In this document: positions 1 to 59,834 of the stretch, piece by piece
How the letters are laid out: each line of letters starts with the position of its first letter
Position numbering within the stretch: the first letter of the stretch is position 1
Assembly: GCA_026388545.1 (NCBI GenBank)
Contig: JAPLJS010000104.1
Span: 1-59,834, forward strand
Direction: 5' to 3'
DNA from: Deltaproteobacteria bacterium
GTDB lineage: Bacteria > Desulfobacterota > Syntrophia > Syntrophales > UBA2185
DNA: 59,834 nucleotides
Notes under the pieces: model-generated
Databases searched by the model: none
Told to the model about the DNA's origin: nothing
The model's input: only the letters and a program-made list of their open reading frames with translations
Position numbers and translations under genes: made by a program

Positions 1-49
1 TGCACGATATCCTTAATGTGTTGTATTTTAATAAGTTTGAGGAGGAAAA

Positions 50-1142
50 ATGATGTTGGCAGGACTTTCTGAAACCATTTGCGATTTAAAAAAGAGAATA
101 GACCATCTCGGAGAATGTCTTTGACGTCATTGAGAAGAATAATCAAATCAAAGATATGGAAAAAACTTCTCAGAATGAGAATTTCTGGAGTGAACAGGGA
201 AAAGCTCGCGAAACCCTCAAGAATAAGAACAAGCTGGAGATTATTGTCAATAACTGGAAAAAGCTTGAGCGCAATATCAATGATATAGAAATGTTGTATA
301 ATCTGGCTTGCGAGGAAAATGATGAAACAATGCTAGAAGAGATTGAAAAAGACACTGATAAGCTTAAATCATCTGTAAGGGATGAAGAGTTCAAACTGAT
401 GCTGGGTTCAGAGCAGGATCCTATGAATACTATCATGACAATTCATGCGGGTGCCGGCGGGACAGAAGCTCAGGATTGGGCGGAAATGCTCTTACGAATG
501 TATTTACGATGGGCGGAAAGGAAGGGATTTTCAACCAGCATTATTGATTATCAACCCGGAGATGAAGCCGGTGTCAAGAGCGTATCCATAACTATGGAAG
601 GCGGATATGCTTATGGTTATGCCAAGGCAGAAATCGGGATTCACAGGTTGGTGAGGATATCACCTTTCGATGCGGGTGCTCGCAGACATACTTCATTTGC
701 CTCCGTGTTTGTCTATCCTGAAGTTGATGATGAAATAGTTATAGAGGTTGATGAAAAAGATCTTCGCATAGATACGTATAGAGCTACCGGAGCAGGGGGA
801 CAGCATGTTAATAAGACAGATTCAGCAGTGAGAATTACCCATTTACCAACGGGCATCGTTGTACAATGCCAGAATGAACGATCTCAGCATAAGAATAAGG
901 CTATCGCAATGAAATTCTTGAAATCGCGGCTGTATGAAATGGAGCTTCAGGAACAAAAAAAGAAAATTGATGAAATGAACAAGGATAAGAAAGACATTGC
1001 ATGGGGAAGCCAGATTCGATCATATATCCTTCACCCCTATAAACTCGTTAAAGATCATCGAACAAACATGGAGATTGGCAATGTAAACAGGGTATTAGAT
1101 GGTGACATAGATGATCTTATTGAGGCATATCTGTTGACTTAA
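50..1142 (+). CDS. prfB: Peptide chain release factor 2 (programmed +1 frameshift)
   Basis: RF2 recognises UGA and UAA stop codons and triggers peptide release on the ribosome. The first reading frame starts at ATG 50 (or ATG 53, which lies better behind the Shine-Dalgarno sequence GAGGAGG at 39-45). It runs 24 codons to CTT TGA C, with TGA at 122-124. A +1 slip on CTT gives GAC and joins the long frame that ends at 1142, so the coding sequence is join(50..121,123..1142). A GGAG at 110-113 upstream of the slip site can act as the stimulatory internal Shine-Dalgarno. It sits 5 nt from CTT, against 3 nt in E. coli. The SPF tripeptide (codon-recognition loop) lies in RISPFDAGARR. The catalytic GGQ loop lies in GAGGQHVNKTDSAVR. 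The autoregulation is established for RF2. That this copy uses it is inferred from the exact slip sequence and the continuous homology across the junction. Confidence 0.95.
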
Positions 1143-1254
1143 TTAAACTGTATGTGGAAATTTTAAAATGTGGTATATGCGATCTGCCGTTCACAACTCG
1201 GTTACTAAAGTTGTTTGGATGTAAACATATACAAATAGAAAGGAGTCCATCGAG

Positions 1255-3186
1255 ATGTCGAGAGAAAGCTTTTTTCTCCTGTCAATTATAACCATGCTCT
1301 TTTTTTTCACTCAAATTAGTTTTATTGGTGATGCATATGGACAGACAATAACAGGAAAGGAAACATCCCGCAAAGCTATTACGGCCGAGAAATTAGCAGG
1401 CACTAATAATGTACAAAAGACGATAGATTTCACCGTTATTGAAGATCCCTCTAATCAAAAGCAAAAAGAACAGTCCATTAAAGACACATCATCGGAACTG
1501 AAAAACGCGTCTCCTTCAAATGGGATGTTGAAAGAGCAGAAAAGGGCAGAAAAGGGCAGGGATGTAATGGAAGAGGCTCTTGAATTGCTTAATGAGTCGA
1601 GAGCTTACTGGGTCAAGGACGATCTGGAAAATGCCCTGGACCTGCTCGATCAGGCTTATGCACTGATACTGGATACAAATGGAGAACCGGATATAGCTCG
1701 TCAAAAAGACGACATGCGTTTACTGATATCAAAGCAACTCCTTACGATTTACTCATCGAAGCATACAACTACAAATGGTCAAAGAAGTGAAATACCGCAT
1801 ATCGTCAACTCGGATATAGAGAAAGAAATCAGGCTCTTTCAAACAGTAGAGAAAGATTTTTTTATCCAGTCATACGGTCGTTCTGGCCTTTATCGTCCCA
1901 TTATTTTGAGGGAGTTAAAAAAAGCGGGGTTGCCTGAAGAGTTATCGTGGCTTCCCCTCGTTGAAAGTGGATTTAAAATTCACGCGTTATCCCGTGCGCG
2001 TGCCCTAGGTCTATGGCAATTTATTCCGTCCACAGGTTATAAATATGGACTGAACCGTGACGAATGGATTGATGAAAGAATGGATGTCGAAAAATCAACC
2101 AGGGCGGCCATAGATTATTTAAAGGAACTGCACGGTATGTTCGGTGATTGGCTAACAGTTCTGGCCGCATACAACTGTGGAGAAGGAAGGGTTCTTAAAG
2201 TTATATCAAGGCAACATATCAATTATTTTGATCGATTCTGGGACCTTTATCACCAACTTCCTTATGAGACGGCGCGTTATGTACCCCGTTTTTTAGCAAC
2301 TCTACAAATAATAAGAGATCCCAAAAAGTACGGTATTGATCTAAATGAAGGTTTTGATAAACAAGGCTCCTACCGCTATGAAACAGTAAAAACGCAGAAA
2401 TCCATGCGTTTACAGGATATTGCACATTACCTCGGAGCATCTGATGATATTCTTATTTCCCTTAATTCGGAACTAAGACAAAAAATCACACCTGACAAAG
2501 AATATAATCTCAAAGTGCCCCCGGAAATGGCCGAAAAATTTGCCAGGGTTGTAAATGAAATTCCAAAATGTGAAAAACCCCGCCAGGTATTTATCAATTA
2601 TAAGGCAAAACGTGGAGAAACCATCGTTTCAATCGCTCGGAAATTTAAAACGTCTGTAAGTGCGATTATGACCTATAATAACATATCCGGCAGAAAAAAG
2701 ATCAAGGCCGGTCAGCGGTTGGTTATACCTGTTCAGGGATCTAACTATGCAAAAGTTAAATCAACTCAAAGAACTGACAATGTAAATATTCAGACAAACG
2801 GAGAATTAAGCAAATACACGGTTAAAAAAGGCGATACACTGTCATCTGTTGCGAGGCGTTTTGATACTTCTGTTAATGAAATTAAAAGATTAAATAATTT
2901 TAAAAACAGAAAAACCCTCAAACCCGGTCAGGTCATCATGATTAGTTCCAGAAACGCGGAAAAGCAACAAAGCAACAGCGCCGATAAAGAAACTCCTAAA
3001 AAAGGGAGTAAGAAAGGCAAGGAGGTGGTTACGACTACCGTGTCAAAAAAATATACTGTTCAAAAGGGAGATAACTTGGACAAAATTGCGAAGAAAAATG
3101 GAGTAAGCCTTGATAAAATACTTGAAATCAATAAATTAGCCCGTGAAGATAACATACATCCGGGGCAGGTTATAATCGTGAAATAA
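1255..3186 (+). CDS. mltD: Membrane-bound lytic murein transglycosylase D-like, three LysM domains
   Basis: A 643-residue exported murein hydrolase that should cleave the MurNAc-GlcNAc bond to give 1,6-anhydro ends in the periplasm. A hydrophobic N-terminal signal or anchor (about residues 5-25) precedes a charged linker. The SLT catalytic domain carries LVESGF near residue 235, where the Glu is the catalytic acid, followed by ARALGLWQFIPSTGYKYGL and the AAYNCGEGRV motif typical of MltD. Three LysM peptidoglycan-binding repeats follow at about 445-490, 518-562 and 598-643; the last ends the protein with HPGQVIIVK. ATG 1255 has AAAGGAG about 11 nt upstream. It lies 112 nt after prfB on the same strand and meets ybeY tail to tail. 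E. coli MltD has two LysM domains, so three is slightly longer than usual. Confidence 0.93.
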   Translation: MSRESFFLLSIITMLFFFTQISFIGDAYGQTITGKETSRKAITAEKLAGTNNVQKTIDFTVIEDPSNQKQKEQSIKDTSSELKNASPSNGMLKEQKRAEKGRDVMEEALELLNESRAYWVKDDLENALDLLDQAYALILDTNGEPDIARQKDDMRLLISKQLLTIYSSKHTTTNGQRSEIPHIVNSDIEKEIRLFQTVEKDFFIQSYGRSGLYRPIILRELKKAGLPEELSWLPLVESGFKIHALSRARALGLWQFIPSTGYKYGLNRDEWIDERMDVEKSTRAAIDYLKELHGMFGDWLTVLAAYNCGEGRVLKVISRQHINYFDRFWDLYHQLPYETARYVPRFLATLQIIRDPKKYGIDLNEGFDKQGSYRYETVKTQKSMRLQDIAHYLGASDDILISLNSELRQKITPDKEYNLKVPPEMAEKFARVVNEIPKCEKPRQVFINYKAKRGETIVSIARKFKTSVSAIMTYNNISGRKKIKAGQRLVIPVQGSNYAKVKSTQRTDNVNIQTNGELSKYTVKKGDTLSSVARRFDTSVNEIKRLNNFKNRKTLKPGQVIMISSRNAEKQQSNSADKETPKKGSKKGKEVVTTTVSKKYTVQKGDNLDKIAKKNGVSLDKILEINKLAREDNIHPGQVIIVK

Positions 3187-3194
3187 TATCACTA

Positions 3195-3668
3195 TTATTC
3201 AATCTGATAACCTTTCAACATGGTGAAGAGTTCCTGTTCTTTTTCTTTCATTTTCTGTGCCTTATCTTTGCTTGTATTTTCATGGTTGTAATTAAGTAAA
3301 TGAAGGATACCATGAATCATAAGGAATTCCAGCTCATCATTGAATTCGATACCAGCTTCATCGGCATCTTTCATTGCTGTTTCCACAGAAATAACAATGT
3401 CACCGAGGATGTTAGGATTTATATTCCCAAATTCTCCTTCTGCAAGAGAGAAGCTGATAACATTCGTGGGATAATCCCGATTTAAATAACGGCTGTTAAT
3501 TTCTCTTATTTCATTGTCATCAACAAAAAGCAGGCTGATTTCTTTATCTTCACATTGAAGATAACTTAAAATTATATTCATTACTCGCCGTACATGCCGA
3601 AGATCAACGTTTATTGTTTTTTGCCTGTCTTCGATCAGTATTGACGTTGTTTTCTTTTTTGCTGCCAT
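3195..3668 (-). CDS. ybeY: Endoribonuclease YbeY, 16S rRNA maturation factor
   Basis: YbeY is a zinc-dependent endoribonuclease-like protein involved in 16S rRNA 3'-end maturation and ribosome quality control. The signature HGILHLLNYNH (about residues 119-129) supplies the three metal-binding His (H-x3-H-x5-H), and NVISFSLAEGE is the conserved upstream stretch. The length of 157 residues is normal. It lies downstream of phoH on the same strand, a pairing conserved in many bacteria. The 157-nt spacer holds no gene; in many relatives an HD-domain pgpH gene lies between the two and is absent here. Confidence 0.92.
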   Translation of the reverse strand: MAAKKKTTSILIEDRQKTINVDLRHVRRVMNIILSYLQCEDKEISLLFVDDNEIREINSRYLNRDYPTNVISFSLAEGEFGNINPNILGDIVISVETAMKDADEAGIEFNDELEFLMIHGILHLLNYNHENTSKDKAQKMKEKEQELFTMLKGYQIE

Positions 3669-3825
3669 TAAATTCTAGAATAACCGGTTCGGGATAATCA
3701 ATTCTTTGGTGGAAGATGCCAACTTTGGAATGCAATTTTTCTCGCAAAATCGGGTATTATACTTTTTTGATTTATTTTTGATTTAATAATTTTGAAGATG
3801 TGGGTTAGTTTGAGATTATTAAGTA

Positions 3826-4830
3826 TCATCTCGATAATTGTTTTTTACTTTTGCTCTTTGCTCGGTCAAGGTGATTATATGCCCTAATCACGTTCTGGAC
3901 AAGGGGATGCCTCACCACATCAATATCTGAGAAATGGACAAACTTGATCCCTTCTGTTTTTTTTAGGATTGTCTCCGCCTCTATAAGACCGGATATTTTA
4001 TCATGTGGGAGATCTATCTGTGTTATATCACCTGTAATGACGGCGTTTGACCCGAATCCCAATCTCGTTAGGAACATTTTCATCTGTTCAGAGGTCGTAT
4101 TCTGTGCTTCATCAAGGATAACAAACGAATCATTCAATGTTCTGCCTCGCATGAACGCAAGAGGAGCAACTTCAATGACACCTTTATGAATAAGAGCCGA
4201 CGCCTTATCAAAATCAATCATGTCAAAAAGTGCATCATACAGTGGCCTGAGATACGGGTTAACCTTTTCTGCAAGATCACCCGGTAAAAAGCCAAGTTTT
4301 TCACCGGCCTCAACGGCAGGTCTTGCCAACACAATACGATTAACCTTCTTTTCAAGCAAAGCAGAAACAGCCATTGCCATAGCAAGGTATGTTTTGCCTG
4401 TCCCTGCTGGACCAATAGCAAAAACTATATCGTATTTTCTGATTAGATCAATATAAAGTTTCTGAACTATGCTCTTGGGGGTAATTAAACGTTTTTTGGA
4501 AGAAATAAAAACGGTATCGAGAAATATCTGCTCAAGGTTTATTGTGTTATTACTGGAGAGTATCCTGTGGGCGTAATCGATATCGGCGGGAAAAATTGGA
4601 TATCCCTTCTCTAATAACGAATAGAGTTGAACAATAAGATTATGTACAAGATCTACTGAAATCTTTTCTCCGGTGATGGATAAGCTATTTCCATGTATAA
4701 CTAACTTAACCGGCACCAATTTTTCAATTAGTTTTATATTCCTGTCGTGTTCTCCGAAAAGGCTTTTCAGGAGATTGTTGTCCGTAAAATTTATCTTGTT
4801 AACCGCAATGAAATCGGGGCTTCTCTTCAA
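3826..4830 (-). CDS. phoH: PhoH family ATPase (YbeZ-like)
   Basis: A P-loop ATPase of the PhoH/YbeZ family, 334 residues, probably working with YbeY in RNA metabolism. Walker A is GPAGTGKT (about 140-147), Walker B is FVILDEAQNTT, and GFGSNAVITGDITQIDLP is the sensor-like motif typical of PhoH. The N-terminal 130 residues match the family's usual leader domain. It is transcribed with ybeY and lies 106 nt downstream of the M20 hydrolase gene on the same strand. The biochemical role of PhoH proteins is poorly settled; the call is by family. Confidence 0.92.
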   Translation of the reverse strand: MKRSPDFIAVNKINFTDNNLLKSLFGEHDRNIKLIEKLVPVKLVIHGNSLSITGEKISVDLVHNLIVQLYSLLEKGYPIFPADIDYAHRILSSNNTINLEQIFLDTVFISSKKRLITPKSIVQKLYIDLIRKYDIVFAIGPAGTGKTYLAMAMAVSALLEKKVNRIVLARPAVEAGEKLGFLPGDLAEKVNPYLRPLYDALFDMIDFDKASALIHKGVIEVAPLAFMRGRTLNDSFVILDEAQNTTSEQMKMFLTRLGFGSNAVITGDITQIDLPHDKISGLIEAETILKKTEGIKFVHFSDIDVVRHPLVQNVIRAYNHLDRAKSKSKKQLSR

Positions 4831-4936
4831 GTAAATATAGGACCTCGTTATAAACTAGCGGGTAATGGTAGATATTGTTTTCTTTATATTAACTATTTTC
4901 TGCTACAATGCTATCATGCACGATTTCTGATTGCAA

Positions 4937-6199
4937 CTATTTTTGCCTCGTCAAAATCTCCTTTTGCAAAAACAGGTGAGCATATACTTTGGCATTTCCA
5001 ATCATATTGGAAATAAGGCAGTTTTCGTTTGTCTGATGGGCAGTATGATTAACCTTGGACCATACAGCAGCAGGGTAGCTGTTTTTACGAAAAACAGCGG
5101 CAATAGTCCCTGCGCCTATCCCCTGTGGTTTAGCATGAACATTATAAACGTGCTTAACGGCTTCCTGAAGGGCTATGACAACAGGGGCGTCATGTGGAGT
5201 CGGAGGAGGTGCCTGAACTTCCTGAATAGTCCTTATTTCAATGGTAACATCGAATTTCCTTTCAATTTCATGAGCCATTTTCCTTATTTCATGAAATACA
5301 TCAGATAAACGGTACTGGGGAAGGATTCTGCTGTCCATATAGAATATATCTTCTCCGGGAATAGTATTGATGTTGGGGACATTGGGATCTTTTTTTGATG
5401 GTTGAAAAGTACTTGTCGGGGGCTGATAAAAAGGATCAGATGCATTAAATACATGATGAAGGTTATTTAAAGAAACCACAAGATGAGAAGCAGCTTGAAA
5501 TGCGTTTTTCCCAAGGTCAGGTCTGCTGGCATGACACTGTTTTCCAATGGTTCTGAAACAAAGCCAGCAGATACTTTTTTCCGCTATCTCGATCATTGTA
5601 CCATTTTTATTTCCCGAATCAGGAATCACTATAATATCTGTTTTTTGAAAAGGATTTTTTTCATTTTCCAAAACATATGATAAACCAAAACTGCTTGCTG
5701 TTTCCTCATCGGCAACAAAAGCCAGGCCTACTGAACATTCCGGTACCATACCTTCATCTAAAAAAGCTTTTACCGCAAATATTGATGCTACCATATCCTG
5801 CTGATTGTCTTCCGTACCTCTCCCGAATAATTTCCCGTCCTTTATATAACAATGGAAGGGGTCTTCATCCCATAATCCCATTTCTCCCGGTGGCACAACA
5901 TCGGTATGTGTCAGAATCCAAACAGTATTTTGTGTATTTTTACCGGGTATTGTTACGATGATATTCGGACGGATGCCCGAGGAAACCCTTCCATCAGGGG
6001 CGTTAATATCAATGATGTTCTTAAAGTCCATCTTGTCGAGACTGGATAAAATATACTGCACCTTATTATATTCACCATCCCCACCATTATCCGGAGAGAT
6101 GGCAGGAATAGCTGTGAGGCCAATTTGCATTCTCACCATGTCGTCTTTATAGGTATCGATACGTCTGGCAATATTTTCGTAAGCCGTTGTATCAATCAT
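4937..6199 (-). CDS. M20 family metallo-hydrolase (ArgE/DapE-like)
   Basis: A cytosolic zinc aminoacylase or peptidase of the M20 family, 420 residues, substrate unknown. HTDVVP (first metal His plus Asp), GRGTEDNQQD (bridging Asp) and VADEETAS (catalytic Glu-Glu) are the classical M20 signatures. HTAHQTNENC near the C-terminus supplies the last metal His. The middle third (FRTIGKQCHASRPD onward) is the lid or dimerisation domain. Its start codon overlaps the end of the upstream M16 gene by 4 nt (ATGA), so the three peptidase genes are translationally coupled. ArgE, DapE and dipeptidase functions cannot be separated from the sequence; linkage to proteases suggests peptide turnover. Confidence 0.87.
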   Translation of the reverse strand: MIDTTAYENIARRIDTYKDDMVRMQIGLTAIPAISPDNGGDGEYNKVQYILSSLDKMDFKNIIDINAPDGRVSSGIRPNIIVTIPGKNTQNTVWILTHTDVVPPGEMGLWDEDPFHCYIKDGKLFGRGTEDNQQDMVASIFAVKAFLDEGMVPECSVGLAFVADEETASSFGLSYVLENEKNPFQKTDIIVIPDSGNKNGTMIEIAEKSICWLCFRTIGKQCHASRPDLGKNAFQAASHLVVSLNNLHHVFNASDPFYQPPTSTFQPSKKDPNVPNINTIPGEDIFYMDSRILPQYRLSDVFHEIRKMAHEIERKFDVTIEIRTIQEVQAPPPTPHDAPVVIALQEAVKHVYNVHAKPQGIGAGTIAAVFRKNSYPAAVWSKVNHTAHQTNENCLISNMIGNAKVYAHLFLQKEILTRQK

Positions 6200-7620
6200 A
6201 GTATCCTTTCTATTTTTATGACATTTCCAAAGGTGGAAATCAATTGATTATAAGTACTTTCGTTCCCCACAACGAGGGTTACAGTTTCATCCGGTGATAA
6301 ATATTTAATGGCTACTTTTTTCAGATCTTCTGCCTGAATCTTTGCGATCTTGTCTCTGTACGTTGTAAGATAATCTGTTGGCAGTTTTTCATATTCAATC
6401 ATTAACTGCTGATAAGCAATCTGTTCTGCCGATATAAAAGAGAAAATAAAGTTGTTATTGATGGATTTTTTCGCCCATTCAAGTTCGTTTTTATCTACTT
6501 CATTTGTTCTTACATCTTTTATGATTGAACGGATTATTGAAATCACTTTGGCAGTTGATTCGGACCTTGTCATAGCATAAGCCCCAAAAACCCCGTATTC
6601 ATTCTTCTTAGAATAAAAACTTCCGGTACTGTATGCAAGGCCCAGGTTATTTCTTACTTCCTGAAATATGTGTGACCTGAAACCGCCACTACCAACAATA
6701 AAATCAAGTACATCAAATGGATATGCCTCTGGCTCTTTTTTGCCTGGTGCAAATTGACCAGAGATAATTATAGATTGAGGAATATCTTTGAATAAAAAAT
6801 AGATTTGCCCTTTCTGTTTTAGGGGTATGGGTGAAATATCGTGATATTTTTTCGATACATTCCACGCTCCAAGATACTGCCTGATTTTAGCGATAGCCTC
6901 TTCTTTTGAAATATCTCCGGAAATCGCTATCATAATGTTTTCGGGATAAAAGAATCTTTTGTAAAATTGGTTCAGATCATCTCTTTTAATGCTATTAACA
7001 GATGTGATTGAAGGAAATCTCCCTGCTGGATTATTGTGGTACAGGAGTTTTTTAAATTCCAAGAAAGCCAGTTTTTGGGGATCATCAGCAATTCTTCTGA
7101 GTTCCTCATTTTTTAAATTTTTTGTCAGTTTCAGTTTGTTTTCTTCAAATAAAGGATTTGTAAGTATCTGAGAAAAGATATTAAGTCCTTCATCCAAATC
7201 TTTTTTTAGAATGGAAAGATTGAACGACCCTGACTCTCGGTTCATTGAAACCGTAAGAGTACCGGCAATAAATTCTAATGCATCATCGATGGCGTCACCG
7301 GACAAGGCAAGAGTGCCTCCGGTTTTCATTACCGTGCCCATTATGTCGGCAAGACCTTCTTTTCCAAGGGGATCATGATTGGAACCGGTTCTGATAACGG
7401 CAGATATATTCAACAGTGGGAGTTCATGATCTTCAAATATATAGAGAATGATACCATTATCAAGGACTACCCTTTGTGCCTGTGGCGGACTGAAATCGAT
7501 CGGTTGATTCTGAAGGTTATCGGGATTGGTAAGAGGAATACGTGAAGTTACCGTAGCATAAACAGCAGTGCTCAACAATAGATTCAATAATAAAACCGAC
7601 AATAAAATACGTTGCTTCAT
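6196..7620 (-). CDS. M16 family peptidase-like protein, non-catalytic partner
   Basis: A 474-residue protein with an N-terminal signal peptide (about residues 1-22) and the two-lobed M16B fold. At the place where active members have HxxEH this copy reads GLADIMGTVMKTGG, so the zinc ligands and catalytic Glu are gone. It retains the later R/Y region (GSGGFRSHIFQEVRNNLGLAYSTGS) used to clamp substrate. The adjacent gene encodes an M16 protein with intact HLLEH. In such pairs the inactive subunit typically completes a heterodimeric chamber, as in mitochondrial processing peptidase. Both are predicted to act in the periplasm. The gap between the two genes is 9 nt. Confidence 0.9.
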   Translation of the reverse strand: MKQRILLSVLLLNLLLSTAVYATVTSRIPLTNPDNLQNQPIDFSPPQAQRVVLDNGIILYIFEDHELPLLNISAVIRTGSNHDPLGKEGLADIMGTVMKTGGTLALSGDAIDDALEFIAGTLTVSMNRESGSFNLSILKKDLDEGLNIFSQILTNPLFEENKLKLTKNLKNEELRRIADDPQKLAFLEFKKLLYHNNPAGRFPSITSVNSIKRDDLNQFYKRFFYPENIMIAISGDISKEEAIAKIRQYLGAWNVSKKYHDISPIPLKQKGQIYFLFKDIPQSIIISGQFAPGKKEPEAYPFDVLDFIVGSGGFRSHIFQEVRNNLGLAYSTGSFYSKKNEYGVFGAYAMTRSESTAKVISIIRSIIKDVRTNEVDKNELEWAKKSINNNFIFSFISAEQIAYQQLMIEYEKLPTDYLTTYRDKIAKIQAEDLKKVAIKYLSPDETVTLVVGNESTYNQLISTFGNVIKIERIL

Positions 7621-7629
7621 CGTTTAATA

Positions 7630-9138
7630 TCATTTCTTCTTAACAATATTTGCCACCGTCCTGTTTTCAGGGATCATATATTTTCTTGATACACTCATGA
7701 TGTCCTCAGGTGTAATCTTTTCAATTACTTTAATGTGATTTGTGATATATCGATAATCCCCGACAAGGATTTCAAAATAGGAAAGCATATTTGCGAGTCC
7801 TGAATTAGACTCCAGATTTCTTAAAAAATCAGCCTTGAGTTGATTCTTCGCCTTTTCTAATTCTCTGTGAGAAATCGCTATTGTTTTGATTTTTTCAATT
7901 TCTTCATAGATAGCCAACTCCACCTCGGCGTTGGTATGCGGATGGCGCGGTTTTGCAAATATTATGAAAAGATTCGGGTATTTTGCCCCCGGTACGCCGT
8001 TGTTTGTATGTATACTTTCGGCAAGGGTCTTTTTCTCAACAAGTGATTTATAGAATCTCGATGTCCTTCCCTTGGAAAGGATACATTCTATCATATCAAA
8101 TACATAGTCATCAAAATCGGGTATCGTCGGTTTATGATAACCCAGAATCATCTGAGGATTAGCATCAGATGAAATATTGAAACGACGTTCGCCTTTTTGT
8201 GAAGGTTCCTCTGTAACAGGTGATGGATTTAAATTACGGCTAGGGATAGAACCGAAGTATTTCTTGATAATTATGAGGGTTTTTACTGGATCAATATCTC
8301 CTACAATTGCAATGACAGTGTTGTTCGGTGCATGGTATTTTTTAAAAAAAGCCTCCATGTATTCGAGGCTCAAAAATCTCATGTCCGAGCTCCAGCCCAG
8401 TATCGGTCTTCTATACGGATGGGCAATATATGCTGTAGCTAGGAACTGTTCATATAACTGGCCCTCAGGATCAGATTCAACCCTCTGTTTTCGTTCTTCC
8501 ATGACCACATTTCGTTCAGAATAGAATCCGCGAAAGACAGGGTTTGTCATTCTATCTGCTTCGATTCTGGCCCAAAGTTCAATTTTATTAGAGGGAAGGC
8601 TGACATGATACGTTGTCATATCCTGTCCCGTGGATGCATTCATATCATCTGCTCCATTTTCTGTGTAGAGCCTGTCAATTTCGTTTTCCACAAATAATTC
8701 TTTATGTTTTTGCTGTAATATCTCTACCTGTTTGGTTAGCGATTCAATAAGCTTTGCATCGGCACGGTTCCCTTTCATTATCTCAGTATCAAGATTTTTC
8801 CCTGTTTTAGCAATCAGTCTGAGAATTTTATCTTCCTTATTGTAATTTTTCGTGCCTAATGTTTTTGTTCCCTTAAACATCATGTGTTCTAAAAGATGAG
8901 CCGTACCGGTTCTGCCATTATCTTCATCAACGGCACCCACACAATGCCGTATGTAAAAGGAAACGGTAGGGCTTAAATGCCTCTCTACCATGAGAATTTT
9001 CAAACCGTTTTGTAGTGTATATGACGTAACCCTCTTCTCCAGTTCATATGAAAATCCCACTGACGGTATACTGGTAAAAAGAAGTATTGATACAATTATA
9101 CATATCAATACCCCCTCATATTTATTTTCCATTTTCAT
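7630..9138 (-). CDS. M16 family zinc protease, catalytic subunit
   Basis: A 502-residue exported zinc metallopeptidase of the pitrilysin-like M16B family. A hydrophobic stretch at about residues 8-27 acts as a signal peptide. The inverted zinc motif HLLEH is at residues 81-85, and the third zinc ligand Glu lies in the ELWARIEADRM helix. Between them is a charged insertion (LRLIAKTGKNLDTEI onward) before NASTGQDMTTYH. It is longer than in mitochondrial processing peptidase beta. It is the probable active partner of the degenerate M16 subunit encoded 9 nt downstream. Its start overlaps the end of a small membrane protein gene by 17 nt. Confidence 0.92.
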   Translation of the reverse strand: MKMENKYEGVLICIIVSILLFTSIPSVGFSYELEKRVTSYTLQNGLKILMVERHLSPTVSFYIRHCVGAVDEDNGRTGTAHLLEHMMFKGTKTLGTKNYNKEDKILRLIAKTGKNLDTEIMKGNRADAKLIESLTKQVEILQQKHKELFVENEIDRLYTENGADDMNASTGQDMTTYHVSLPSNKIELWARIEADRMTNPVFRGFYSERNVVMEERKQRVESDPEGQLYEQFLATAYIAHPYRRPILGWSSDMRFLSLEYMEAFFKKYHAPNNTVIAIVGDIDPVKTLIIIKKYFGSIPSRNLNPSPVTEEPSQKGERRFNISSDANPQMILGYHKPTIPDFDDYVFDMIECILSKGRTSRFYKSLVEKKTLAESIHTNNGVPGAKYPNLFIIFAKPRHPHTNAEVELAIYEEIEKIKTIAISHRELEKAKNQLKADFLRNLESNSGLANMLSYFEILVGDYRYITNHIKVIEKITPEDIMSVSRKYMIPENRTVANIVKKK

Positions 9139-9361
9139 CCATCTTTTGGAGTTTCAGTATTGCTTTTATACGAAAGGAAGGATAAATTATTCCTACAATA
9201 CTGATCAGAATTATCAGGCTTGATGAGAAAAAACACATAATAAACTCAAGCGGATTTTTCATGCTATATGATGAAATAAGTGCTTGGATGCCAAACAGCA
9301 AAAATAATAACGAAAATAATGCGATAAAGATGTTCTTTCCCCACCAAAACCATGAACCCAT
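9122..9361 (-). CDS. Small two-helix membrane protein
   Basis: A 79-residue protein with two hydrophobic segments (about residues 9-30 and 40-63) and a short basic C-terminal tail. The family is not recognised. It overlaps the start of the M16 protease gene by 17 nt on the same strand, which suggests translational coupling and a real gene rather than a chance frame. No function can be assigned. Confidence 0.55.
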   Translation of the reverse strand: MGSWFWWGKNIFIALFSLLFLLFGIQALISSYSMKNPLEFIMCFFSSSLIILISIVGIIYPSFRIKAILKLQKMDENGK

Positions 9362-9428
9362 AAAACTTATTCTTTCATAACATATTCAAAATGTAATCAA
9401 ATAGTATATACGATCATCATTTGTAATT

Positions 9429-10034
9429 TTATTTGTTAAATATGATCTTAAATGTATTATCGTTTGTCTGTTCTGCCTTAAACTTTCTCCCATCAGGATA
9501 CGTCATAATACCTATACCGTCGAGTTTATCGTTTTTAAATTTACCATCTATTCTTTTCCCGTCATGAAAGAGCAAAACACCCTGTCCATTGCGGTAATCA
9601 TCTTGGAATTCACCAATATACTGTACACGATCAACATAAGTGTATGTTCCACTTCCATGACGCTTATCTTCTTTGAACTGTCCTTCATATTTTGAACCGT
9701 CTGTATAGGAATAGATTCCGGAACCATCACGTTTACCATCCTTGAATTCACCTTCATATTGTTCTCCGTTAGAGAGGATATAAATTCCATTTCCATTAAA
9801 ACTGCTTTCCTTAAATTGACCAATATACTTTGTACCATCGGGGTACATGTAAGTCCCTTCTCCATCACGTTTACCATCTTTATGTTGACCCTCAAAAACT
9901 GAACCATCAATATGCATATAGGTTCCTTGACCATTTTCACAATTCCCTTTTATACAGTCAGCATTTAGGGAAGCATGTGAAAATACGAATAAGCAGATTG
10001 GGAGAAAAAAGCAGTATTTCATTTCTTTAACCAA
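9429..10034 (-). CDS. Exported MORN-repeat protein
   Basis: A 201-residue protein with a cleavable-looking signal peptide (about residues 1-25, ending SHASLNADC; the Cys could be part of the mature N-terminus). At least six MORN repeats follow, of about 23 residues each with the pattern YxGxFKxGxRxGxGxYxYxDG, for example KYEGQFKEDKRHGSGTYTY. MORN repeats form extended beta-hairpin sheets used in protein or lipid contacts. In bacteria their role is mostly unknown. It lies 67 nt upstream of the small membrane protein gene and the protease pair, on the same strand. No catalytic domain is present. Confidence 0.87.
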   Translation of the reverse strand: MVKEMKYCFFLPICLFVFSHASLNADCIKGNCENGQGTYMHIDGSVFEGQHKDGKRDGEGTYMYPDGTKYIGQFKESSFNGNGIYILSNGEQYEGEFKDGKRDGSGIYSYTDGSKYEGQFKEDKRHGSGTYTYVDRVQYIGEFQDDYRNGQGVLLFHDGKRIDGKFKNDKLDGIGIMTYPDGRKFKAEQTNDNTFKIIFNK

Positions 10035-10093
10035 CCATCCATTGCACTCTATTTATAAATATCACGATTTCGGAAGTGAAACAATGCTAAATA

Positions 10094-11440
10094 TTAATGA
10101 TATTTTGACAGCATTTTTAACTCTTGATACATTTCTAACGTTAATTTTTCGCTCCTACAGGGAAGTAACGAATTATTGTGAAAAAGTGGTTCTCCTTCAA
10201 GGTCAAATTGTGATGCATTTACTGATGATTCCCATAACGCCGTATTCGGAATAGGAGAATATTCAGCAATAATTGGTTTCGCACCACATGATTGCACATA
10301 ATGAATGCTATCAAGAACTTCTGAAGCTTCTTGTCCAGGCATTCCACACAGTAAATAAATACCTATATCTTCGGACTTATACCCTGCTTCTTTCAGGTTA
10401 CTGACCGCAATTTTTAATTGCTCATTACAGACTTTTCCGCCCGTATTTATCTGTGTCGTTAGATTTGACGACTCAAAGCCGAAACGAATGGTTTTAAATC
10501 CCGCCATGTACATCAGACTACTCAGATTCTCCGTTATTTCAGAAAGATGGAGACCATTTGGACAGTGAAATTTACACGGCAACTCTCTTTTGATTATTTC
10601 TTCAAGCATGGGTATCGCCATTTGTTCAGGGTTTATTAATAGGGCATCATCATAGAAAGAAAAATGATTTACGCAGAAGTGTTTATTCCAAAAGCTGATC
10701 TCATCAACTACTTTTATAGGGTCTCTCTGTCTGAAATTATCATTTAATATATGAGAGGCGCAATATGTACACATACAAGGACAGCCCCTCGACGTTAGGA
10801 TAGGAACCTGATCTTTTAAAGGTAAGAGATCAAAAGCAGGGTAGGGCAATGAATCCAGATTTTGATGGTCAGGAACATAAATCGGATCAAGATTAAACAA
10901 TGCTTTTAATAAATAGAGAATATGTTTTTCACCTTCACCTGATACCGTGAAATCGGCTCCTGATTTTGATGCATGCTCAGGACATAGTGTGGCGTATATT
11001 CCCCCCAAAACAATTGGTATTCCAGGAAATGATTGTTTAGTAATATTGATAACATCAAATACCCCCGGGTACCAGTAACTCATCATAGATGTGACGAGAA
11101 TTATATCCGGCCTATCACATAAATTCAGTTCATCATAAAAAATATTAGGTGTTATGCCATATCGATGATATCGTCTCTCAATAGATCTTAGGGGATACGG
11201 TCTGGGGATAATTTCTTGGGGAAATTTACCGTGTCCGAAAGCATTCCTCTTAGGCAATTTGATATTTGTTTCTTTTTTTAACAGTGAATGAATTGGATTC
11301 AAGCAGTCTATAAAACGGACTTTATAATCATTTTTACGGAGTAAACTTGCAATATAAAGAAGTCCAAGTGGTTTTATCCAGAAATCATAAGCTGAAAAAT
11401 CATATATCCATGGATTTATAAGAAGAATATTTTTTTTCAT
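10094..11440 (-). CDS. B12-binding domain radical SAM protein
   Basis: A 448-residue protein of the cobalamin-binding radical SAM superfamily. The N-terminal third has the Rossmann-like B12-binding fold (LLINPWIYDF, PLGLLYIASLLRKNDYKV, PIVLGGIYATLCPEH, SGEGE). The radical SAM cluster motif CxxxCxxC is at Cys220, Cys224 and Cys227 in TSRGCPCMCTYC. Later segments (FSFYDDALLINPE, RFGFESSNLTTQ, IYLLCGMPGQE) are the usual barrel strands. Such proteins often methylate unactivated carbons or rearrange skeletons. No substrate-specific neighbour is present, so the reaction is unknown. Its promoter region is shared with the divergent dtd gene. Confidence 0.87.
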   Translation of the reverse strand: MKKNILLINPWIYDFSAYDFWIKPLGLLYIASLLRKNDYKVRFIDCLNPIHSLLKKETNIKLPKRNAFGHGKFPQEIIPRPYPLRSIERRYHRYGITPNIFYDELNLCDRPDIILVTSMMSYWYPGVFDVINITKQSFPGIPIVLGGIYATLCPEHASKSGADFTVSGEGEKHILYLLKALFNLDPIYVPDHQNLDSLPYPAFDLLPLKDQVPILTSRGCPCMCTYCASHILNDNFRQRDPIKVVDEISFWNKHFCVNHFSFYDDALLINPEQMAIPMLEEIIKRELPCKFHCPNGLHLSEITENLSSLMYMAGFKTIRFGFESSNLTTQINTGGKVCNEQLKIAVSNLKEAGYKSEDIGIYLLCGMPGQEASEVLDSIHYVQSCGAKPIIAEYSPIPNTALWESSVNASQFDLEGEPLFHNNSLLPCRSEKLTLEMYQELKMLSKYH

Positions 11441-11545
11441 ATAATAGAATATAGCATATTTATGAGTGATTTATCAAATATACAACTCTGAGACATGATA
11501 AAAAATATAATAAAATTCTCAACACAATATTTATTATAGAATATA

Positions 11546-11586
11546 ACATACTGTATTTTTTATTATATCTAAAAAATACAGTATGT
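11546..11586. repeat. Perfect 16-bp inverted repeat in a divergent intergenic region
   Basis: Arms at 11546-11561 and 11571-11586 (ACATACTGTATTTTTT and its exact complement) flank a 9-nt AT-only-like loop. It lies in the 307-bp gap between the radical SAM gene (leftward) and dtd (rightward). It cannot be the terminator of either neighbour. It could be a bidirectional hairpin, a regulator site, or the end of an unseen small transcript. The rest of this gap is AT-rich and holds no convincing gene. Confidence 0.7.
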
Positions 11587-11747
11587 AACGTTTCTTCATG
11601 CTTGTCAGGCGGAACATTACGAACACATAACTCATTAACTTTCCTAACAAAACAAATCAATGAATACCGAACAGCAGTAGCCGAGAAAAGACTTGAAGCA
11701 TTAATTGATTATTGCTAACATGCCGTCCAAACAAGCTAAGGATATGA

Positions 11748-12203
11748 ATGGATATGAGGTCTGTTGTTCAGAGGGTCGACAGGGCAACGGTCAGTGTTGA
11801 AGGCAAGATAATATCTACTATCGGAAAGGGAATCCTTGTTTTTCTCGGCATAGAAAAAGCTGATAGTATTAATGATGCGAACTATCTTTTCGAAAAAATT
11901 ATAAATTTACGAATATTTGAAGATGCTGATGGGAAGATGAACCTGTCTCTCCTTGACATAAAGGGAGAGATGCTCGTTGTCTCTCAATTTACCCTTCTCG
12001 GTGATTGTCGAAAGGGCCGAAGACCTTCATTTATATGCGCTGAAGAACTGGAAGAAGCAAAGAAACTTTATGAATATTTTATAAGCAAAACCAGCGAAAT
12101 AATTAATGATGTAGTTGCCGGTGAATTTCAGGCCATGATGAAAGTAGAATCGGTAAACGACGGCCCGGTAACCGTGCTGCTTGACAGCAAAAAAACATTT
12201 TAA
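11748..12203 (+). CDS. dtd: D-aminoacyl-tRNA deacylase
   Basis: DTD hydrolyses D-amino acids (and glycine) mischarged on tRNA, protecting translation. The protein is about 150 residues, normal for the family. The SQFTLLGD motif and the NDGPVTVLLD motif with the cross-subunit Gly-cisPro dyad are both present. ATG 11748 gives MDMRSVVQRV. Most homologues begin at the second Met (11754), but AAGGA at 11738-11742 is better spaced for 11748. It heads a rightward run with the DUF1285-like gene, guaB and dnaE. Confidence 0.95.
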   Translation: MDMRSVVQRVDRATVSVEGKIISTIGKGILVFLGIEKADSINDANYLFEKIINLRIFEDADGKMNLSLLDIKGEMLVVSQFTLLGDCRKGRRPSFICAEELEEAKKLYEYFISKTSEIINDVVAGEFQAMMKVESVNDGPVTVLLDSKKTF

Positions 12204-12215
12204 AAGATAATCAAA

Positions 12216-12698
12216 ATGGCGGCTATGGAGAGAGATATCCCTGCCTGTAATATAACAATAGACAAAGAAGGTACCTGGTATTACAGGGGCGAAGAAATTA
12301 TAAGAAAGGAAATCATTAATTATTTCTATCAAAATCTTAAAAAAGATGAGTTCGGAAGATATATTATTGAGTCGGAGGATGATTGTTGTTACCTTGACGT
12401 GGAGGACACCCCCTATGTTATAAAAGCGGTTTATAAAACCGTTACAGCATTGAACAATGAGGAATGTATTAATCTTCTCCTGTCTGATCAATGCCTTGAG
12501 AAACTGGATCCGAGCACTTTATGGGTCGGAAATGACGATGTGCTGTATTGTAGTGTGAAAAATCATGCGTTTAATGCTCGTTTTTCAAGAGCAAGTTATT
12601 ATCAAATCGCACATTTCATAGAACATGATACTGATAAAGACGAATTCTTCGTTTTACTGAATAAAACACCCTATTATGTAAGGGGTGTAAAGCTATAA
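12216..12698 (+). CDS. DUF1285-like protein
   Basis: A 160-residue protein without signal peptide or membrane segment. The pattern ITIDKEGTWYYRGEEIIR, then YIIESEDDCCYLDVEDTPYVI and a C-terminal FFVLLNKTPYYV resembles the small DUF1285 family as I know it. The assignment is by recall of that pattern and is moderate. The function of the family is unknown. It lies 12 nt after dtd and 30 nt before guaB on the same strand, so it is probably co-transcribed. Confidence 0.65.
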   Translation: MAAMERDIPACNITIDKEGTWYYRGEEIIRKEIINYFYQNLKKDEFGRYIIESEDDCCYLDVEDTPYVIKAVYKTVTALNNEECINLLLSDQCLEKLDPSTLWVGNDDVLYCSVKNHAFNARFSRASYYQIAHFIEHDTDKDEFFVLLNKTPYYVRGVKL

Positions 12699-12728
12699 AA
12701 AAAGTATAAAGCAAATGGAGGCGCAATT

Positions 12729-14189
12729 ATGCTGGATGATCATGTAAAAGATACATTGACCTTTGACGACCTTCTTCTTATCCCGTGCGAATCGAATATT
12801 CTTCCGAAGGATGCCGATTCTTCGACGCTTCTTACGAATAACATCACCCTGAATATTCCTATTGTCAGTGCGGCAATGGATACTGTTACAGAGTCTCGGA
12901 CGGCAATATGTCTTGCTCAGGAAGGTGGCATCGGGATCATTCATCGAAATATGGCTATTGAGAAGCAAGTGCTCGAGGTAGATAAAGTAAAAAAATCTGA
13001 AAGTGGCATGATCGTCGATCCTATCACAATAGAACCCGATCAGATGGTTTATAAAGCACTTGAACTGATGCATCGATACAGTATATCAGGCGTTCCTGTT
13101 GTTAAAAACCGCAGACTTGTAGGAATTTTGACAAATCGCGACCTCAGGTTTGAAACGAATCTCGACCAACCGGTGTCGAATGTTATGACAAAAGACAAGC
13201 TCGTTACTGTTTCAGCAAATATTACTCTGGAAGAGTCCAAAAAACTTCTGCATGAGTACAGAATTGAAAAGTTGCTGGTAGTTGACGATCAGTATAATTT
13301 GAAAGGTATGATAACAATAAAAGACATAGAAAAAATCAAAAGATATCCAAATGCCTGCAAAGATTCACTCGGGAGACTAAGGGTTGGCGGTGCTGTTGGT
13401 ATTATCGACAGGGAGGCGAGAGTTGACGCTTTATTAACTGCAGGTGTCGACGTGATTGCAATAGACACCTCTCACGGACATTCGAAAGGTGTTTTAGATG
13501 CCATCAGGGACACAAAAGCAAATTTCCCGAAATGCGAACTCATTGCAGGTAATATTGCAACGTCAGAAGGTGCAGAAGCACTTATTAATGCGGGTGTGGA
13601 TGCAATCAAGGTAGGAGTGGGTCCTGGATCAATATGCACAACAAGGATCATCGCCGGTGTTGGCGTGCCGCAAATGAGTGCCATTAGAGATGCTTCAAAG
13701 GTTGCAGCAAAATATAACGTACCGATTATTGCCGATGGAGGTATTAAATATTCAGGTGATGTTGTTAAGGCCCTTGCAGCAGGCGCCCATTCTGTTATGA
13801 TTGGAAGCCTTTTTGCGGGAACGGAAGAGAGCCCGGGTGAAACAATTCTCTTTCAGGGGAGAAGTTACAAGGTATACAGGGGAATGGGTTCGCTTGAAGC
13901 CATGAAAATGGGAAGTATGGACCGGTATTATCTCGATGATATTGAGAGCAGCCTTAAAATGGTTCCGGAAGGTATAGAGGGGAGGGTACCGTTCAGAGGC
14001 TCACTCTCTGCCAGTATAAACCAACTCGTCGGCGGTCTTAAAGTCGGCATGGGATATGTTGGCTGCAGAACAACAAAAGAATTGAGAGAGAAAACGAGAT
14101 TTATTCGTATTACGTCAGCTGGACTTCGGGAAAGCCATGTCCACGATGTTATTATCACTAAAGAATCGCCCAACTATTGGCTGGATTAG
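12729..14189 (+). CDS. guaB: IMP dehydrogenase
   Basis: IMPDH oxidises IMP to XMP with NAD+, the committed step of GMP synthesis. The 486-residue length is typical. The catalytic loop GPGSICTTR has the nucleophilic Cys near residue 303. [20 protein letters not shown] binds the IMP phosphate, and GRGYxGMGS-type residues appear as [10 protein letters not shown]. Two CBS domains (about residues 95-205, with [21 protein letters not shown] and the EKLLVVDD segment) regulate the enzyme. GGAGG lies just before ATG 12729. It is followed 4 nt later by dnaE. Confidence 0.97.
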
Positions 14190-14193
14190 ATAA

Positions 14194-17100
14194 ATGAATA
14201 ACGCCGATTTTGTTCACCTTCATGTTCATACACAATATAGCCTTCTCGACGGAACAATTCGTCTTGATAATCTATTTAAAAAAGCAAAAGAGTACAAAAT
14301 GCCGGCGGTAGCAATGACCGACCACGGAAATATTTTTGGTGCTGTTGACTTTTATCAACATGCCCAGAAGTACGGCATTAAGCCAATTATCGGATGTGAA
14401 CTCTATGTTGCCCCCAAAAGCCGCTTCGATAAGAATTCTCATGCTACCGGAGAAAATTCTCACCACCTGCTCGTACTTGTGAAGGATATGCATGGTTATA
14501 AAAATCTCATGAAGCTTGTATCCAGTGCTTATCTTGAAGGATTTTACTATCGACCGCGCGTAGACAAGGAACTCCTGGTACAACATAACGAAGGACTTAT
14601 CGGGATGAGTGCATGCCTTCATGGAGAAATATCATACCTTCTGCTTAAAGGAAATAAAGAAGCTGCCAGGAGGGTTGCCGAAGAATATAGAGACATATTC
14701 GGCAACGGTAATTTCTATCTGGAAATCATGGAAAACGGTCTACCGGAACAAAAAATGGTAAATATCGGTCTCATACAAATTGGTCGTGAACTTTCAATAC
14801 CTCTTGTGGCAACTAATGACTGCCACTACATCAATCGAGAAGATGCAGAGGCACACGAAGTCCTGTTATGTATCCAGACCGGGAAGACCATTGAAGATAC
14901 CGATCGGATGAAATTCAAGACAGATCAATTTTATTTCCGGTCACCCGAAAACATGAAGCATCTTTTTAAGGATATTCAGGAATCTATTGATAATACGATA
15001 GTTATTGCTGATAAATGTAACTTTACATTTGATTTCGGCAATATTTCATTGCCCAATTATGAGATCGATACGGGTGAAACACTTGATGAATATTTGATGA
15101 ATTCGGCCCAAAAAGGTTTGGAAAGCTTGAAGCCTATCATTATGAGAGGTTATTCAGATATAGAACCCTGGGCAAAATATGAAAAGCGCCTCGAAGAAGA
15201 ATTGAAAATGATCAAGTCAATGGGATTTGCAGGATATTTTCTTATTGTCTCAGATTTTGTGAATTACGCAAAACAAAAAAATATTCCTGTGGGACCCGGA
15301 AGAGGTTCTGCTGCCGGCAGTCTCGTTGCGTATGCTACCGGCATTACCAATATCGATCCAATACGATACGGACTGTTTTTTGAAAGATTCTTAAATCCAG
15401 ACCGGATAAGCATGCCTGATATAGATATAGATTTTTGTCAGGACGGACGAGACGAGATTATCAGATACGTTACGGATAAATACGGGAGCGATAGAGTCGC
15501 CCAGATCATTACATTTGGTAAAATGCAGGCAAAAGCAGTTATAAGAGATGTAGGAAGGGCATTGAACATACCTTATAGCGATGTTGATAGGATCGCTAAG
15601 TTGGTTCCCAATATACTTAATATATCTCTTGATATGGCAATCCAAAGTGAACCACGCCTTCAGGAAGAAGAGAAAAAAAACGAAAAGATAAAAAAGCTCC
15701 TTGCATTGTCACGGTCACTTGAAGGCTTAAATCGTCATTCCTCAACACACGCGGCGGGGGTCGTCATATCCGATGTACCACTCGTGGAGCGTGTACCTCT
15801 CTGTAAAAGCCCCAAGGATGAAATTGTCACGCAGTATTCAATGAATGATCTTCAGGCGGTGGGATTGACCAAATTTGATTTTCTAGGTTTAAAAACCCTT
15901 ACCGTCATCAAAAATACAATACAGTTCATAAAAGAGGGCAGGGGAGAAGTAATTGACATCGAGACAATCCCTCTAGATAATCAAAAAGCATTTCAATTGC
16001 TGATGAAGGGAACTACCGACGGTATATTTCAGTTGGAAAGTGCCGGTATGAAAGATATCCTTTTAAATATGAAACCTGATTGCATTGAGGATATCATTGC
16101 ATTGATAGCCCTCTACAGACCCGGGCCTATGAATATGGTTCCTGAATTTATTTCTCGTAAACAGGGTAAGACAAAGATAGTTTATGAAATTCCTGAGTTA
16201 AAAGAAATACTAAAGGAGACGTATGGCGTTATTGTATACCAGGAACAAGTTATGCAAATAGCCGGCGCGATTGGCAACTATACTATGGCTGAAGCGGATA
16301 TTCTGAGAAAGGTCATGAGCAAGAAGAAAACATCCGAGATGGAGAAGGAGAAACCTAAATTTCTTGAAGGCGCCAAGCAGACAAAGATACCTGAAAAAAA
16401 AGCAAAAAAAATCTGGGAGCAGATGGAAACATTTGCGGAATATGGATTTAACAAGTCACATAGTACCGCTTACGCAATGATATCATACCAAACTGCCTTC
16501 CTGAAAGCAAACTTCCCGGTTGAATTTATGGCAGCGCTACTGACAAGTGAAAAGGACAACCGTGACAAAATCATAAAATACATAAACAGTTGCAAAGATA
16601 TGGGCATTAATGTTCTCCCTCCCGATATCAATGAGTCTCATAGGGATTTTAGTGTATCAGGTGAACATATTCGGTTCGGTCTCGCCGCCGTCAAGAACGT
16701 GGGTGTCGGCGCTATCGACTCAATTATCTCTGTCAGGCAAAACGAAGGCAGATTTACAACTTTTGCTGATTTTTGCAACCGTGTCGATCTAAAGAAAATT
16801 AATAAGAGGATGATTGAAAGTCTTATTAAATGCGGATCCTTCGATTCACTTGATTATAATAGAAGACAATTAATAGAATATCACGAAGGAATTGTTGATG
16901 CGGCTCAGCGGCGTCATAAAGATAGATCCAGCGGTCAGGCCAGCTTCTTTGATCACTTAGAAAGTGAACAGAATTCAGATTTCGATCCTGTTAAAGATTG
17001 TTTGATTCCTGATATCCCTGAATGGGATCATCGTGAATTACTTGCACATGAGAAGGAAACACTCGGATTTTATATAACTGGACATCCACTCCTTAAATTC

Positions 17101-17679
17101 ACCGATAAACTCTCACTAATTGCTAATGTCGATTCGTCAAGCATCAATGATAAGTTGGACCGTGATATAGTGATTTTTGGTGGTGTCATCAGCAATATTC
17201 GTGAGGTAACAACGAAAAAAAAGGATGTTATGGCGTATATAACTATTGAGGATCTGAAAGGTTCCGTCACAGTTATATTTTTCGCCGATATATATAAAAA
17301 GGCATTTGGTCTTCTCCATAGTGAAGAGCCCGTTTTGATAAAAGGAACTATAGATGCCGGGGATGAGGGTGTTAAAGTCATAGCATCTGAACTTAGCGCT
17401 CTTGCCGGTTCACGAGAGCAACCTTATGATGCAGTGCATTTTATGATTGATGTAACAAAATCATCATCAGAAGACATCGAATCTCTAAATAAATTACTTA
17501 TAAATCACAAGGGTAAGTGCGATGGGTTCATCCATATTCTAAACGGCAAAAGCGAAGTTATTGTTTACCTGGGAAAGGATAGCCGTCTTGAATTGACTGA
17601 CAAACTAAAAGAAGAAGCAGATCTTCTTTTGAGTGCAGCCGCAACTCGTTTTAGTTATAATAATAAGTCTGATAATTAG
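14194..17679 (+). CDS. dnaE: DNA polymerase III alpha subunit
   Basis: The replicative polymerase subunit, 1161 residues, the normal size for DnaE1. The PHP domain begins at once with HLHVHTQYSLLDG. The palm carries GPGRGSAAGSLVAY and the catalytic acids in PDIDIDF. Further signatures are THAAGVVISD, LALYRPGP-like ALYRPGPMNMVPEFI, and the EYGFNKSHSTAYA helix. A helix-hairpin-helix region and an OB fold (VIFGGVISNIREV onward) make up the C-terminal third. It lies 4 nt after guaB. Its 3' end overlaps only an unlikely upstream extension of the next gene. Confidence 0.97.
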   Translation: MNNADFVHLHVHTQYSLLDGTIRLDNLFKKAKEYKMPAVAMTDHGNIFGAVDFYQHAQKYGIKPIIGCELYVAPKSRFDKNSHATGENSHHLLVLVKDMHGYKNLMKLVSSAYLEGFYYRPRVDKELLVQHNEGLIGMSACLHGEISYLLLKGNKEAARRVAEEYRDIFGNGNFYLEIMENGLPEQKMVNIGLIQIGRELSIPLVATNDCHYINREDAEAHEVLLCIQTGKTIEDTDRMKFKTDQFYFRSPENMKHLFKDIQESIDNTIVIADKCNFTFDFGNISLPNYEIDTGETLDEYLMNSAQKGLESLKPIIMRGYSDIEPWAKYEKRLEEELKMIKSMGFAGYFLIVSDFVNYAKQKNIPVGPGRGSAAGSLVAYATGITNIDPIRYGLFFERFLNPDRISMPDIDIDFCQDGRDEIIRYVTDKYGSDRVAQIITFGKMQAKAVIRDVGRALNIPYSDVDRIAKLVPNILNISLDMAIQSEPRLQEEEKKNEKIKKLLALSRSLEGLNRHSSTHAAGVVISDVPLVERVPLCKSPKDEIVTQYSMNDLQAVGLTKFDFLGLKTLTVIKNTIQFIKEGRGEVIDIETIPLDNQKAFQLLMKGTTDGIFQLESAGMKDILLNMKPDCIEDIIALIALYRPGPMNMVPEFISRKQGKTKIVYEIPELKEILKETYGVIVYQEQVMQIAGAIGNYTMAEADILRKVMSKKKTSEMEKEKPKFLEGAKQTKIPEKKAKKIWEQMETFAEYGFNKSHSTAYAMISYQTAFLKANFPVEFMAALLTSEKDNRDKIIKYINSCKDMGINVLPPDINESHRDFSVSGEHIRFGLAAVKNVGVGAIDSIISVRQNEGRFTTFADFCNRVDLKKINKRMIESLIKCGSFDSLDYNRRQLIEYHEGIVDAAQRRHKDRSSGQASFFDHLESEQNSDFDPVKDCLIPDIPEWDHRELLAHEKETLGFYITGHPLLKFTDKLSLIANVDSSSINDKLDRDIVIFGGVISNIREVTTKKKDVMAYITIEDLKGSVTVIFFADIYKKAFGLLHSEEPVLIKGTIDAGDEGVKVIASELSALAGSREQPYDAVHFMIDVTKSSSEDIESLNKLLINHKGKCDGFIHILNGKSEVIVYLGKDSRLELTDKLKEEADLLLSAAATRFSYNNKSDN

Positions 17680-17722
17680 AAGATTTATAACGATACTATT
17701 ATGTAGTAGTTTAAGTATAAGA

Positions 17723-18442
17723 ATGACATATCAGGAGAGGACCTACAGGAACAAAGTATCGAATAAGCTTCTTGTATCATTCAACGTAAGTGTCGGTGAA
17801 ACCGATCTTTTTATATGCTCCGACACAGATCTTTCTGAAATCGCTTTTCAATCCGTTTATAAATATCGTGGATTTATCGAATCCTACATCAAATATCATC
17901 CCTCTTTCCTGACTTCCTTAAAGCCCCTCGATGATGACTGGCTGGCCCCTGCTATTGTAAGAGACATGCTCAAAACATCTTTTATAGCGGATGTAGGCCC
18001 GATGGCTTCTGTTGCCGGGGCAATTGCGGAATATGTTGGTAATGATCTCCTTAAGCAAGCTCACAATGTCATAGTTGAAAATGGCGGAGATATTTATTTG
18101 AAAACGGAAAGTGAGGTAAGGGTTGGTGTCTTTGCAGGTGAATCACCTCTGAACTACAGTGTAAATATTCTTTTAAAGCCTGAACATATGCCAATCGGTG
18201 TATGCACTTCTTCCGGAACGGTAGGACACTCTCTGAGCTTTGGGAGAGCAGATGCAGTATGTGTTGTTTCAAAATCTTCCGCTATGGCTGATGCCGCTGC
18301 AACTGCTATCGGAAACCTCGTGAAGAGTAAACGAAATATCAGGTCGGCCCTCGAAAAGGGGTTAAATTTAAACGGAGTTTTAGGTATCCTGATAATTGTT
18401 GGAGATCATTTTGGTGCTATTGGAGATATTGAGTTGGTTTAA
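17723..18442 (+). CDS. UPF0280 family protein (ApbE-like fold)
   Basis: A 239-residue protein from the Met at 17723 (MTYQERTYRNKV). The same frame is open back to 17633 inside dnaE, but that extension is hydrophobic nonsense relative to the family. Recognisable UPF0280 segments are FIADVGPMASVAGAIAEYVG, VENGGDIYLK, GVCTSSGTVGHSLSFGRADAV and SAMADAAATAIGN. These resemble the flavin transferase ApbE (ENGGD, TSG, H, DA-D), but no flavin transfer activity is established for the family. It ends the rightward run that starts with dtd and meets dnaJ tail to tail. Confidence 0.85.
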   Translation: MTYQERTYRNKVSNKLLVSFNVSVGETDLFICSDTDLSEIAFQSVYKYRGFIESYIKYHPSFLTSLKPLDDDWLAPAIVRDMLKTSFIADVGPMASVAGAIAEYVGNDLLKQAHNVIVENGGDIYLKTESEVRVGVFAGESPLNYSVNILLKPEHMPIGVCTSSGTVGHSLSFGRADAVCVVSKSSAMADAAATAIGNLVKSKRNIRSALEKGLNLNGVLGILIIVGDHFGAIGDIELV

Positions 18443-18569
18443 TTTTTAAGAGGAGTGTATTAAGCGATTAAGAATTGATTATTGTGAAGAGCATTAGCAA
18501 CAAGAAAGTTTTTTTGCTAGTTTACATAACATATCTTATGAGACACATCATCACGAACAAAACATGTTG

Positions 18570-19511
18570 CTATAAACCTTCTTCAGCCAATTTCCTGACC
18601 AGTTGAAGTTGCTTGTCATTTAATCTTTTAGGAACTTCTATAGTGATTTTTACAAACTGATCTCCCTTGTCTGTGCCCTTCAATCCAGGAACTCCAAAGC
18701 CCTTCATTCTAATTTTGGTGTTGTTCTGAGTGCCCGGGCTAATTTTGATTCTTTTCGTTGCTCCGTCAAGGGTGGGTATATCAATGCTTGTTCCCAGAAT
18801 TGCTTGTGTAAAGCTGATTGCCTTTTCGATGTAGAGATCATGGCCGTCCCTGGCGAAAATAGGATGGGGAAGAATATTGATAAATAAGTATAAATCTCCG
18901 GGAGGGCCTCCGTCAACGCCGGGCGTACCCTTGCCGGCCAATCTCAGTTTCTTTCCTGAATTGATGCCGGGCGGGATCTTAAAACTGATTTCCTCAATGC
19001 TGTCTTCTTTTTGAAGGGATAATTTCTTTTCGGCGCCCAAGACGGATTCTTCTAACGTAATTGACAGATTATATTCAAAATCCTGACCCTTTTGCGGCAT
19101 GCGAGAGAATCTTTGCCGCTCTCCCTCGAAAATGTCAGAAAATGAGTCGTTCTGTGTAAAGGCCCCCCCTCCCCTGCTTGTCCTGAATGTTTTTGCACCT
19201 CTTCCACCTAAGTCGCCAAAGCCGAAACCTCTTAATATATCGTTGAGATCGAACCCTCTGAATATATCCTCCTGGGTATATCTCTGCCTGAACTGATCTG
19301 CGGATCCATACATGTCGTAATCTTTGCGTTTTTGTGTATCGCTAAGAACGGCGTACGCTTCGCTGATCTTTTTAAATTTTTCCTCTGCGGCTTTATTGTT
19401 AGGATTTTTATCCGGATGCCACTTCAATGCCAGCTTTCTATAGGCTTTTTTCATCTCTTCGGCGCTCGCTGTTTTTTCAATCCCTAATATTTTATAATAA
19501 TCTTCTGCCAT
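18570..19511 (-). CDS. DnaJ-type co-chaperone (CbpA-like)
   Basis: A 313-residue Hsp40 lacking the Cys-rich zinc finger. The J domain occupies residues 1-70 with the essential HPD at 32-34. A Gly/Phe-rich linker ([20 protein letters not shown]) follows. The two C-terminal beta-barrel substrate-binding domains then run from about residue 130 ([57 protein letters not shown]). This architecture is CbpA/type II. It stimulates DnaK ATPase and delivers substrates. It lies downstream of a TPR protein gene on the same strand, with a 117-nt spacer. Confidence 0.92.
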
Positions 19512-19628
19512 AACGATGAATTACCCACTCATTTTTATTTATCAAGCATTGAGCGAAACAACTACTGAAATAATTCCATATTAATACAGTCATTTACACA
19601 CTTAAGCAAGCTGAAATAACTTTTTTTA

Positions 19629-20570
19629 TTAAAATCTATAGTTAACCATTAAATGATTGGAAGAAGTTGCAGGATCATGTCTGATAGAAATGGAGCTTGT
19701 TTCCTGCAAATGCCTAATGAAATCTTCTTTGTTTCTCTTATTGTATTTATGGGCACTACTCGCAGCACTGTAGATATTGCCTGTATACCAGCCAATTTCA
19801 AAGAATGATACGATTCCTCCTGCAAAATAATTTTCATGATGAAACAGTTCTACAGCAGAAACAATGAAAGCAACGTTCAATAGAAAGGCAACAAGGGCAT
19901 CTCTGGGTCTTTCCGTATAAAGATGGCCGGCGCCAGGAAGAACTGCGGCAAGAGTGCCTGCAACGGCAGGTGATTTTTGCGGTATATCATCAATATATCC
20001 GAGACTCGAATACATTATATTTGCTGATTCAGACAGCGGGCTATTTTTCGGTACAAGTAAAAATCTTTTTCGAGCCTCCTGCCATTCTTCCTTTTCCATC
20101 ATGATGAGGGCGCTTTGATAAATGGCTTTATCAGTAAAGTCATTTGATTTAGATCTTATGATATCCTGGAATGTTGAAAGGGAATCACGGTATCGTTTCA
20201 GTTGTTTCTCTGCCATTCCCTTGAGGTACAGGGCCTCCGTCGACATACTGCTTTGAGGATATTGTGTCGTAAATAATGCGAAAGTATTGATAGCTTCATG
20301 CCATCTTTTCGCTCTGAAATAGCTTTCACCTATCCTGAATGCGGATTTTTCGATAAGCTCATTTTGGGGAAAATAAAAGATAAACCGTTTGTACTCAGTA
20401 ATAGCCCTATAATAATCCCCCTCGGTAAAGAGCGCTTCCGCAAATGCGAACTGTTTCGCAGGGTTGTCGGCCTGCCCTTCTGAGGCCTGGGTACAGAGCG
20501 GAAGCAAAATATTCGCGAGCGCCAGTATAAAGATAGTGAACTGATAATGTCTCTTAAAAGGATTATTCAT
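19629..20570 (-). CDS. Exported TPR protein with C-terminal membrane segments
   Basis: A 313-residue protein. A signal peptide (about 1-29, ending TQAS) precedes several TPR-like helical pairs (about 40-190; ALFTEGDYYRAITEYKRFI, YLKGMAEKQLKRYRDSLSTF). From about residue 205 the protein changes character: VAGTLAAVLPGAGHLYTERPRDALVAF and two hydrophobic stretches, a PGAGxxY motif shared with several small membrane-protein families. It is probably periplasmic with an envelope-embedded tail. No enzymatic role is evident. It lies 66 nt after iorB on the same strand. Confidence 0.75.
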   Translation of the reverse strand: MNNPFKRHYQFTIFILALANILLPLCTQASEGQADNPAKQFAFAEALFTEGDYYRAITEYKRFIFYFPQNELIEKSAFRIGESYFRAKRWHEAINTFALFTTQYPQSSMSTEALYLKGMAEKQLKRYRDSLSTFQDIIRSKSNDFTDKAIYQSALIMMEKEEWQEARKRFLLVPKNSPLSESANIMYSSLGYIDDIPQKSPAVAGTLAAVLPGAGHLYTERPRDALVAFLLNVAFIVSAVELFHHENYFAGGIVSFFEIGWYTGNIYSAASSAHKYNKRNKEDFIRHLQETSSISIRHDPATSSNHLMVNYRF

Positions 20571-20636
20571 AATGCTTGCGTAAAAGAGACAAATTGTTGG
20601 CTATGCTCATCGCCTGCCTTCACACGGATTTTAATT

Positions 20637-21221
20637 TCAAGCTTCTCTTCCTAAATGGAATGCCTTGAGATTTGCGTTCACAACTTTTTCTGGAAAGGAT
20701 TCGCGAAGTACCTTCTCCCATAAAGTGACATCCACTTTCAAAAAAGAAGATATGACGCCCAGAAGTGCCGTATTTTCTGCCCTGATATTTCCTGCTTGCA
20801 CTGCAATATCGCGAGCGTTGACGACTTTGACCGTTTTGAAAGCTTGGTTCACTAACTCAATAACATTATGCGGATATTTCGCATCTCCTAAATTAACGGA
20901 AGGAGGATACAGTTCTACTTGATTGATTACGACAGTGCCGTTTGGTTTCATAAAATCGAGGTAACGAAGTGTCTCCAATTTCTCAAATGAGACAAGGATA
21001 TCTACGTCACCTTTTTTTGCGATTGGTGAATACACCTTCTGTCCATATCGGACATGGCTGGTCACACACCCTCCACGCTGGGCCATTCCATGGACTTCAC
21101 TTTTCTTTACATCCATACCAACTTCCATCATAACAAGACATAAAATGTCACTTGCCCTGAGTATTCCCTGACCGCCGACACCCGCGAGGAGAATACTTTT
21201 CACAGCACTATTTTTTTTCAT
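20637..21221 (-). CDS. iorB: Indolepyruvate:ferredoxin oxidoreductase beta subunit
   Basis: IorB supplies the gamma-type 2-oxoacid oxidoreductase domain. With IorA it oxidises aryl pyruvates, reversibly, to aryl-acetyl-CoA and reduced ferredoxin. The start chosen at 21221 gives MKKNSAVKSILLAGVGGQGI and 194 residues, the family length, 4 nt after the iorA stop. The frame is open for 48 more codons upstream, inside iorA. Key motifs are GVGGQGILRASDIL, the KKSEVHGMAQRGGCVTSHVRYG region, and a C-terminal FxxALLG-like stretch. It is translationally coupled to iorA. Confidence 0.93.
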   Translation of the reverse strand: MKKNSAVKSILLAGVGGQGILRASDILCLVMMEVGMDVKKSEVHGMAQRGGCVTSHVRYGQKVYSPIAKKGDVDILVSFEKLETLRYLDFMKPNGTVVINQVELYPPSVNLGDAKYPHNVIELVNQAFKTVKVVNARDIAVQAGNIRAENTALLGVISSFLKVDVTLWEKVLRESFPEKVVNANLKAFHLGREA

Positions 21222-21225
21222 TATA

Positions 21226-23019
21226 TTATAACACCTCGACAATAGCGCCGGCCTTGCATACCTGCTGACATAGAGTACAGCCATTGCAAAGGTCACGATC
21301 AATAAATGCGATACCTTCCTGTTTTTTCGCATTTTTCTTAACTTTTTCAACAGGCATATCTTCAAACCTCATCCAGGAGATTGGCGGACATCCAAGACCA
21401 AGGCACAATCTGCACCCGGTACACTTATTCTCATCAATTTCAAGTGGTTTTCTAACATCATTCATATTCCGCTTGAACAGAACGCATGATCTTCTCGATA
21501 TAACAACTGAAGGACCTGGCTTCGATAATTCTTCTTTCATTACGTTCCGTGTTGTTGTGATGTCATAGGGATCGATCACACGGATGCTATCAATCCCTAG
21601 TGCAGAGGCAAGTGTTATAAAATCAAGCTCTTTTGTTTTTTCTCCCTGCAGGGTATATCCGGTAGCGGGATGTTCCTGCATACCTGTCATGGCGGTTGTC
21701 CTGTTGTCACAGATAACAATGACGGCATCACTTCTGTTATAGGCCATGTTTAAGAGCGGTGTAATGCCGGAATGAATAAACGTGGCGTCCCCGATAACAC
21801 CAACAACCTTTCCTTTTCCCTTATCTTTTAAAGCCTTGCTCATACCATGCGCCATGCCGATACTTGCCCCCATGCAGATACATGAGTGAAGACCTTCCAA
21901 GGGCTTCATGAAGGATAAGGTATAACAACCTATATCTCCCGAGACAAATGCCTTCAGCTTTCCGAGTACATAAAACAGACCTCTGTGGGGGCAACCGGCG
22001 CACAGATTCGGTGGTCTTGGTGGAATCGTTACATCCGGTAAACTGACTATTGAGGTTTTTTTGCCTTTTATGGCAGTTTCGATCACACCCGGATCAAACT
22101 CGTTTGTGTAAGGAAAGACTTCTTTGCCGATGACCTTGATACCCATTGCCAACACCTGTTCTTGAATAAAAGGGTCTAGCTCCTCAATAACATAGAGTAT
22201 TTTTACTTTGGAGGCAAAATCACGGATCAGATCAGAGGGTATTGGATAAACCATCCCGAGCTTTAAATATGAATAATTGGGAAAAATGTCTTTTGCATAG
22301 TTATAAGACATGCCGGATGTAATGATGCCGACTTCGGGATCATTCATTTCAATCTTGTTTTCAGAAAAACTATCGGAAAATTCTCTTAATCGTTTGAGCC
22401 TATTCTCCACTTCTACCCTTCTGACACGTGCGTTGAAAGGAACCATGACATATTTTGAAGTATTAAAATGCAGTGCTGTTCGATCATCCGCGACTGAAGG
22501 ATCTGTAATATTTACAACGGATTTCGAATGGGAAACCCGAGTGGTTGTCCTGAGAAATACGGGAGTATCAAACCTCTCGCTAATATCGAACGCAATTTTT
22601 ATATAATCTTTTGCTTCCTGACTATCTGCAGGCTCAAGCATGGGTATTTTAGCGAATTTAGCATAGTTACGGTTATCCTGCTCATTCTGTGAACTGTGCA
22701 ATGAAGGATCATCGGCACTAATAATAACCAGCGCTCCGTTCGTGCCGGTATAGCTCAGGGTAAAGAGTGGATCGGCCGCAACATTAACCCCGACATGCTT
22801 CATGACAACCATTGCTTTTGCACCCGCCAAAGCTGCGCCAATACCAACCTCAAGGGCAACTTTTTCATTGGGAGACCATTCTGCATAGACACCATCATAT
22901 TGTGCAAATGCTTCCATGATTTCAGTACTTGGAGTCCCCGGATATCCGGAAGCAAAGCGAACTCCACATTCATATGCTCCTCTTGCAATACCCTCGTTTC
23001 CTGACATCAATACCTTCAT
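21226..23019 (-). CDS. iorA: Indolepyruvate:ferredoxin oxidoreductase alpha subunit
   Basis: The 597-residue TPP- and Fe-S-containing subunit. The N-terminal pyrimidine-binding domain begins MSGNEGIARGAYECGVRFASGYPGTPSTEI. The TPP-binding domain carries CAGCPHRG, GDIGCYTLS and VGVIGDATFIHSGI, with the metal-binding GDAT. The C-terminal 60 residues form a two-cluster ferredoxin: CTGCRLCLGLGCP and CNGCTLCQQVCKAGA. In anaerobes it serves in aromatic amino acid catabolism or reductive synthesis. Directly upstream is a repeat element. Confidence 0.95.
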   Translation of the reverse strand: MKVLMSGNEGIARGAYECGVRFASGYPGTPSTEIMEAFAQYDGVYAEWSPNEKVALEVGIGAALAGAKAMVVMKHVGVNVAADPLFTLSYTGTNGALVIISADDPSLHSSQNEQDNRNYAKFAKIPMLEPADSQEAKDYIKIAFDISERFDTPVFLRTTTRVSHSKSVVNITDPSVADDRTALHFNTSKYVMVPFNARVRRVEVENRLKRLREFSDSFSENKIEMNDPEVGIITSGMSYNYAKDIFPNYSYLKLGMVYPIPSDLIRDFASKVKILYVIEELDPFIQEQVLAMGIKVIGKEVFPYTNEFDPGVIETAIKGKKTSIVSLPDVTIPPRPPNLCAGCPHRGLFYVLGKLKAFVSGDIGCYTLSFMKPLEGLHSCICMGASIGMAHGMSKALKDKGKGKVVGVIGDATFIHSGITPLLNMAYNRSDAVIVICDNRTTAMTGMQEHPATGYTLQGEKTKELDFITLASALGIDSIRVIDPYDITTTRNVMKEELSKPGPSVVISRRSCVLFKRNMNDVRKPLEIDENKCTGCRLCLGLGCPPISWMRFEDMPVEKVKKNAKKQEGIAFIDRDLCNGCTLCQQVCKAGAIVEVL

Positions 23020-23102
23020 ACTTTTTTTGTATTCCTTTTATGGTTTTTTCTGCCAAACCAGCTATAAAAATAGCTTGTCTTCAACTGATAGTTGATGGTC
23101 TC

Positions 23103-23239
23103 GTAAAAAGTCGAATTTCCCCTCCCCTCGTGGGAGGGGATTAAGGGGAGGGGGAACATAACTAATTGATATTTAATAAGTATCACCCTCACCTCAGTCC
23201 TCTCCCATCAAGGGAGAGGAGGTATTTAAGACTTTTTAC
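23103..23239. repeat. 137-bp MITE-like repeat with 10-bp terminal inverted repeats
   Basis: The element is bounded by GTAAAAAGTC (23103-23112) and GACTTTTTAC (23230-23239). Inside are GC-rich palindromes: CCCCTCCCNNGTGGGAGGGG, and CCTCTCCCATCAAGGGAGAGG near the right end. A related unit starting with the same terminal decamer lies at 34211, and a third homologue lies at 40949-41068. It carries no coding capacity. It sits between iorA and a TPR gene and nearly touches the stop of the latter. Confidence 0.75.
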
Positions 23240-23246
23240 TAGTTCG

Positions 23247-23927
23247 TCATATAGTTGATATTTTTCTTTTTAAAAGATGCTCCATGGAAGGATCTGTAGT
23301 TTTACTGAGTGCTTTTTGATAATATTCTAATGCTTTTTCTTTGTTTTTCATCTCTTCGTAAATCCTCGCAATATTTCTGTACGTTATACCTTCAAAGCTC
23401 CCGGCGGATTTGATAGATGCGGCTTTCTCGAATGACTCCAGGGCATTCTTCAAATCGTTTTTCACCTCGTAACAGTATCCCAATCCATTATATGCGAGAA
23501 TTTTCCAATCGTTGCCCTCCGGCGCTTCTTTAAGAAATTCAGTATAAGCCTTTATTGAAGCATCAATATCACCGAGATTGTAGTAGATATTCCCCAATTG
23601 ATAATTTGCCATCATGGCCGCTTTTGAGCCTTGATATTGAGTCACGATATCTTGGTACATTTTCACAGTATTTTGATCCGGGCTACCCCCTTGCAGGGTA
23701 ATTTTCATGCCTTCAAACTGGGACTTTGCATAGAGCTTCTGTGCATTATTCTCGTAATTCATCCGGTACAGATACCAGCCGGATGAAAGCAAGGCGATTA
23801 ATGTGATAATGCCGGATATCAAATAAATCTTCTGTTTGTTTTCCGATACATAAACGGTAAATTTGTTTAATATTAATTGTAATGTATCAGGCTTCTCAAG
23901 TTCCTTCTTTGTCATTTTTCCTGCCAT
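23247..23927 (-). CDS. Membrane-anchored TPR protein
   Basis: A 226-residue protein with a cytoplasmic N-terminus, one transmembrane helix (about residues 36-54, IYLISGIITLIALLSSGWYLY) and three or more TPR units (about 85-220; AMMANYQLGNIYYNLGDIDASI, LAYNGLGYCYEVKNDLKNAL, GITYRNIARIYEEMKNKEKALEYY). The layout resembles YfgM-like proteins that face the periplasm and scaffold envelope complexes, though similarity is only structural. It is the last gene of the hom-apgM-thioesterase run, 12 nt after the thioesterase. Confidence 0.8.
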   Translation of the reverse strand: MAGKMTKKELEKPDTLQLILNKFTVYVSENKQKIYLISGIITLIALLSSGWYLYRMNYENNAQKLYAKSQFEGMKITLQGGSPDQNTVKMYQDIVTQYQGSKAAMMANYQLGNIYYNLGDIDASIKAYTEFLKEAPEGNDWKILAYNGLGYCYEVKNDLKNALESFEKAASIKSAGSFEGITYRNIARIYEEMKNKEKALEYYQKALSKTTDPSMEHLLKRKISTI

Positions 23928-23939
23928 AGTGTTTTCCTG

Positions 23940-24356
23940 TCAAAAATTTAATTGCATCTGCTCATTGAGCTTTTCTACGATAAATGATGGTATCCTGACT
24001 ATTTTCCCGAGGTTATTTGTACAGGCGTGAACGGTATATCCTTCGACGAGAATCTTCTCTTTGTCTTCATCCGAGATGGTATAGTTAAATTTCATGCTCG
24101 CCCTTTTAAGATATTCCATTTCAGTTTCAACAATAATGATCTGGTCATATCTTGCCGGCAGCAAATAGTGGCAATATGCCTCAGTCAATGGCAGGTTATA
24201 ACCCTGCGATTCCATTTGTGCATATACTATGCCTATGCTTCTGAGGAGTTCTGTTCGTCCTATCTCGAACCATTTGATATAATTGGTATGATAAACGATA
24301 CCCATCGCATCCGTATCCGCGTAAATTACACGTATCTTAACGTGATTTCTCTTCAA
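23940..24356 (-). CDS. YbgC-like acyl-CoA thioesterase (hot-dog fold)
   Basis: A 138-residue single hot-dog domain. VIYADTDAMGIVYHTNYIKWFE contains the conserved Asp and the Y-H-x-N-Y segment of the 4-hydroxybenzoyl-CoA/YbgC thioesterase family. The enzyme hydrolyses small acyl-CoAs in the cytosol; the exact substrate is not determinable. Its start overlaps the apgM end by 20 nt, so translation is probably coupled. Confidence 0.88.
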   Translation of the reverse strand: MKRNHVKIRVIYADTDAMGIVYHTNYIKWFEIGRTELLRSIGIVYAQMESQGYNLPLTEAYCHYLLPARYDQIIIVETEMEYLKRASMKFNYTISDEDKEKILVEGYTVHACTNNLGKIVRIPSFIVEKLNEQMQLNF

Positions 24357-25566
24357 TAAATCCCCTCCAATCCTTGATGAATTTATCCATAAGAATGTGG
24401 CCAGGTGATATCATCACGTCATTATTGCTTGCCGATGACTCACTAAAGGCTGAACCGTTTTTTAAATTTTCCCTTTCATCGGAAGACAGTAGTGCAAATG
24501 GAGATGGGTCGGATGCGTGTGTCTTTAGCCTGATGGGTGTAGGATGATCGCTTAAAACCATCAGCCTGAATGGAGCGAGTCCATAAATTTCATTCAAGAT
24601 AGTGCCGACTATCTTTTCATCAAAATCTTCAATAGCCTTAACCTTGCCTTCAATGTTTCCTTCATGACCCATTTCATCCGGGGCTTCAACGTGTACAAAT
24701 ATAAAATCGATCTCCTTTAAGGCATCCAGGGCCTTTTTTGCCTTTCCAAGATAATTAGTATCACTATACCCCGTCGCCCCATCAACACGGATGACTTTAA
24801 GGCCTGCGTAAATACCAATACCATTTAAAAGGTCAACGGCCGATATCATTCCACCCTGTAAACCATATTTATCGGTCAATTTAATAAACTTCGGGACCCT
24901 TCCCTGCCCCCATAACCATAGGGAGCTTGCCGGTTTTTTGCCCTCCGCACTACGTAATCGGTTCACAGGATGATCTTTCAAAATATCCTGAGAACGTTCC
25001 ATGAGATGGTTTATCTGTTCCGCACCATCACCCCGAGGCAGATACTCTCTGATCGCTTTTCCGGTGATGTCATGCGGAGGTGTTGTCTGAAGAAGGGATT
25101 TTCCATCCTTCCAGACAAAAAGGTGTCTGTAGCTTACCCCGGGATAGAATTGAAAGCTATCCGTTCCCATCTCTTTATTTATATCAGTTATTATTGTCTT
25201 TGCTTCTTGTGATGTTATATGCCCCGCGGTAAAGTCTTCCATTATGTGTTGTTCACTTCTGTCCAAAGTCACAAGATTGCAGCGAAAGGCTACATCATCT
25301 TCTCCAAGTTGAACCCCCATGTTCGCTGCTTCCAGAGGACCACGACCGGTGTAGTATTCTTGCGGATTATATCCGAGCACAGTCATAATGGCTACATCAC
25401 TCCCCGGTGAAAACCCAGCGGGTATAGTATCGATCAGTCCCAATGTTCCTTCTTTCGCAATCTTATCCATATTGGGGGTGCGGGCGTATTCCAACGGTGT
25501 TTTACCGTTTAGTTCTTCCAAAGGATAATCCGCCATACCATCGCCAAGAAGGATAATGTACTTCAT
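24337..25566 (-). CDS. apgM: Archaeal-type cofactor-independent phosphoglycerate mutase family
   Basis: A 409-residue metalloenzyme of the alkaline phosphatase superfamily. MKYIILLGDGMADYPLEEL has the first metal Asp. SPGSDVAIMTVLGYNPQEYYTGRGPLEA contains the phosphorylated Ser. HVEAPDEMGHEGN and VLSDHPTPIRLKTHASDPSPFA supply the remaining metal ligands. The gene overlaps the hom stop by one base (TAATG). Besides interconverting 3- and 2-phosphoglycerate, family members next to threonine genes have been proposed to act as homoserine kinase. The tight coupling here supports that as an inference; glycolytic mutase remains possible. Confidence 0.87.
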   Translation of the reverse strand: MKYIILLGDGMADYPLEELNGKTPLEYARTPNMDKIAKEGTLGLIDTIPAGFSPGSDVAIMTVLGYNPQEYYTGRGPLEAANMGVQLGEDDVAFRCNLVTLDRSEQHIMEDFTAGHITSQEAKTIITDINKEMGTDSFQFYPGVSYRHLFVWKDGKSLLQTTPPHDITGKAIREYLPRGDGAEQINHLMERSQDILKDHPVNRLRSAEGKKPASSLWLWGQGRVPKFIKLTDKYGLQGGMISAVDLLNGIGIYAGLKVIRVDGATGYSDTNYLGKAKKALDALKEIDFIFVHVEAPDEMGHEGNIEGKVKAIEDFDEKIVGTILNEIYGLAPFRLMVLSDHPTPIRLKTHASDPSPFALLSSDERENLKNGSAFSESSASNNDVMISPGHILMDKFIKDWRGFIEEKSR

Positions 25567-26876
25567 TACAGGTTTTCGTCCTCAATTCGTATTACTATTG
25601 TTTTCCCATGAATTATATCAAGTTGATCAATCTCTGTAATTGCTTTCTGCACATCTTTTTCTTGTGACTTATGAGTTGTCATGACGATAGGAACGGGACC
25701 TGCCGCTTGCCTTCCCTTTTGAATAACTGCGGCAATGCTTATATTGTTTTCACCGAGAATTCCGGATATTCTTGAAAGTACTCCCGGCCGGTCCAAGGCA
25801 GAAAACCTGAAATAGTAGTTTGTAAAGATCTCCTCGAAAGACATCAGCTCGATATCGTTAATTACATTTTCTCTCAGTGAACGTGCCGGCACCCTCCCCG
25901 ATATTCCTTTCACTATATTCCGCGAAACATCAATAACGTCAGCGATTACAGCGCTTGCTGTCGGCATCATCCCTGCGCCTTGACCGTACAGGAAAACAGT
26001 GCCAGATGCGTCACCGACAAAATGAAATGCGTTGAAGTTACCGTTGACATTTGCCAGGAGGTGGTCAAGGGGAATCATAGTAGGATGAATTCTTGCCTCT
26101 ATGGTGTCTCCTCTTTGAATAGCGATGGCGAGCAGTTTGATCCGATAACCGAGTTCACTTGCAAAATCAATATCCTGCCGGCTAATCCCTGAGATACCTT
26201 CTCTGTAGACATCGTCAAGGTTGACCCTCTTGCCGTACGCCAAAGATAATGTAATGGCAAGCTTATGCGCCGTATCGATGCCTTCGATGTCAAATGTCGG
26301 ATCAGCTTCCGCGAAACCGAGTTCCTGGGCTTCCTTCAGCACAACATCGAAAGATTTCCCCTCATCAGTCATTTTACTCAATATATAATTTGATGTGCCG
26401 TTCATAATACCGAAAATTGACTTTATCCGGTTTGCTACAAGACTTTCCTTCAGTGTCTTGATGATGGGGATTGTTCCTCCTACACTTGCCTCGAAGCCGA
26501 TATCAACTCCTTCTTCTTCAGCAGCCTGGAATATTTCATTTCCGTATGCAGCCAAAAGTGCTTTATTGGCAGTAATTACATGCTTTTTTTTACGAATGGC
26601 TTCGAGCATAAACGAGCGAGCCGGCTCATACCCACCAATAAGTTCTATAACAATGGATATTTCAGGATCATTCAGTATTGCTTTCGCATCCTTGGTTAAC
26701 AGCTCTTTCTCAACGGTGACCTGTCTCGGCGTGGTAATATCAAGATCAGCAACTTTCTTAAGAACAAGTTTCGCACCAAGTCGCTTTTGGATGAGTTCAC
26801 TGCTTTCTTGAAGCAGCCTGACTACCCCGGTTCCGATAGTACCGAAGCCGATTAATCCCAGGTTGATCGTTTTCAT
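25566..26876 (-). CDS. hom: Homoserine dehydrogenase
   Basis: NAD(P)H-dependent reduction of aspartate semialdehyde to homoserine, for threonine and methionine synthesis. The N-terminal Rossmann motif is GLIGFGTIGTGVV. TANKALLAAYG, GGTIPIIKTL and NGTSNYILSKM, then AEADPTFDIEGIDTAHKL, are the catalytic-domain signatures. A C-terminal ACT domain (about 350-436; YYFRFSALDRPGVLSRIS) is the usual site of threonine feedback. The length of 436 residues is typical. It is first in a coupled leftward run with apgM, the thioesterase and a TPR gene. Confidence 0.96.
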   Translation of the reverse strand: MKTINLGLIGFGTIGTGVVRLLQESSELIQKRLGAKLVLKKVADLDITTPRQVTVEKELLTKDAKAILNDPEISIVIELIGGYEPARSFMLEAIRKKKHVITANKALLAAYGNEIFQAAEEEGVDIGFEASVGGTIPIIKTLKESLVANRIKSIFGIMNGTSNYILSKMTDEGKSFDVVLKEAQELGFAEADPTFDIEGIDTAHKLAITLSLAYGKRVNLDDVYREGISGISRQDIDFASELGYRIKLLAIAIQRGDTIEARIHPTMIPLDHLLANVNGNFNAFHFVGDASGTVFLYGQGAGMMPTASAVIADVIDVSRNIVKGISGRVPARSLRENVINDIELMSFEEIFTNYYFRFSALDRPGVLSRISGILGENNISIAAVIQKGRQAAGPVPIVMTTHKSQEKDVQKAITEIDQLDIIHGKTIVIRIEDENL

Positions 26877-27009
26877 GAGCTCATACCCTTGTCATTACTT
26901 TTATTTAAGCTTTTTGGCTTTATTACCCGACAAAGTGTGTCCCTGTTTCTAGAACGCTGCAATTTCTATAACAGTTAACCCATATTTGTCAAAGCAAATA
27001 AGCGGTATG

Positions 27010-29469
27010 TTAACCTGTCTTTGCCAGCTCAAGCCTGCCTCCCCATCTGTGCAAGAGAACATCCTTTAATAATGAATGTTCCTTTTTTTCGAGGAGTTGA
27101 TCTTTTTCAATGAATGTGAAGGCATCATTTTTTGCATCATTTAAAATGCGCACATCTCTGAGGATATTAGCGATCAGGAAATCGGGAATGCCTGACTGCC
27201 TGGTACCCATAAATTCACCGGGGCCCCTAATGGCTAAATCTTCCTCAGCGATTTTAAAACCATCATTTGTCTCTTCCATAACAGAGAGTCTTCTTCTTGA
27301 ATCCTCAGAACCTTTGCGTTGCGACATTAAAACACAGTATGAAGGAATATCACTCCTTCCAACACGTCCTCTTAATTGATGTAATTGTGACAGTCCGAAT
27401 CTCTCCGCATGTTCTATCACCATCAGTGATGCCTGGGGAATATCAATCCCCACTTCAATGACGGTTGTGGAAACGAGGATGTCGATCTCTTTATTTAAAA
27501 AACCTGTCATTACCTGATCTTTTTCTTTTCCTTTCATTCTGCCGTGAATCAGCCCTACCCTGTTGTCCGGAAATACATTCTCTTGCAGGTGTTCCGCCAT
27601 TCTCGTCGCATCTTTCAGATCAAGATTTTCAGATTCCTCAACCAAAGGATAAACGATGAAGGCTTGGTTTCCTTTCTTTAACTCCATACGGATTATTTCG
27701 TAAACCCTGGTTCGTTGCTCTTCAAAAAACACCTTTGTCCTAATTTCTTTCCGTCCGGGAGGATATTCATCAATCACTGAAATATCTAAATCTCCATATA
27801 CCGTCATGGCAAGCGTCCTCGGAATGGGGGTTGCTGTCATAACTAAAACGTCAGGGTTTACACCCTTATTTCTCAGAGATGCTCTCTGGATAACACCAAA
27901 GCGATGCTGTTCATCGACAACGACAAATCCGAGATTCCGAAAAGTGACATCTTCCTGGATCAACGCATGGGTGCCGACTATGATATGAACCTCTCCTTCT
28001 TCTGTATTTTCATAAATTTTCCGTCTTTCCGTATTTTTTGTACCGCTGGTAAGCAAAACAACCTTTAATCCAAGCTGATCGGCCCAGTGGTTAATACGTT
28101 TATAGTGCTGCTCTGCCAGAATCTCCGTTGGCGCCATTATTGCCGCCTGGTACCCATTTTTACAGGCAATAACCATTGCTGCCATGGAAACTACTGTTTT
28201 ACCGCACCCTACATCTCCCTGCAGAAGTCTGTTCATGCTAAAGGTCTTCTCCATATCAGCTTCGATTTCTCTAATTACTCTTTTTTGAGCATCGGTTAAG
28301 CCAAAAGGAAGAATCTTATAAAATTTATTAAGAAGATCTCCTCCCGTCTTAAATGCGATACCTTTGTCCAGGATATTCCCCTTTCTCTTCAGAGCTATGC
28401 CCAACTGAAGAAAAAAAAATTCATCATAAATAAGTCTTTGGTGTGCCCATGATCGCATTTCGTTGTAGGCTTCAATATCTTCGCTAATTGCAGGAAAGTG
28501 AATGCTTCTTAAAGCATTGTCAATATCCTCAAAATTTCGTTTTCTACATATTTCTTCGGGTATGGGGCTCAAAATATATTGTGAATAATTTTCGATCACA
28601 TAGGCCATGATTCTTCTGATATACTTCTGGTGAAGGCCTTCCGTCTCGGAATAAACAGGAACAATCCTTTTAAAATGGAGGAGATTATCCTTGATTTCAT
28701 CGTCGTCCAGAATTTCGAAGTCCGGGTGGATCATATCTTTACCGAGAAGGTAACTGCTTACTTCACCGGTCATTATAACGCGCATACCTTTTTTGAAAAT
28801 TCTTTTCAGGTACGTGTGATTCCCTTTGAACCATTTGGCTGTAAGCACCCCACTCCCATCGTCTATGGTAACCTCGTAAACTTTTCTCTTCTTGTAAAAC
28901 CTGGTATCTATCCTGACAACGTTACCGATAACTGTTTCCCGTGCACCAAACCTGACTGATTGAATATCTTTTATAGTGCGCCTGTCCTCGTATCTTCTCG
29001 GTACAAAATAAAGTAAATCCTCAACAGTTCTTAAGCCTTTCTTTTCAAGTAAAACAGAAATTTTTGGTCCCACCCCTTTTATAAACTGTACGGGAAGGGA
29101 TAATTTCTCTAAACTGAGCTCACCAGTATTCAATCGTTGGACCGAATCGTCATTTTGAATGTCATCTTTGACAAATTCTTTCATTTTATTTAAGTGAAGA
29201 ATTGCTTTTTCTATGCGCTCCTTTTTGTCTTCTAATTGTTTTTTATCAAAGCCCAGAATTGCTTCTTCAAATCCGGAAATGGTATCTCCCCATGTCATAA
29301 CAGAGTCTTCTTGCATTGCATACATTGACAATTCGTTTTTCAGTTGCTTTAAGAATGTCGTCATTGTTCCTTCAAAGTCCTTGATGAGCGGCAGATGCTT
29401 ATATGAGTCTTTTGATAAGAACATAAGCGGCGCCTCTATTTTTTCAAGGATTGCTTTCAATGATTCCAT
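27010..29469 (-). CDS. recG: ATP-dependent DNA helicase RecG
   Basis: RecG remodels stalled forks and branched DNA. The 819-residue protein has an N-terminal extension (about 110 residues) before the wedge/OB domain (SLPVQFIKGVGPKISVLLEKKGL, TVIGNVVRIDTRFY). The helicase motifs follow: Walker A LLQGDVGCGKTVV, DEQHRFGVIQR (motif II), MTATPIPRTLAM (III), and VSTTVIEVGIDIPQASLMVIEHAERFGLSQLHQLRGRVGRS (IV-VI, which includes QLRGRVGR). A terminal GTRQSG stretch is also characteristic. It is divergent from purM across a 155-bp gap. Confidence 0.96.
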   Translation of the reverse strand: MESLKAILEKIEAPLMFLSKDSYKHLPLIKDFEGTMTTFLKQLKNELSMYAMQEDSVMTWGDTISGFEEAILGFDKKQLEDKKERIEKAILHLNKMKEFVKDDIQNDDSVQRLNTGELSLEKLSLPVQFIKGVGPKISVLLEKKGLRTVEDLLYFVPRRYEDRRTIKDIQSVRFGARETVIGNVVRIDTRFYKKRKVYEVTIDDGSGVLTAKWFKGNHTYLKRIFKKGMRVIMTGEVSSYLLGKDMIHPDFEILDDDEIKDNLLHFKRIVPVYSETEGLHQKYIRRIMAYVIENYSQYILSPIPEEICRKRNFEDIDNALRSIHFPAISEDIEAYNEMRSWAHQRLIYDEFFFLQLGIALKRKGNILDKGIAFKTGGDLLNKFYKILPFGLTDAQKRVIREIEADMEKTFSMNRLLQGDVGCGKTVVSMAAMVIACKNGYQAAIMAPTEILAEQHYKRINHWADQLGLKVVLLTSGTKNTERRKIYENTEEGEVHIIVGTHALIQEDVTFRNLGFVVVDEQHRFGVIQRASLRNKGVNPDVLVMTATPIPRTLAMTVYGDLDISVIDEYPPGRKEIRTKVFFEEQRTRVYEIIRMELKKGNQAFIVYPLVEESENLDLKDATRMAEHLQENVFPDNRVGLIHGRMKGKEKDQVMTGFLNKEIDILVSTTVIEVGIDIPQASLMVIEHAERFGLSQLHQLRGRVGRSDIPSYCVLMSQRKGSEDSRRRLSVMEETNDGFKIAEEDLAIRGPGEFMGTRQSGIPDFLIANILRDVRILNDAKNDAFTFIEKDQLLEKKEHSLLKDVLLHRWGGRLELAKTG

Positions 29470-29624
29470 ATCAAATCTGCCAAGCTCACTATTAATATAA
29501 TAATATCATATATAAAGACTGCATGCAGTTAACAGATATTCAATTTTTTCGCAAGTAAAGAATTGACAATCGAGAACAATTACGATAAAGCTGATCCCCA
29601 TCTTACACACGTATTGGAAATAAT

Positions 29625-30668
29625 ATGCTCGATAAATTAACGTATAAGGATGCCGGTGTTGATATCGACCAGGGTAATCTTTTTGTTCAGAAAATTAAGC
29701 CACTTATAAAATCAACTTTTCGCAAAGAAGTCATGAGCCCTATCGGGGGTTTTGGCGGTCTGTTTCATCTTGATATGGGAAAGCTCAGCGATCCCGTATT
29801 GGTTTCATCAACAGACGGTGTTGGTACGAAATTGAAGATTGCCCAAATGATGGATAAACATGACACTGTCGGTATCGACCTTGTTGCAATGTCTGTCAAT
29901 GATGTCGTGGTCCAGGGAGCAGAACCTCTCTTTTTCCTTGACTACATAGCAACAGGGATACTCAACGTAGAAAGAAATGTAAAGATCATTGAAGGGATAG
30001 TAAAGGGATGCCAGGAGGCAGGTTGCGCTCTTATCGGTGGAGAAACTGCCGAAATGCCTGATTTTTATAAAGATGAGGAATATGATCTGGCGGGGTTCTG
30101 TGTCGGTTTAGTAGAAGCTGATAAAATAGTCGATGGTACCGAAATACACGTCGGTGACAGGATTATCGGTATTGCTTCAAACGGCATGCACAGCAATGGT
30201 TTTTCCCTTGCCAGAAAGGTTTTGTTTGAAAAAGGAAAAATGAATGCCCATGACAAAATAGATGATCTCGGGCATTCCATAGGGATGGAGCTTCTGCGAC
30301 CGACAAAAATTTACGTGAAATCCATCTTGAATCTGGTCAAGAATTTTAACATCAAAGGTATTATTCATATTACCGGTGGTGGATTCATCGATAACGTACC
30401 ACGCATTTTACCTGGTCAGTGTCGGGCGGTTATTTTAAAGAATAGCTGGGATATACCACATGTTTTTACCATTATAAAAAATATGGGAAATATCGACGAC
30501 TCAGAAATGTACAGGGTCTTTAATATGGGTATAGGCATGATGGTTATCGCACCGGAAAAAACGGCGGCAGAAGTAGTCGAACGCCTCGATAAATTTGGAG
30601 AAAAGGCATACGCAATCGGTTTTATAGAAAAAAGAGACAAAGAACAATCTTCAGTTTCATTTATTTAA
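29625..30668 (+). CDS. purM: Phosphoribosylformylglycinamidine cyclo-ligase
   Basis: AIR synthetase closes the imidazole ring using ATP in purine synthesis. The 347-residue length is normal. VSSTDGVGTKLKIAQ (nucleotide-binding Asp), GIDLVAMSVNDVVVQGAEPLFFLDY, GGETAEMPDFY and SNGMHSNGFSLAR are the family signatures, with HITGGGFIDNVPRILP later. The start MLDKLTYKDAGVDIDQGN matches homologues. The upstream gap contains a TTGACA at 29563 that could be its -35 box, with only a poor -10. purN follows 4 nt later. Confidence 0.96.
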   Translation: MLDKLTYKDAGVDIDQGNLFVQKIKPLIKSTFRKEVMSPIGGFGGLFHLDMGKLSDPVLVSSTDGVGTKLKIAQMMDKHDTVGIDLVAMSVNDVVVQGAEPLFFLDYIATGILNVERNVKIIEGIVKGCQEAGCALIGGETAEMPDFYKDEEYDLAGFCVGLVEADKIVDGTEIHVGDRIIGIASNGMHSNGFSLARKVLFEKGKMNAHDKIDDLGHSIGMELLRPTKIYVKSILNLVKNFNIKGIIHITGGGFIDNVPRILPGQCRAVILKNSWDIPHVFTIIKNMGNIDDSEMYRVFNMGIGMMVIAPEKTAAEVVERLDKFGEKAYAIGFIEKRDKEQSSVSFI

Positions 30669-30672
30669 AACT

Positions 30673-31338
30673 ATGAAGAAAAAAGTAAATTTGGGTGTTC
30701 TTGTCTCCGGGAGCGGCTCAAATCTCCAGTCTATCATAGACAGCATAGCAAGAGGTTTCCTGGATGCTGATATTAATGTTGTGATAAGCAACAACCCCGA
30801 TGCATATGCTCTTGTAAGAGCAAAAAAACATAATATTACATCAGTTATTATCAAACATACTGATTTCGAAACCAGGGAAAATTGTGATCAGAAAATAATC
30901 GATGTCCTTAAAGCATACTCTGTTGAACTGGTTGTAATGGCAGGGTTTATGAGAATTTTAAGCCCTCTTTTTCTGAATGCGTTTCCCATGAAAATTTTGA
31001 ATATACATCCCGCAATTCTTCCTGCTTTTCCCGGTATCAACGCTCAGAAAAGGGCTGCTGAATACGGTGTAAAGTTTTCCGGCTGTTCTGTTCATTTTGC
31101 CGACGAGGGTATAGACTCCGGCCCTGTTATTATTCAAGCCGTCGTTCCGGCTTATGACGATGACACCGAGGATACCCTTGCCGCAAGAATACTCAAAGAA
31201 GAACACAGAATTTATCCTCAGGCCATTCAATTTTACGCCGAAGGCAGAATTGAAATAATAGGAAGAAAAGTCAGAATAAAAGGCAGTAAGAGGATACCCG
31301 AAACACCACTTTATAATCCTCCCCTGACAGTTTTTTAA
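30673..31338 (+). CDS. purN: Phosphoribosylglycinamide formyltransferase
   Basis: Transfers the formyl group of 10-formyltetrahydrofolate to GAR. It has the N-terminal LGVLVSGSGSNLQSIID phosphate-binding loop. The catalytic Asn and His lie in LNIHPAILPAFPGINAQKRAAEYGVK. GCSVHFADEGIDSGPVIIQ carries the catalytic Asp. Its 221 residues are slightly longer than E. coli PurN, with a basic C-terminal tail. It is coupled to purM (4-nt gap). Confidence 0.96.
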   Translation: MKKKVNLGVLVSGSGSNLQSIIDSIARGFLDADINVVISNNPDAYALVRAKKHNITSVIIKHTDFETRENCDQKIIDVLKAYSVELVVMAGFMRILSPLFLNAFPMKILNIHPAILPAFPGINAQKRAAEYGVKFSGCSVHFADEGIDSGPVIIQAVVPAYDDDTEDTLAARILKEEHRIYPQAIQFYAEGRIEIIGRKVRIKGSKRIPETPLYNPPLTVF

Positions 31339-31430
31339 CACGCCTACAGTGATATGCCTTGGGAAATGAAATGCGGGCAATCTAAGAACTCAATGTTTAC
31401 TAATATCTCAATAAAGTGTCTGTTTAAAAC

Positions 31431-32897
31431 ATGTACGATACTATTGTCATCGGTAGTGATTTAAGCTCGCTCATCGCGGCTGCAATACTTTCTCACCAGG
31501 GAAAGAAAACGGTTCTTTTATCCGAAGGCGATAATCAATATGGCTTCTCGGAATCAGGTTATACCTTCACTATCGATCCCTCCCCATTGGTCGGCTTCGG
31601 CCCAACACAGATAATGTCCCGTCTATTAGCGGATCTTGCCATACCTATCGAGGAATTCGCCGGTCTCCATTTGTTGAATCCCGGTCTCCAAATTATCCTT
31701 CCCGATCACAGAATAGATTGTTTTTATGATCGAGAAGCACTCCTTAATGATATGGAAAGAGAGTTTGCCAATCAGGCTCAGGATATTCGCAAGGTATATG
31801 CATCGTTTTTGAAGATGAGTGATCTTGTGCATCAGTGGATCAGTGAAAAACCATATATTTATCCGAAAAACTATAAAGAACTTGTCGAGCTTTTGAAAAA
31901 GATTCCATCATTAATAAAGGAACGATTGTCATGTTCAAAAGCATTTCGTACAATTAAAAATGATCCTGCATTAGCGAGAGTATTTGAGACAGAAATCGCC
32001 CTCCTTTCAAACGCTTATAGAGACCCTATGAGACCCCTTTGTCCCTTGTCGGCCTATACCCTTTCCCTTCCCTTAAGGGGACTATATTATCATAAGGGCG
32101 GCAATGAATTACTCTTTCGATTACTCACATCAAGATTTGAGGATTCCGGAGGTCGTCTTATAAAAAATTGTTCTGTCATCAGAATTAACTTAAATAAAGA
32201 AGTTGATGTCGATATTGACACTACGGATACATTGTCAAATATCAGGGGAAGATATCTCATCGCAAGTACAAAATGGGAAAAATTTCGATTGCTTCTCCTT
32301 AATGACCGGAAATTACGGCGTCTGGAAAGAAGGCTTACGTTGGTTAAAGCGGCATACCATCCTTTCACTTTGCACATAGGCGTTCTTGAAAAAGGCATTC
32401 CCGAAAAAATGGCGAATTACGTTGCCATTATTGATGAGCAAAACAGACCCGTTATGGATAATAATCTCGTTTTTGTTGAGATCAGCGACTCCGGCGATGC
32501 TGAACGAGCCCCTTTCGGGAAACGGGCATTAAGCGCGACTGTTTTTGTAAAAGAATCTCCACTGGTATTGAACAATCAAGAACTCAAAGATATTTCAGAA
32601 ACTGTGCTCAGAAAGCTTGAGACATTCCTTCCTTTCCTTGCGGAAAATATCGATTTCCTTAATATCGACAAATCTATCGAATTATCAAGAAAGTATCAGG
32701 ATGTGGCAAATCAGAAGTATCGTTTGCGGTCCGAATCTTTTTTCGGTATGGTAAATATGCCCAATAAGACACCACTACGTAATGTCACTATGACTGGAGG
32801 GATGTTACTGGCAGGTCTTGGTTTTGAGGGAGAAATACTATCCGGCATGAATGCGGCTCATTCAATTTTGGAACAGGAGGGGAAAAAATATGGATAA
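31431..32897 (+). CDS. Phytoene desaturase-like FAD-dependent oxidoreductase
   Basis: A 488-residue protein with the overall layout of the phytoene desaturase/NAD(P)-binding flavoprotein group: an N-terminal dinucleotide fold, a long helical middle, and a C-terminal GMLLAGLGFEGEILSGMNAA that closes the FAD site. The N-terminal motif reads VIGSDLSSLIAA, so the classic GxGxxG is altered and FAD affinity may differ. SAYTLSLPLRGLYYHKGGNELLFRLL matches the segment that places the flavin in related enzymes. The substrate is unknown. It overlaps the phosphofructokinase start by 8 nt. Confidence 0.7.
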   Translation: MYDTIVIGSDLSSLIAAAILSHQGKKTVLLSEGDNQYGFSESGYTFTIDPSPLVGFGPTQIMSRLLADLAIPIEEFAGLHLLNPGLQIILPDHRIDCFYDREALLNDMEREFANQAQDIRKVYASFLKMSDLVHQWISEKPYIYPKNYKELVELLKKIPSLIKERLSCSKAFRTIKNDPALARVFETEIALLSNAYRDPMRPLCPLSAYTLSLPLRGLYYHKGGNELLFRLLTSRFEDSGGRLIKNCSVIRINLNKEVDVDIDTTDTLSNIRGRYLIASTKWEKFRLLLLNDRKLRRLERRLTLVKAAYHPFTLHIGVLEKGIPEKMANYVAIIDEQNRPVMDNNLVFVEISDSGDAERAPFGKRALSATVFVKESPLVLNNQELKDISETVLRKLETFLPFLAENIDFLNIDKSIELSRKYQDVANQKYRLRSESFFGMVNMPNKTPLRNVTMTGGMLLAGLGFEGEILSGMNAAHSILEQEGKKYG

Positions 32898-34188
32898 TGA
32901 TTTTACCATTCATGATCTGGGGGAGAAAACCATTCCATCACCGGTAAACGTCAGTTATTATACGTGCGATAGCAAGCGGATCCTTTTTAATATTTACCTT
33001 GAGCACTATAAAGATTTAACTGCGCCGGACGGTACTCCTCTCTCAATTGAGGTGGCTGGTCCACGGGAAAAGATTTTTTTTGACCCTGCCCAGACCAAGG
33101 CAGCAATTGTTACCTGCGGAGGCCTCTGCCCCGGCATCAATGACGTCATCAGGGCAATTGTAATGGAGCTCTTTTACCGGTACGGAGTGAAAAACGTAGT
33201 GGGAATTAAATATGGATTCCAGGGTTTAATACCAAAATACGGTCACCAGGCAATGGTACTGACGCCTGATTTTGTTAAAGATATCCATACATTTGGAGGA
33301 AGTATTCTTTCTTCATCACGCGGTATGCAGGAGCCTGCCGAAATTGTAAATACATTAAAACGCATGAATGTGGATATACTTTTCTGCATAGGTGGAGACG
33401 GCACCATGAGAGGCGCCGGATTCATTGGAGAAGAGATAGCGAAGAGACAACTCAGTATAAGCGTGATCGGTATACCGAAGACCATCGACAACGACCTCAA
33501 CCTTATTCAAAAAACATTCGGATTTGATACGGCCATCTCAGAAGCAGTAAAGGCTCTCCAGTGTGCACACGCGGAAGCGCAAGGCGCCCCCATGGGCATT
33601 GGTCTTGTTAAGATCATGGGGCGCCAATCCGGCCACATTGCCGCGGGCGCCGCTCTGGCGCAGGGAGATGTCAATTTCGTGTTGATTCCGGAAGTGCCCT
33701 TCGATCTGGAAGGAGAAAACGGTTTCTTCAGGGTCCTGGAGAACCGCCTTAAAAATAGTGGACATTGTGTCATCCTCGCTGCGGAAGGTGCGGGCCAGGA
33801 TCATATTCTTAAAGGTAATGAAGCCATTGAAAAGGACGCATCGGGCAATGTTAAGCTTTTGGATATTGGCACATTTTTAAAGACACACACAGAAGAGTAT
33901 TTCAAGAAAATCGGCTTGGAGATTAACCTTAAATATATAGACCCGAGTTATACAATTCGAAGTGTCCCTGCCAATGCCAGTGATGCTATCTACTGCGGAG
34001 CCCTCGGTCAATATGCAGTTCATGCGGGTATGGCAGGGAAAACAAGGATGCTGGTCGGGCTGATAAAAGACGAATACGTTCACATCCCTTTCCGGATGGT
34101 CGCGTCAGGCTCTAAGGTCAATCCTGAGGGCAATATATGGATGCGCGTTCTCGAAACAACCGGACAGCCGCCTTCCATGAAAAATTAG
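32890..34188 (+). CDS. pfkA: ATP-dependent 6-phosphofructokinase
   Basis: 432 residues from ATG 32890, which sits behind AGGAGG (32875-32880) and inside the end of the previous gene. The N-terminal 70 residues are an extension as in the long TP-type/plant-like PFK subfamily. GGLCPGINDVIR binds nucleotide. GGDGT (about 168-172) has Gly where PPi enzymes carry Asp, indicating ATP use. PKTIDND (about 196-202) has the Lys seen in the PPi and long-type lineage; TIDND contains the catalytic Asp. MGRQSGHIAAGAALA binds fructose 6-phosphate. The donor preference is inferred from these two positions. Confidence 0.9.
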   Translation: MDNDFTIHDLGEKTIPSPVNVSYYTCDSKRILFNIYLEHYKDLTAPDGTPLSIEVAGPREKIFFDPAQTKAAIVTCGGLCPGINDVIRAIVMELFYRYGVKNVVGIKYGFQGLIPKYGHQAMVLTPDFVKDIHTFGGSILSSSRGMQEPAEIVNTLKRMNVDILFCIGGDGTMRGAGFIGEEIAKRQLSISVIGIPKTIDNDLNLIQKTFGFDTAISEAVKALQCAHAEAQGAPMGIGLVKIMGRQSGHIAAGAALAQGDVNFVLIPEVPFDLEGENGFFRVLENRLKNSGHCVILAAEGAGQDHILKGNEAIEKDASGNVKLLDIGTFLKTHTEEYFKKIGLEINLKYIDPSYTIRSVPANASDAIYCGALGQYAVHAGMAGKTRMLVGLIKDEYVHIPFRMVASGSKVNPEGNIWMRVLETTGQPPSMKN

Positions 34189-34210
34189 GGACAATAAAGA
34201 CGGCATTTTC

Positions 34211-34272
34211 GTAAAAAGTCGGGTTCCATTTACCCTCTCCCATCAAGGGAGAGGGTAAGGGTGAGGGTGACT
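34211..34272. repeat. Partial copy of the GTAAAAAGTC repeat family
   Basis: Begins with the same decamer GTAAAAAGTC (34211-34220) as the element at 23103. The palindrome CCCTCTCCCATCAAGGGAG with its completing AGGG and GGGTGAGGGTGA follow. The matching right terminus is not seen, so it looks truncated. It directly follows the phosphofructokinase gene. Confidence 0.65.
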
Positions 34273-34447
34273 TACATGCCTTCGTGGTGTCAGCACAGGG
34301 CATGAAGGTAATAAAAACCTGATATTCATAGGTGACTTACAAATAAACGGCAGGACTTTGCTGTCGAGTCGCATACGTTTCTACAACGAGATATTCCAGA
34401 CTTTGAGTGGCAATCAAAGATATATTCTCTGGCCACCCATTTTGCCG

Positions 34448-34475
34448 TTGACAAATTATTGTTTTCTACTATAAT
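34448..34475 (+). promoter_or_regulatory. Consensus sigma-70 promoter upstream of the dehydrogenase cluster
   Basis: TTGACA at 34448-34453 and TATAAT at 34470-34475 are both exact consensus, with a 16-nt spacer. Transcription would start near 34482 and run into the DUF6506 gene and the E1-E2-E3 cluster. No operator was recognised. Confidence 0.72.
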
Positions 34476-34796
34476 TAACAGACAATTGCTTGTTCTTACC
34501 CTGTTTCTCTCATCTATTCAAACGGTACGTTACTCCTCCTAATACTCACTTACTTCTTGATTATCAAACTGTCGTTACAATTGCAGTAAAATGTCCTCTT
34601 ATTCTTTGATGAACACAAATCAATAATCGAAAGGGGGATCGAAAGACGACATCAACAATAAGTAGAACTTTCATAATCTCCCACAAACAGAACTCAGCCT
34701 GGCGGAACTGGTGAAGGAGCAATACGGCCTTTATATAGGCAGGTATCGGTGAAATTCGTGTCGTTTGCGGCAAAAACTCGACAAGGAGGTTTTGAG

Positions 34797-35105
34797 ATGG
34801 CATTGAAAGCAGCATTCATTTTCTTGGCGCCGGACGTTGACCCGGCGAAACATCGCTCTACAGTAATGACGCCTGCAGTGGAATTGACGGCCGTCGCGGC
34901 CCGTGATTATGCCGAGGCGGAGAAGGTAGCCCAATCATTGGTGGCCGAAGGCGTGCAGGCGATCGAGTTGTGCGGTGGGTTCGGCAACGTAGGAACGGCT
35001 CGGATCGTCAAGGCGGTCGCCGGCAAGGCGGCAGTTGGGGCCGTTCGCTTCGATGGACACCCCGGGCTGGGGGGCAAAAGCGGCGATGAGCTGTTTGAAG
35101 GATAA
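34797..35105 (+). CDS. DUF6506 family protein
   Basis: A 102-residue protein starting at ATG 34797 behind AAGGAGGT (34783-34790). The segments AAFIFLAPDVDPAKHRS, AIELCGGFGNVGTARI and AVRFDGHPGLGGKSGDELF match what I recall as DUF6506. No transmembrane or signal segment and no known activity. It is the first GC-rich gene after the promoter and precedes the E1 alpha gene by 85 nt. That spacer is AT-rich and contains a CCACCC/GGGTGG hairpin near 35130-35147. A role linked to the dehydrogenase is inferred from position only. Confidence 0.7.
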   Translation: MALKAAFIFLAPDVDPAKHRSTVMTPAVELTAVAARDYAEAEKVAQSLVAEGVQAIELCGGFGNVGTARIVKAVAGKAAVGAVRFDGHPGLGGKSGDELFEG

Positions 35106-35190
35106 ATAGTGTGGACTTGATTACTTATACCACCCCTGTCTGGGTGGAAAAAGCAGAAATAAACTTTTATAAGAAAAAAGGAGGCAAACT

Positions 35191-36159
35191 ATGGCTGAAA
35201 TCACCAAGGACAAGCTGCTCTGGATCTATGAACGTATGCGGTTCATTCGCGAGTTCGAAAACCGGGCAGCCGAGTTGTTTGCGCAGGGTAAGGTGCCGGG
35301 TTTTGTGCACCTGTACGCCGGCGAAGAGGCCATCGCCGTCGGGGTATGCGCCCTTCTGAGCGACCGCGATTATATCACTTCGACGCACCGCGGCCACGGC
35401 CACTGCATCGCCAAGGGCGTGGACATCAAGGCGATGATGTGCGAGCTGTACGGAAAAAAGAACGGCTCATGCAAAGGTAAGGGCGGCTCGATGCACATCG
35501 CCGATGTAGACAAAGGCATGTTGGGCGCGAACGGAATCGTCGGCGCAGGCGGTCCGTTGGCCTGTGGTGCGGGCTTGACTGCCAAGGTCAAAGGAACGGA
35601 TCAGGTGACCGTCTGCTTCTTTGGCGACGGCGCTGCCGCGCAGGGCACGATGCACGAGTCCATGAACCTGGCGTCCATCTGGAAACTGCCGGTGATCTTT
35701 GTCTGCGAAAACAACGGCTATGCCCAGACGACGCCATCGTGCTACCACTGCGCCGCCGCGGACATTGCCGACCGGGCGACGGCTTACAACATGCCGGGCT
35801 TTAGTGTGGACGGCACCGACCTGTTCGCCGTCTATGAAGCCGCCGGTGAAGCTATCGCGCGGGCGCGGCGAGGCGAGGGGCCAACGCTTATCGAGTGCAA
35901 AGCTTTCCGCTACTATGGTCACTTCGAGGGCGATAACCTGAGCTATTTCACGGAAGAGGAAAGGGCCGGGCAAAAGACGCGCGACCCGATTGACAAGTTC
36001 ACCAAGCGCGTGACCGAGCGCAAACTGTTGTCGGAAGCCGAACTGGCCAAAATTGACGCCCGCGCCAAGGAGGTCCTTGACGAGGCCATCCAATTAGCCG
36101 AGCAATCGCCTTATCCAGCCCTGGAAGAGGTCCTGACCGACGTTTATGTAAGCTACTAG
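35191..36159 (+). CDS. acoA: TPP-dependent acetoin/2-oxoacid dehydrogenase E1 alpha subunit
   Basis: E1 alpha decarboxylates a 2-oxoacid, or cleaves acetoin, on TPP and passes the acyl group to lipoyl-E2. 322 residues. The TPP motif GDGAAAQGTMHE through FVCENNGYAQTT is complete. RGHGHCIAKG and GKNGSCKGKGGSMHIAD-like residues (here KKNGSCKGKGGSMHIAD) are typical of the AcoA/PdhA family. GAGGPLACGAGLTAK precedes the TPP site. GGAGG lies upstream of ATG 35191. It is followed 11 nt later by E1 beta. The presence of acoX favours acetoin or a related small ketone as substrate, but pyruvate cannot be excluded. Confidence 0.88.
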   Translation: MAEITKDKLLWIYERMRFIREFENRAAELFAQGKVPGFVHLYAGEEAIAVGVCALLSDRDYITSTHRGHGHCIAKGVDIKAMMCELYGKKNGSCKGKGGSMHIADVDKGMLGANGIVGAGGPLACGAGLTAKVKGTDQVTVCFFGDGAAAQGTMHESMNLASIWKLPVIFVCENNGYAQTTPSCYHCAAADIADRATAYNMPGFSVDGTDLFAVYEAAGEAIARARRGEGPTLIECKAFRYYGHFEGDNLSYFTEEERAGQKTRDPIDKFTKRVTERKLLSEAELAKIDARAKEVLDEAIQLAEQSPYPALEEVLTDVYVSY

Positions 36160-36170
36160 GAGGTGTTGTC

Positions 36171-37190
36171 ATGACTACCCGAATTATTTCTTACCGTGAA
36201 GCAATCAATGAGGCCATCCGGCTAGAGATGCGACGTGACTCCGCTGTGATTCTGATGGGCGAGGACGTGGCGGGCGGCGCGGCTACGCATCTGGAGGAAA
36301 AGGGCGAGGAAGCGTGGGGCGGTGACCTGGGCGTCACCAAGGGCCTCGTCCAAGAGTTTGGCCGGTCGCGCGTGAGAGACACACCCATCAGCGAATCGTC
36401 GTTCATCGGCGCGGCCGTCGGCGCGGCTTCCACCGGTCTGCGCCCCATCGCCGAGTTGATGTTTGTAGACTTTTTAGGCGTGTGCCTGGATCAGATTTTC
36501 AACCAGGGCGGCAAGATGCGCTACATGTTCGGCGGCAAGGCCAAGGTGCCGATGGTGATCCGCACGCTGTACGGCGCCGGCTTTCGCGCAGCCGCCCAGC
36601 ACTCGGCTGTGCTGTATTCGATCTTTACACACATGCCAGGCCTCAAGGTCGTCGCGCCTTCCACACCATACAATGCCAAGGGCCTGCTCATGGCGGCCAT
36701 CCGCGACGACGACCCGGTGATTTACATGGAGCATCTCGTACTCCTCGACTCGTCGGGACCGGTGCCTGAGGGCGAATATATCGTCCCGCTCGGCAAGGCC
36801 GAGATCGCCCGCACCGGCAAGGACGTGACCGTGGTCGCCATCGGTCGCATGAGGCTGTTTGCCCTGCAAGCGGCAGAAGCTCTGGCCAAGGACGGTATTG
36901 ACGTCGAAGTTGTTGACCCGCAAAGTCTCTCACCGCTGGACGAAAGCACCATTCTCGAATCGGTCAAAAAGACTCACCGTCTGGTGGTCGTGGACGAGAG
37001 CAATCCGCGCTGCAGTGTCGCCAATGACATTGTCACGCTGGCCGCTCAGCAGGCATTTGCCTACCTGGACTCGGCGCCGCGAACGGTCACGGCACCGCAC
37101 ACGCCGGTACCATTTAGCCCTCCGCTGGAGGATGCCTATATTCCCAGCCCGGCCAAAATCGTTGCCGCAGTCAAGGAGGCTGTCGCATAA
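36171..37190 (+). CDS. acoB: TPP-dependent acetoin/2-oxoacid dehydrogenase E1 beta subunit
   Basis: 339-residue transketolase-like partner of E1 alpha. YREAINEAIRLEMRRDSAVILMGEDVAGG is the canonical N-terminus; the Glu of MGEDV activates TPP. DTPISESSFIGAAVGAASTGLRPIAELMF and the C-terminal transketolase domain (VVDPQSLSPLDESTI, VVVDESNPRCSVANDIV) follow. It is strongly GC-rich. A 195-nt spacer with an inverted repeat separates it from acoX. Confidence 0.9.
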   Translation: MTTRIISYREAINEAIRLEMRRDSAVILMGEDVAGGAATHLEEKGEEAWGGDLGVTKGLVQEFGRSRVRDTPISESSFIGAAVGAASTGLRPIAELMFVDFLGVCLDQIFNQGGKMRYMFGGKAKVPMVIRTLYGAGFRAAAQHSAVLYSIFTHMPGLKVVAPSTPYNAKGLLMAAIRDDDPVIYMEHLVLLDSSGPVPEGEYIVPLGKAEIARTGKDVTVVAIGRMRLFALQAAEALAKDGIDVEVVDPQSLSPLDESTILESVKKTHRLVVVDESNPRCSVANDIVTLAAQQAFAYLDSAPRTVTAPHTPVPFSPPLEDAYIPSPAKIVAAVKEAVA

Positions 37191-37205
37191 CTATGGTTGT
37201 CACTC

Positions 37206-37261
37206 AGCTATCAGTTTTTGGCCAAATACACATAACGTGCTCAGGCTGACGGCTGATAGCT
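37206..37261. repeat. Inverted repeat between acoB and acoX
   Basis: AGCTATCAG (37206-37214) and CTGATAGCT (37253-37261) are perfect 9-bp arms about 38 nt apart, in a spacer less GC-rich than its flanking genes. It could be a hairpin attenuating transcription into acoX, or a small intergenic repeat. I see no second copy in the window. Confidence 0.45.
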
Positions 37262-37385
37262 AAGTGCTTTTAAGGGCAATACCGCCCAAGTATCTTATGC
37301 TTTCATAAAACTGTCTGGTGACATTCGAAAGCTCCGGATGTAATCTACGGAGCGGAGCATTGTAAAGAACAAAGAAAGACACTCC

Positions 37386-38393
37386 ATGTCGCATGTAGGG
37401 ATCATCGCCAACCCGGCTTCCGGTAAGGACATCCGCCGCCTGGTCGCCCATGCGTCGGTGTTCAATAACAACGAAAAGGTCAACATCCTGCAACGGGTGC
37501 TGCTGGCCCTGGACGCCATCGGCATTGATCGGGTGAGCATCATGCCCGATTACTATGGCATCGGAGAAAGGGCGTTGGATATGTTGAGACTGTCCTCGCT
37601 GCGCGCCGACATTCTGGATATGCCGATGATATCAACCGACGAGGATTCGACTACGGCGGCAAGGCGGCTGAGCGAGATGAATGTCGGCAGCATCGTGGTC
37701 TTGGGCGGCGATGGCACTAACCGCGTCGTAGGGAAAGGTAGCGGCTGCGTCCCCATCGTCACGATCTCTACCGGCACCAACAACGTCTTTCCTGTGATGG
37801 TCGAAGGCACCATCGCGGGGATGGCCGCCGGTTTGGTCGCGCTGGGCGCGGTGGATGCGGAGGCAGTGACTTATCAAGCCAAGCGGCTGGAAGTGTATAT
37901 TGACGGCGAGCTGGTGGACATTGCGCTGGTGGACGTACTGTCCAGTTGTGATCTGTGGATTGCCACGCGGGCCATCTGGGACCACAGCCACATCCAGGAA
38001 ATTGTCCTGGCGCGCGCCGAGCCGGGCAGCATCGGCCTGTCGTCGGTCGGCAGTTGCTTTCAGGCGCTGAGCGCCCGCGATGGGTATGGGATGTACCTGG
38101 CGCTCGGTCCAGGCGGCACACAGGTGCTCGCCCCGATAGGGCCGGGCTTGGTCACGCGAGTCCCCGTTCGGGAACACCACCTGGTGCCTGTTGGAAGCAC
38201 GGTGACGCTGAGTTCCAATCCCTGCACCATTGCCCTCGATGGCGAGCGCTCTATAGAGGTGTACGGCACGCGGACGATCACCGTCCGACTGACGAATAAT
38301 GGCCCCCGCGTCGTGGATATTGCCCGTTGCATGGAAGAAGCCACCCGCTGCGGAGTTTTTCAACGGCTTGGCAACTCGAAAGAGAGGGACTGA
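37386..38393 (+). CDS. acoX: AcoX-like ATP-NAD kinase family protein
   Basis: A 335-residue protein with the diacylglycerol/NAD kinase-like N-terminal fold. GIIANPASGKDIRRLV and SIVVLGGDGTNRVV (GGDG) form the nucleotide site, and ISTGTNNVFP matches the second kinase motif. AcoX proteins are encoded with acetoin dehydrogenases and are needed for acetoin catabolism in some bacteria, but their reaction is unclear. It lies 3 nt before the E2 gene. Confidence 0.85.
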   Translation: MSHVGIIANPASGKDIRRLVAHASVFNNNEKVNILQRVLLALDAIGIDRVSIMPDYYGIGERALDMLRLSSLRADILDMPMISTDEDSTTAARRLSEMNVGSIVVLGGDGTNRVVGKGSGCVPIVTISTGTNNVFPVMVEGTIAGMAAGLVALGAVDAEAVTYQAKRLEVYIDGELVDIALVDVLSSCDLWIATRAIWDHSHIQEIVLARAEPGSIGLSSVGSCFQALSARDGYGMYLALGPGGTQVLAPIGPGLVTRVPVREHHLVPVGSTVTLSSNPCTIALDGERSIEVYGTRTITVRLTNNGPRVVDIARCMEEATRCGVFQRLGNSKERD

Positions 38394-38396
38394 TCT

Positions 38397-39719
38397 GTGG
38401 CGATCAAGATAATCATGCCCAAGTTAGGTATGGCGATGACCGAAGGAATTGTCGCCAAGTGGAACAAGCGCGACGGCGACTGGGTGAACAAGGACGAAGA
38501 GATCGCCGTCGTGATGAGCAAAAAAATCACTTACAAGCTCAAAGCGCCCGAGTCGGGCGTGCTGCGCATCATTGTCAGGGAGAAAGAAACGCGGCCCATA
38601 AACTCAGTCATCGCTTTTATTACTGCGCCCGGCGAGCCGGTCCCGGCAGTCGAGGATGTCGCTCCGGCAGCCGCCGCTACGGCTGTGACGACTGAGGTTC
38701 CCGCGCCGGCCGCTCCACCCCCGGCCAAGCCCGGCTTTGTGTTGGCTTCCCCGGCTGCCCGCCGACTGGCAAAGGAGAAGGGAATTGACCTGGCTCAAGC
38801 GAAAGGCACCGGGCCCGATGGCATGGTGACCGAGACAGACGTAACGCGCTTTATCGATGAAATCGCTCAAGCCGCCGAGGTGCTGGCGACATCGGCGGCC
38901 CGTAAGCTCGCCGAGCAGCGCGGTCTTAAACTGGCCGAGATCCCCGGCACCGGCATCGGCGGACGGATCACCGAGCAGGATGTTCTGGCTTTTGAAGCGC
39001 AGGCTAAGGCCCCGTCATCAGCCGCGCCGACAGAGGCGGCCACGCCTGCAGCCCGCGTCTTCCCGTTCGCCGGGATGCGCCAGGCCATCGCCGAACACAT
39101 GGTCGAGAGCCTGCACAACATGGCTCAACTGACCATGATGATGGAAGTGGACGTCACCGACCTGGTCAGGTTGCGCGAGCAGGTCAAGGCTGATTTTGAT
39201 GTGACATACACTGATTTGGCGGTCAAGGCCGTAGCCAAGACGCTCAAACTTCATCCTATGCTGAACGCGACGCTCATCGGCGACGAGGTTCATCAGATCG
39301 AGTCCATTCACATCGGCGTCGCCGTGGCGCTGCAAGATGGGCTGATTGTCCCCGTTGTGTGCGACGCCGACAAGCGGACAGTGCAGGAAATCGCCCGGGA
39401 AGTCCGGCGACTGGCGCAGGGAGCGCGGGAAGACACGCTGACGGTGGACGAAGTGATGGGCAGCACCTTCACCATCACCAACCTGGGCGCCTATGGCATT
39501 GACGGCTTTACGCCCATCATTAATTCGCCGGAGGCCGCGATCATGGGCGTGGGCCGGATCGTCGAGCGGGTGGTCGTCCACGACGACCAGATCGCCCGGC
39601 GGAAAATGATGGTGCTCAGCCTGACAATAGATCATCGCCTGATTGACGGCGCGACGGGCGCCGAGTTCATGCGGTCGCTCAAGGAGATGATAGAGAATCC
39701 GTACCGGCTGCTTGTGTGA
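38397..39719 (+). CDS. acoC: Dihydrolipoamide acyltransferase E2, one lipoyl and two subunit-binding domains
   Basis: 440 residues with a GTG start at 38397, behind AGAGAGGGA. The lipoyl domain occupies residues 1-78; the modified Lys is probably Lys43 in VVMSKKITYKL, where most E2s read ETDKA. After an Ala/Pro linker come two peripheral subunit-binding domains (about 115-153, SPAARRLAKEKGIDL; about 162-200, TSAARKLAEQRGLKL). The C-terminal catalytic domain ends with IDHRLIDGATGAEFM, containing the His and Asp of the acyltransferase site. Two E3-binding domains in a one-lipoyl E2 is unusual for the family and could allow extra E1/E3 docking. Confidence 0.9.
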   Translation: MAIKIIMPKLGMAMTEGIVAKWNKRDGDWVNKDEEIAVVMSKKITYKLKAPESGVLRIIVREKETRPINSVIAFITAPGEPVPAVEDVAPAAAATAVTTEVPAPAAPPPAKPGFVLASPAARRLAKEKGIDLAQAKGTGPDGMVTETDVTRFIDEIAQAAEVLATSAARKLAEQRGLKLAEIPGTGIGGRITEQDVLAFEAQAKAPSSAAPTEAATPAARVFPFAGMRQAIAEHMVESLHNMAQLTMMMEVDVTDLVRLREQVKADFDVTYTDLAVKAVAKTLKLHPMLNATLIGDEVHQIESIHIGVAVALQDGLIVPVVCDADKRTVQEIAREVRRLAQGAREDTLTVDEVMGSTFTITNLGAYGIDGFTPIINSPEAAIMGVGRIVERVVVHDDQIARRKMMVLSLTIDHRLIDGATGAEFMRSLKEMIENPYRLLV

Positions 39720-39757
39720 GGATTGCCCGGTGGATGTGTAACCGGAAAGCTTGAACC

Positions 39758-40828
39758 ATGGACGCCATTCGCTTGCTCGACCTGGGGCATGTTCCGCCGA
39801 TTCGTTCGCAAACGATTTACCACGCCGTTGCCTACGCTCTTGACGGGAACACGCACGACACCATCATTCTCGTCGCGCCGAGCGAGCCATACGTCTGCAT
39901 CGGCTTTCATCAGGAACTCGAAAAAGAAATAGATGTAGAGTACTGCCACGCGCACGGATTGCCGATGGTTCGACGCGAAGTTGGCGGCGGCGCGGTGTAT
40001 CTCGATAAGAACCAATTGTTTATGCAGTGGGTTTTTCACCGAGACTTGCTGCCGTGCGACATTAACGAGCGCTTTGCGCTGTATGTCAAGCCGCTCGTCG
40101 AAACGTATCACACGATTGGCATCCCCGCACACTATCGTCCCATCAATGACGTACACGTGGAGGGCAAAAAAATAGGCGGCACGGGCGCGGCGCAGATGGG
40201 CATGGCCGAAGTCGTCGTCGGATCGCTGATGTTCGATTTCAATTTCGAGTTGATGTCGCAAGTGCTCAAGGTCTCGTCGGAAAAGATGCGCGACAAAATT
40301 TTCCAGTCGCTCAACGAGTACATGACGACGATGACGCGTCAGCTCGGCTATACGCCTGACCGCGACGCCGTTATCAAGATTTATATGGGAAAGGCGCAAG
40401 CCACACTCGGACGCCCCATCTTGCGCGGCGAGCTGACCGCCAGGGAGCTTGCGCTTGCAGTGGAACTTGACGAGCAATTTGTGACGGACGAGTGGCTGTA
40501 CCAAAAGGGGGGCTTGCGGCAAGCCGGAGTCAAGATTCACCAGGATGTGCGCGTGCGGGAAGTGGCTTTGAAAACGCCGGGAGGCCTCATCCGTGTGACC
40601 GCCCGGGTGCGCGACGGGCGGATTGACGATGTAACGCTCTCCGGCGATTTCACGATGCTGCCCAAGTTCGCGCCGGGCGTGCTCGAACAGGCGTTGCGCG
40701 GGACGGCGTTGGAAGCGAGCGCCGTCCGGGCACGCATCGAAGATATGTATCGCAGCATCGCCATTCAATCGCCAGGCCTGACAACCGGCGATTTAACAAA
40801 CGCGATCATGCTTCTCGCGCAGCAGTGA
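39758..40828 (+). CDS. lplA: Lipoate-protein ligase A family
   Basis: A 356-residue enzyme that activates lipoate with ATP and attaches it to lipoyl-domain Lys. MVRREVGGGAVYLDKNQL is the RRxxGGGxVxxD lipoate-binding motif. NDVHVEGKKIGGTGAAQM has the catalytic Lys. The C-terminal 90 residues (RVREVALKTPGGLIRVTARV onward) form the accessory domain that bacterial LplA has and LipM lacks. The cluster therefore encodes both scavenging (this gene) and de novo lipoylation (LipB-LipA). It lies 38 nt after E2. Confidence 0.88.
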   Translation: MDAIRLLDLGHVPPIRSQTIYHAVAYALDGNTHDTIILVAPSEPYVCIGFHQELEKEIDVEYCHAHGLPMVRREVGGGAVYLDKNQLFMQWVFHRDLLPCDINERFALYVKPLVETYHTIGIPAHYRPINDVHVEGKKIGGTGAAQMGMAEVVVGSLMFDFNFELMSQVLKVSSEKMRDKIFQSLNEYMTTMTRQLGYTPDRDAVIKIYMGKAQATLGRPILRGELTARELALAVELDEQFVTDEWLYQKGGLRQAGVKIHQDVRVREVALKTPGGLIRVTARVRDGRIDDVTLSGDFTMLPKFAPGVLEQALRGTALEASAVRARIEDMYRSIAIQSPGLTTGDLTNAIMLLAQQ

Positions 40829-40948
40829 CATATCTGCCACGGACAGTTCAAACCCTTTATGCACTACCGGCGGCACAGGAATGTACCGCCTATCGATAGA
40901 CGGGGTTTTCTTTGAAAAACAACATTATGTCATTTCGACCTCTTAAAC

Positions 40949-41068
40949 TTCCCTCCCCTGGTGGGAGGGATTGAGGGAGGGGGAAATAGAACGTAATGAT
41001 ATTTATGTGTTTTTCACCCTCACCCTGCCCCTCTCCCATCGAGGGAGAGGGAATATAAAGTATTTTAC
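40949..41068. repeat. Third homologue of the MITE-like repeat
   Basis: The order CCCTCCCCTGGTGGGAGGG, GGGAGGGGGAAAT, an AT-rich centre, TCACCCTCACC, CCTCTCCCATCGAGGGAGAGG, then TATTTTAC matches the element at 23103-23239 segment by segment. The left terminal decamer is not recognisable. It lies in the 299-bp gap between lplA and the E3 gene, so the element entered, or was carried with, the GC-rich cluster. Confidence 0.65.
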
Positions 41069-41127
41069 ATCAATAACCTCGATGCGAAAAACGAGGTCAG
41101 TTGCCCGTAATGACAATGGAGGTTTTT

Positions 41128-42642
41128 ATGCCGGATATCATCGTTATAGGAGGGGGACCGGGTGGGACTGCCGCCGCGACTCGCGCCGCACAGCTTGGCG
41201 CGCAGGTGACCGTGATTGAGCGTGCACACCTGGGCGGTAACTGCGTCAATAACAACTGCATCCCCTTGACCAGCCTGCTGGCGAGCGTCGAGTTGTACCG
41301 GCGCATCGGCCAGGCCGGTGACATGGGCATCCAGGTAGGACCAGCCTCGCTCAATGTGCCCGGGATGATTGCTCGCAAGGATCGCATCGTTCAAGATTTG
41401 CGCGAGGGGATAACGGGCCTGCTGCCGACCTTTGGCATCGAGATCGTTCAGGGCCAGGCCCGTCTCGTGGATGCGAAGACGGTCGAGGTGGATGGACAAC
41501 GCTTGCGGGCAACCCGCGCCATCATCCTGGCGACCGGGGCGCGGTGGGCGCCGTTGCCGCCTGGCGTGGAGGATGTCCTGCGGCCCGACGAGGCGATCAA
41601 GCTCGACTCGGTGCCGGGCCGGCTGCTCATCTGGGGCGGGGGTGCGTCTGACATCGAGTTTGCCACGTTATATGCCGCGCTGGGCAGCCAGGTGACGCTC
41701 GCCGTGGACGGGCCATACCCCTTGCCCATGGAAGATTACGAAATCGGTCAGCGGCTCCAGGGCATCTTGCAGAACCAGGGCATCCAGGTGATGAACGACG
41801 TCCGCGTCAAGTCCGCGATGCGCACCGGCGGGGGGTTGGATGTCACCCTGTCCGGTTTGAAGGGCGAGACTCCGGTCGTGGTGGACAAATTGCTATGGGC
41901 CGGTCGCGTCCCGGCGACCAACGGGCTGGGATTGGAGGAGGCAGGTGTCAAACTGGCCGACGGCGCCGTCATCGTGGACGCCCGCATGCAGACGAGCGTG
42001 CCGTGCGTCTATGCCCTGGGCGATCTGACCGGCGGGCGGATGTATTCCTCGCTGGCAACGGCCGGGGGTCTGGTGGCCGCGGAAAACGCGATGGGACGCA
42101 ATCGCCGCCTGGATCAACGCGCGGTGCCGCGCTATGCGTTCTCGATCCCCGAAGTCGCTACCGTCGGCCTGACCGAAGACGAGGCAACTGACAAGGGCTA
42201 CGACGTTGAGGTCGCCAACATCGCCTATGGAACAAACACGCGGGCGATGGGCCTGGGCGAGGTCGAAGGCGGCATCAAGTTCGTCACCGACCGCAAGCTG
42301 GGCAAGGTCTTGGGCGTTCACATCGTCGGCCACCGGGCGACCGAATTGATCGCCGAAGCGACACTGGGTATCCAGCTCGAAGCCCTGGCTGAGGATTTTG
42401 CGTGGGCTATCCGGATTCACCCGACGCTGAGCGAGAGTATGGTGGAGGCCGGGCGAGCGATCCTTGGCCAGGCGTTGACGCCCGCCGTCGGGGTGACATG
42501 GGAGATGCGCTGCTTCTCGTCGAGCACCCGCCGGTCATCACGCTGGGTTGTGCAGGCGGAAGCGAAGATTTGCGTGCATCCTCCGACTATCTCCGGCAAC
42601 TCGGCATTGAAGTCATCCCAACCGAGCGCGGTGGACGCATGA
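41128..42642 (+). CDS. lpdA: Dihydrolipoyl dehydrogenase E3, with an aberrant C-terminal tail
   Basis: E3 reoxidises dihydrolipoyl-E2 with FAD and NAD+. ATG 41128 follows GGAGG (41118-41122); the frame is open slightly upstream. [19 protein letters not shown] binds FAD. The redox disulfide is in [11 protein letters not shown] (usual family form GGTCLNxGCIP). The NAD site [13 protein letters not shown] is a degenerate GxGxxG. HPTLSESM near residue 431 has the catalytic His-Glu pair. After about residue 450 the E3 homology ends. The last 50-odd residues (ending SSQPSAVDA) are lipB DNA read in another frame. The native stop codon was apparently lost in a deletion fusing it to lipB. Confidence 0.88.
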
Positions 42643-43940
42643 CGTATCACGGCCCGGGCCAACTGGTTGTTTATCCAATCCTGAAATTGCCGAACGATGA
42701 CCTGCATGATTATCTATGGCGATTGGAGCAGGTCGCGCTGGAGGTTCTGAACGAATGGGACATCGCCGCCAGGCGTGTCGAGCGGCACCCGGGCGTATGG
42801 ATCGGACGAGACAAGATCGCGGCAGTGGGCGTGGCGGTGCAGGATCGGGTGACGACTCACGGACTGGCGCTCAATGTTGATCCCGACATGGCACACTTTC
42901 AGTTGATCGTCCCGTGCGGCTTGAACAGCCGTGGCGTCACATCCATGCGGGCAGTCCTGGGGAAGCCAGTGGCGATGGAGGAAGTCGAACACAGTTTCGC
43001 TGCTGCCTTTAGCCGCGTGTTCATGCGCCAGGTCGCGCCGCGTTTGATGCCCGGGCCATGGCTGGTTGCTCCCGCGCCCCAGGAAGCGACGGCGAGAATT
43101 GAGCAATTGGTCGCCGATTTGAGTTTACATACTGTTTGCCAGGAAGCCGCCTGTCCGAACATCGGTGAATGTTGGGCGCGGGGCACGGCCACGTTCATGC
43201 TGCTCGGCAATGTGTGTACTCGTCACTGTCGCTTTTGCAACGTGAAATCCGGCCACCCGCTTCCACCCGATCCACAGGAACCTTGCCGTGTCGCCGAGGC
43301 GGCTGTGAGAATGGGTCTGCATCATGTCGTCTTCACCTCGGTCACGCGCGACGACCTGCCCGATGGCGGCGCCGGCCAGTTCGTCTTGACCATCCAGGCC
43401 ATTCGTAACCGCTTGCCCGGTACGACGGTCGAGGTACTTGTTCCCGATTTCTGCGGGTCGCTCCCGGCTCTGGACACTGTGGCCGCCGCACGGCCCGATG
43501 TGTTCAATCACAATGTTGAGACCGTCGAGCGGCTGTCTAACAAAGTGCGGGCCAAGGCCGGGTATCGCCGTTCGCTGGCCGTGCTGGCCTGGGCCAAACA
43601 GCGAAGACTGACAACCAAATCAGGGTTGATGGTCGGCCTGGGCGAGACGTGCGGTGAAGTGATCGAGACAATGCGTGACCTGCGCCGCTCCGGTTGCGAC
43701 ATTCTGACCATCGGCCAGTATCTTCAGCCGACGAGCCGGCAAATCGAGGTGGCCGATCACGTCCACCCGGTCGTGTTCGCGTGGTATCGTGAGGTAGGTC
43801 AAGCCCTGGGTTTTCAAATGGTCATGGCCGAGCCTTTAGTGCGCAGCTCGTACCATGCGGAAGAAGTCCGGGCAGGGAAAATGATGCCCGGTGTTTTCAG
43901 TTCAGGAGCTGTTGGCAACTCCACAAGTAGAGAACTTTGA
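42498..43940 (+). CDS. Fused octanoyltransferase-lipoyl synthase (LipB-LipA), LipB N-terminus missing
   Basis: LipB transfers octanoate from ACP to lipoyl domains; LipA inserts two sulfurs by radical SAM chemistry. The LipB part (about residues 1-175) starts at [13 protein letters not shown] and has [12 protein letters not shown], the catalytic Lys in [10 protein letters not shown] and Cys in [11 protein letters not shown]. It lacks about 34 residues that normally precede this point. The LipA part has the auxiliary cluster [12 protein letters not shown], the SAM motif CTRHCRFC and the terminal RSSYHAEE, so it is complete. The start ATG 42498 lies inside the E3 gene in another frame, a 145-nt overlap. 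The frame is open back to 42402, but that stretch shows no homology to LipB. Confidence 0.85.
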
Positions 43941-43962
43941 ATTTCTAATTGAATCCTTTCTT

Positions 43963-44034
43963 CGTCATTCCGGGCGTGACCCGAAATCCAGTTATTTCAT
44001 ATAGTTCTGGATTCCGGCTTCCGCCGGAATGACG
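43963..44034. repeat. CGTCATTCCGG-type palindromic intergenic repeat
   Basis: Outer arms CGTCATTCCGG (43963-43973) and CCGGAATGACG (44024-44034) enclose inner arms AATCCAG and CTGGATT around an AT-rich centre. This type of palindrome is common between genes in many bacteria. It marks the end of the GC-rich dehydrogenase/lipoylation cluster and the beginning of a less GC-rich segment. It can also fold as a terminator-like hairpin, but lacks a U tract. Confidence 0.75.
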
Positions 44035-44087
44035 TGAGGGGGTATTTTTCAAAGGTCTTAAGTAGTCTATGCAAGGAGGGATAAACA

Positions 44088-44849
44088 ATGGACATGGGAT
44101 TAAAAGGAAGGGTAGCGCTGGTCACCGGGGCCAGCCGGGGCATCGGTAAGGCTTGCGCCCTGGTACTGGCCGGAGAAGGGTGCGACGTGGCCATCTGCGC
44201 TCGCGGTAAGGAAGCCTTAGAGAAGGCGGCCGAGGAGATCAAATCCAAGGGGATGCAGGTCCTCGCCATCCAGGCAGATGTCTCTAAACCGGAAGACATC
44301 AAGAGCATGGTAGCCAAGACCATCGAAAAGTTCGGGCGCATTGATGTCTTGGTGAACAATGCCGGTACAGGCCGGTTGAGCGACTTGATGCAGCTTCCCG
44401 AGGAAGAGTTCCGTTATAACATGGACCTGATGTTCTTCGGCCTCATTCAGTGCTCCAAGGAGGTCGTCCCGTGCATGCGGAAGCAGGGCTGGGGACGGAT
44501 CATCAATATCTCCTCGATCTTCGGGAAGCAACCGGGCGGCCTGGTGGACTATGACTCTATCAAAGCAGCCGTGATCATGTTCACCAAGGATCTGGCCAAC
44601 TATCTGGCCAAGGATAACATCCTGGTAAACGCTGTCTGCCCCGGGCCCATCCACACACCGCTGTGGGAGGGCCCCGGACAACTGGGTGAGCAACTGGGCA
44701 AGCTCATTGGGATGTCAGGGCCGGAAGCCATTGACTGGTTCGCCAAGCAGAACATCCCCCTGGGACATCACGGCGATCCGGAAGATATCGCCTGCATGGT
44801 GGCCTTCCTGGCCTCGGAGAAAGCCAAGTTCATCACCGGTGGCCTTTAA
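44088..44849 (+). CDS. Short-chain dehydrogenase/reductase, C-terminus shortened
   Basis: A 253-residue classical SDR. TGASRGIGKACAL binds NAD(P), NNAG is in LVNNAGTGRL, and the catalytic Ser and Tyr-x3-Lys are in INISSIFGK and VDYDSIKAA (Tyr near 155). CPGPIHTPLW follows. The protein stops at KFITGGL. Homologues normally continue with a VDGG-containing stretch of about 10-15 residues. No frame downstream restores it, so the end is truncated but the catalytic core is whole. Good Shine-Dalgarno AAGGAGG. It precedes the BKACE gene by 65 nt; a shared pathway for a beta-keto acid is possible. Confidence 0.85.
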   Translation: MDMGLKGRVALVTGASRGIGKACALVLAGEGCDVAICARGKEALEKAAEEIKSKGMQVLAIQADVSKPEDIKSMVAKTIEKFGRIDVLVNNAGTGRLSDLMQLPEEEFRYNMDLMFFGLIQCSKEVVPCMRKQGWGRIINISSIFGKQPGGLVDYDSIKAAVIMFTKDLANYLAKDNILVNAVCPGPIHTPLWEGPGQLGEQLGKLIGMSGPEAIDWFAKQNIPLGHHGDPEDIACMVAFLASEKAKFITGGL

Positions 44850-44914
44850 AGCTCTTTGGCCGCTGCATCAAAGAATTAAGGGGTTTATTAAATAAGAAAA
44901 AAGGAGGTGTCACT

Positions 44915-45967
44915 ATGACAAAGGGAAAAGTAAATTGGGAATGGGTAAACGAGTGGAAAAAAGACCCTACTCCTTTGGGAGGACATGAAGAGTTCCAATG
45001 CATCTGGATTCCGTATGGCCTTCCGGAGATTGTTGATCCCGTCAATACTAAATACGGTATTGGGGTTGAGGTTCAGCCGAAGTGGAACATTCCCAAAAAA
45101 GTATTTGTGTCTCAGACCATTGTTGGAGCCTTTTACAGTAAGAAGGGTAACCCAAATCACCCCATCGAACCGGATGAAATTAAAGAGCAGGCTTTGGCAT
45201 GCCTTGAAGCGGGAGCTCCGAACGTACATATTCATGTTCGGGATAAGGACGGATACAATGTGTTGGATCCCGAACTTTTTCACTACGTGATTGACCCCAT
45301 AAGGAAACAGTATCCTGATAGGATCGTGTGCGGATGTATGGTCCCATTTCAGAAAGGCGAATGGCCAAAAATGATCGAGTGTTTACAAGATGGGCTCTTT
45401 GATCAGACACCCATTAATAGTGTGGCCGCCTACTGTGGAGATACCGTCTTTGTGAAACCGCCTCATGTCATGATTGAAAAGACGCGAATTTGCCAGGAAC
45501 TCGGCGTCAAACCGCAAGTTGCTGTTTACAGTGACGGTGATATCGACAACGCGAATCGATATCTAATTAAGACCGGGCTTCTGGAGAAACCCTATTACTG
45601 GATTATTCTCCCGACGCTCCCCGGCGGCTCGCCAATGCAGAATCCCAAAGCTATGGTTGAAGTACTGATGCACTATACAAACAGAATAAAGGAAATCGAT
45701 GAAGGTTCTCAAATTGTTGTCTGTGCATCCGGCAGGGCATCATCGTTCCTCACGGCTTTTGCCCTCCTTCTTGGCCTTCATATTCGGGTTGGTATGGAGG
45801 ATTCCGTATGGAGATGGCCACATCGAGATGACAAAATTAAGAACAATCTCGAAACCTACCTGGCAGCCAAGCAAATGATTGAGCTCCTTGGACGTGAGAT
45901 CATTGCGCCCGCTGAATTTCGAAAGTTAATGGGAATGAGAAAGCCGGGTGGAAAACTCAAAGGGTAG
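44915..45967 (+). CDS. Beta-keto acid cleavage enzyme family (BKACE, DUF849)
   Basis: Members condense or cleave beta-keto acids with acetyl-CoA in a zinc-dependent manner (for example 3-keto-5-aminohexanoate cleavage, Kce). The metal His residues are in VHIHVRDKDG (His105 and His107). PEVxSxx-type strands and GLHIRVGMEDSVW with the later Glu are present. The protein has 350 residues, about 50 longer at the N-terminus than typical BKACE (MTKGKVNWEWVNEWKK onward precedes the barrel). Its composition is nearer to the host core than to the GC-rich cluster. The substrate is not predictable. Confidence 0.87.
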   Translation: MTKGKVNWEWVNEWKKDPTPLGGHEEFQCIWIPYGLPEIVDPVNTKYGIGVEVQPKWNIPKKVFVSQTIVGAFYSKKGNPNHPIEPDEIKEQALACLEAGAPNVHIHVRDKDGYNVLDPELFHYVIDPIRKQYPDRIVCGCMVPFQKGEWPKMIECLQDGLFDQTPINSVAAYCGDTVFVKPPHVMIEKTRICQELGVKPQVAVYSDGDIDNANRYLIKTGLLEKPYYWIILPTLPGGSPMQNPKAMVEVLMHYTNRIKEIDEGSQIVVCASGRASSFLTAFALLLGLHIRVGMEDSVWRWPHRDDKIKNNLETYLAAKQMIELLGREIIAPAEFRKLMGMRKPGGKLKG

Positions 45968-46018
45968 AAAAAATAACATGTGATAGTAGATGGTGCGATA
46001 GAGGTATCTCATTTTTTG

Positions 46019-46048
46019 AGAAAGGGGGGTATACCCCCCTTTCTTCTC
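46019..46048 (+). terminator. Perfect GC-rich hairpin terminator after BKACE
   Basis: AAAGGGGGGTATACCCCCCTTT (46021-46042) is a perfect palindrome, extended by one or two base pairs outside, followed by TTCTCTTT. It lies between BKACE and the M42 gene, just before the latter's Shine-Dalgarno AAAAGGAGG. It may also partly attenuate M42 transcription. Confidence 0.6.
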
Positions 46049-46065
46049 TTTAAAAGGAGGGGTGT

Positions 46066-47136
46066 ATGTTGGACTTATTGAAAGAACTTATTTTCCAACC
46101 CGGCCTTTCCGGTTACGAATCACCGATAAGAGATTTTATCATAAAGAGAATTGAAAAGTTCACGGCGCCGAAGGTTGATCCTGTGGGAAATGTGACGGCT
46201 ACTATCGGAGCCGGAACTCCCAGAATTCTTTTCGCCTCCCACATGGACGAAATCGGGATGGTCGTCAGTTATATTGAAGATGATGGTTTTTTAAGAATCC
46301 GGAAAGTGGGCATGGTTGATGACAGGATTTTGATCGGTCGTACTGTCGAAATTATTAGTGAGGGCGGTAAAGTTCCGGGTGTCATCGGGATAAGACCACC
46401 CCATCTTTACACCTCCCTGGAGGATTTTGAACGTCTTCGTGAAGTTCCGACCTGGGACAAGATCTTTGTCGATATCGGCGCCTCCTCAAGAAAAGAAGCA
46501 GAATCTCTGGGAACTAAGATCATGAGCCCCATAATATTTAAAAAAGATTTTATTATTTTAAACCAAAATCGTTGCGCGGCACGGGCTATCGATGACCGAT
46601 TCGGATGCGCCTTGTTGATTAAATTGTTGGAAGAGGCATACAAGAAAAAACTTGATTCTGAAATAACCTTCGCCTGGACGGTTCAAGAAGAGATTGGCGC
46701 AATTGGCGGGCAGGTTCTCGCAAGCAGGGGGCTATGGGACGTCATGTTTGCCGTCGATTCCTATTCCAGCGCCGATGTACCGGGGATTCCTTTTCACTAT
46801 GGTCCATCTGTACTCGGAAATGGACCTATTTTGCGGATGATGGATCACCACTCAATTTCAACTCCGGAACTGGCCCGGTGGGTTATAAGCCTCAGCAAGA
46901 AAGAGGCAATTTCCCTCCAAACAGGCCCTACCGGCGGATACACCGACGGCAAGCATTTTCTTTCACGAGGGATACCAATGTTAATGATTTCGATACCAGT
47001 CCGGTATATGCACTCACCCGTCGAAATGATCGACCTGCGGGACATGGAAGGGTTGTTTCAACTCCTTTTAAAGATTGTGGTGGCCGAAAAGAAAGACCTG
47101 CGGAAGATTGCAGGAGTGAATAGTAGGAAAGCATAG
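46066..47136 (+). CDS. M42 family metallopeptidase (tetrahedral aminopeptidase-like)
   Basis: A 356-residue dinuclear metal aminopeptidase. FASHMDEIGM has the first His-Asp, ARAIDDRFGCALL the bridging Asp, VQEEIGAIGGQVLASR the catalytic Glu-Glu, VDSYSSADVPG the next Asp and YMHSPVEMIDLRDMEGL the final His. The start FQPGLSGYESPIRDFI matches LSGYE-type family starts. M42 enzymes form dodecameric tetrahedra that degrade peptides in the cytosol. It begins with a strong AAAAGGAGG. Confidence 0.92.
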   Translation: MLDLLKELIFQPGLSGYESPIRDFIIKRIEKFTAPKVDPVGNVTATIGAGTPRILFASHMDEIGMVVSYIEDDGFLRIRKVGMVDDRILIGRTVEIISEGGKVPGVIGIRPPHLYTSLEDFERLREVPTWDKIFVDIGASSRKEAESLGTKIMSPIIFKKDFIILNQNRCAARAIDDRFGCALLIKLLEEAYKKKLDSEITFAWTVQEEIGAIGGQVLASRGLWDVMFAVDSYSSADVPGIPFHYGPSVLGNGPILRMMDHHSISTPELARWVISLSKKEAISLQTGPTGGYTDGKHFLSRGIPMLMISIPVRYMHSPVEMIDLRDMEGLFQLLLKIVVAEKKDLRKIAGVNSRKA

Positions 47137-47243
47137 ATGAATAACCTGGGCCGGAAGGGGATGTTTTGTGCCTGTAAATGATATGCTTGACGTTTCTAAA
47201 GCTATTGTAACGTGTTTGATGCATTGATCGGGAATCCCGAAAA

Positions 47244-48725
47244 ATGACCTCGAAAAGGGACAAAATTTTAAAATCGGTGATAACATTCCCTACCATTCCG
47301 GCTGACCGCGTGACCGAGGACGCCATCGAGCGCAAGCTGTATTCGCGCGACCTGGCCCCTGTCCCGGCCATCATGGTCAAGCCGTTTTTCCTGACGCTGC
47401 CCGATGCCGTCATCCGGCCCGGCACCGCCGAGCACGTGGCCGAGGTGATGCGCCATGCCGCGCGCGAGCGCATCCCGGTCACACCCCGCGCCGCCGCCAG
47501 CACTAGCTACTATAACTCCGTGCCCGTGCGTGGGGGATGGGTGCTGGATGTGAATGACCTGCGCGATGGAATCGAGCTGGACGCCGCGCGGCAGACCGTT
47601 CGAGTGCTGCCGGCCACCACCTGGTTTGATCTGGATGACGCCTTGCAACAGAGGGGCTTTGCCGTCAAGTCGTATCCGTCAAGCGCGGTCTCGGCGACTG
47701 TCGGCGGTTGGGTGAGTATGCAGGGTCACGGCATGGGCAGTCTCAAGTACGGCGGAGTGGGCGAGCTACTGGTCAGCTTGCAAGTGGCGCTGCCGAATGG
47801 CGAGCTGGTCAACGTCACGCGCGAAAGCGATCCGCCGCTCGACTGGTTCGTCGCCGCCGAAGGCACCTTGGGCGTGATCACCCAGGTTGAACTGACCATC
47901 CGCCCGCGTCCTGCCGCTGAGTCTCATCACCTGTTCGCCTTCGATGACCTGAACACACTCGGCCGGAACGTCGTCTCGCTCGCCCGCGCTGAGCCACGCC
48001 CCTTCACCATCTTTTTCGCCGACAGCGGCTACCTGCGCCTGCTGGCGCGCGCCGGGTTCCACATTCCGCTCGACTTGCCGCAGTCACATTTTCCTGTCAG
48101 CGAGAAAAGCTTGCTCCTGGTAAGTTTCCAGGGCGAGCCGTATGAGGTCAATCAGGGCAAAGACAGGCTGACCCGTGTGGCGGGGTGCGAGCTGTCTTCC
48201 GACCTGGCGCTGGAGGAATGGAATCTGCGCCTGTATCACCTGCGCGCCAAGCGGGCCGGGCCAACGCTTTTGGCTGCCGAATCGTGGCTGCCGATAGACG
48301 CGCTGCACCACTACCTCAAGTCGGTCAAGGCCCTGGCCGAACGCAGCCGTTTGCTGATCGGTACTTATGGCCTGGCCGTCGCACCGGACATGGCCCTGGT
48401 CATGTCTCTCTATCCGACCGACGAGCGACGTACAGTAAAATACCTGGCGGCGCTTGGATTCACCAAGCGGTTGCACGACCTGGCCGCGCGCTATGGTGGG
48501 TGGCCCTACGGTGTCGGGCTGTGGAACTCGGCCTACCTGCCCCGGTTGTTCAGCCGGACTCGATTGTCCGAGCTCAGGCGGCGCAAGGCGCGGCTTGATC
48601 CGTCGGGCATCATGAATCCAGGCAAGTTGTATCAGGCGTCGTTCCCGTTGTGGCCGATCACGTTTGGCATAGGAGCTACAGTGCTTGGCGCGGCGCACAT
48701 CGCACTGGGAAGGGAGCGGCCATGA
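47244..48725 (+). CDS. FAD-binding oxidoreductase, GlcD/D-lactate dehydrogenase-like
   Basis: A 493-residue PCMH-type flavoprotein. RERIPVTPRAAASTSYYNSVPVRGG and SAVSATVGGWVSMQGHGMGSLKYGG form the FAD site. AAEGTLGVITQVELTIRP is the conserved end of that domain, and SGIMNPGKLY the C-terminal FAD-oxidase signature. The last 25 residues (PLWPITFGIGATVLGAAHIAL) are hydrophobic, suggesting membrane attachment. It overlaps the Fe-S subunit gene by 4 nt (ATGA). The first 15 codons are AT-rich like the upstream spacer and the rest strongly GC-rich. The join near 47285 could be a recombination boundary. The substrate is probably a 2-hydroxy acid. Confidence 0.86.
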   Translation: MTSKRDKILKSVITFPTIPADRVTEDAIERKLYSRDLAPVPAIMVKPFFLTLPDAVIRPGTAEHVAEVMRHAARERIPVTPRAAASTSYYNSVPVRGGWVLDVNDLRDGIELDAARQTVRVLPATTWFDLDDALQQRGFAVKSYPSSAVSATVGGWVSMQGHGMGSLKYGGVGELLVSLQVALPNGELVNVTRESDPPLDWFVAAEGTLGVITQVELTIRPRPAAESHHLFAFDDLNTLGRNVVSLARAEPRPFTIFFADSGYLRLLARAGFHIPLDLPQSHFPVSEKSLLLVSFQGEPYEVNQGKDRLTRVAGCELSSDLALEEWNLRLYHLRAKRAGPTLLAAESWLPIDALHHYLKSVKALAERSRLLIGTYGLAVAPDMALVMSLYPTDERRTVKYLAALGFTKRLHDLAARYGGWPYGVGLWNSAYLPRLFSRTRLSELRRRKARLDPSGIMNPGKLYQASFPLWPITFGIGATVLGAAHIALGRERP

Positions 48726-49873
48726 AGGATCAGGCCTTTTTCGAAGGACTGATGGCCGAAGCAGTCATCTGCGCTTACTGCGGCTATTGCCGGGCGGTCT
48801 GCCCGACCTACGCGGGCGTCGGCTGGGAATCATGCTCGCCACGCGGCCGCATTCAACTCACCCGGCTGATCATGGAGGGAACACCGCCGACCGCAGATCA
48901 GATGACGCGGCTCTACCAATGCACGCTGTGCGGACACTGCACCCAGGTCTGCTCAACGCGCATTGATCTGCGCCGGTTCTGGCTGGAGGCGCGCAGGCAA
49001 ACAGTCGCGCGAGACCTGTCGCCCCAAGGGTTGGCGGCGGCGCGCGATAACGTCGCCAAGACCGGCAACGTCTATGGCTACCCGAACGACGAACGGGCCG
49101 GCTGGGTCGAGTATATGGATGATGCCCCCGCCGATCTCTACCAACGGGATCAGGCCGGGATGGTCTATTTTGTCGGCTGTTTGACGTCCTTTTCGCCGAG
49201 CGTCCAGCGCATCGCCGAGGCGTTTGTCCGCGTACTCGAAGCCGCCGGGGTGGATTTCACGATCCTGGGCGAAGGCGAAATCTGCTGCGGCTTTCCGCTG
49301 CTTGCCGCCGGGATGCATGAACAGGCGCACGCGGTGATTGAGCGCAACCTGGAACATGTCCGCGCGATCGGCGCAACAACCATCGTCTTTAACTGCCCGG
49401 CCTGCCGGATGATGTGGCTTGAAGAATACGCTCGCCATTTGCCCGGCGTGCGGCTGCTCCACTCGACCGAGTTGCTGGCAGAGTTGACTGCTGCCCAACG
49501 GTTGCCGATGAAGGATGTAAAACGAATAGTCACGTACCACGATCCGTGCGACCTGGCGCGTAATGGTGGGGTGTATGATGCGCCGCGCGCGGTGCTGGCG
49601 GCAATCCCGGGTCTGCAGCTCATCGAGGTACACGAGCGGCGCGAGCGGGGGCTGTGTTGCGGCGGCGGCGGCGACCTGGAAATGGTAGACCCGGCGTTGA
49701 CCGGGCGCGTGGCGGCGCGAACGGCAGGCAAGCTGGCTGCAACCGGCGCACAGGTCATCGTGACCGCCTGCCCACAGTGCGTGCGGACGTTGACGCGCGG
49801 AGCAGAGCAAACCGCTCCCGATGTCACAGTGAAAGACATCGTAGAATTGCTGGCCGAGGCCCTGGACAAATGA
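48722..49873 (+). CDS. Fe-S oxidoreductase subunit, GlcF-like with two CCG domains
   Basis: 383 residues from ATG 48722, overlapping the flavoprotein stop. Two [4Fe-4S] ferredoxin motifs (Cys17, 20, 23, 27 in CAYCGYCRAVCP; Cys67, 70, 73, 77 in CTLCGHCTQVC) precede two CCG domains (GEGEICCGFPLL with NCPACRMMW; GLCCGGGGDLEM with ACPQCVRTL). Together with the flavoprotein it forms a hydroxy-acid oxidoreductase that delivers electrons to quinone or another carrier, as in GlcDEF; no GlcE-like subunit is seen. It shares its GC-rich composition with the 34797-43940 cluster. Confidence 0.87.
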   Translation: MKDQAFFEGLMAEAVICAYCGYCRAVCPTYAGVGWESCSPRGRIQLTRLIMEGTPPTADQMTRLYQCTLCGHCTQVCSTRIDLRRFWLEARRQTVARDLSPQGLAAARDNVAKTGNVYGYPNDERAGWVEYMDDAPADLYQRDQAGMVYFVGCLTSFSPSVQRIAEAFVRVLEAAGVDFTILGEGEICCGFPLLAAGMHEQAHAVIERNLEHVRAIGATTIVFNCPACRMMWLEEYARHLPGVRLLHSTELLAELTAAQRLPMKDVKRIVTYHDPCDLARNGGVYDAPRAVLAAIPGLQLIEVHERRERGLCCGGGGDLEMVDPALTGRVAARTAGKLAATGAQVIVTACPQCVRTLTRGAEQTAPDVTVKDIVELLAEALDK

Positions 49874-49905
49874 CCCTTATCACTATTACGAGAATAGCCA
49901 CCGTA

Positions 49906-50010
49906 TATTCCCCCCTTTAGCAAAGGAGGGTTGGGGGGATTTGATAATCGTTAGAAAAATCCCCCTGTATCCCCCTTTACAAAGGGGGACGTATCAGGAT
50001 AAAGTTATTT
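49906..50010. repeat. Compound CCCCCTTT/AAAGGGGG palindromic repeat
   Basis: CCCCCCTTTAGCAAAGGAGGG near 49909-49930 is followed by GGGGGATTT (49934-49942) paired with AAATCCCCC (49957-49965), and then CCCCCTTTACAAAGGGGG (49971-49988). The tail GGGGGACGTATCAGGATAAA recurs, with two changes, at 50641-50660. It lies in the 246-bp gap between the Fe-S subunit gene and the GcvH-like gene. Confidence 0.7.
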
Positions 50011-50119
50011 TCAATTTTTTATGGATTTCCACCGGAGCCTGCCCTCGAATGCACTTATCGGGGGTGGGAATGACGAAAAGGAGGCATTTTTCAAAGGTCT
50101 CACAATTAAGGAGGTCCGT

Positions 50120-50563
50120 ATGGCTCAAGTCGAAGGAATCAATTTGCCGGATGAACTCTATTACCATCCGGATGATCACCTGTGGATGCGCATGGAAGGC
50201 ACACGGGCAACCGTTGGGCTAAATGACCTGGCCCAGCGATCAGCCGGAGCGGTGACCGCCGTCCGGCTCAAGCCGCCGGGCCGGCCCATTGCCAAGGGCA
50301 AGCCGTTCGGAACGATGGAAGCGGGCAAGTACGTCGGGCCACTCAGAGCGCCCATCGCGGGACAGGTAATCGAAATCAACCCGGAGGTCATGAATAAGCC
50401 GGGTTTGTTGAACTCGGATCCTTACGGCAAAGGCTGGCTGATTCTCATCGAGCCAGAGAATGCAGAGCGCGATTTGCCCGACCTGATGCATGGCGATGCC
50501 ACTCAGACGTGGCTGGAGAAAACCATCGCCGATTGGCGCAAACGAGGATTACTGAAGAGTTAA
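50120..50563 (+). CDS. GcvH-like lipoyl carrier protein
   Basis: A 147-residue protein homologous to glycine cleavage H protein. YYHPDDHLWMRMEGTRATVGLNDLAQ and NSDPYGKGWLILIEPEN are GcvH signatures. The lipoylated Lys is Lys70 in GTMEAGKYVGPLRAPIAGQV. A C-terminal extension of about 30 residues (ending ADWRKRGLLKS) exceeds the usual end. ATG 50120 follows AAGGAGG (50108-50114). No gcvP or gcvT is in the window. Its GC-rich composition ties it to the dehydrogenase/lipoylation cluster. It may be a lipoyl carrier for that system or for the adjacent flavin/Fe-S oxidoreductase (inference). Confidence 0.85.
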   Translation: MAQVEGINLPDELYYHPDDHLWMRMEGTRATVGLNDLAQRSAGAVTAVRLKPPGRPIAKGKPFGTMEAGKYVGPLRAPIAGQVIEINPEVMNKPGLLNSDPYGKGWLILIEPENAERDLPDLMHGDATQTWLEKTIADWRKRGLLKS

Positions 50564-50627
50564 GTTGGAGGATAAATTTGACGGTTTCGTCTCAAATTGT
50601 CATTCCTACGAAAATAGATTCCATATT

Positions 50628-50660
50628 CCCCTTTTAGAAAAGGGGGACCTATCAGGAAAA
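50628..50660. repeat. Second copy of the AAAGGGGGACSTATCAGGA repeat
   Basis: CCCCTTTTAGAAAAGGGG (50628-50645) plus the tail GGGGGACCTATCAGGAAAAA match the unit at 49971-50005. The two copies flank the GcvH-like gene, one on each side in the same orientation. Confidence 0.65.
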
Positions 50661-50706
50661 AATTCTTTTCTTTGTTAATTCTTTCCATAAGGTGGACACC
50701 TACCAT

Positions 50707-50740
50707 AAAGGGGCTGCGATTTGCAGCCCCTTTATTTTTT
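50707..50740 (+). terminator. Rho-independent terminator downstream of the GcvH-like gene
   Basis: AAAGGGGCTGC (50707-50717), a 5-nt loop, GCAGCCCCTTT (50723-50733), then ATTTTTT. The 11-bp perfect stem and T tract are classic. It would end transcripts that include the GcvH-like gene. Confidence 0.85.
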
Positions 50741-50858
50741 AAAACCTTCGTCCAGGCACTTTTTGATCAATTATCCACCTATAACTATCTCTTTCTAATC
50801 GCCAATAGATAAACTAACTTCCGCATAATACTTTAGCGCTTTTAAAATCCCTCCCACC

Positions 50859-50877
50859 CTCCCTTTACCAAAGGGAG
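50859..50877. repeat. Short CTCCCTTT/AAAGGGAG palindrome
   Basis: CTCCCTTT (50859-50866), loop ACC, AAAGGGAG (50870-50877). A minimal relative of the palindromic repeats at 49906 and 50628. Confidence 0.5.
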
Positions 50878-50952
50878 GAGTTGATGGTTTCCCCCTGCAA
50901 CGATTCTTCCCTTCTTGACCGCTCCGGTGGAAAGTGTTTTATTACATAAACG

Positions 50953-51105
50953 ATGAACGGGGATCTGGAAAAAAGAATCCAAACATTGGCACAGTTGATG
51001 TGTGAGTCCCACTACTTGGTAGTTTTCACGGGCGCAGGGATAAGTACAGAGTCGGGAATCTCCGATTTCAGAGGCCCGTTTCCTCTTCCTCTTGAACCCG
51101 CCTGA
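50953..51105 (+). pseudogene. Sir2 (NAD-dependent deacetylase) N-terminal remnant
   Basis: A 50-codon frame from ATG 50953 to TGA 51103-51105. It contains [18 protein letters not shown], the NAD-binding signature of sirtuins, preceded by [13 protein letters not shown], the usual first helix and strand. It then diverges into FPLPLEPA and stops. A functional sirtuin needs about 240 residues, including the catalytic His and often a Cys4 zinc site. None of these follows in any frame I read. It is a truncated gene, probably cut by a deletion or insertion. Confidence 0.82.
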
Positions 51106-51456
51106 GCAGTAGCGGGATTAACCCATGATTGGTGATTTTCAGTATTTTAAGATTTCCAAGATGACGGACACTGTCAAATTACGTTTTGCCATGAATATCG
51201 GTAACAAATACTATCGTTCATATCCGACTATCGGTCCGGTTTATTGATTACAGGATCAAAGGGGCAAAGCCTGAACCTTTATTCTTCCGCTCAAGAAGAA
51301 AGTGAATGTTTTTTTGTAATTCTTACCAACCCGATTTTCCTTTTTACAATAGATTTCTTTTGTAATTCGTGATAATAAAAAAAACGTATGTATCAGCAGC
51401 GATTATGTTTCTGAACCATATAAACCCTGCGTGAGGGTGCCATGGATTGATTATTG

Positions 51457-51488
51457 AAACCCCGTTTCTCAAAAGAGTGCGGGGTTTT
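51457..51488 (+). terminator. Rho-independent terminator upstream of the TRAP cassette
   Basis: AAACCCCG (51457-51464), a 15-nt loop, CGGGGTTT (51480-51487), followed by TGTTG. The U tract is short (TTTT within the stem end). It lies 23 nt before the proposed left boundary of the cassette and insulates it from upstream transcription. Confidence 0.65.
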
Positions 51489-51510
51489 GTTGAATAAGAG
51501 TAAATAAATA

Positions 51511-53039
51511 GTTAGGCGCTGATCACGTAAATGAAAGGAGGACAAAATGGCTACTTCAAATTTGGGCAGAAGTTACACAGTTCATGGAGGTGATGAACGT
51601 ATGGCATCTCACACAAAACACCTGTCGTTTTTCGGTGCCACTGTTATGGCGTTTGCTTGTGCAATCTTGTTGGCGGCGCAATCCGCTCTGGCGCTGGATA
51701 TTTCCTTTCGCAGCTTTAGTGGCTCGGCGGCAATCGGCCCTCCCGCGGATGAATATGCCGCCAAGCTGCTGAGCATTTCGACGACCGTTCTCGGTAAGGC
51801 CGGGGAGGTCAAGTTCACCAAGTACACGCCGACCCCGGCGATTCCCAAAAAGTTCAAAGATATTGTGGCCGCCGTCGGCGCTGGGGGACCTTTGGCGGGA
51901 GGGAAAGGGTTCGACGCCGCCTATATTTCGGGATCGGACCTCAACCCGGCATGGGGGTTTATTTACAATTCGGCAGTTCCCTTCGGCCCCAACTTCGATG
52001 AGTTCATAGGCTTTCTCTATGGGAAGTCGATCGAAGGCACAGAGAGCGGCCTCGACCTGCTCCGGCAAATACTTGACAAAAGCGGCAAGAACGTTGTGGC
52101 GGTTCCCATTGTCGGAAGCAGTCAACAGGGCTCCGGCTACTTCATGCTGCCGATAGGTAATGTCGGATCAACGGCCGGCGTCGGCTTGGCCGGGTTGTGT
52201 CAGCAGAACTGGACGTTCCGCTACCTCCCGCCGGCTCAGTACGTTCTCGATCGCGCATGTGACAACCTGGTAGCGGGTGGCGTGATTCCGAAAAAGAACA
52301 TCAAGTTTATCACGGCCATCGCCGGGGGTGGGTCTCTGGTCAAGGCCGTGGTCGACGGCCAGATTCAGGCGTATGAATTCGCTACTCCCCTCGACGACTT
52401 CTCACAGCTTTTCGGACTTCCCGAGGGAAATCCCGGTACTGTGGGGACTCGGTACCTGCACTTCCCCGGCTGGCACCAGCAGTTCCTGATCACCTACATG
52501 ATCATCAATAAGAGCGTATGGAACAAGTTAAGCCCGGCCCAGCAGGCGCTTGTCATGAGCGTTGGTCGCGACCACGTCCTGTCGTCGTATGGCGAAAACC
52601 TCAGACAGCAAGGCGCCAAGCTGAAGCAGATCCTGACGGCCAATGATGCTGACAAGAATCCCGATAACGACCTGGAGCTCGTGCAGTGGCCTCAGAGCGA
52701 TCTGGCGCTGCTCAGAGATGCGACCATACAGTTCCTGAACGCTCGGATCTCCAATGTGACACTCAGCGAACAAGACCGGAAGGACTACGGCAAGATCCTC
52801 GAATCGCTGAGGAAATACGTCAGCAGTAACAACGGGTACTGGAAGGTGCGTGAAGTACCCAGCGCGCTTCGTTTCCAAGGCTGGTACGATCCAGATGGCA
52901 AGAAGAGTTGGGATCAGACCCTGAAGTAAACCCTGTCTATTGCACCTTGTCAAAGGCTAATCGAATGTTGGTCAGAAATTTGCTGCCCAACCACAACTAA
53001 GGGACACGGCAAAAAGCCGCCGCGCCCCTTAACTTGGCG
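51511..53039 (+). mobile_element. Integron-type gene cassette carrying a TRAP solute-binding protein
   Basis: The left core site GTTAGGC (51511-51517, form GTTRRRY) lies 36 nt before the gene's ATG. The attC-like site lies 55 nt after its stop and ends with a GTT at 53039. The R'' box of that attC, GCCCAAC, is complementary to the left core GTTAGGC at 6 of 7 positions, the seventh being a G-T wobble. That is the relationship expected when a circular cassette was inserted at G^TT. The unit would be about 1.5 kb, at the large end for cassettes. No integrase is in the window. Confidence 0.65.
51547..52929 (+). CDS. TRAP transporter solute-binding protein (DctP-like)
   Basis: A 460-residue periplasmic binding protein. 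ATG 51547 follows AAAGGAGG; the signal peptide is preceded by a long n-region of about 25 residues (HSFF-like hydrophobic core at 27-48, cleavage near SALA, residue 49). An internal Met19 could be an alternative start. The mature part has the DctP pattern: FDAAYISGSDL, FGPNFDEFIGFLYG, VVAVPIVGSSQQGSGYFML, IQAYEFATPLDDF, GWHQQFLITYMIINKSVWNKLSPAQQALV. The last pattern is the hallmark of TRAP DctP near the hinge. No DctQ or DctM permease gene is present, so the protein is an orphan that must dock to a transporter encoded elsewhere. Confidence 0.85.
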   Translation: MATSNLGRSYTVHGGDERMASHTKHLSFFGATVMAFACAILLAAQSALALDISFRSFSGSAAIGPPADEYAAKLLSISTTVLGKAGEVKFTKYTPTPAIPKKFKDIVAAVGAGGPLAGGKGFDAAYISGSDLNPAWGFIYNSAVPFGPNFDEFIGFLYGKSIEGTESGLDLLRQILDKSGKNVVAVPIVGSSQQGSGYFMLPIGNVGSTAGVGLAGLCQQNWTFRYLPPAQYVLDRACDNLVAGGVIPKKNIKFITAIAGGGSLVKAVVDGQIQAYEFATPLDDFSQLFGLPEGNPGTVGTRYLHFPGWHQQFLITYMIINKSVWNKLSPAQQALVMSVGRDHVLSSYGENLRQQGAKLKQILTANDADKNPDNDLELVQWPQSDLALLRDATIQFLNARISNVTLSEQDRKDYGKILESLRKYVSSNNGYWKVREVPSALRFQGWYDPDGKKSWDQTLK

Positions 53040-53045
53040 TTAAGA
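52985..53045 (+). other. attC-like recombination site (cassette 1)
   Basis: R'' GCCCAAC (52985-52991, RYYYAAC) and R' GTTAAGA (53039-53045, GTTRRRY with the last base off) flank an imperfect palindrome: AAGGGACACGGC, AAAAA, GCCGCCGCGCCCCTT. The 61-nt length is typical. It shares more than 40 aligned bases with the site at 59712-59778, including GGGAC-CGG, AAAAAGCC and GCCGCG-CCCTTA-CTT. The left half is more diverged, and no clear extrahelical base is seen. Confidence 0.7.
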
Positions 53046-53214
53046 GGCATTTCCGGAAATCTTCGATTCATGATAAAATCTTGTCTACAACCTTTGTACA
53101 AGAGCTTAGATTTATTTGAATTTAACCAAGTTCAGACTTACTGATAGCAAATACTAATGTGCATAGTTGCTAATCGAATTAATTTATTGAATTCGGGATG
53201 AAAGGCGCAAAGTC

Positions 53215-53244
53215 TTGACAGCTTATTTTCTGTTCAGGTAAGAT
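53215..53244 (+). promoter_or_regulatory. Distal promoter-like sequence for the 4-hydroxybutyrate operon
   Basis: TTGACA (53215-53220), 18-nt spacer, TAAGAT (53239-53244). The -35 is consensus and the -10 has two mismatches. Confidence 0.45.
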
Positions 53245-53392
53245 GCGGACAACTTCCTGTAGTCTTGTTTTTGGCAATTTTTTCAAAATGCAACATTTAA
53301 ATGGTAATACTCATTGGGACGCCGTTATCATAAAGTACTGCACTGCTATTTCCGGATTAACCTTATACACCACCTACCGGGAGCCTTTCTTC

Positions 53393-53422
53393 TTGACATG
53401 CAAGAACAGTTTTTCCTATACT
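53393..53422 (+). promoter_or_regulatory. Proximal promoter for the 4-hydroxybutyrate operon
   Basis: TTGACA (53393-53398), 18-nt spacer, TATACT (53417-53422; one mismatch). Transcription would begin near 53429, about 190 nt before the Fe-alcohol dehydrogenase start. Confidence 0.6.
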
Positions 53423-53620
53423 TGAAATATTACAGCGCATGTTCCTGTCACAATTCAGTTGGAAAATATTTTTTGTTTCCCTTCTCGTTTTATTTCTTCC
53501 TTCTCGCTTATTTTAAAAGCATTTGCCTATTCTGGAGGTTTCCATGACTCGGTAACAGAACCAGTTTCTCATGAAATGAGCGGCGGTTCATTAACATTTC
53601 GAAAGGAGTGACATGATATT

Positions 53621-54790
53621 ATGCAAAACTTCGTATTCGAAAATCCGACCCGGATTATTTTCGGCCAGGGAATGATTGCCCGTATAGGCAGTGAAGTCAA
53701 TCGATGCGGAAAGAAGGTACTTCTGGTCTATGGCCGGGGCAGTATCAAAAGAAATGGGATATATGATCAGGTGATCTCCTCTCTCAATGAGGCAAACCTT
53801 TCCATCGTGGAATTTCCCGGCGCCAGATCGAATCCTGTTCTCTCCCATGTTCTCAAGGGGATCGAACTTGCCCGGCGCGAAAATGTTGACGTCATACTTG
53901 CCGTAGGAGGGGGCAGCGTGATCGATACGGCAAAGACGATCGCTGTGGGTGTAAAGGCGGATCCCGGTGAAGATCTCTGGGAGTTTTTCACCTTTAAGAA
54001 AAAGATACGAGGCGCTATTCCCATTTTGACCGTTGTTACCGTGTCCGCCAGCGCCTCGGAGATGAATCCCACGGCTGTCATTACAAAGGAGGAAGGCGCA
54101 CAGAAACTCACCATCGTCTCTCCCTTTATACAGCCCAAGTCGTCTGTCCTTGATCCCACCGTTCTGTATTCGCTTACCCCTGATTATAGTGCCTACAGCG
54201 CCGTAGACATCATTACGCACATGTTGGAAGGCTATTTTAACAACAGGGAACCGGAGAGCCCGCTCCAGGACAGACTGGTTGAAGGGATAATGAAAACCGT
54301 TATGGAAAGCACAGAAATAGTTCTTAATGATCCTCAAAATTATAACGCCAGAGCCAACATGATGTGGTCGGCAACACTCGCATTCAACGGATTGACAACG
54401 GCAGGCATGGGTCTTGTCAGCTTTCCCGCTCATATGATGGGACACTCACTGAGTGCATTTTACGATATTGCACACGGCGCAGGCCTGAGCATAACACTGC
54501 CAGGCTGGATGATCTATGCCATGCCCAAAAACCCATCGAAATTTGCCCGATTGGGAAGAGAGCTTTTTCATATCAAAGAAAAGGACGACCTGAAAGCGGC
54601 GGCGGAAGGGATCAATCATTTGAAACGCTGGTTCTCATCAATCGGCAGTCCCGTATCGCTGAAAGAGGCCAATGTATCGGAAGCCGAGATCGGCAGAATT
54701 GCGGAAAACGCGTCTGCAACAGCCTTGGTGTGGGGAATGAAAGCGTACACGAGAGAGGTCATTGCGGAAATACTGAGCCTTTGCAAATGA
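53621..54790 (+). CDS. Iron-containing alcohol dehydrogenase (possible 4-hydroxybutyrate dehydrogenase)
   Basis: A 389-residue group III Fe-dependent NAD(P) alcohol dehydrogenase. The nucleotide motif GGGSVIDTAK is at residues 96-105. SEMNPTAVIT, YSAVDIITHMLEGYF (metal Asp and His) and SFPAHMMGHSLSAFYDIAHGAGLSI (two further metal His) complete the active site. The butanol-dehydrogenase-like N-terminus is NFVFENPTRIIFGQG. Next to 4-hydroxybutyryl-CoA dehydratase, conversion between succinate semialdehyde and 4-hydroxybutyrate is the likely reaction (inference). It is preceded by two promoter-like sequences and by GAAAGGAG. Confidence 0.88.
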   Translation: MQNFVFENPTRIIFGQGMIARIGSEVNRCGKKVLLVYGRGSIKRNGIYDQVISSLNEANLSIVEFPGARSNPVLSHVLKGIELARRENVDVILAVGGGSVIDTAKTIAVGVKADPGEDLWEFFTFKKKIRGAIPILTVVTVSASASEMNPTAVITKEEGAQKLTIVSPFIQPKSSVLDPTVLYSLTPDYSAYSAVDIITHMLEGYFNNREPESPLQDRLVEGIMKTVMESTEIVLNDPQNYNARANMMWSATLAFNGLTTAGMGLVSFPAHMMGHSLSAFYDIAHGAGLSITLPGWMIYAMPKNPSKFARLGRELFHIKEKDDLKAAAEGINHLKRWFSSIGSPVSLKEANVSEAEIGRIAENASATALVWGMKAYTREVIAEILSLCK

Positions 54791-54857
54791 TGATGTAAGG
54801 CAAACGCGCAAGGTTTCGAAGAAGGAATTGTTCCAGGGTAGAAGGAGGGAATTTTTT

Positions 54858-56078
54858 ATGAAGAGGTACGGAGATTTTATCACATCCGAGGAGGAACTGG
54901 CCTTTTTGACGACCATCCGCAATTATGTCGAAAAGGAAGTAATGCCGGTCCGCATGCAATTGGATGATGACTATGCCGTGTTTGATAAGGCCTATGCCGG
55001 CCTGGTCAAGCTCGGCATCCAGAAACGGGGTTTCTCGCCGGAATACGGTGGCCTGGGAATTCGTTCGGGGCCTACGGTCTGCGCCATTTCTGAAGAGATA
55101 TCGAGAGGAGACAGCGGCCTTTCCCTGCACACCCTGATTATCCCATGGTGTCTGGCGGCTGCGATGGGCGCCCGCAACAAGTTCCTGATGGAAAAATTCA
55201 TTCCCATGTTCTGTGAAGACACGCCGCGTTGCGGCTGTATGGCCATTACCGAGCCGGCGGGAGGCTGCAATATTGAAGATGTAGGCGAACGCGCGCGTAC
55301 TATTCGAACCACGGCCAAGCTTGAGGGAAATGAATGGGTCATCAATGGTCAAAAGATGTGGCCCAGCGGCGCGAGCATTGCAGATGTCTATTGCGTTGTC
55401 TGTACCACCGATCCCGGCCTGAAGGAAGAAGGGGTGGCTCTCATCTATGTCCCGAAGGATACTGCCGGACTTTCCTTCGGCAAACCGGAAGAAAAGATGG
55501 GGATGAAGGTAACGGATGTGAATACCGCCATCTACTTCGATAACGTAAGGGTGCCGAAGGAATATCGAGCCGGAGGGCCCGGTGTTGACTGGCAACTATT
55601 CAGGGCCAACGTCGGCTGGGGTCGGCTCACGAGCGCTCCCATCTCGCTTGGAAACGCGCAAGCCGTTTTAGAGGCCGTCATAGAGTTCAGCAAAACGAGG
55701 GCTTACGGGGGGAAACCCGTCCGGAATCATTCCCTGCAAGCGGCCATGATCGCCGACATGGCCATCGGCATAGAATCGGCCCGCGCCTTTTACCTCACTG
55801 TCGCGGCGATGTTCAATAACCGGAAGAGATTTGGAAACCCGGGAGAGGAATACCTCATAGCGCGTGCGAGTGCAGCCAAGGTGCATGCCTGCGACGTCAC
55901 GGAGATGGTATGTAATAGAGGGATGGAGCTCATGGGCTCCTACGGCTATGCCCGGGAGTACCACGTGGAGAAATACCTGAGGGACAGCAAGATTATCCAG
56001 ATATGGCTTGGTGGAGGGCAGCTGGCGAGACTTGACGTGGCCCAGAGCTACTATCCTTACATGAGCAGTGGTAAGTAA
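54858..56078 (+). CDS. Acyl-CoA dehydrogenase family protein without the canonical catalytic Glu
   Basis: 406 residues from ATG 54858 (Shine-Dalgarno AAGGAGGG). The ACAD fold is complete: a helical N-domain, MAITEPAGGCNIEDV and EWVINGQKMWPSGA of the FAD/substrate beta-domain, and a C-terminal helical domain (MELMGSYGYAREYHVEKYLRDSK). Where active enzymes read QIYEGTxxI, with Glu as the base, this one has QIWLGGGQLARLD, so Glu is replaced by Leu. The alternative base position used by isovaleryl-CoA dehydrogenase also seems to be Gly (NVGWGRL). It lies between the Fe-ADH and AbfD genes, so its substrate is probably a C4-CoA, but oxidation by the standard mechanism is doubtful. Confidence 0.85.
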   Translation: MKRYGDFITSEEELAFLTTIRNYVEKEVMPVRMQLDDDYAVFDKAYAGLVKLGIQKRGFSPEYGGLGIRSGPTVCAISEEISRGDSGLSLHTLIIPWCLAAAMGARNKFLMEKFIPMFCEDTPRCGCMAITEPAGGCNIEDVGERARTIRTTAKLEGNEWVINGQKMWPSGASIADVYCVVCTTDPGLKEEGVALIYVPKDTAGLSFGKPEEKMGMKVTDVNTAIYFDNVRVPKEYRAGGPGVDWQLFRANVGWGRLTSAPISLGNAQAVLEAVIEFSKTRAYGGKPVRNHSLQAAMIADMAIGIESARAFYLTVAAMFNNRKRFGNPGEEYLIARASAAKVHACDVTEMVCNRGMELMGSYGYAREYHVEKYLRDSKIIQIWLGGGQLARLDVAQSYYPYMSSGK

Positions 56079-56102
56079 TATAGTAATAAGGAGGGAAAGA
56101 AA

Positions 56103-57554
56103 ATGGCACTGAAAACCCCTGAACAATATGAGGAGAGTCTTCGGAAACTCAATCTTAAAGTATATTTGATGGGCGAGTTGGTAAAAACCCCTGTAGATCA
56201 TCCCATCATCCGGCCGTCGATGAATTCGGTGAAGATGACTTACGCCCTTGCTCAGGACCCTCAACATGAAGATTTGATGACGGCGACATCGCACCTGACG
56301 GGACAAAAGATCAACCGGTTCTGCCACATCCACCAGAATACCGACGATTTGATCAAGAAGGTGAAGATGCAGCGGCTGATGGGGCAAAAGACGGGAGCCT
56401 GTTTTCAGCGCTGCGTCGGAATGGACGCCATCAATGCCATGGACAGCGTCACCTTCGAAATGGATAAGAAATTTGGCACCGGATATCGAGACCGATTTAT
56501 CAAGTTTTTGCTCATGATGCAGGAAGAAGACCTGACGGTGGATGGCGCGATGACCGATCCAAAAGGGGACCGGAGTCTCTCACCCGGCAGGCAGGCCGAT
56601 CCGGACCTTTATACACGCGTGGTGGAAAAGAGAAAGGACGGCATCGTCGTCCGGGGTGCGAAGGCCCACCAGACCGGGGCCGTAAATTCCCACTGGATTC
56701 TTGTCATGCCGACGATCACGATGACGGAAGAGGACAGCGACTATGCTCTTTCCTTTGTGGCGCCCGCCGACGCCGCGGGAATCTTCTATATTTACGGACG
56801 CCAGTCATGCGACACCCGAAAACTTGAGGGAGGCGAGATCGATGTAGGCAATCCGCAATTTGGCGGTCATGAGGCGCTGATGGTTTTTGATAATCTGTTC
56901 GTTCCCTGGGAGAACGTCTTTATGTGTGGCGAGTATGAATTCACCGGCGCTCTTATAGAGCGTTTTGCCGGTTACCACCGCCAGAGCTATGGCGGCTGCA
57001 AAGTCGGTGTCGGAGATGTGCTGATCGGCGCGGCGGCTCTGGCTGCCGATTACAACGGCGTTTCCAGGGCATCCCATGTCCGGGACAAGCTGATCGAAAT
57101 GATTCACCTCAACGAAACATTATATGCCTGCGGTATTGCCTGTTCGTCGCAAGGTCATAAGACCGCATCCGGAAACTATCTCATTGATTTGCTTCTGGCC
57201 AACGTATGCAAGCAGAACGTGACTCGCTTTCCGTATGAAATTGCGAGACTGGCAGAGGACATAGCGGGAGGACTCATGGTCACAATGGCATCGGAAAAGG
57301 ATTTGCGCCACCCTGAGATCGGCAAGGTCGTGGAGAAATATTTGAAAGGAGTGGCGTCTGTGCCGACGGAGCATCGCTGCCGCGTTCTGCGCCTGATTGA
57401 AAACATCACACTGGGAACAGCGGCCGTCGGATACCGGACGGAATCCATGCACGGCGCCGGATCGCCGCAGGCGCAGAGGATTATGATTTCACGCCAGGGC
57501 AACCTGGAATACAAGAAGGCTCTTGCAAAGGACATTCTCGGAATCAAAGATTAA
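56103..57554 (+). CDS. abfD: 4-hydroxybutyryl-CoA dehydratase / vinylacetyl-CoA isomerase
   Basis: A radical flavoprotein that converts 4-hydroxybutyryl-CoA to crotonyl-CoA. 483 residues. The [4Fe-4S] ligands of the Clostridium aminobutyricum enzyme (Cys99, Cys103, His292, Cys299) are matched by Cys100 and Cys104 in CFQRCVGMDA and by His292 and Cys299 in YHRQSYGGCKVG. TDPKGDRSLSPGRQAD, GAKAHQTGAVNSHW and GRQSCDTRKLEGGEIDVGNPQFGGHEAL are also conserved. Strong AAGGAGGG precedes ATG 56103. It is the third gene of an operon with Fe-ADH and the unusual ACAD. Succinate semialdehyde dehydrogenase and CoA-transferase genes are not in the window. Confidence 0.95.
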   Translation: MALKTPEQYEESLRKLNLKVYLMGELVKTPVDHPIIRPSMNSVKMTYALAQDPQHEDLMTATSHLTGQKINRFCHIHQNTDDLIKKVKMQRLMGQKTGACFQRCVGMDAINAMDSVTFEMDKKFGTGYRDRFIKFLLMMQEEDLTVDGAMTDPKGDRSLSPGRQADPDLYTRVVEKRKDGIVVRGAKAHQTGAVNSHWILVMPTITMTEEDSDYALSFVAPADAAGIFYIYGRQSCDTRKLEGGEIDVGNPQFGGHEALMVFDNLFVPWENVFMCGEYEFTGALIERFAGYHRQSYGGCKVGVGDVLIGAAALAADYNGVSRASHVRDKLIEMIHLNETLYACGIACSSQGHKTASGNYLIDLLLANVCKQNVTRFPYEIARLAEDIAGGLMVTMASEKDLRHPEIGKVVEKYLKGVASVPTEHRCRVLRLIENITLGTAAVGYRTESMHGAGSPQAQRIMISRQGNLEYKKALAKDILGIKD

Positions 57555-57567
57555 CACTTCCTCTTAA

Positions 57568-57900
57568 ATGGCTTTGATAGGCATCAAATACTGCGGGGGA
57601 TGTAACCCCCAGATCAATCGTTCCGGATTGATTCAGGAGATTGAAAAGCTGCTTCCGCCGGACTGCAGACTCGTGACGGACCACACAACGAATCGATGGG
57701 AAACGGCGATTCTTGTTTGCGGATGTCCAATTGCTTGTGCGGATCGGCCTGCCGTGACGAGCATGGCGCGGCAATGGATTCGCGTGGGGGGAGCGACGGT
57801 TGATTTCGAGTCGGTACCGAGGGACAGGATGGCGGATGTTATCGTGAGAAGAATACAGGCGTTGAAGCTGGAGAAGAAAGGAAGGACTCACGTCGCTTAA
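57568..57900 (+). CDS. Small CGGCN-motif Cys-rich protein
   Basis: A 110-residue protein of unknown function, 13 nt after abfD. Its N-terminus is GIKYCGGCNPQINR, and a second Cys cluster is VCGCPIACADRP. The spacing (C-x2-C ... C-x-C-x4-C) suggests binding of a metal or Fe-S cluster. Similar short CGGCN proteins occur in anaerobe gene clusters, to my recollection. It has no signal peptide. It is part of the operon and is a candidate for maturing, or supplying electrons to, AbfD or the ACAD-like protein (inference). Confidence 0.7.
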   Translation: MALIGIKYCGGCNPQINRSGLIQEIEKLLPPDCRLVTDHTTNRWETAILVCGCPIACADRPAVTSMARQWIRVGGATVDFESVPRDRMADVIVRRIQALKLEKKGRTHVA

Positions 57901-58110
57901 AGTTTAAGGGGGCAGAATTGAAAGGAAATAAATTAGAGAAGTAGTGTCTGCCACCTTTTAGCATTAGTATAAACAATAATCATTGATTCTCAATGATGCA
58001 GCCATGTGTAGATAAATAGGTGTTCTCTATAATTGAAGTTGGCATTAATTTGAGACCATTTGTTCAACAGAATATCGACCCGAATATCTAATCTAAGTTA
58101 TCAAGCTATA

Positions 58111-58143
58111 AAGAGGGGGCTGGTAATCTATCCAGCCCCCTTT
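58111..58143 (+). terminator. Rho-independent terminator after the abfD operon
   Basis: AGGGGGCTGG (58114-58123), an 8-nt loop, CCAGCCCCCT (58132-58141), then TT. The stem is a perfect 10 bp and the T run is short. It is 211 nt after the CGGCN gene and the first strong hairpin. It could equally serve a leftward RNase HI transcript. Confidence 0.7.
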
Positions 58144-58155
58144 ACCTGTCAGTTC

Positions 58156-58302
58156 CTATTCTAACCTGAACGATTCTATAGCGGTTTGTGCTAAGGAATC
58201 ATATTTTTCATTCTCAGCATTTCCTGCGTGACCCCTTACCCAAACCCATTCTACCTCATGGCGCTCCGTCAATTTTACAACCTTTTCCAACGTTCATCAT
58301 TG
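58156..58302 (-). pseudogene. RNase HI C-terminal remnant (copy 1, frameshifted)
   Basis: Reading leftward, NDERWKRL, then after a one-base frameshift VKLTERHEVEWVWVRGHAG, NAENEKYDSLAQTAIESF and a stop at 58156-58158. WKRL-x7-VEWVWVxGHAGxxENExxDxLA is the C-terminal signature of ribonuclease HI, with the catalytic His and Asp region. The N-terminal two thirds, including the first acidic residues, are missing. The fragment abuts the end of the small membrane protein gene. Confidence 0.78.
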
Positions 58303-58572
58303 CCGAGGTTTATCTGGCGTTTGCGGTGCTGGCGGCGCAAGCTGCCTTCCCATTTCCTCTCTCTGTTTCTCTTCCTGATATTTCACCAGTTTATCTTTAC
58401 CCATCTCTTCCGGGGATAGCCATTCACATTTCCCTGTATAATGGTTACAGGCAAACCCCGAAAGACTACCACTCGCATGAAAAAATTGGTATCTGTTCAC
58501 CATTCCATAAACCAAGATAGCTACGGCGAACAACGCAAGAACAGCTACTTTAAAAACTTTGTCTAAATTCAT
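58297..58572 (-). CDS. Small single-pass membrane protein
   Basis: A 91-residue protein with one N-terminal hydrophobic helix (about 7-25, VFKVAVLALFAVAILVYGM) and a charged, Pro-rich tail (ending PAPQTPDKPRQ). Two Cys (FACNHYTGKCEW) could form a disulfide outside the membrane. AAAGGGG precedes the ATG at 58572. It sits between two RNase HI remnants on the same strand. Not recognised as a known family. Confidence 0.5.
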   Translation of the reverse strand: MNLDKVFKVAVLALFAVAILVYGMVNRYQFFHASGSLSGFACNHYTGKCEWLSPEEMGKDKLVKYQEEKQREEMGRQLAPPAPQTPDKPRQ

Positions 58573-58694
58573 AAAACCCCTTTCTCAGATGTCAAAATGA
58601 TTTACGGTAAATTTTTCAGATGCCCCTTTATCACTTTTCGGATGTCGTTCCAAATCTTATTTCAATATTTATCCACGTTAAAACCTGTCACCCT

Positions 58695-58796
58695 TTATTG
58701 AACCCTTAATGCTTCTGCGGCAGTTCGTACAAAAGCATCACGCCTTTCGTTCTCGCAGTGACCAGCGTGACTCCTTATCCAAACCCATCCTAACGA
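58695..58796 (-). pseudogene. RNase HI C-terminal remnant (copy 2)
   Basis: Reading leftward, LGWVWIRSHAGHCENERRD, then AFVRTAAEALRVQ and a TAA stop at 58695-58697. It parallels copy 1 (WVWVRGHAGNAENEKYD) residue by residue, with clear divergence, so it is a second decayed rnhA 3' end and not an assembly duplicate. Nothing of the upstream part of the gene is recognisable. Confidence 0.72.
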
Positions 58797-59160
58797 CAAT
58801 CAGCGATGATCATTCTCTAATTGGTACAGCTTTATTCCCGAAGTTCCAATCAAGATAAACATCCACCCCTTTTGAGGTCTTAGATTGGGTTGTTCAAGGA
58901 AAGGGGCTGTTTGTGAGGCAGTGGATTTGAGTGTCTCCATACTTGTAAAAACGATCTGCTTCTTCCTGAAATCTTGTTTTTTCTATATTTGTCATTGATC
59001 CACACTTTCAATCTATAATCATCGGCTTCATACACATAAGATGCCCGAATCAAGATCGCGTAATCATAGCCTCATGATAATTGCCACGCTATTACTGGTA
59101 AATACCATATAATTTTTTTGTATTGCAAAATCGAAAATTAAGTTCTAACTAATCACAATT
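58797..59160 (+). other. 364-bp gap before the terminal cassette
   Basis: AT-rich, with no open frame of note and no recognised signal. It ends where the proposed left boundary of cassette 2 (TTAGAT) begins at 59161. Confidence 0.5.
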
Positions 59161-59772
59161 TTAGATTATCAAAAGGTACAAATGAAAGGAGGGCACTATG
59201 TTTAAGTTGAAATGGTTAGTTGTTTTGGTTTTGTTTCTCTTTTTAGTACCACCGAGTTTCGCTGATGATCACGCGAAGATTATTGGTGTTTGGAAACTGG
59301 TTTCATACGATACGTAGTGGCAAGCAACGGGCAAACGAGAATCCGACATGGGAAAGAATCCGGCGGGCTACGTCATCTACACATCCGAGGGGCGAATGAT
59401 GGTGATCATTACAGCGGAGGGGCGGAAGGCACCGAATACCGATCAGGATCGTGCCGAGTTGATGAAGACCGTTTTCGCTTACGCGGCTACGTATCGCATT
59501 GAAGGAGATAAGTTGATCAACAAGGTCGATGTTTCCTGGAACCCTGCTTTGGTCGGCACCGAACAGACACGTTTTTTAAAGATGGATGGCGACCGTCTTC
59601 AGGTTCTCACGGCATGGCACGTTAAAGCTAACTGGCCCGAAAAAGGGATGGGACGGGTGATAATGACGTTTGAACGAGTGAAATAGAGATTGGCGACAAT
59701 AACAGAAGGCAATCTAACAAGGTGCTCAAGAGGGACGCGGTAAAAAGCCCGCCGCGTCCCTTAGCTTTAACG
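59161..59772 (+). mobile_element. Integron-type gene cassette carrying a lipocalin-like gene
   Basis: Left boundary TTAGAT (59161-59166), ATG at 59198, stop at 59686, attC-like site at 59712-59778. The R'' box ATCTAAC is exactly complementary to GTTAGAT; the left boundary reads TTTAGAT, so six of seven bases fit and the G contributed by the target is changed. The length of about 612 bp is typical of cassettes. The leader shares AAATGAAAGGAGG with the leader of cassette 1. No integrase or attI is visible; the window ends 62 nt later. Confidence 0.68.
59198..59686 (+). pseudogene. Exported lipocalin-like domain protein with in-frame TAG
   Basis: From ATG 59198 (AAAGGAGG at 59185-59192) a signal peptide (ending PSFADD) leads into KIIGVWKLVSYDT and then TAG at 59315-59317. 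The same frame continues with WQATGKRESDMGKNPAGYVIY, then TSEGRMMVIITAEGRKAP, and ends VIMTFERVK. This is the lipocalin-like (VWKLVS ... GYxIYTxEGRM) fold. The TAG sits where related proteins, as I recall them, have Glu, so one base change (GAG to TAG) would explain it. It is most simply a nonsense mutation; restart at ATG 59348 would lose the first strands. Everything after the TAG looks intact. Confidence 0.72.
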
Positions 59773-59778
59773 TTACTC
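59712..59778 (+). other. attC-like recombination site (cassette 2)
   Basis: R'' ATCTAAC (59712-59718), L'' GCTCAAG (59724-59730), stem AGGGACGCGG with CCGCGTCCCTT, L' CTTAGC, and R' GTTACTC (59772-59778). GCT-C-AAG pairs with CTT-AGC, leaving a single unpaired C. That is the extrahelical base characteristic of folded attC sites. Length 67 nt. The last three bases of R' deviate from GTTRRRY. Confidence 0.78.
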
Positions 59779-59834
59779 TTTCTTTCAAACCGTAATTCAT
59801 AACGATAGGGCTTTTCAAAATCATTTAGTAGTAG

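Follow-up and report, generated by a model that had tools for sequence, protein, structure and literature searches.

Leucine in place of the catalytic glutamate in an acyl-CoA dehydrogenase homologue encoded with 4-hydroxybutyryl-CoA dehydratase in Syntrophales

We analysed an acyl-CoA dehydrogenase (ACAD) family protein encoded in the window, by which we mean the whole 59,834-nucleotide stretch of DNA presented above. On the evidence of alignments, an acidic residue is absent from all three base positions known in this family. The explanation that we favour, tentatively, is a functional FAD-dependent ACAD for short chains (about C4) in which Leu takes the place of the general base and no enzyme carboxylate would be needed for the alpha proton, the most likely reaction being reduction of an enoyl-CoA (crotonyl-CoA). 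The substrate, the direction and the proton source are the parts of this explanation that we infer. What is new in the WLGG lineage to which the protein belongs, judged from sequence, is that it matches no curated family, lacks an acid at all three known base positions and shows a recurrent exchange between Glu and Leu. The features concerned are:

53621..54790, + strand: Fe-alcohol dehydrogenase (Fe-ADH; butanol dehydrogenase/YqhD-like), conserved upstream partner in Syntrophales
54858..56078, + strand: ACAD family protein of the WLGG clade, 406 aa, without canonical or helix-G base
55128..55130, + strand: His91 codon, helix E, candidate compensating residue
55146..55148, + strand: Trp97 codon; Trp in 78/79 family members
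55275..55277, + strand: Glu140 codon, within the insertion that follows the TEP motif and is specific to the family; second candidate acid
55620..55622, + strand: Gly255 codon, at the alternative IVD/LCAD helix-G base position
56007..56009, + strand: Leu384 codon, at the catalytic Glu position (human SCAD Glu392, MCAD Glu376)
56103..57554, + strand: 4-hydroxybutyryl-CoA dehydratase/vinylacetyl-CoA isomerase (AbfD), with the Cys/His/Tyr/Lys signature

The ACAD reading frame starts at the ATG at 54858, with a good ribosome site (GAAGGAGGG) ahead of it, and stops at 56076-56078. All three ACAD domains (PF02771, PF02770 and PF00441) score above the Pfam cut-off, and the AlphaFold2 model (mean pLDDT 82.7; poor at residues 362-367 and 389-406) has the ACAD superfamily fold, with Z of 37-42 against about 50 ACAD entries. 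Cyclohex-1-ene-carboxyl-CoA dehydrogenase is both the best profile match (E 1e-69) and the top fold match (Z 42.0, 2.4 A over 363 residues), the latter tied with others within 1 and with MCAD and SCAD within 1-1.5; its identity to the window protein is 28%. SCAD/BCD share the whole fold, the FAD motifs and 27-28% identity with the window protein, and differ from it in having Glu392 (human SCAD) where it has Leu384, YEGT where it has WLGG, and no counterpart of a 7-residue insertion. The FAD and substrate regions had been described as intact in the initial annotation. For FAD this largely holds, in that the TEP motif, Trp168, Arg281 and the ELMG motif (ELMGxYGY) are conserved in the alignment and binding is predicted; differences common to the family are WPS for WIT, Gly386 at the Thr of YEGT and the 7-residue insertion after the TEP motif. 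No named NCBIfam ACAD equivalog was reached among acryloyl-CoA reductase, glutaryl-CoA dehydrogenase, 3-sulfinopropionyl-CoA (3SP-CoA) desulfinase and others (best score 181.5 bits against a cut-off of 640), and assignment to a curated ACAD family was rejected because every score lies far under its cut-off. The desulfinase (PDB 5AF7/5AHS), which combines the ACAD fold with a non-classical reaction, resembles the window protein in fold (Z 37.7) and differs in sequence, with 20% identity and 113.8 bits against a model cut-off of 600.

Acyl-CoA dehydrogenases are considered to need a base for the alpha proton, and ACADs without the canonical Glu are already known: IVD/LCAD, cyclohex-1-ene-carboxyl-CoA dehydrogenase, 3SP-CoA desulfinase and the steroid heterotetramers. 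In HMMER alignments with ACADs of known structure, SCAD among them, QIWLGGGQL falls on EIYEGTSEI, with Leu384 at the catalytic Glu position, so that the JK-loop Glu of the classical SCAD/BCD type is missing. VGWGRL falls such that Gly255, beside the conserved Arg256, occupies the helix-G site where the IVD/LCAD type has its Glu. Both replacements, read from the letters in the initial annotation, are thereby borne out. A third site is Asp91 of cyclohex-1-ene-carboxyl-CoA dehydrogenase (7P98), which we take to be the proposed base of that enzyme; it aligns with Trp97 in an ungapped profile alignment. With Leu384, Gly255 and Trp97, all three known base positions are non-acidic, and the alignments rule out both helix G and the Asp91 site as the new place of a shifted base. 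The structural relative is itself devoid of Glu at the canonical site (where it has Thr) and on helix G (Asn), and differs from the window protein in its Asp91. As a control, three paralogues from the same genome also lack the canonical Glu (L004 has Thr, L006 Ala and L008 Gly), and all three have the helix-G Glu, whereas the window protein has Glu at neither site. In SCAD, loss of the Glu (E392A) nearly abolishes activity (PMC13027082), which makes classical butyryl-CoA dehydrogenation unlikely unless the base has moved.

The Leu is conserved as a selected residue would be. Close relatives with 72-90% identity, here clade A, come from Syntrophales, other Desulfobacterota, Acetobacteraceae and marine Burkholderiales, and all 28 members in which the site is covered (the window protein counted) have Leu at 384. 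They encode it with five synonymous codons (CTG 13, CTC 6, TTG 4, CTT 3 and TTA 2), and pairwise dN/dS within the clade is 0.016-0.097. Together these observations point to a selected residue in a working gene and rule out a pseudogene or sequencing artefact. The sister of clade A, a WEGGGQ clade from Smithella, other Deltaproteobacteria and Dehalococcoidia, has about 60% identity to the window protein, the same insertion and motifs, and one member beside AbfD; it differs in having Glu at 384 and Glu at 91. Across 49 genomes checked, the Leu and Glu sister forms never occur together and are nearly always single-copy, and they thus behave as alternatives.

A tree of 81 proteins calls for at least four or five exchanges of Glu and Leu at residue 384, four of them being forced by well supported branches. 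A second Leu clade comprises Archaeoglobaceae, Desulfobacterota and one Dehalococcoidia member, and five sporadic Leu members fall outside both Leu clades. The exchanges are nearly always to Leu, a third residue (Ala) occurring in only one member. Since any Leu codon is two substitutions away from GAR, recurrent arrival at Leu would be unexpected under simple decay, and convergence on Leu and not on assorted residues suggests that Leu has a task of its own. One exchange lies within otherwise nearly identical operons from two Chloroflexi MAGs, with 92% identity between the ACADs and 87-92% between the two 2-hydroxyacyl-CoA-dehydratase-like subunits encoded beside them:

L116:9974-13752: Glu-type ACAD next to a 2-hydroxyacyl-CoA-dehydratase-like pair
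L128:596-4372: Leu-type ACAD next to a 2-hydroxyacyl-CoA-dehydratase-like pair

The context argument for the exchange draws on this one close pair, in MAG sequence. The pair is a natural mutagenesis experiment, and orthologues that differ by Glu or Leu offer a ready-made test of the need for the base and of how an ACAD changes its type of reaction. Among the loci of this family, a sporadic Leu-type gene at L115:5559-7587 lies immediately downstream of a gene for a TauE/SafE-type sulfite exporter, which could hint at desulfinase-like chemistry. At L109:487-3130 a class III aminotransferase gene lies 4 bases upstream of a Leu-type ACAD, and L100 has a class I/II aminotransferase at the equivalent place.

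The window encodes Fe-ADH, ACAD and AbfD in this order on one strand. As the initial annotation had it, the ACAD is encoded with AbfD: the downstream protein matches the Clostridium aminobutyricum enzyme 1U8V at E 9.7e-228 and has the cluster-ligand and active-site residues Cys100, Cys104, His292, Tyr296, Cys299 and Lys300. The ACAD-AbfD neighbourhood recurs in 8/10 Syntrophales members checked, mostly with the Fe-ADH, the gaps that were measured being about 20-120 bases. Outside Syntrophales, no clade A member lies directly beside a close AbfD; two such genomes have only AbfD-like genes of 39-44% identity, a few kilobases off, and seven (five marine Burkholderiales, G155 and G164, all MAGs that may be incomplete) give no AbfD match at E 1e-60. 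Proximity of the WLGGGQ type to abfD thus largely held within Syntrophales and failed beyond them: Fe-ADH, ACAD and AbfD form a genuine operon in Syntrophales, but the arrangement does not extend to the whole Leu clade. Conversely, the Glu-bearing sister L091 and an AbfD complete in its six signature residues apparently share an operon. Linkage to AbfD and loss of the base are therefore separable, and the idea that the base was lost on account of the AbfD chemistry is weakened, Leu being fixed in clade members that have no AbfD. A literature search of titles and abstracts returned no relevant paper on an ACAD with 4-hydroxybutyryl-CoA dehydratase in syntrophs. Syntrophales and their relatives (genomes G149-G198) have about 3-11 AbfD-family paralogues each, many at 38-60% identity.

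The pocket residues suggest a small substrate. Trp97 and Trp383 are near-invariant in the family and correspond to residues of the acyl-pocket wall in relatives, and Leu93 aligns with SCAD Ser117, the residue that ends the pocket; taken together, these alignments suggest a small acyl group, whereas the pocket of cyclohex-1-ene-carboxyl-CoA dehydrogenase takes a ring. The FAD motifs and the overall sequence are under strong constraint, so the enzyme is probably active. We propose that the Fe-ADH would interconvert succinate semialdehyde and 4-hydroxybutyrate, that activation of 4-hydroxybutyrate would fall to a CoA transferase encoded elsewhere, and that AbfD would make crotonyl-CoA, the window ACAD using the AbfD-derived C4 unit. 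Five CoA-transferase-family matches in the genome, including Cat1/AbfT-like ones, and an ETF pair (ETF-domain genes) are present. Reduced FAD, fed by ETF, would deliver hydride to a small 2-enoyl-CoA (crotonyl-CoA, for example) at C-beta, and C-alpha would be protonated by solvent or a backbone-held water instead of Glu. A reducing role is favoured by the way in which Glu and Leu have been exchanged while an enoyl-CoA-forming neighbour was kept, be it AbfD, which adjoins both the Leu form (8 Syntrophales loci) and the Glu form (L091), or the 2-hydroxyacyl-CoA-dehydratase-like pair. The common task would then be to act on a small 2-enoyl-CoA, for which hydride delivery from FAD is key and the alpha proton may come from elsewhere.

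Some observations count against a reducing role. The near-total loss of activity in SCAD E392A makes an ordinary base-less butyryl/crotonyl-CoA enzyme hard to accept, and simple dispensability of the base would seem to leave the convergence on Leu unexplained. Nor is an ACAD beside AbfD obligatory: in related genomes without this link, close AbfDs adjoin a thiolase, or an Fe-ADH and an aldehyde oxidoreductase, arrangements that fit ordinary use of 4-hydroxybutyrate. A bolder proposal for the WLGG clade, which we consider somewhat unlikely, is that Leu was repeatedly selected to suppress alpha-proton chemistry, giving a base-independent flavoenzyme (an enoyl-CoA hydride transferase or a redox-neutral C4 lyase/isomerase), and that exchange of Glu and Leu has served in evolution to switch between two modes of reaction. 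The window ACAD would also define a so far unassigned step in the metabolism of 4-hydroxybutyrate/crotonate by syntrophic bacteria, and it is a caution against labelling WLGG-type proteins butyryl-CoA dehydrogenase.

The main rival to enoyl-CoA reduction is redox-neutral or vinylogous flavin chemistry, which we rate as unlikely. Here FAD would take and return a hydride, or a C-gamma proton would be removed, and a 4-substituted or unsaturated C4-CoA would be isomerised or lose a leaving group while Leu384 kept water and acid/base groups away from C-alpha. The recurrent convergence on Leu specifically speaks for such a role, and the fold has precedents: BbuA, a gamma-butyrobetainyl-CoA TMA-lyase of the ACAD family, eliminates trimethylamine from its C4 substrate without net redox, and its discoverers compare it with 4-hydroxybutyryl-CoA dehydratase (PMC8364193). 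BbuA is likened to the window ACAD by description, not by sequence, and belongs to a different gene cluster (bbu). ACAD10/11 act redox-neutrally on 4-phosphoacyl-CoA (PMC12440821, PMC11342911), yet ACAD10 still requires an Asp at the base position (PMC11342911). Against this chemistry in the window, C4 elimination and isomerisation are already done by AbfD, the Asp91 of the closest structure is replaced by Trp97, and Ser89 lies at the helix-E position where glutaryl-CoA dehydrogenase has its substrate-binding Arg.

Rather doubtful, in our judgement, is a classical butyryl-CoA-type dehydrogenase whose base has been relocated to His91 on helix E, to Glu140 (inserted loop, near the thioester) or to an ordered water, as the precedents of IVD/LCAD and cyclohex-1-ene-carboxyl-CoA dehydrogenase might lead one to expect. 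His91 occurs in 34/39 Leu-type and 1/38 Glu-type family members, an association confounded by ancestry; an independent-pairs test of His91 against Leu384 on the family tree finds zero informative pairs. On a helix wheel drawn from the alignment, an angle of about 120 degrees would separate His91 from Trp97, so that His91 would face away from the residues that line the pocket; nor do the five sporadic Leu members have this His. Glu140 is almost invariant (79/80 members) and comes after a residue that aligns with a position at which SCAD contacts its substrate, but it is equally conserved in members that bear Glu384.

Quite improbable is a protein that is not catalytic alone. It would be the subunit without a base in a heteromeric ACAD, or would serve AbfD or ETF in a structural or regulatory capacity. 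One subunit of the alpha2-beta2 steroid ACAD heterotetramers does lack the Glu (PMC8399759), but the FAD-contacting residues are conserved here, the operon has no second ACAD gene that could supply a Glu-bearing partner, and none of the genomes checked has both the Leu and the Glu sister form. The Geoglobus locus L096:4406-7093 holds two tandem ACAD paralogues of the WLGG type, so that the tandem neighbour is base-less as well. An apparent fusion, a 793-aa ORF at the L072 locus, was rejected as a spurious frame.

Three other parts of the window drew our attention. Upstream of the Fe-ADH, a 460-residue ORF (51547-52929) has no match in Pfam or NCBIfam. The ORF at 42402-43940 joins a lipoyl/octanoyl transferase domain (LplA-B) to a radical SAM domain, and lies in one cluster with a second lipoate ligase and with genes of the 2-oxoacid dehydrogenase E1, E2 and E3 types. 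At 47244-50563, a gene for a GcvH-like lipoyl protein adjoins a GlcD/GlcF-like pair of FAD and Fe-S proteins, an unusual association.
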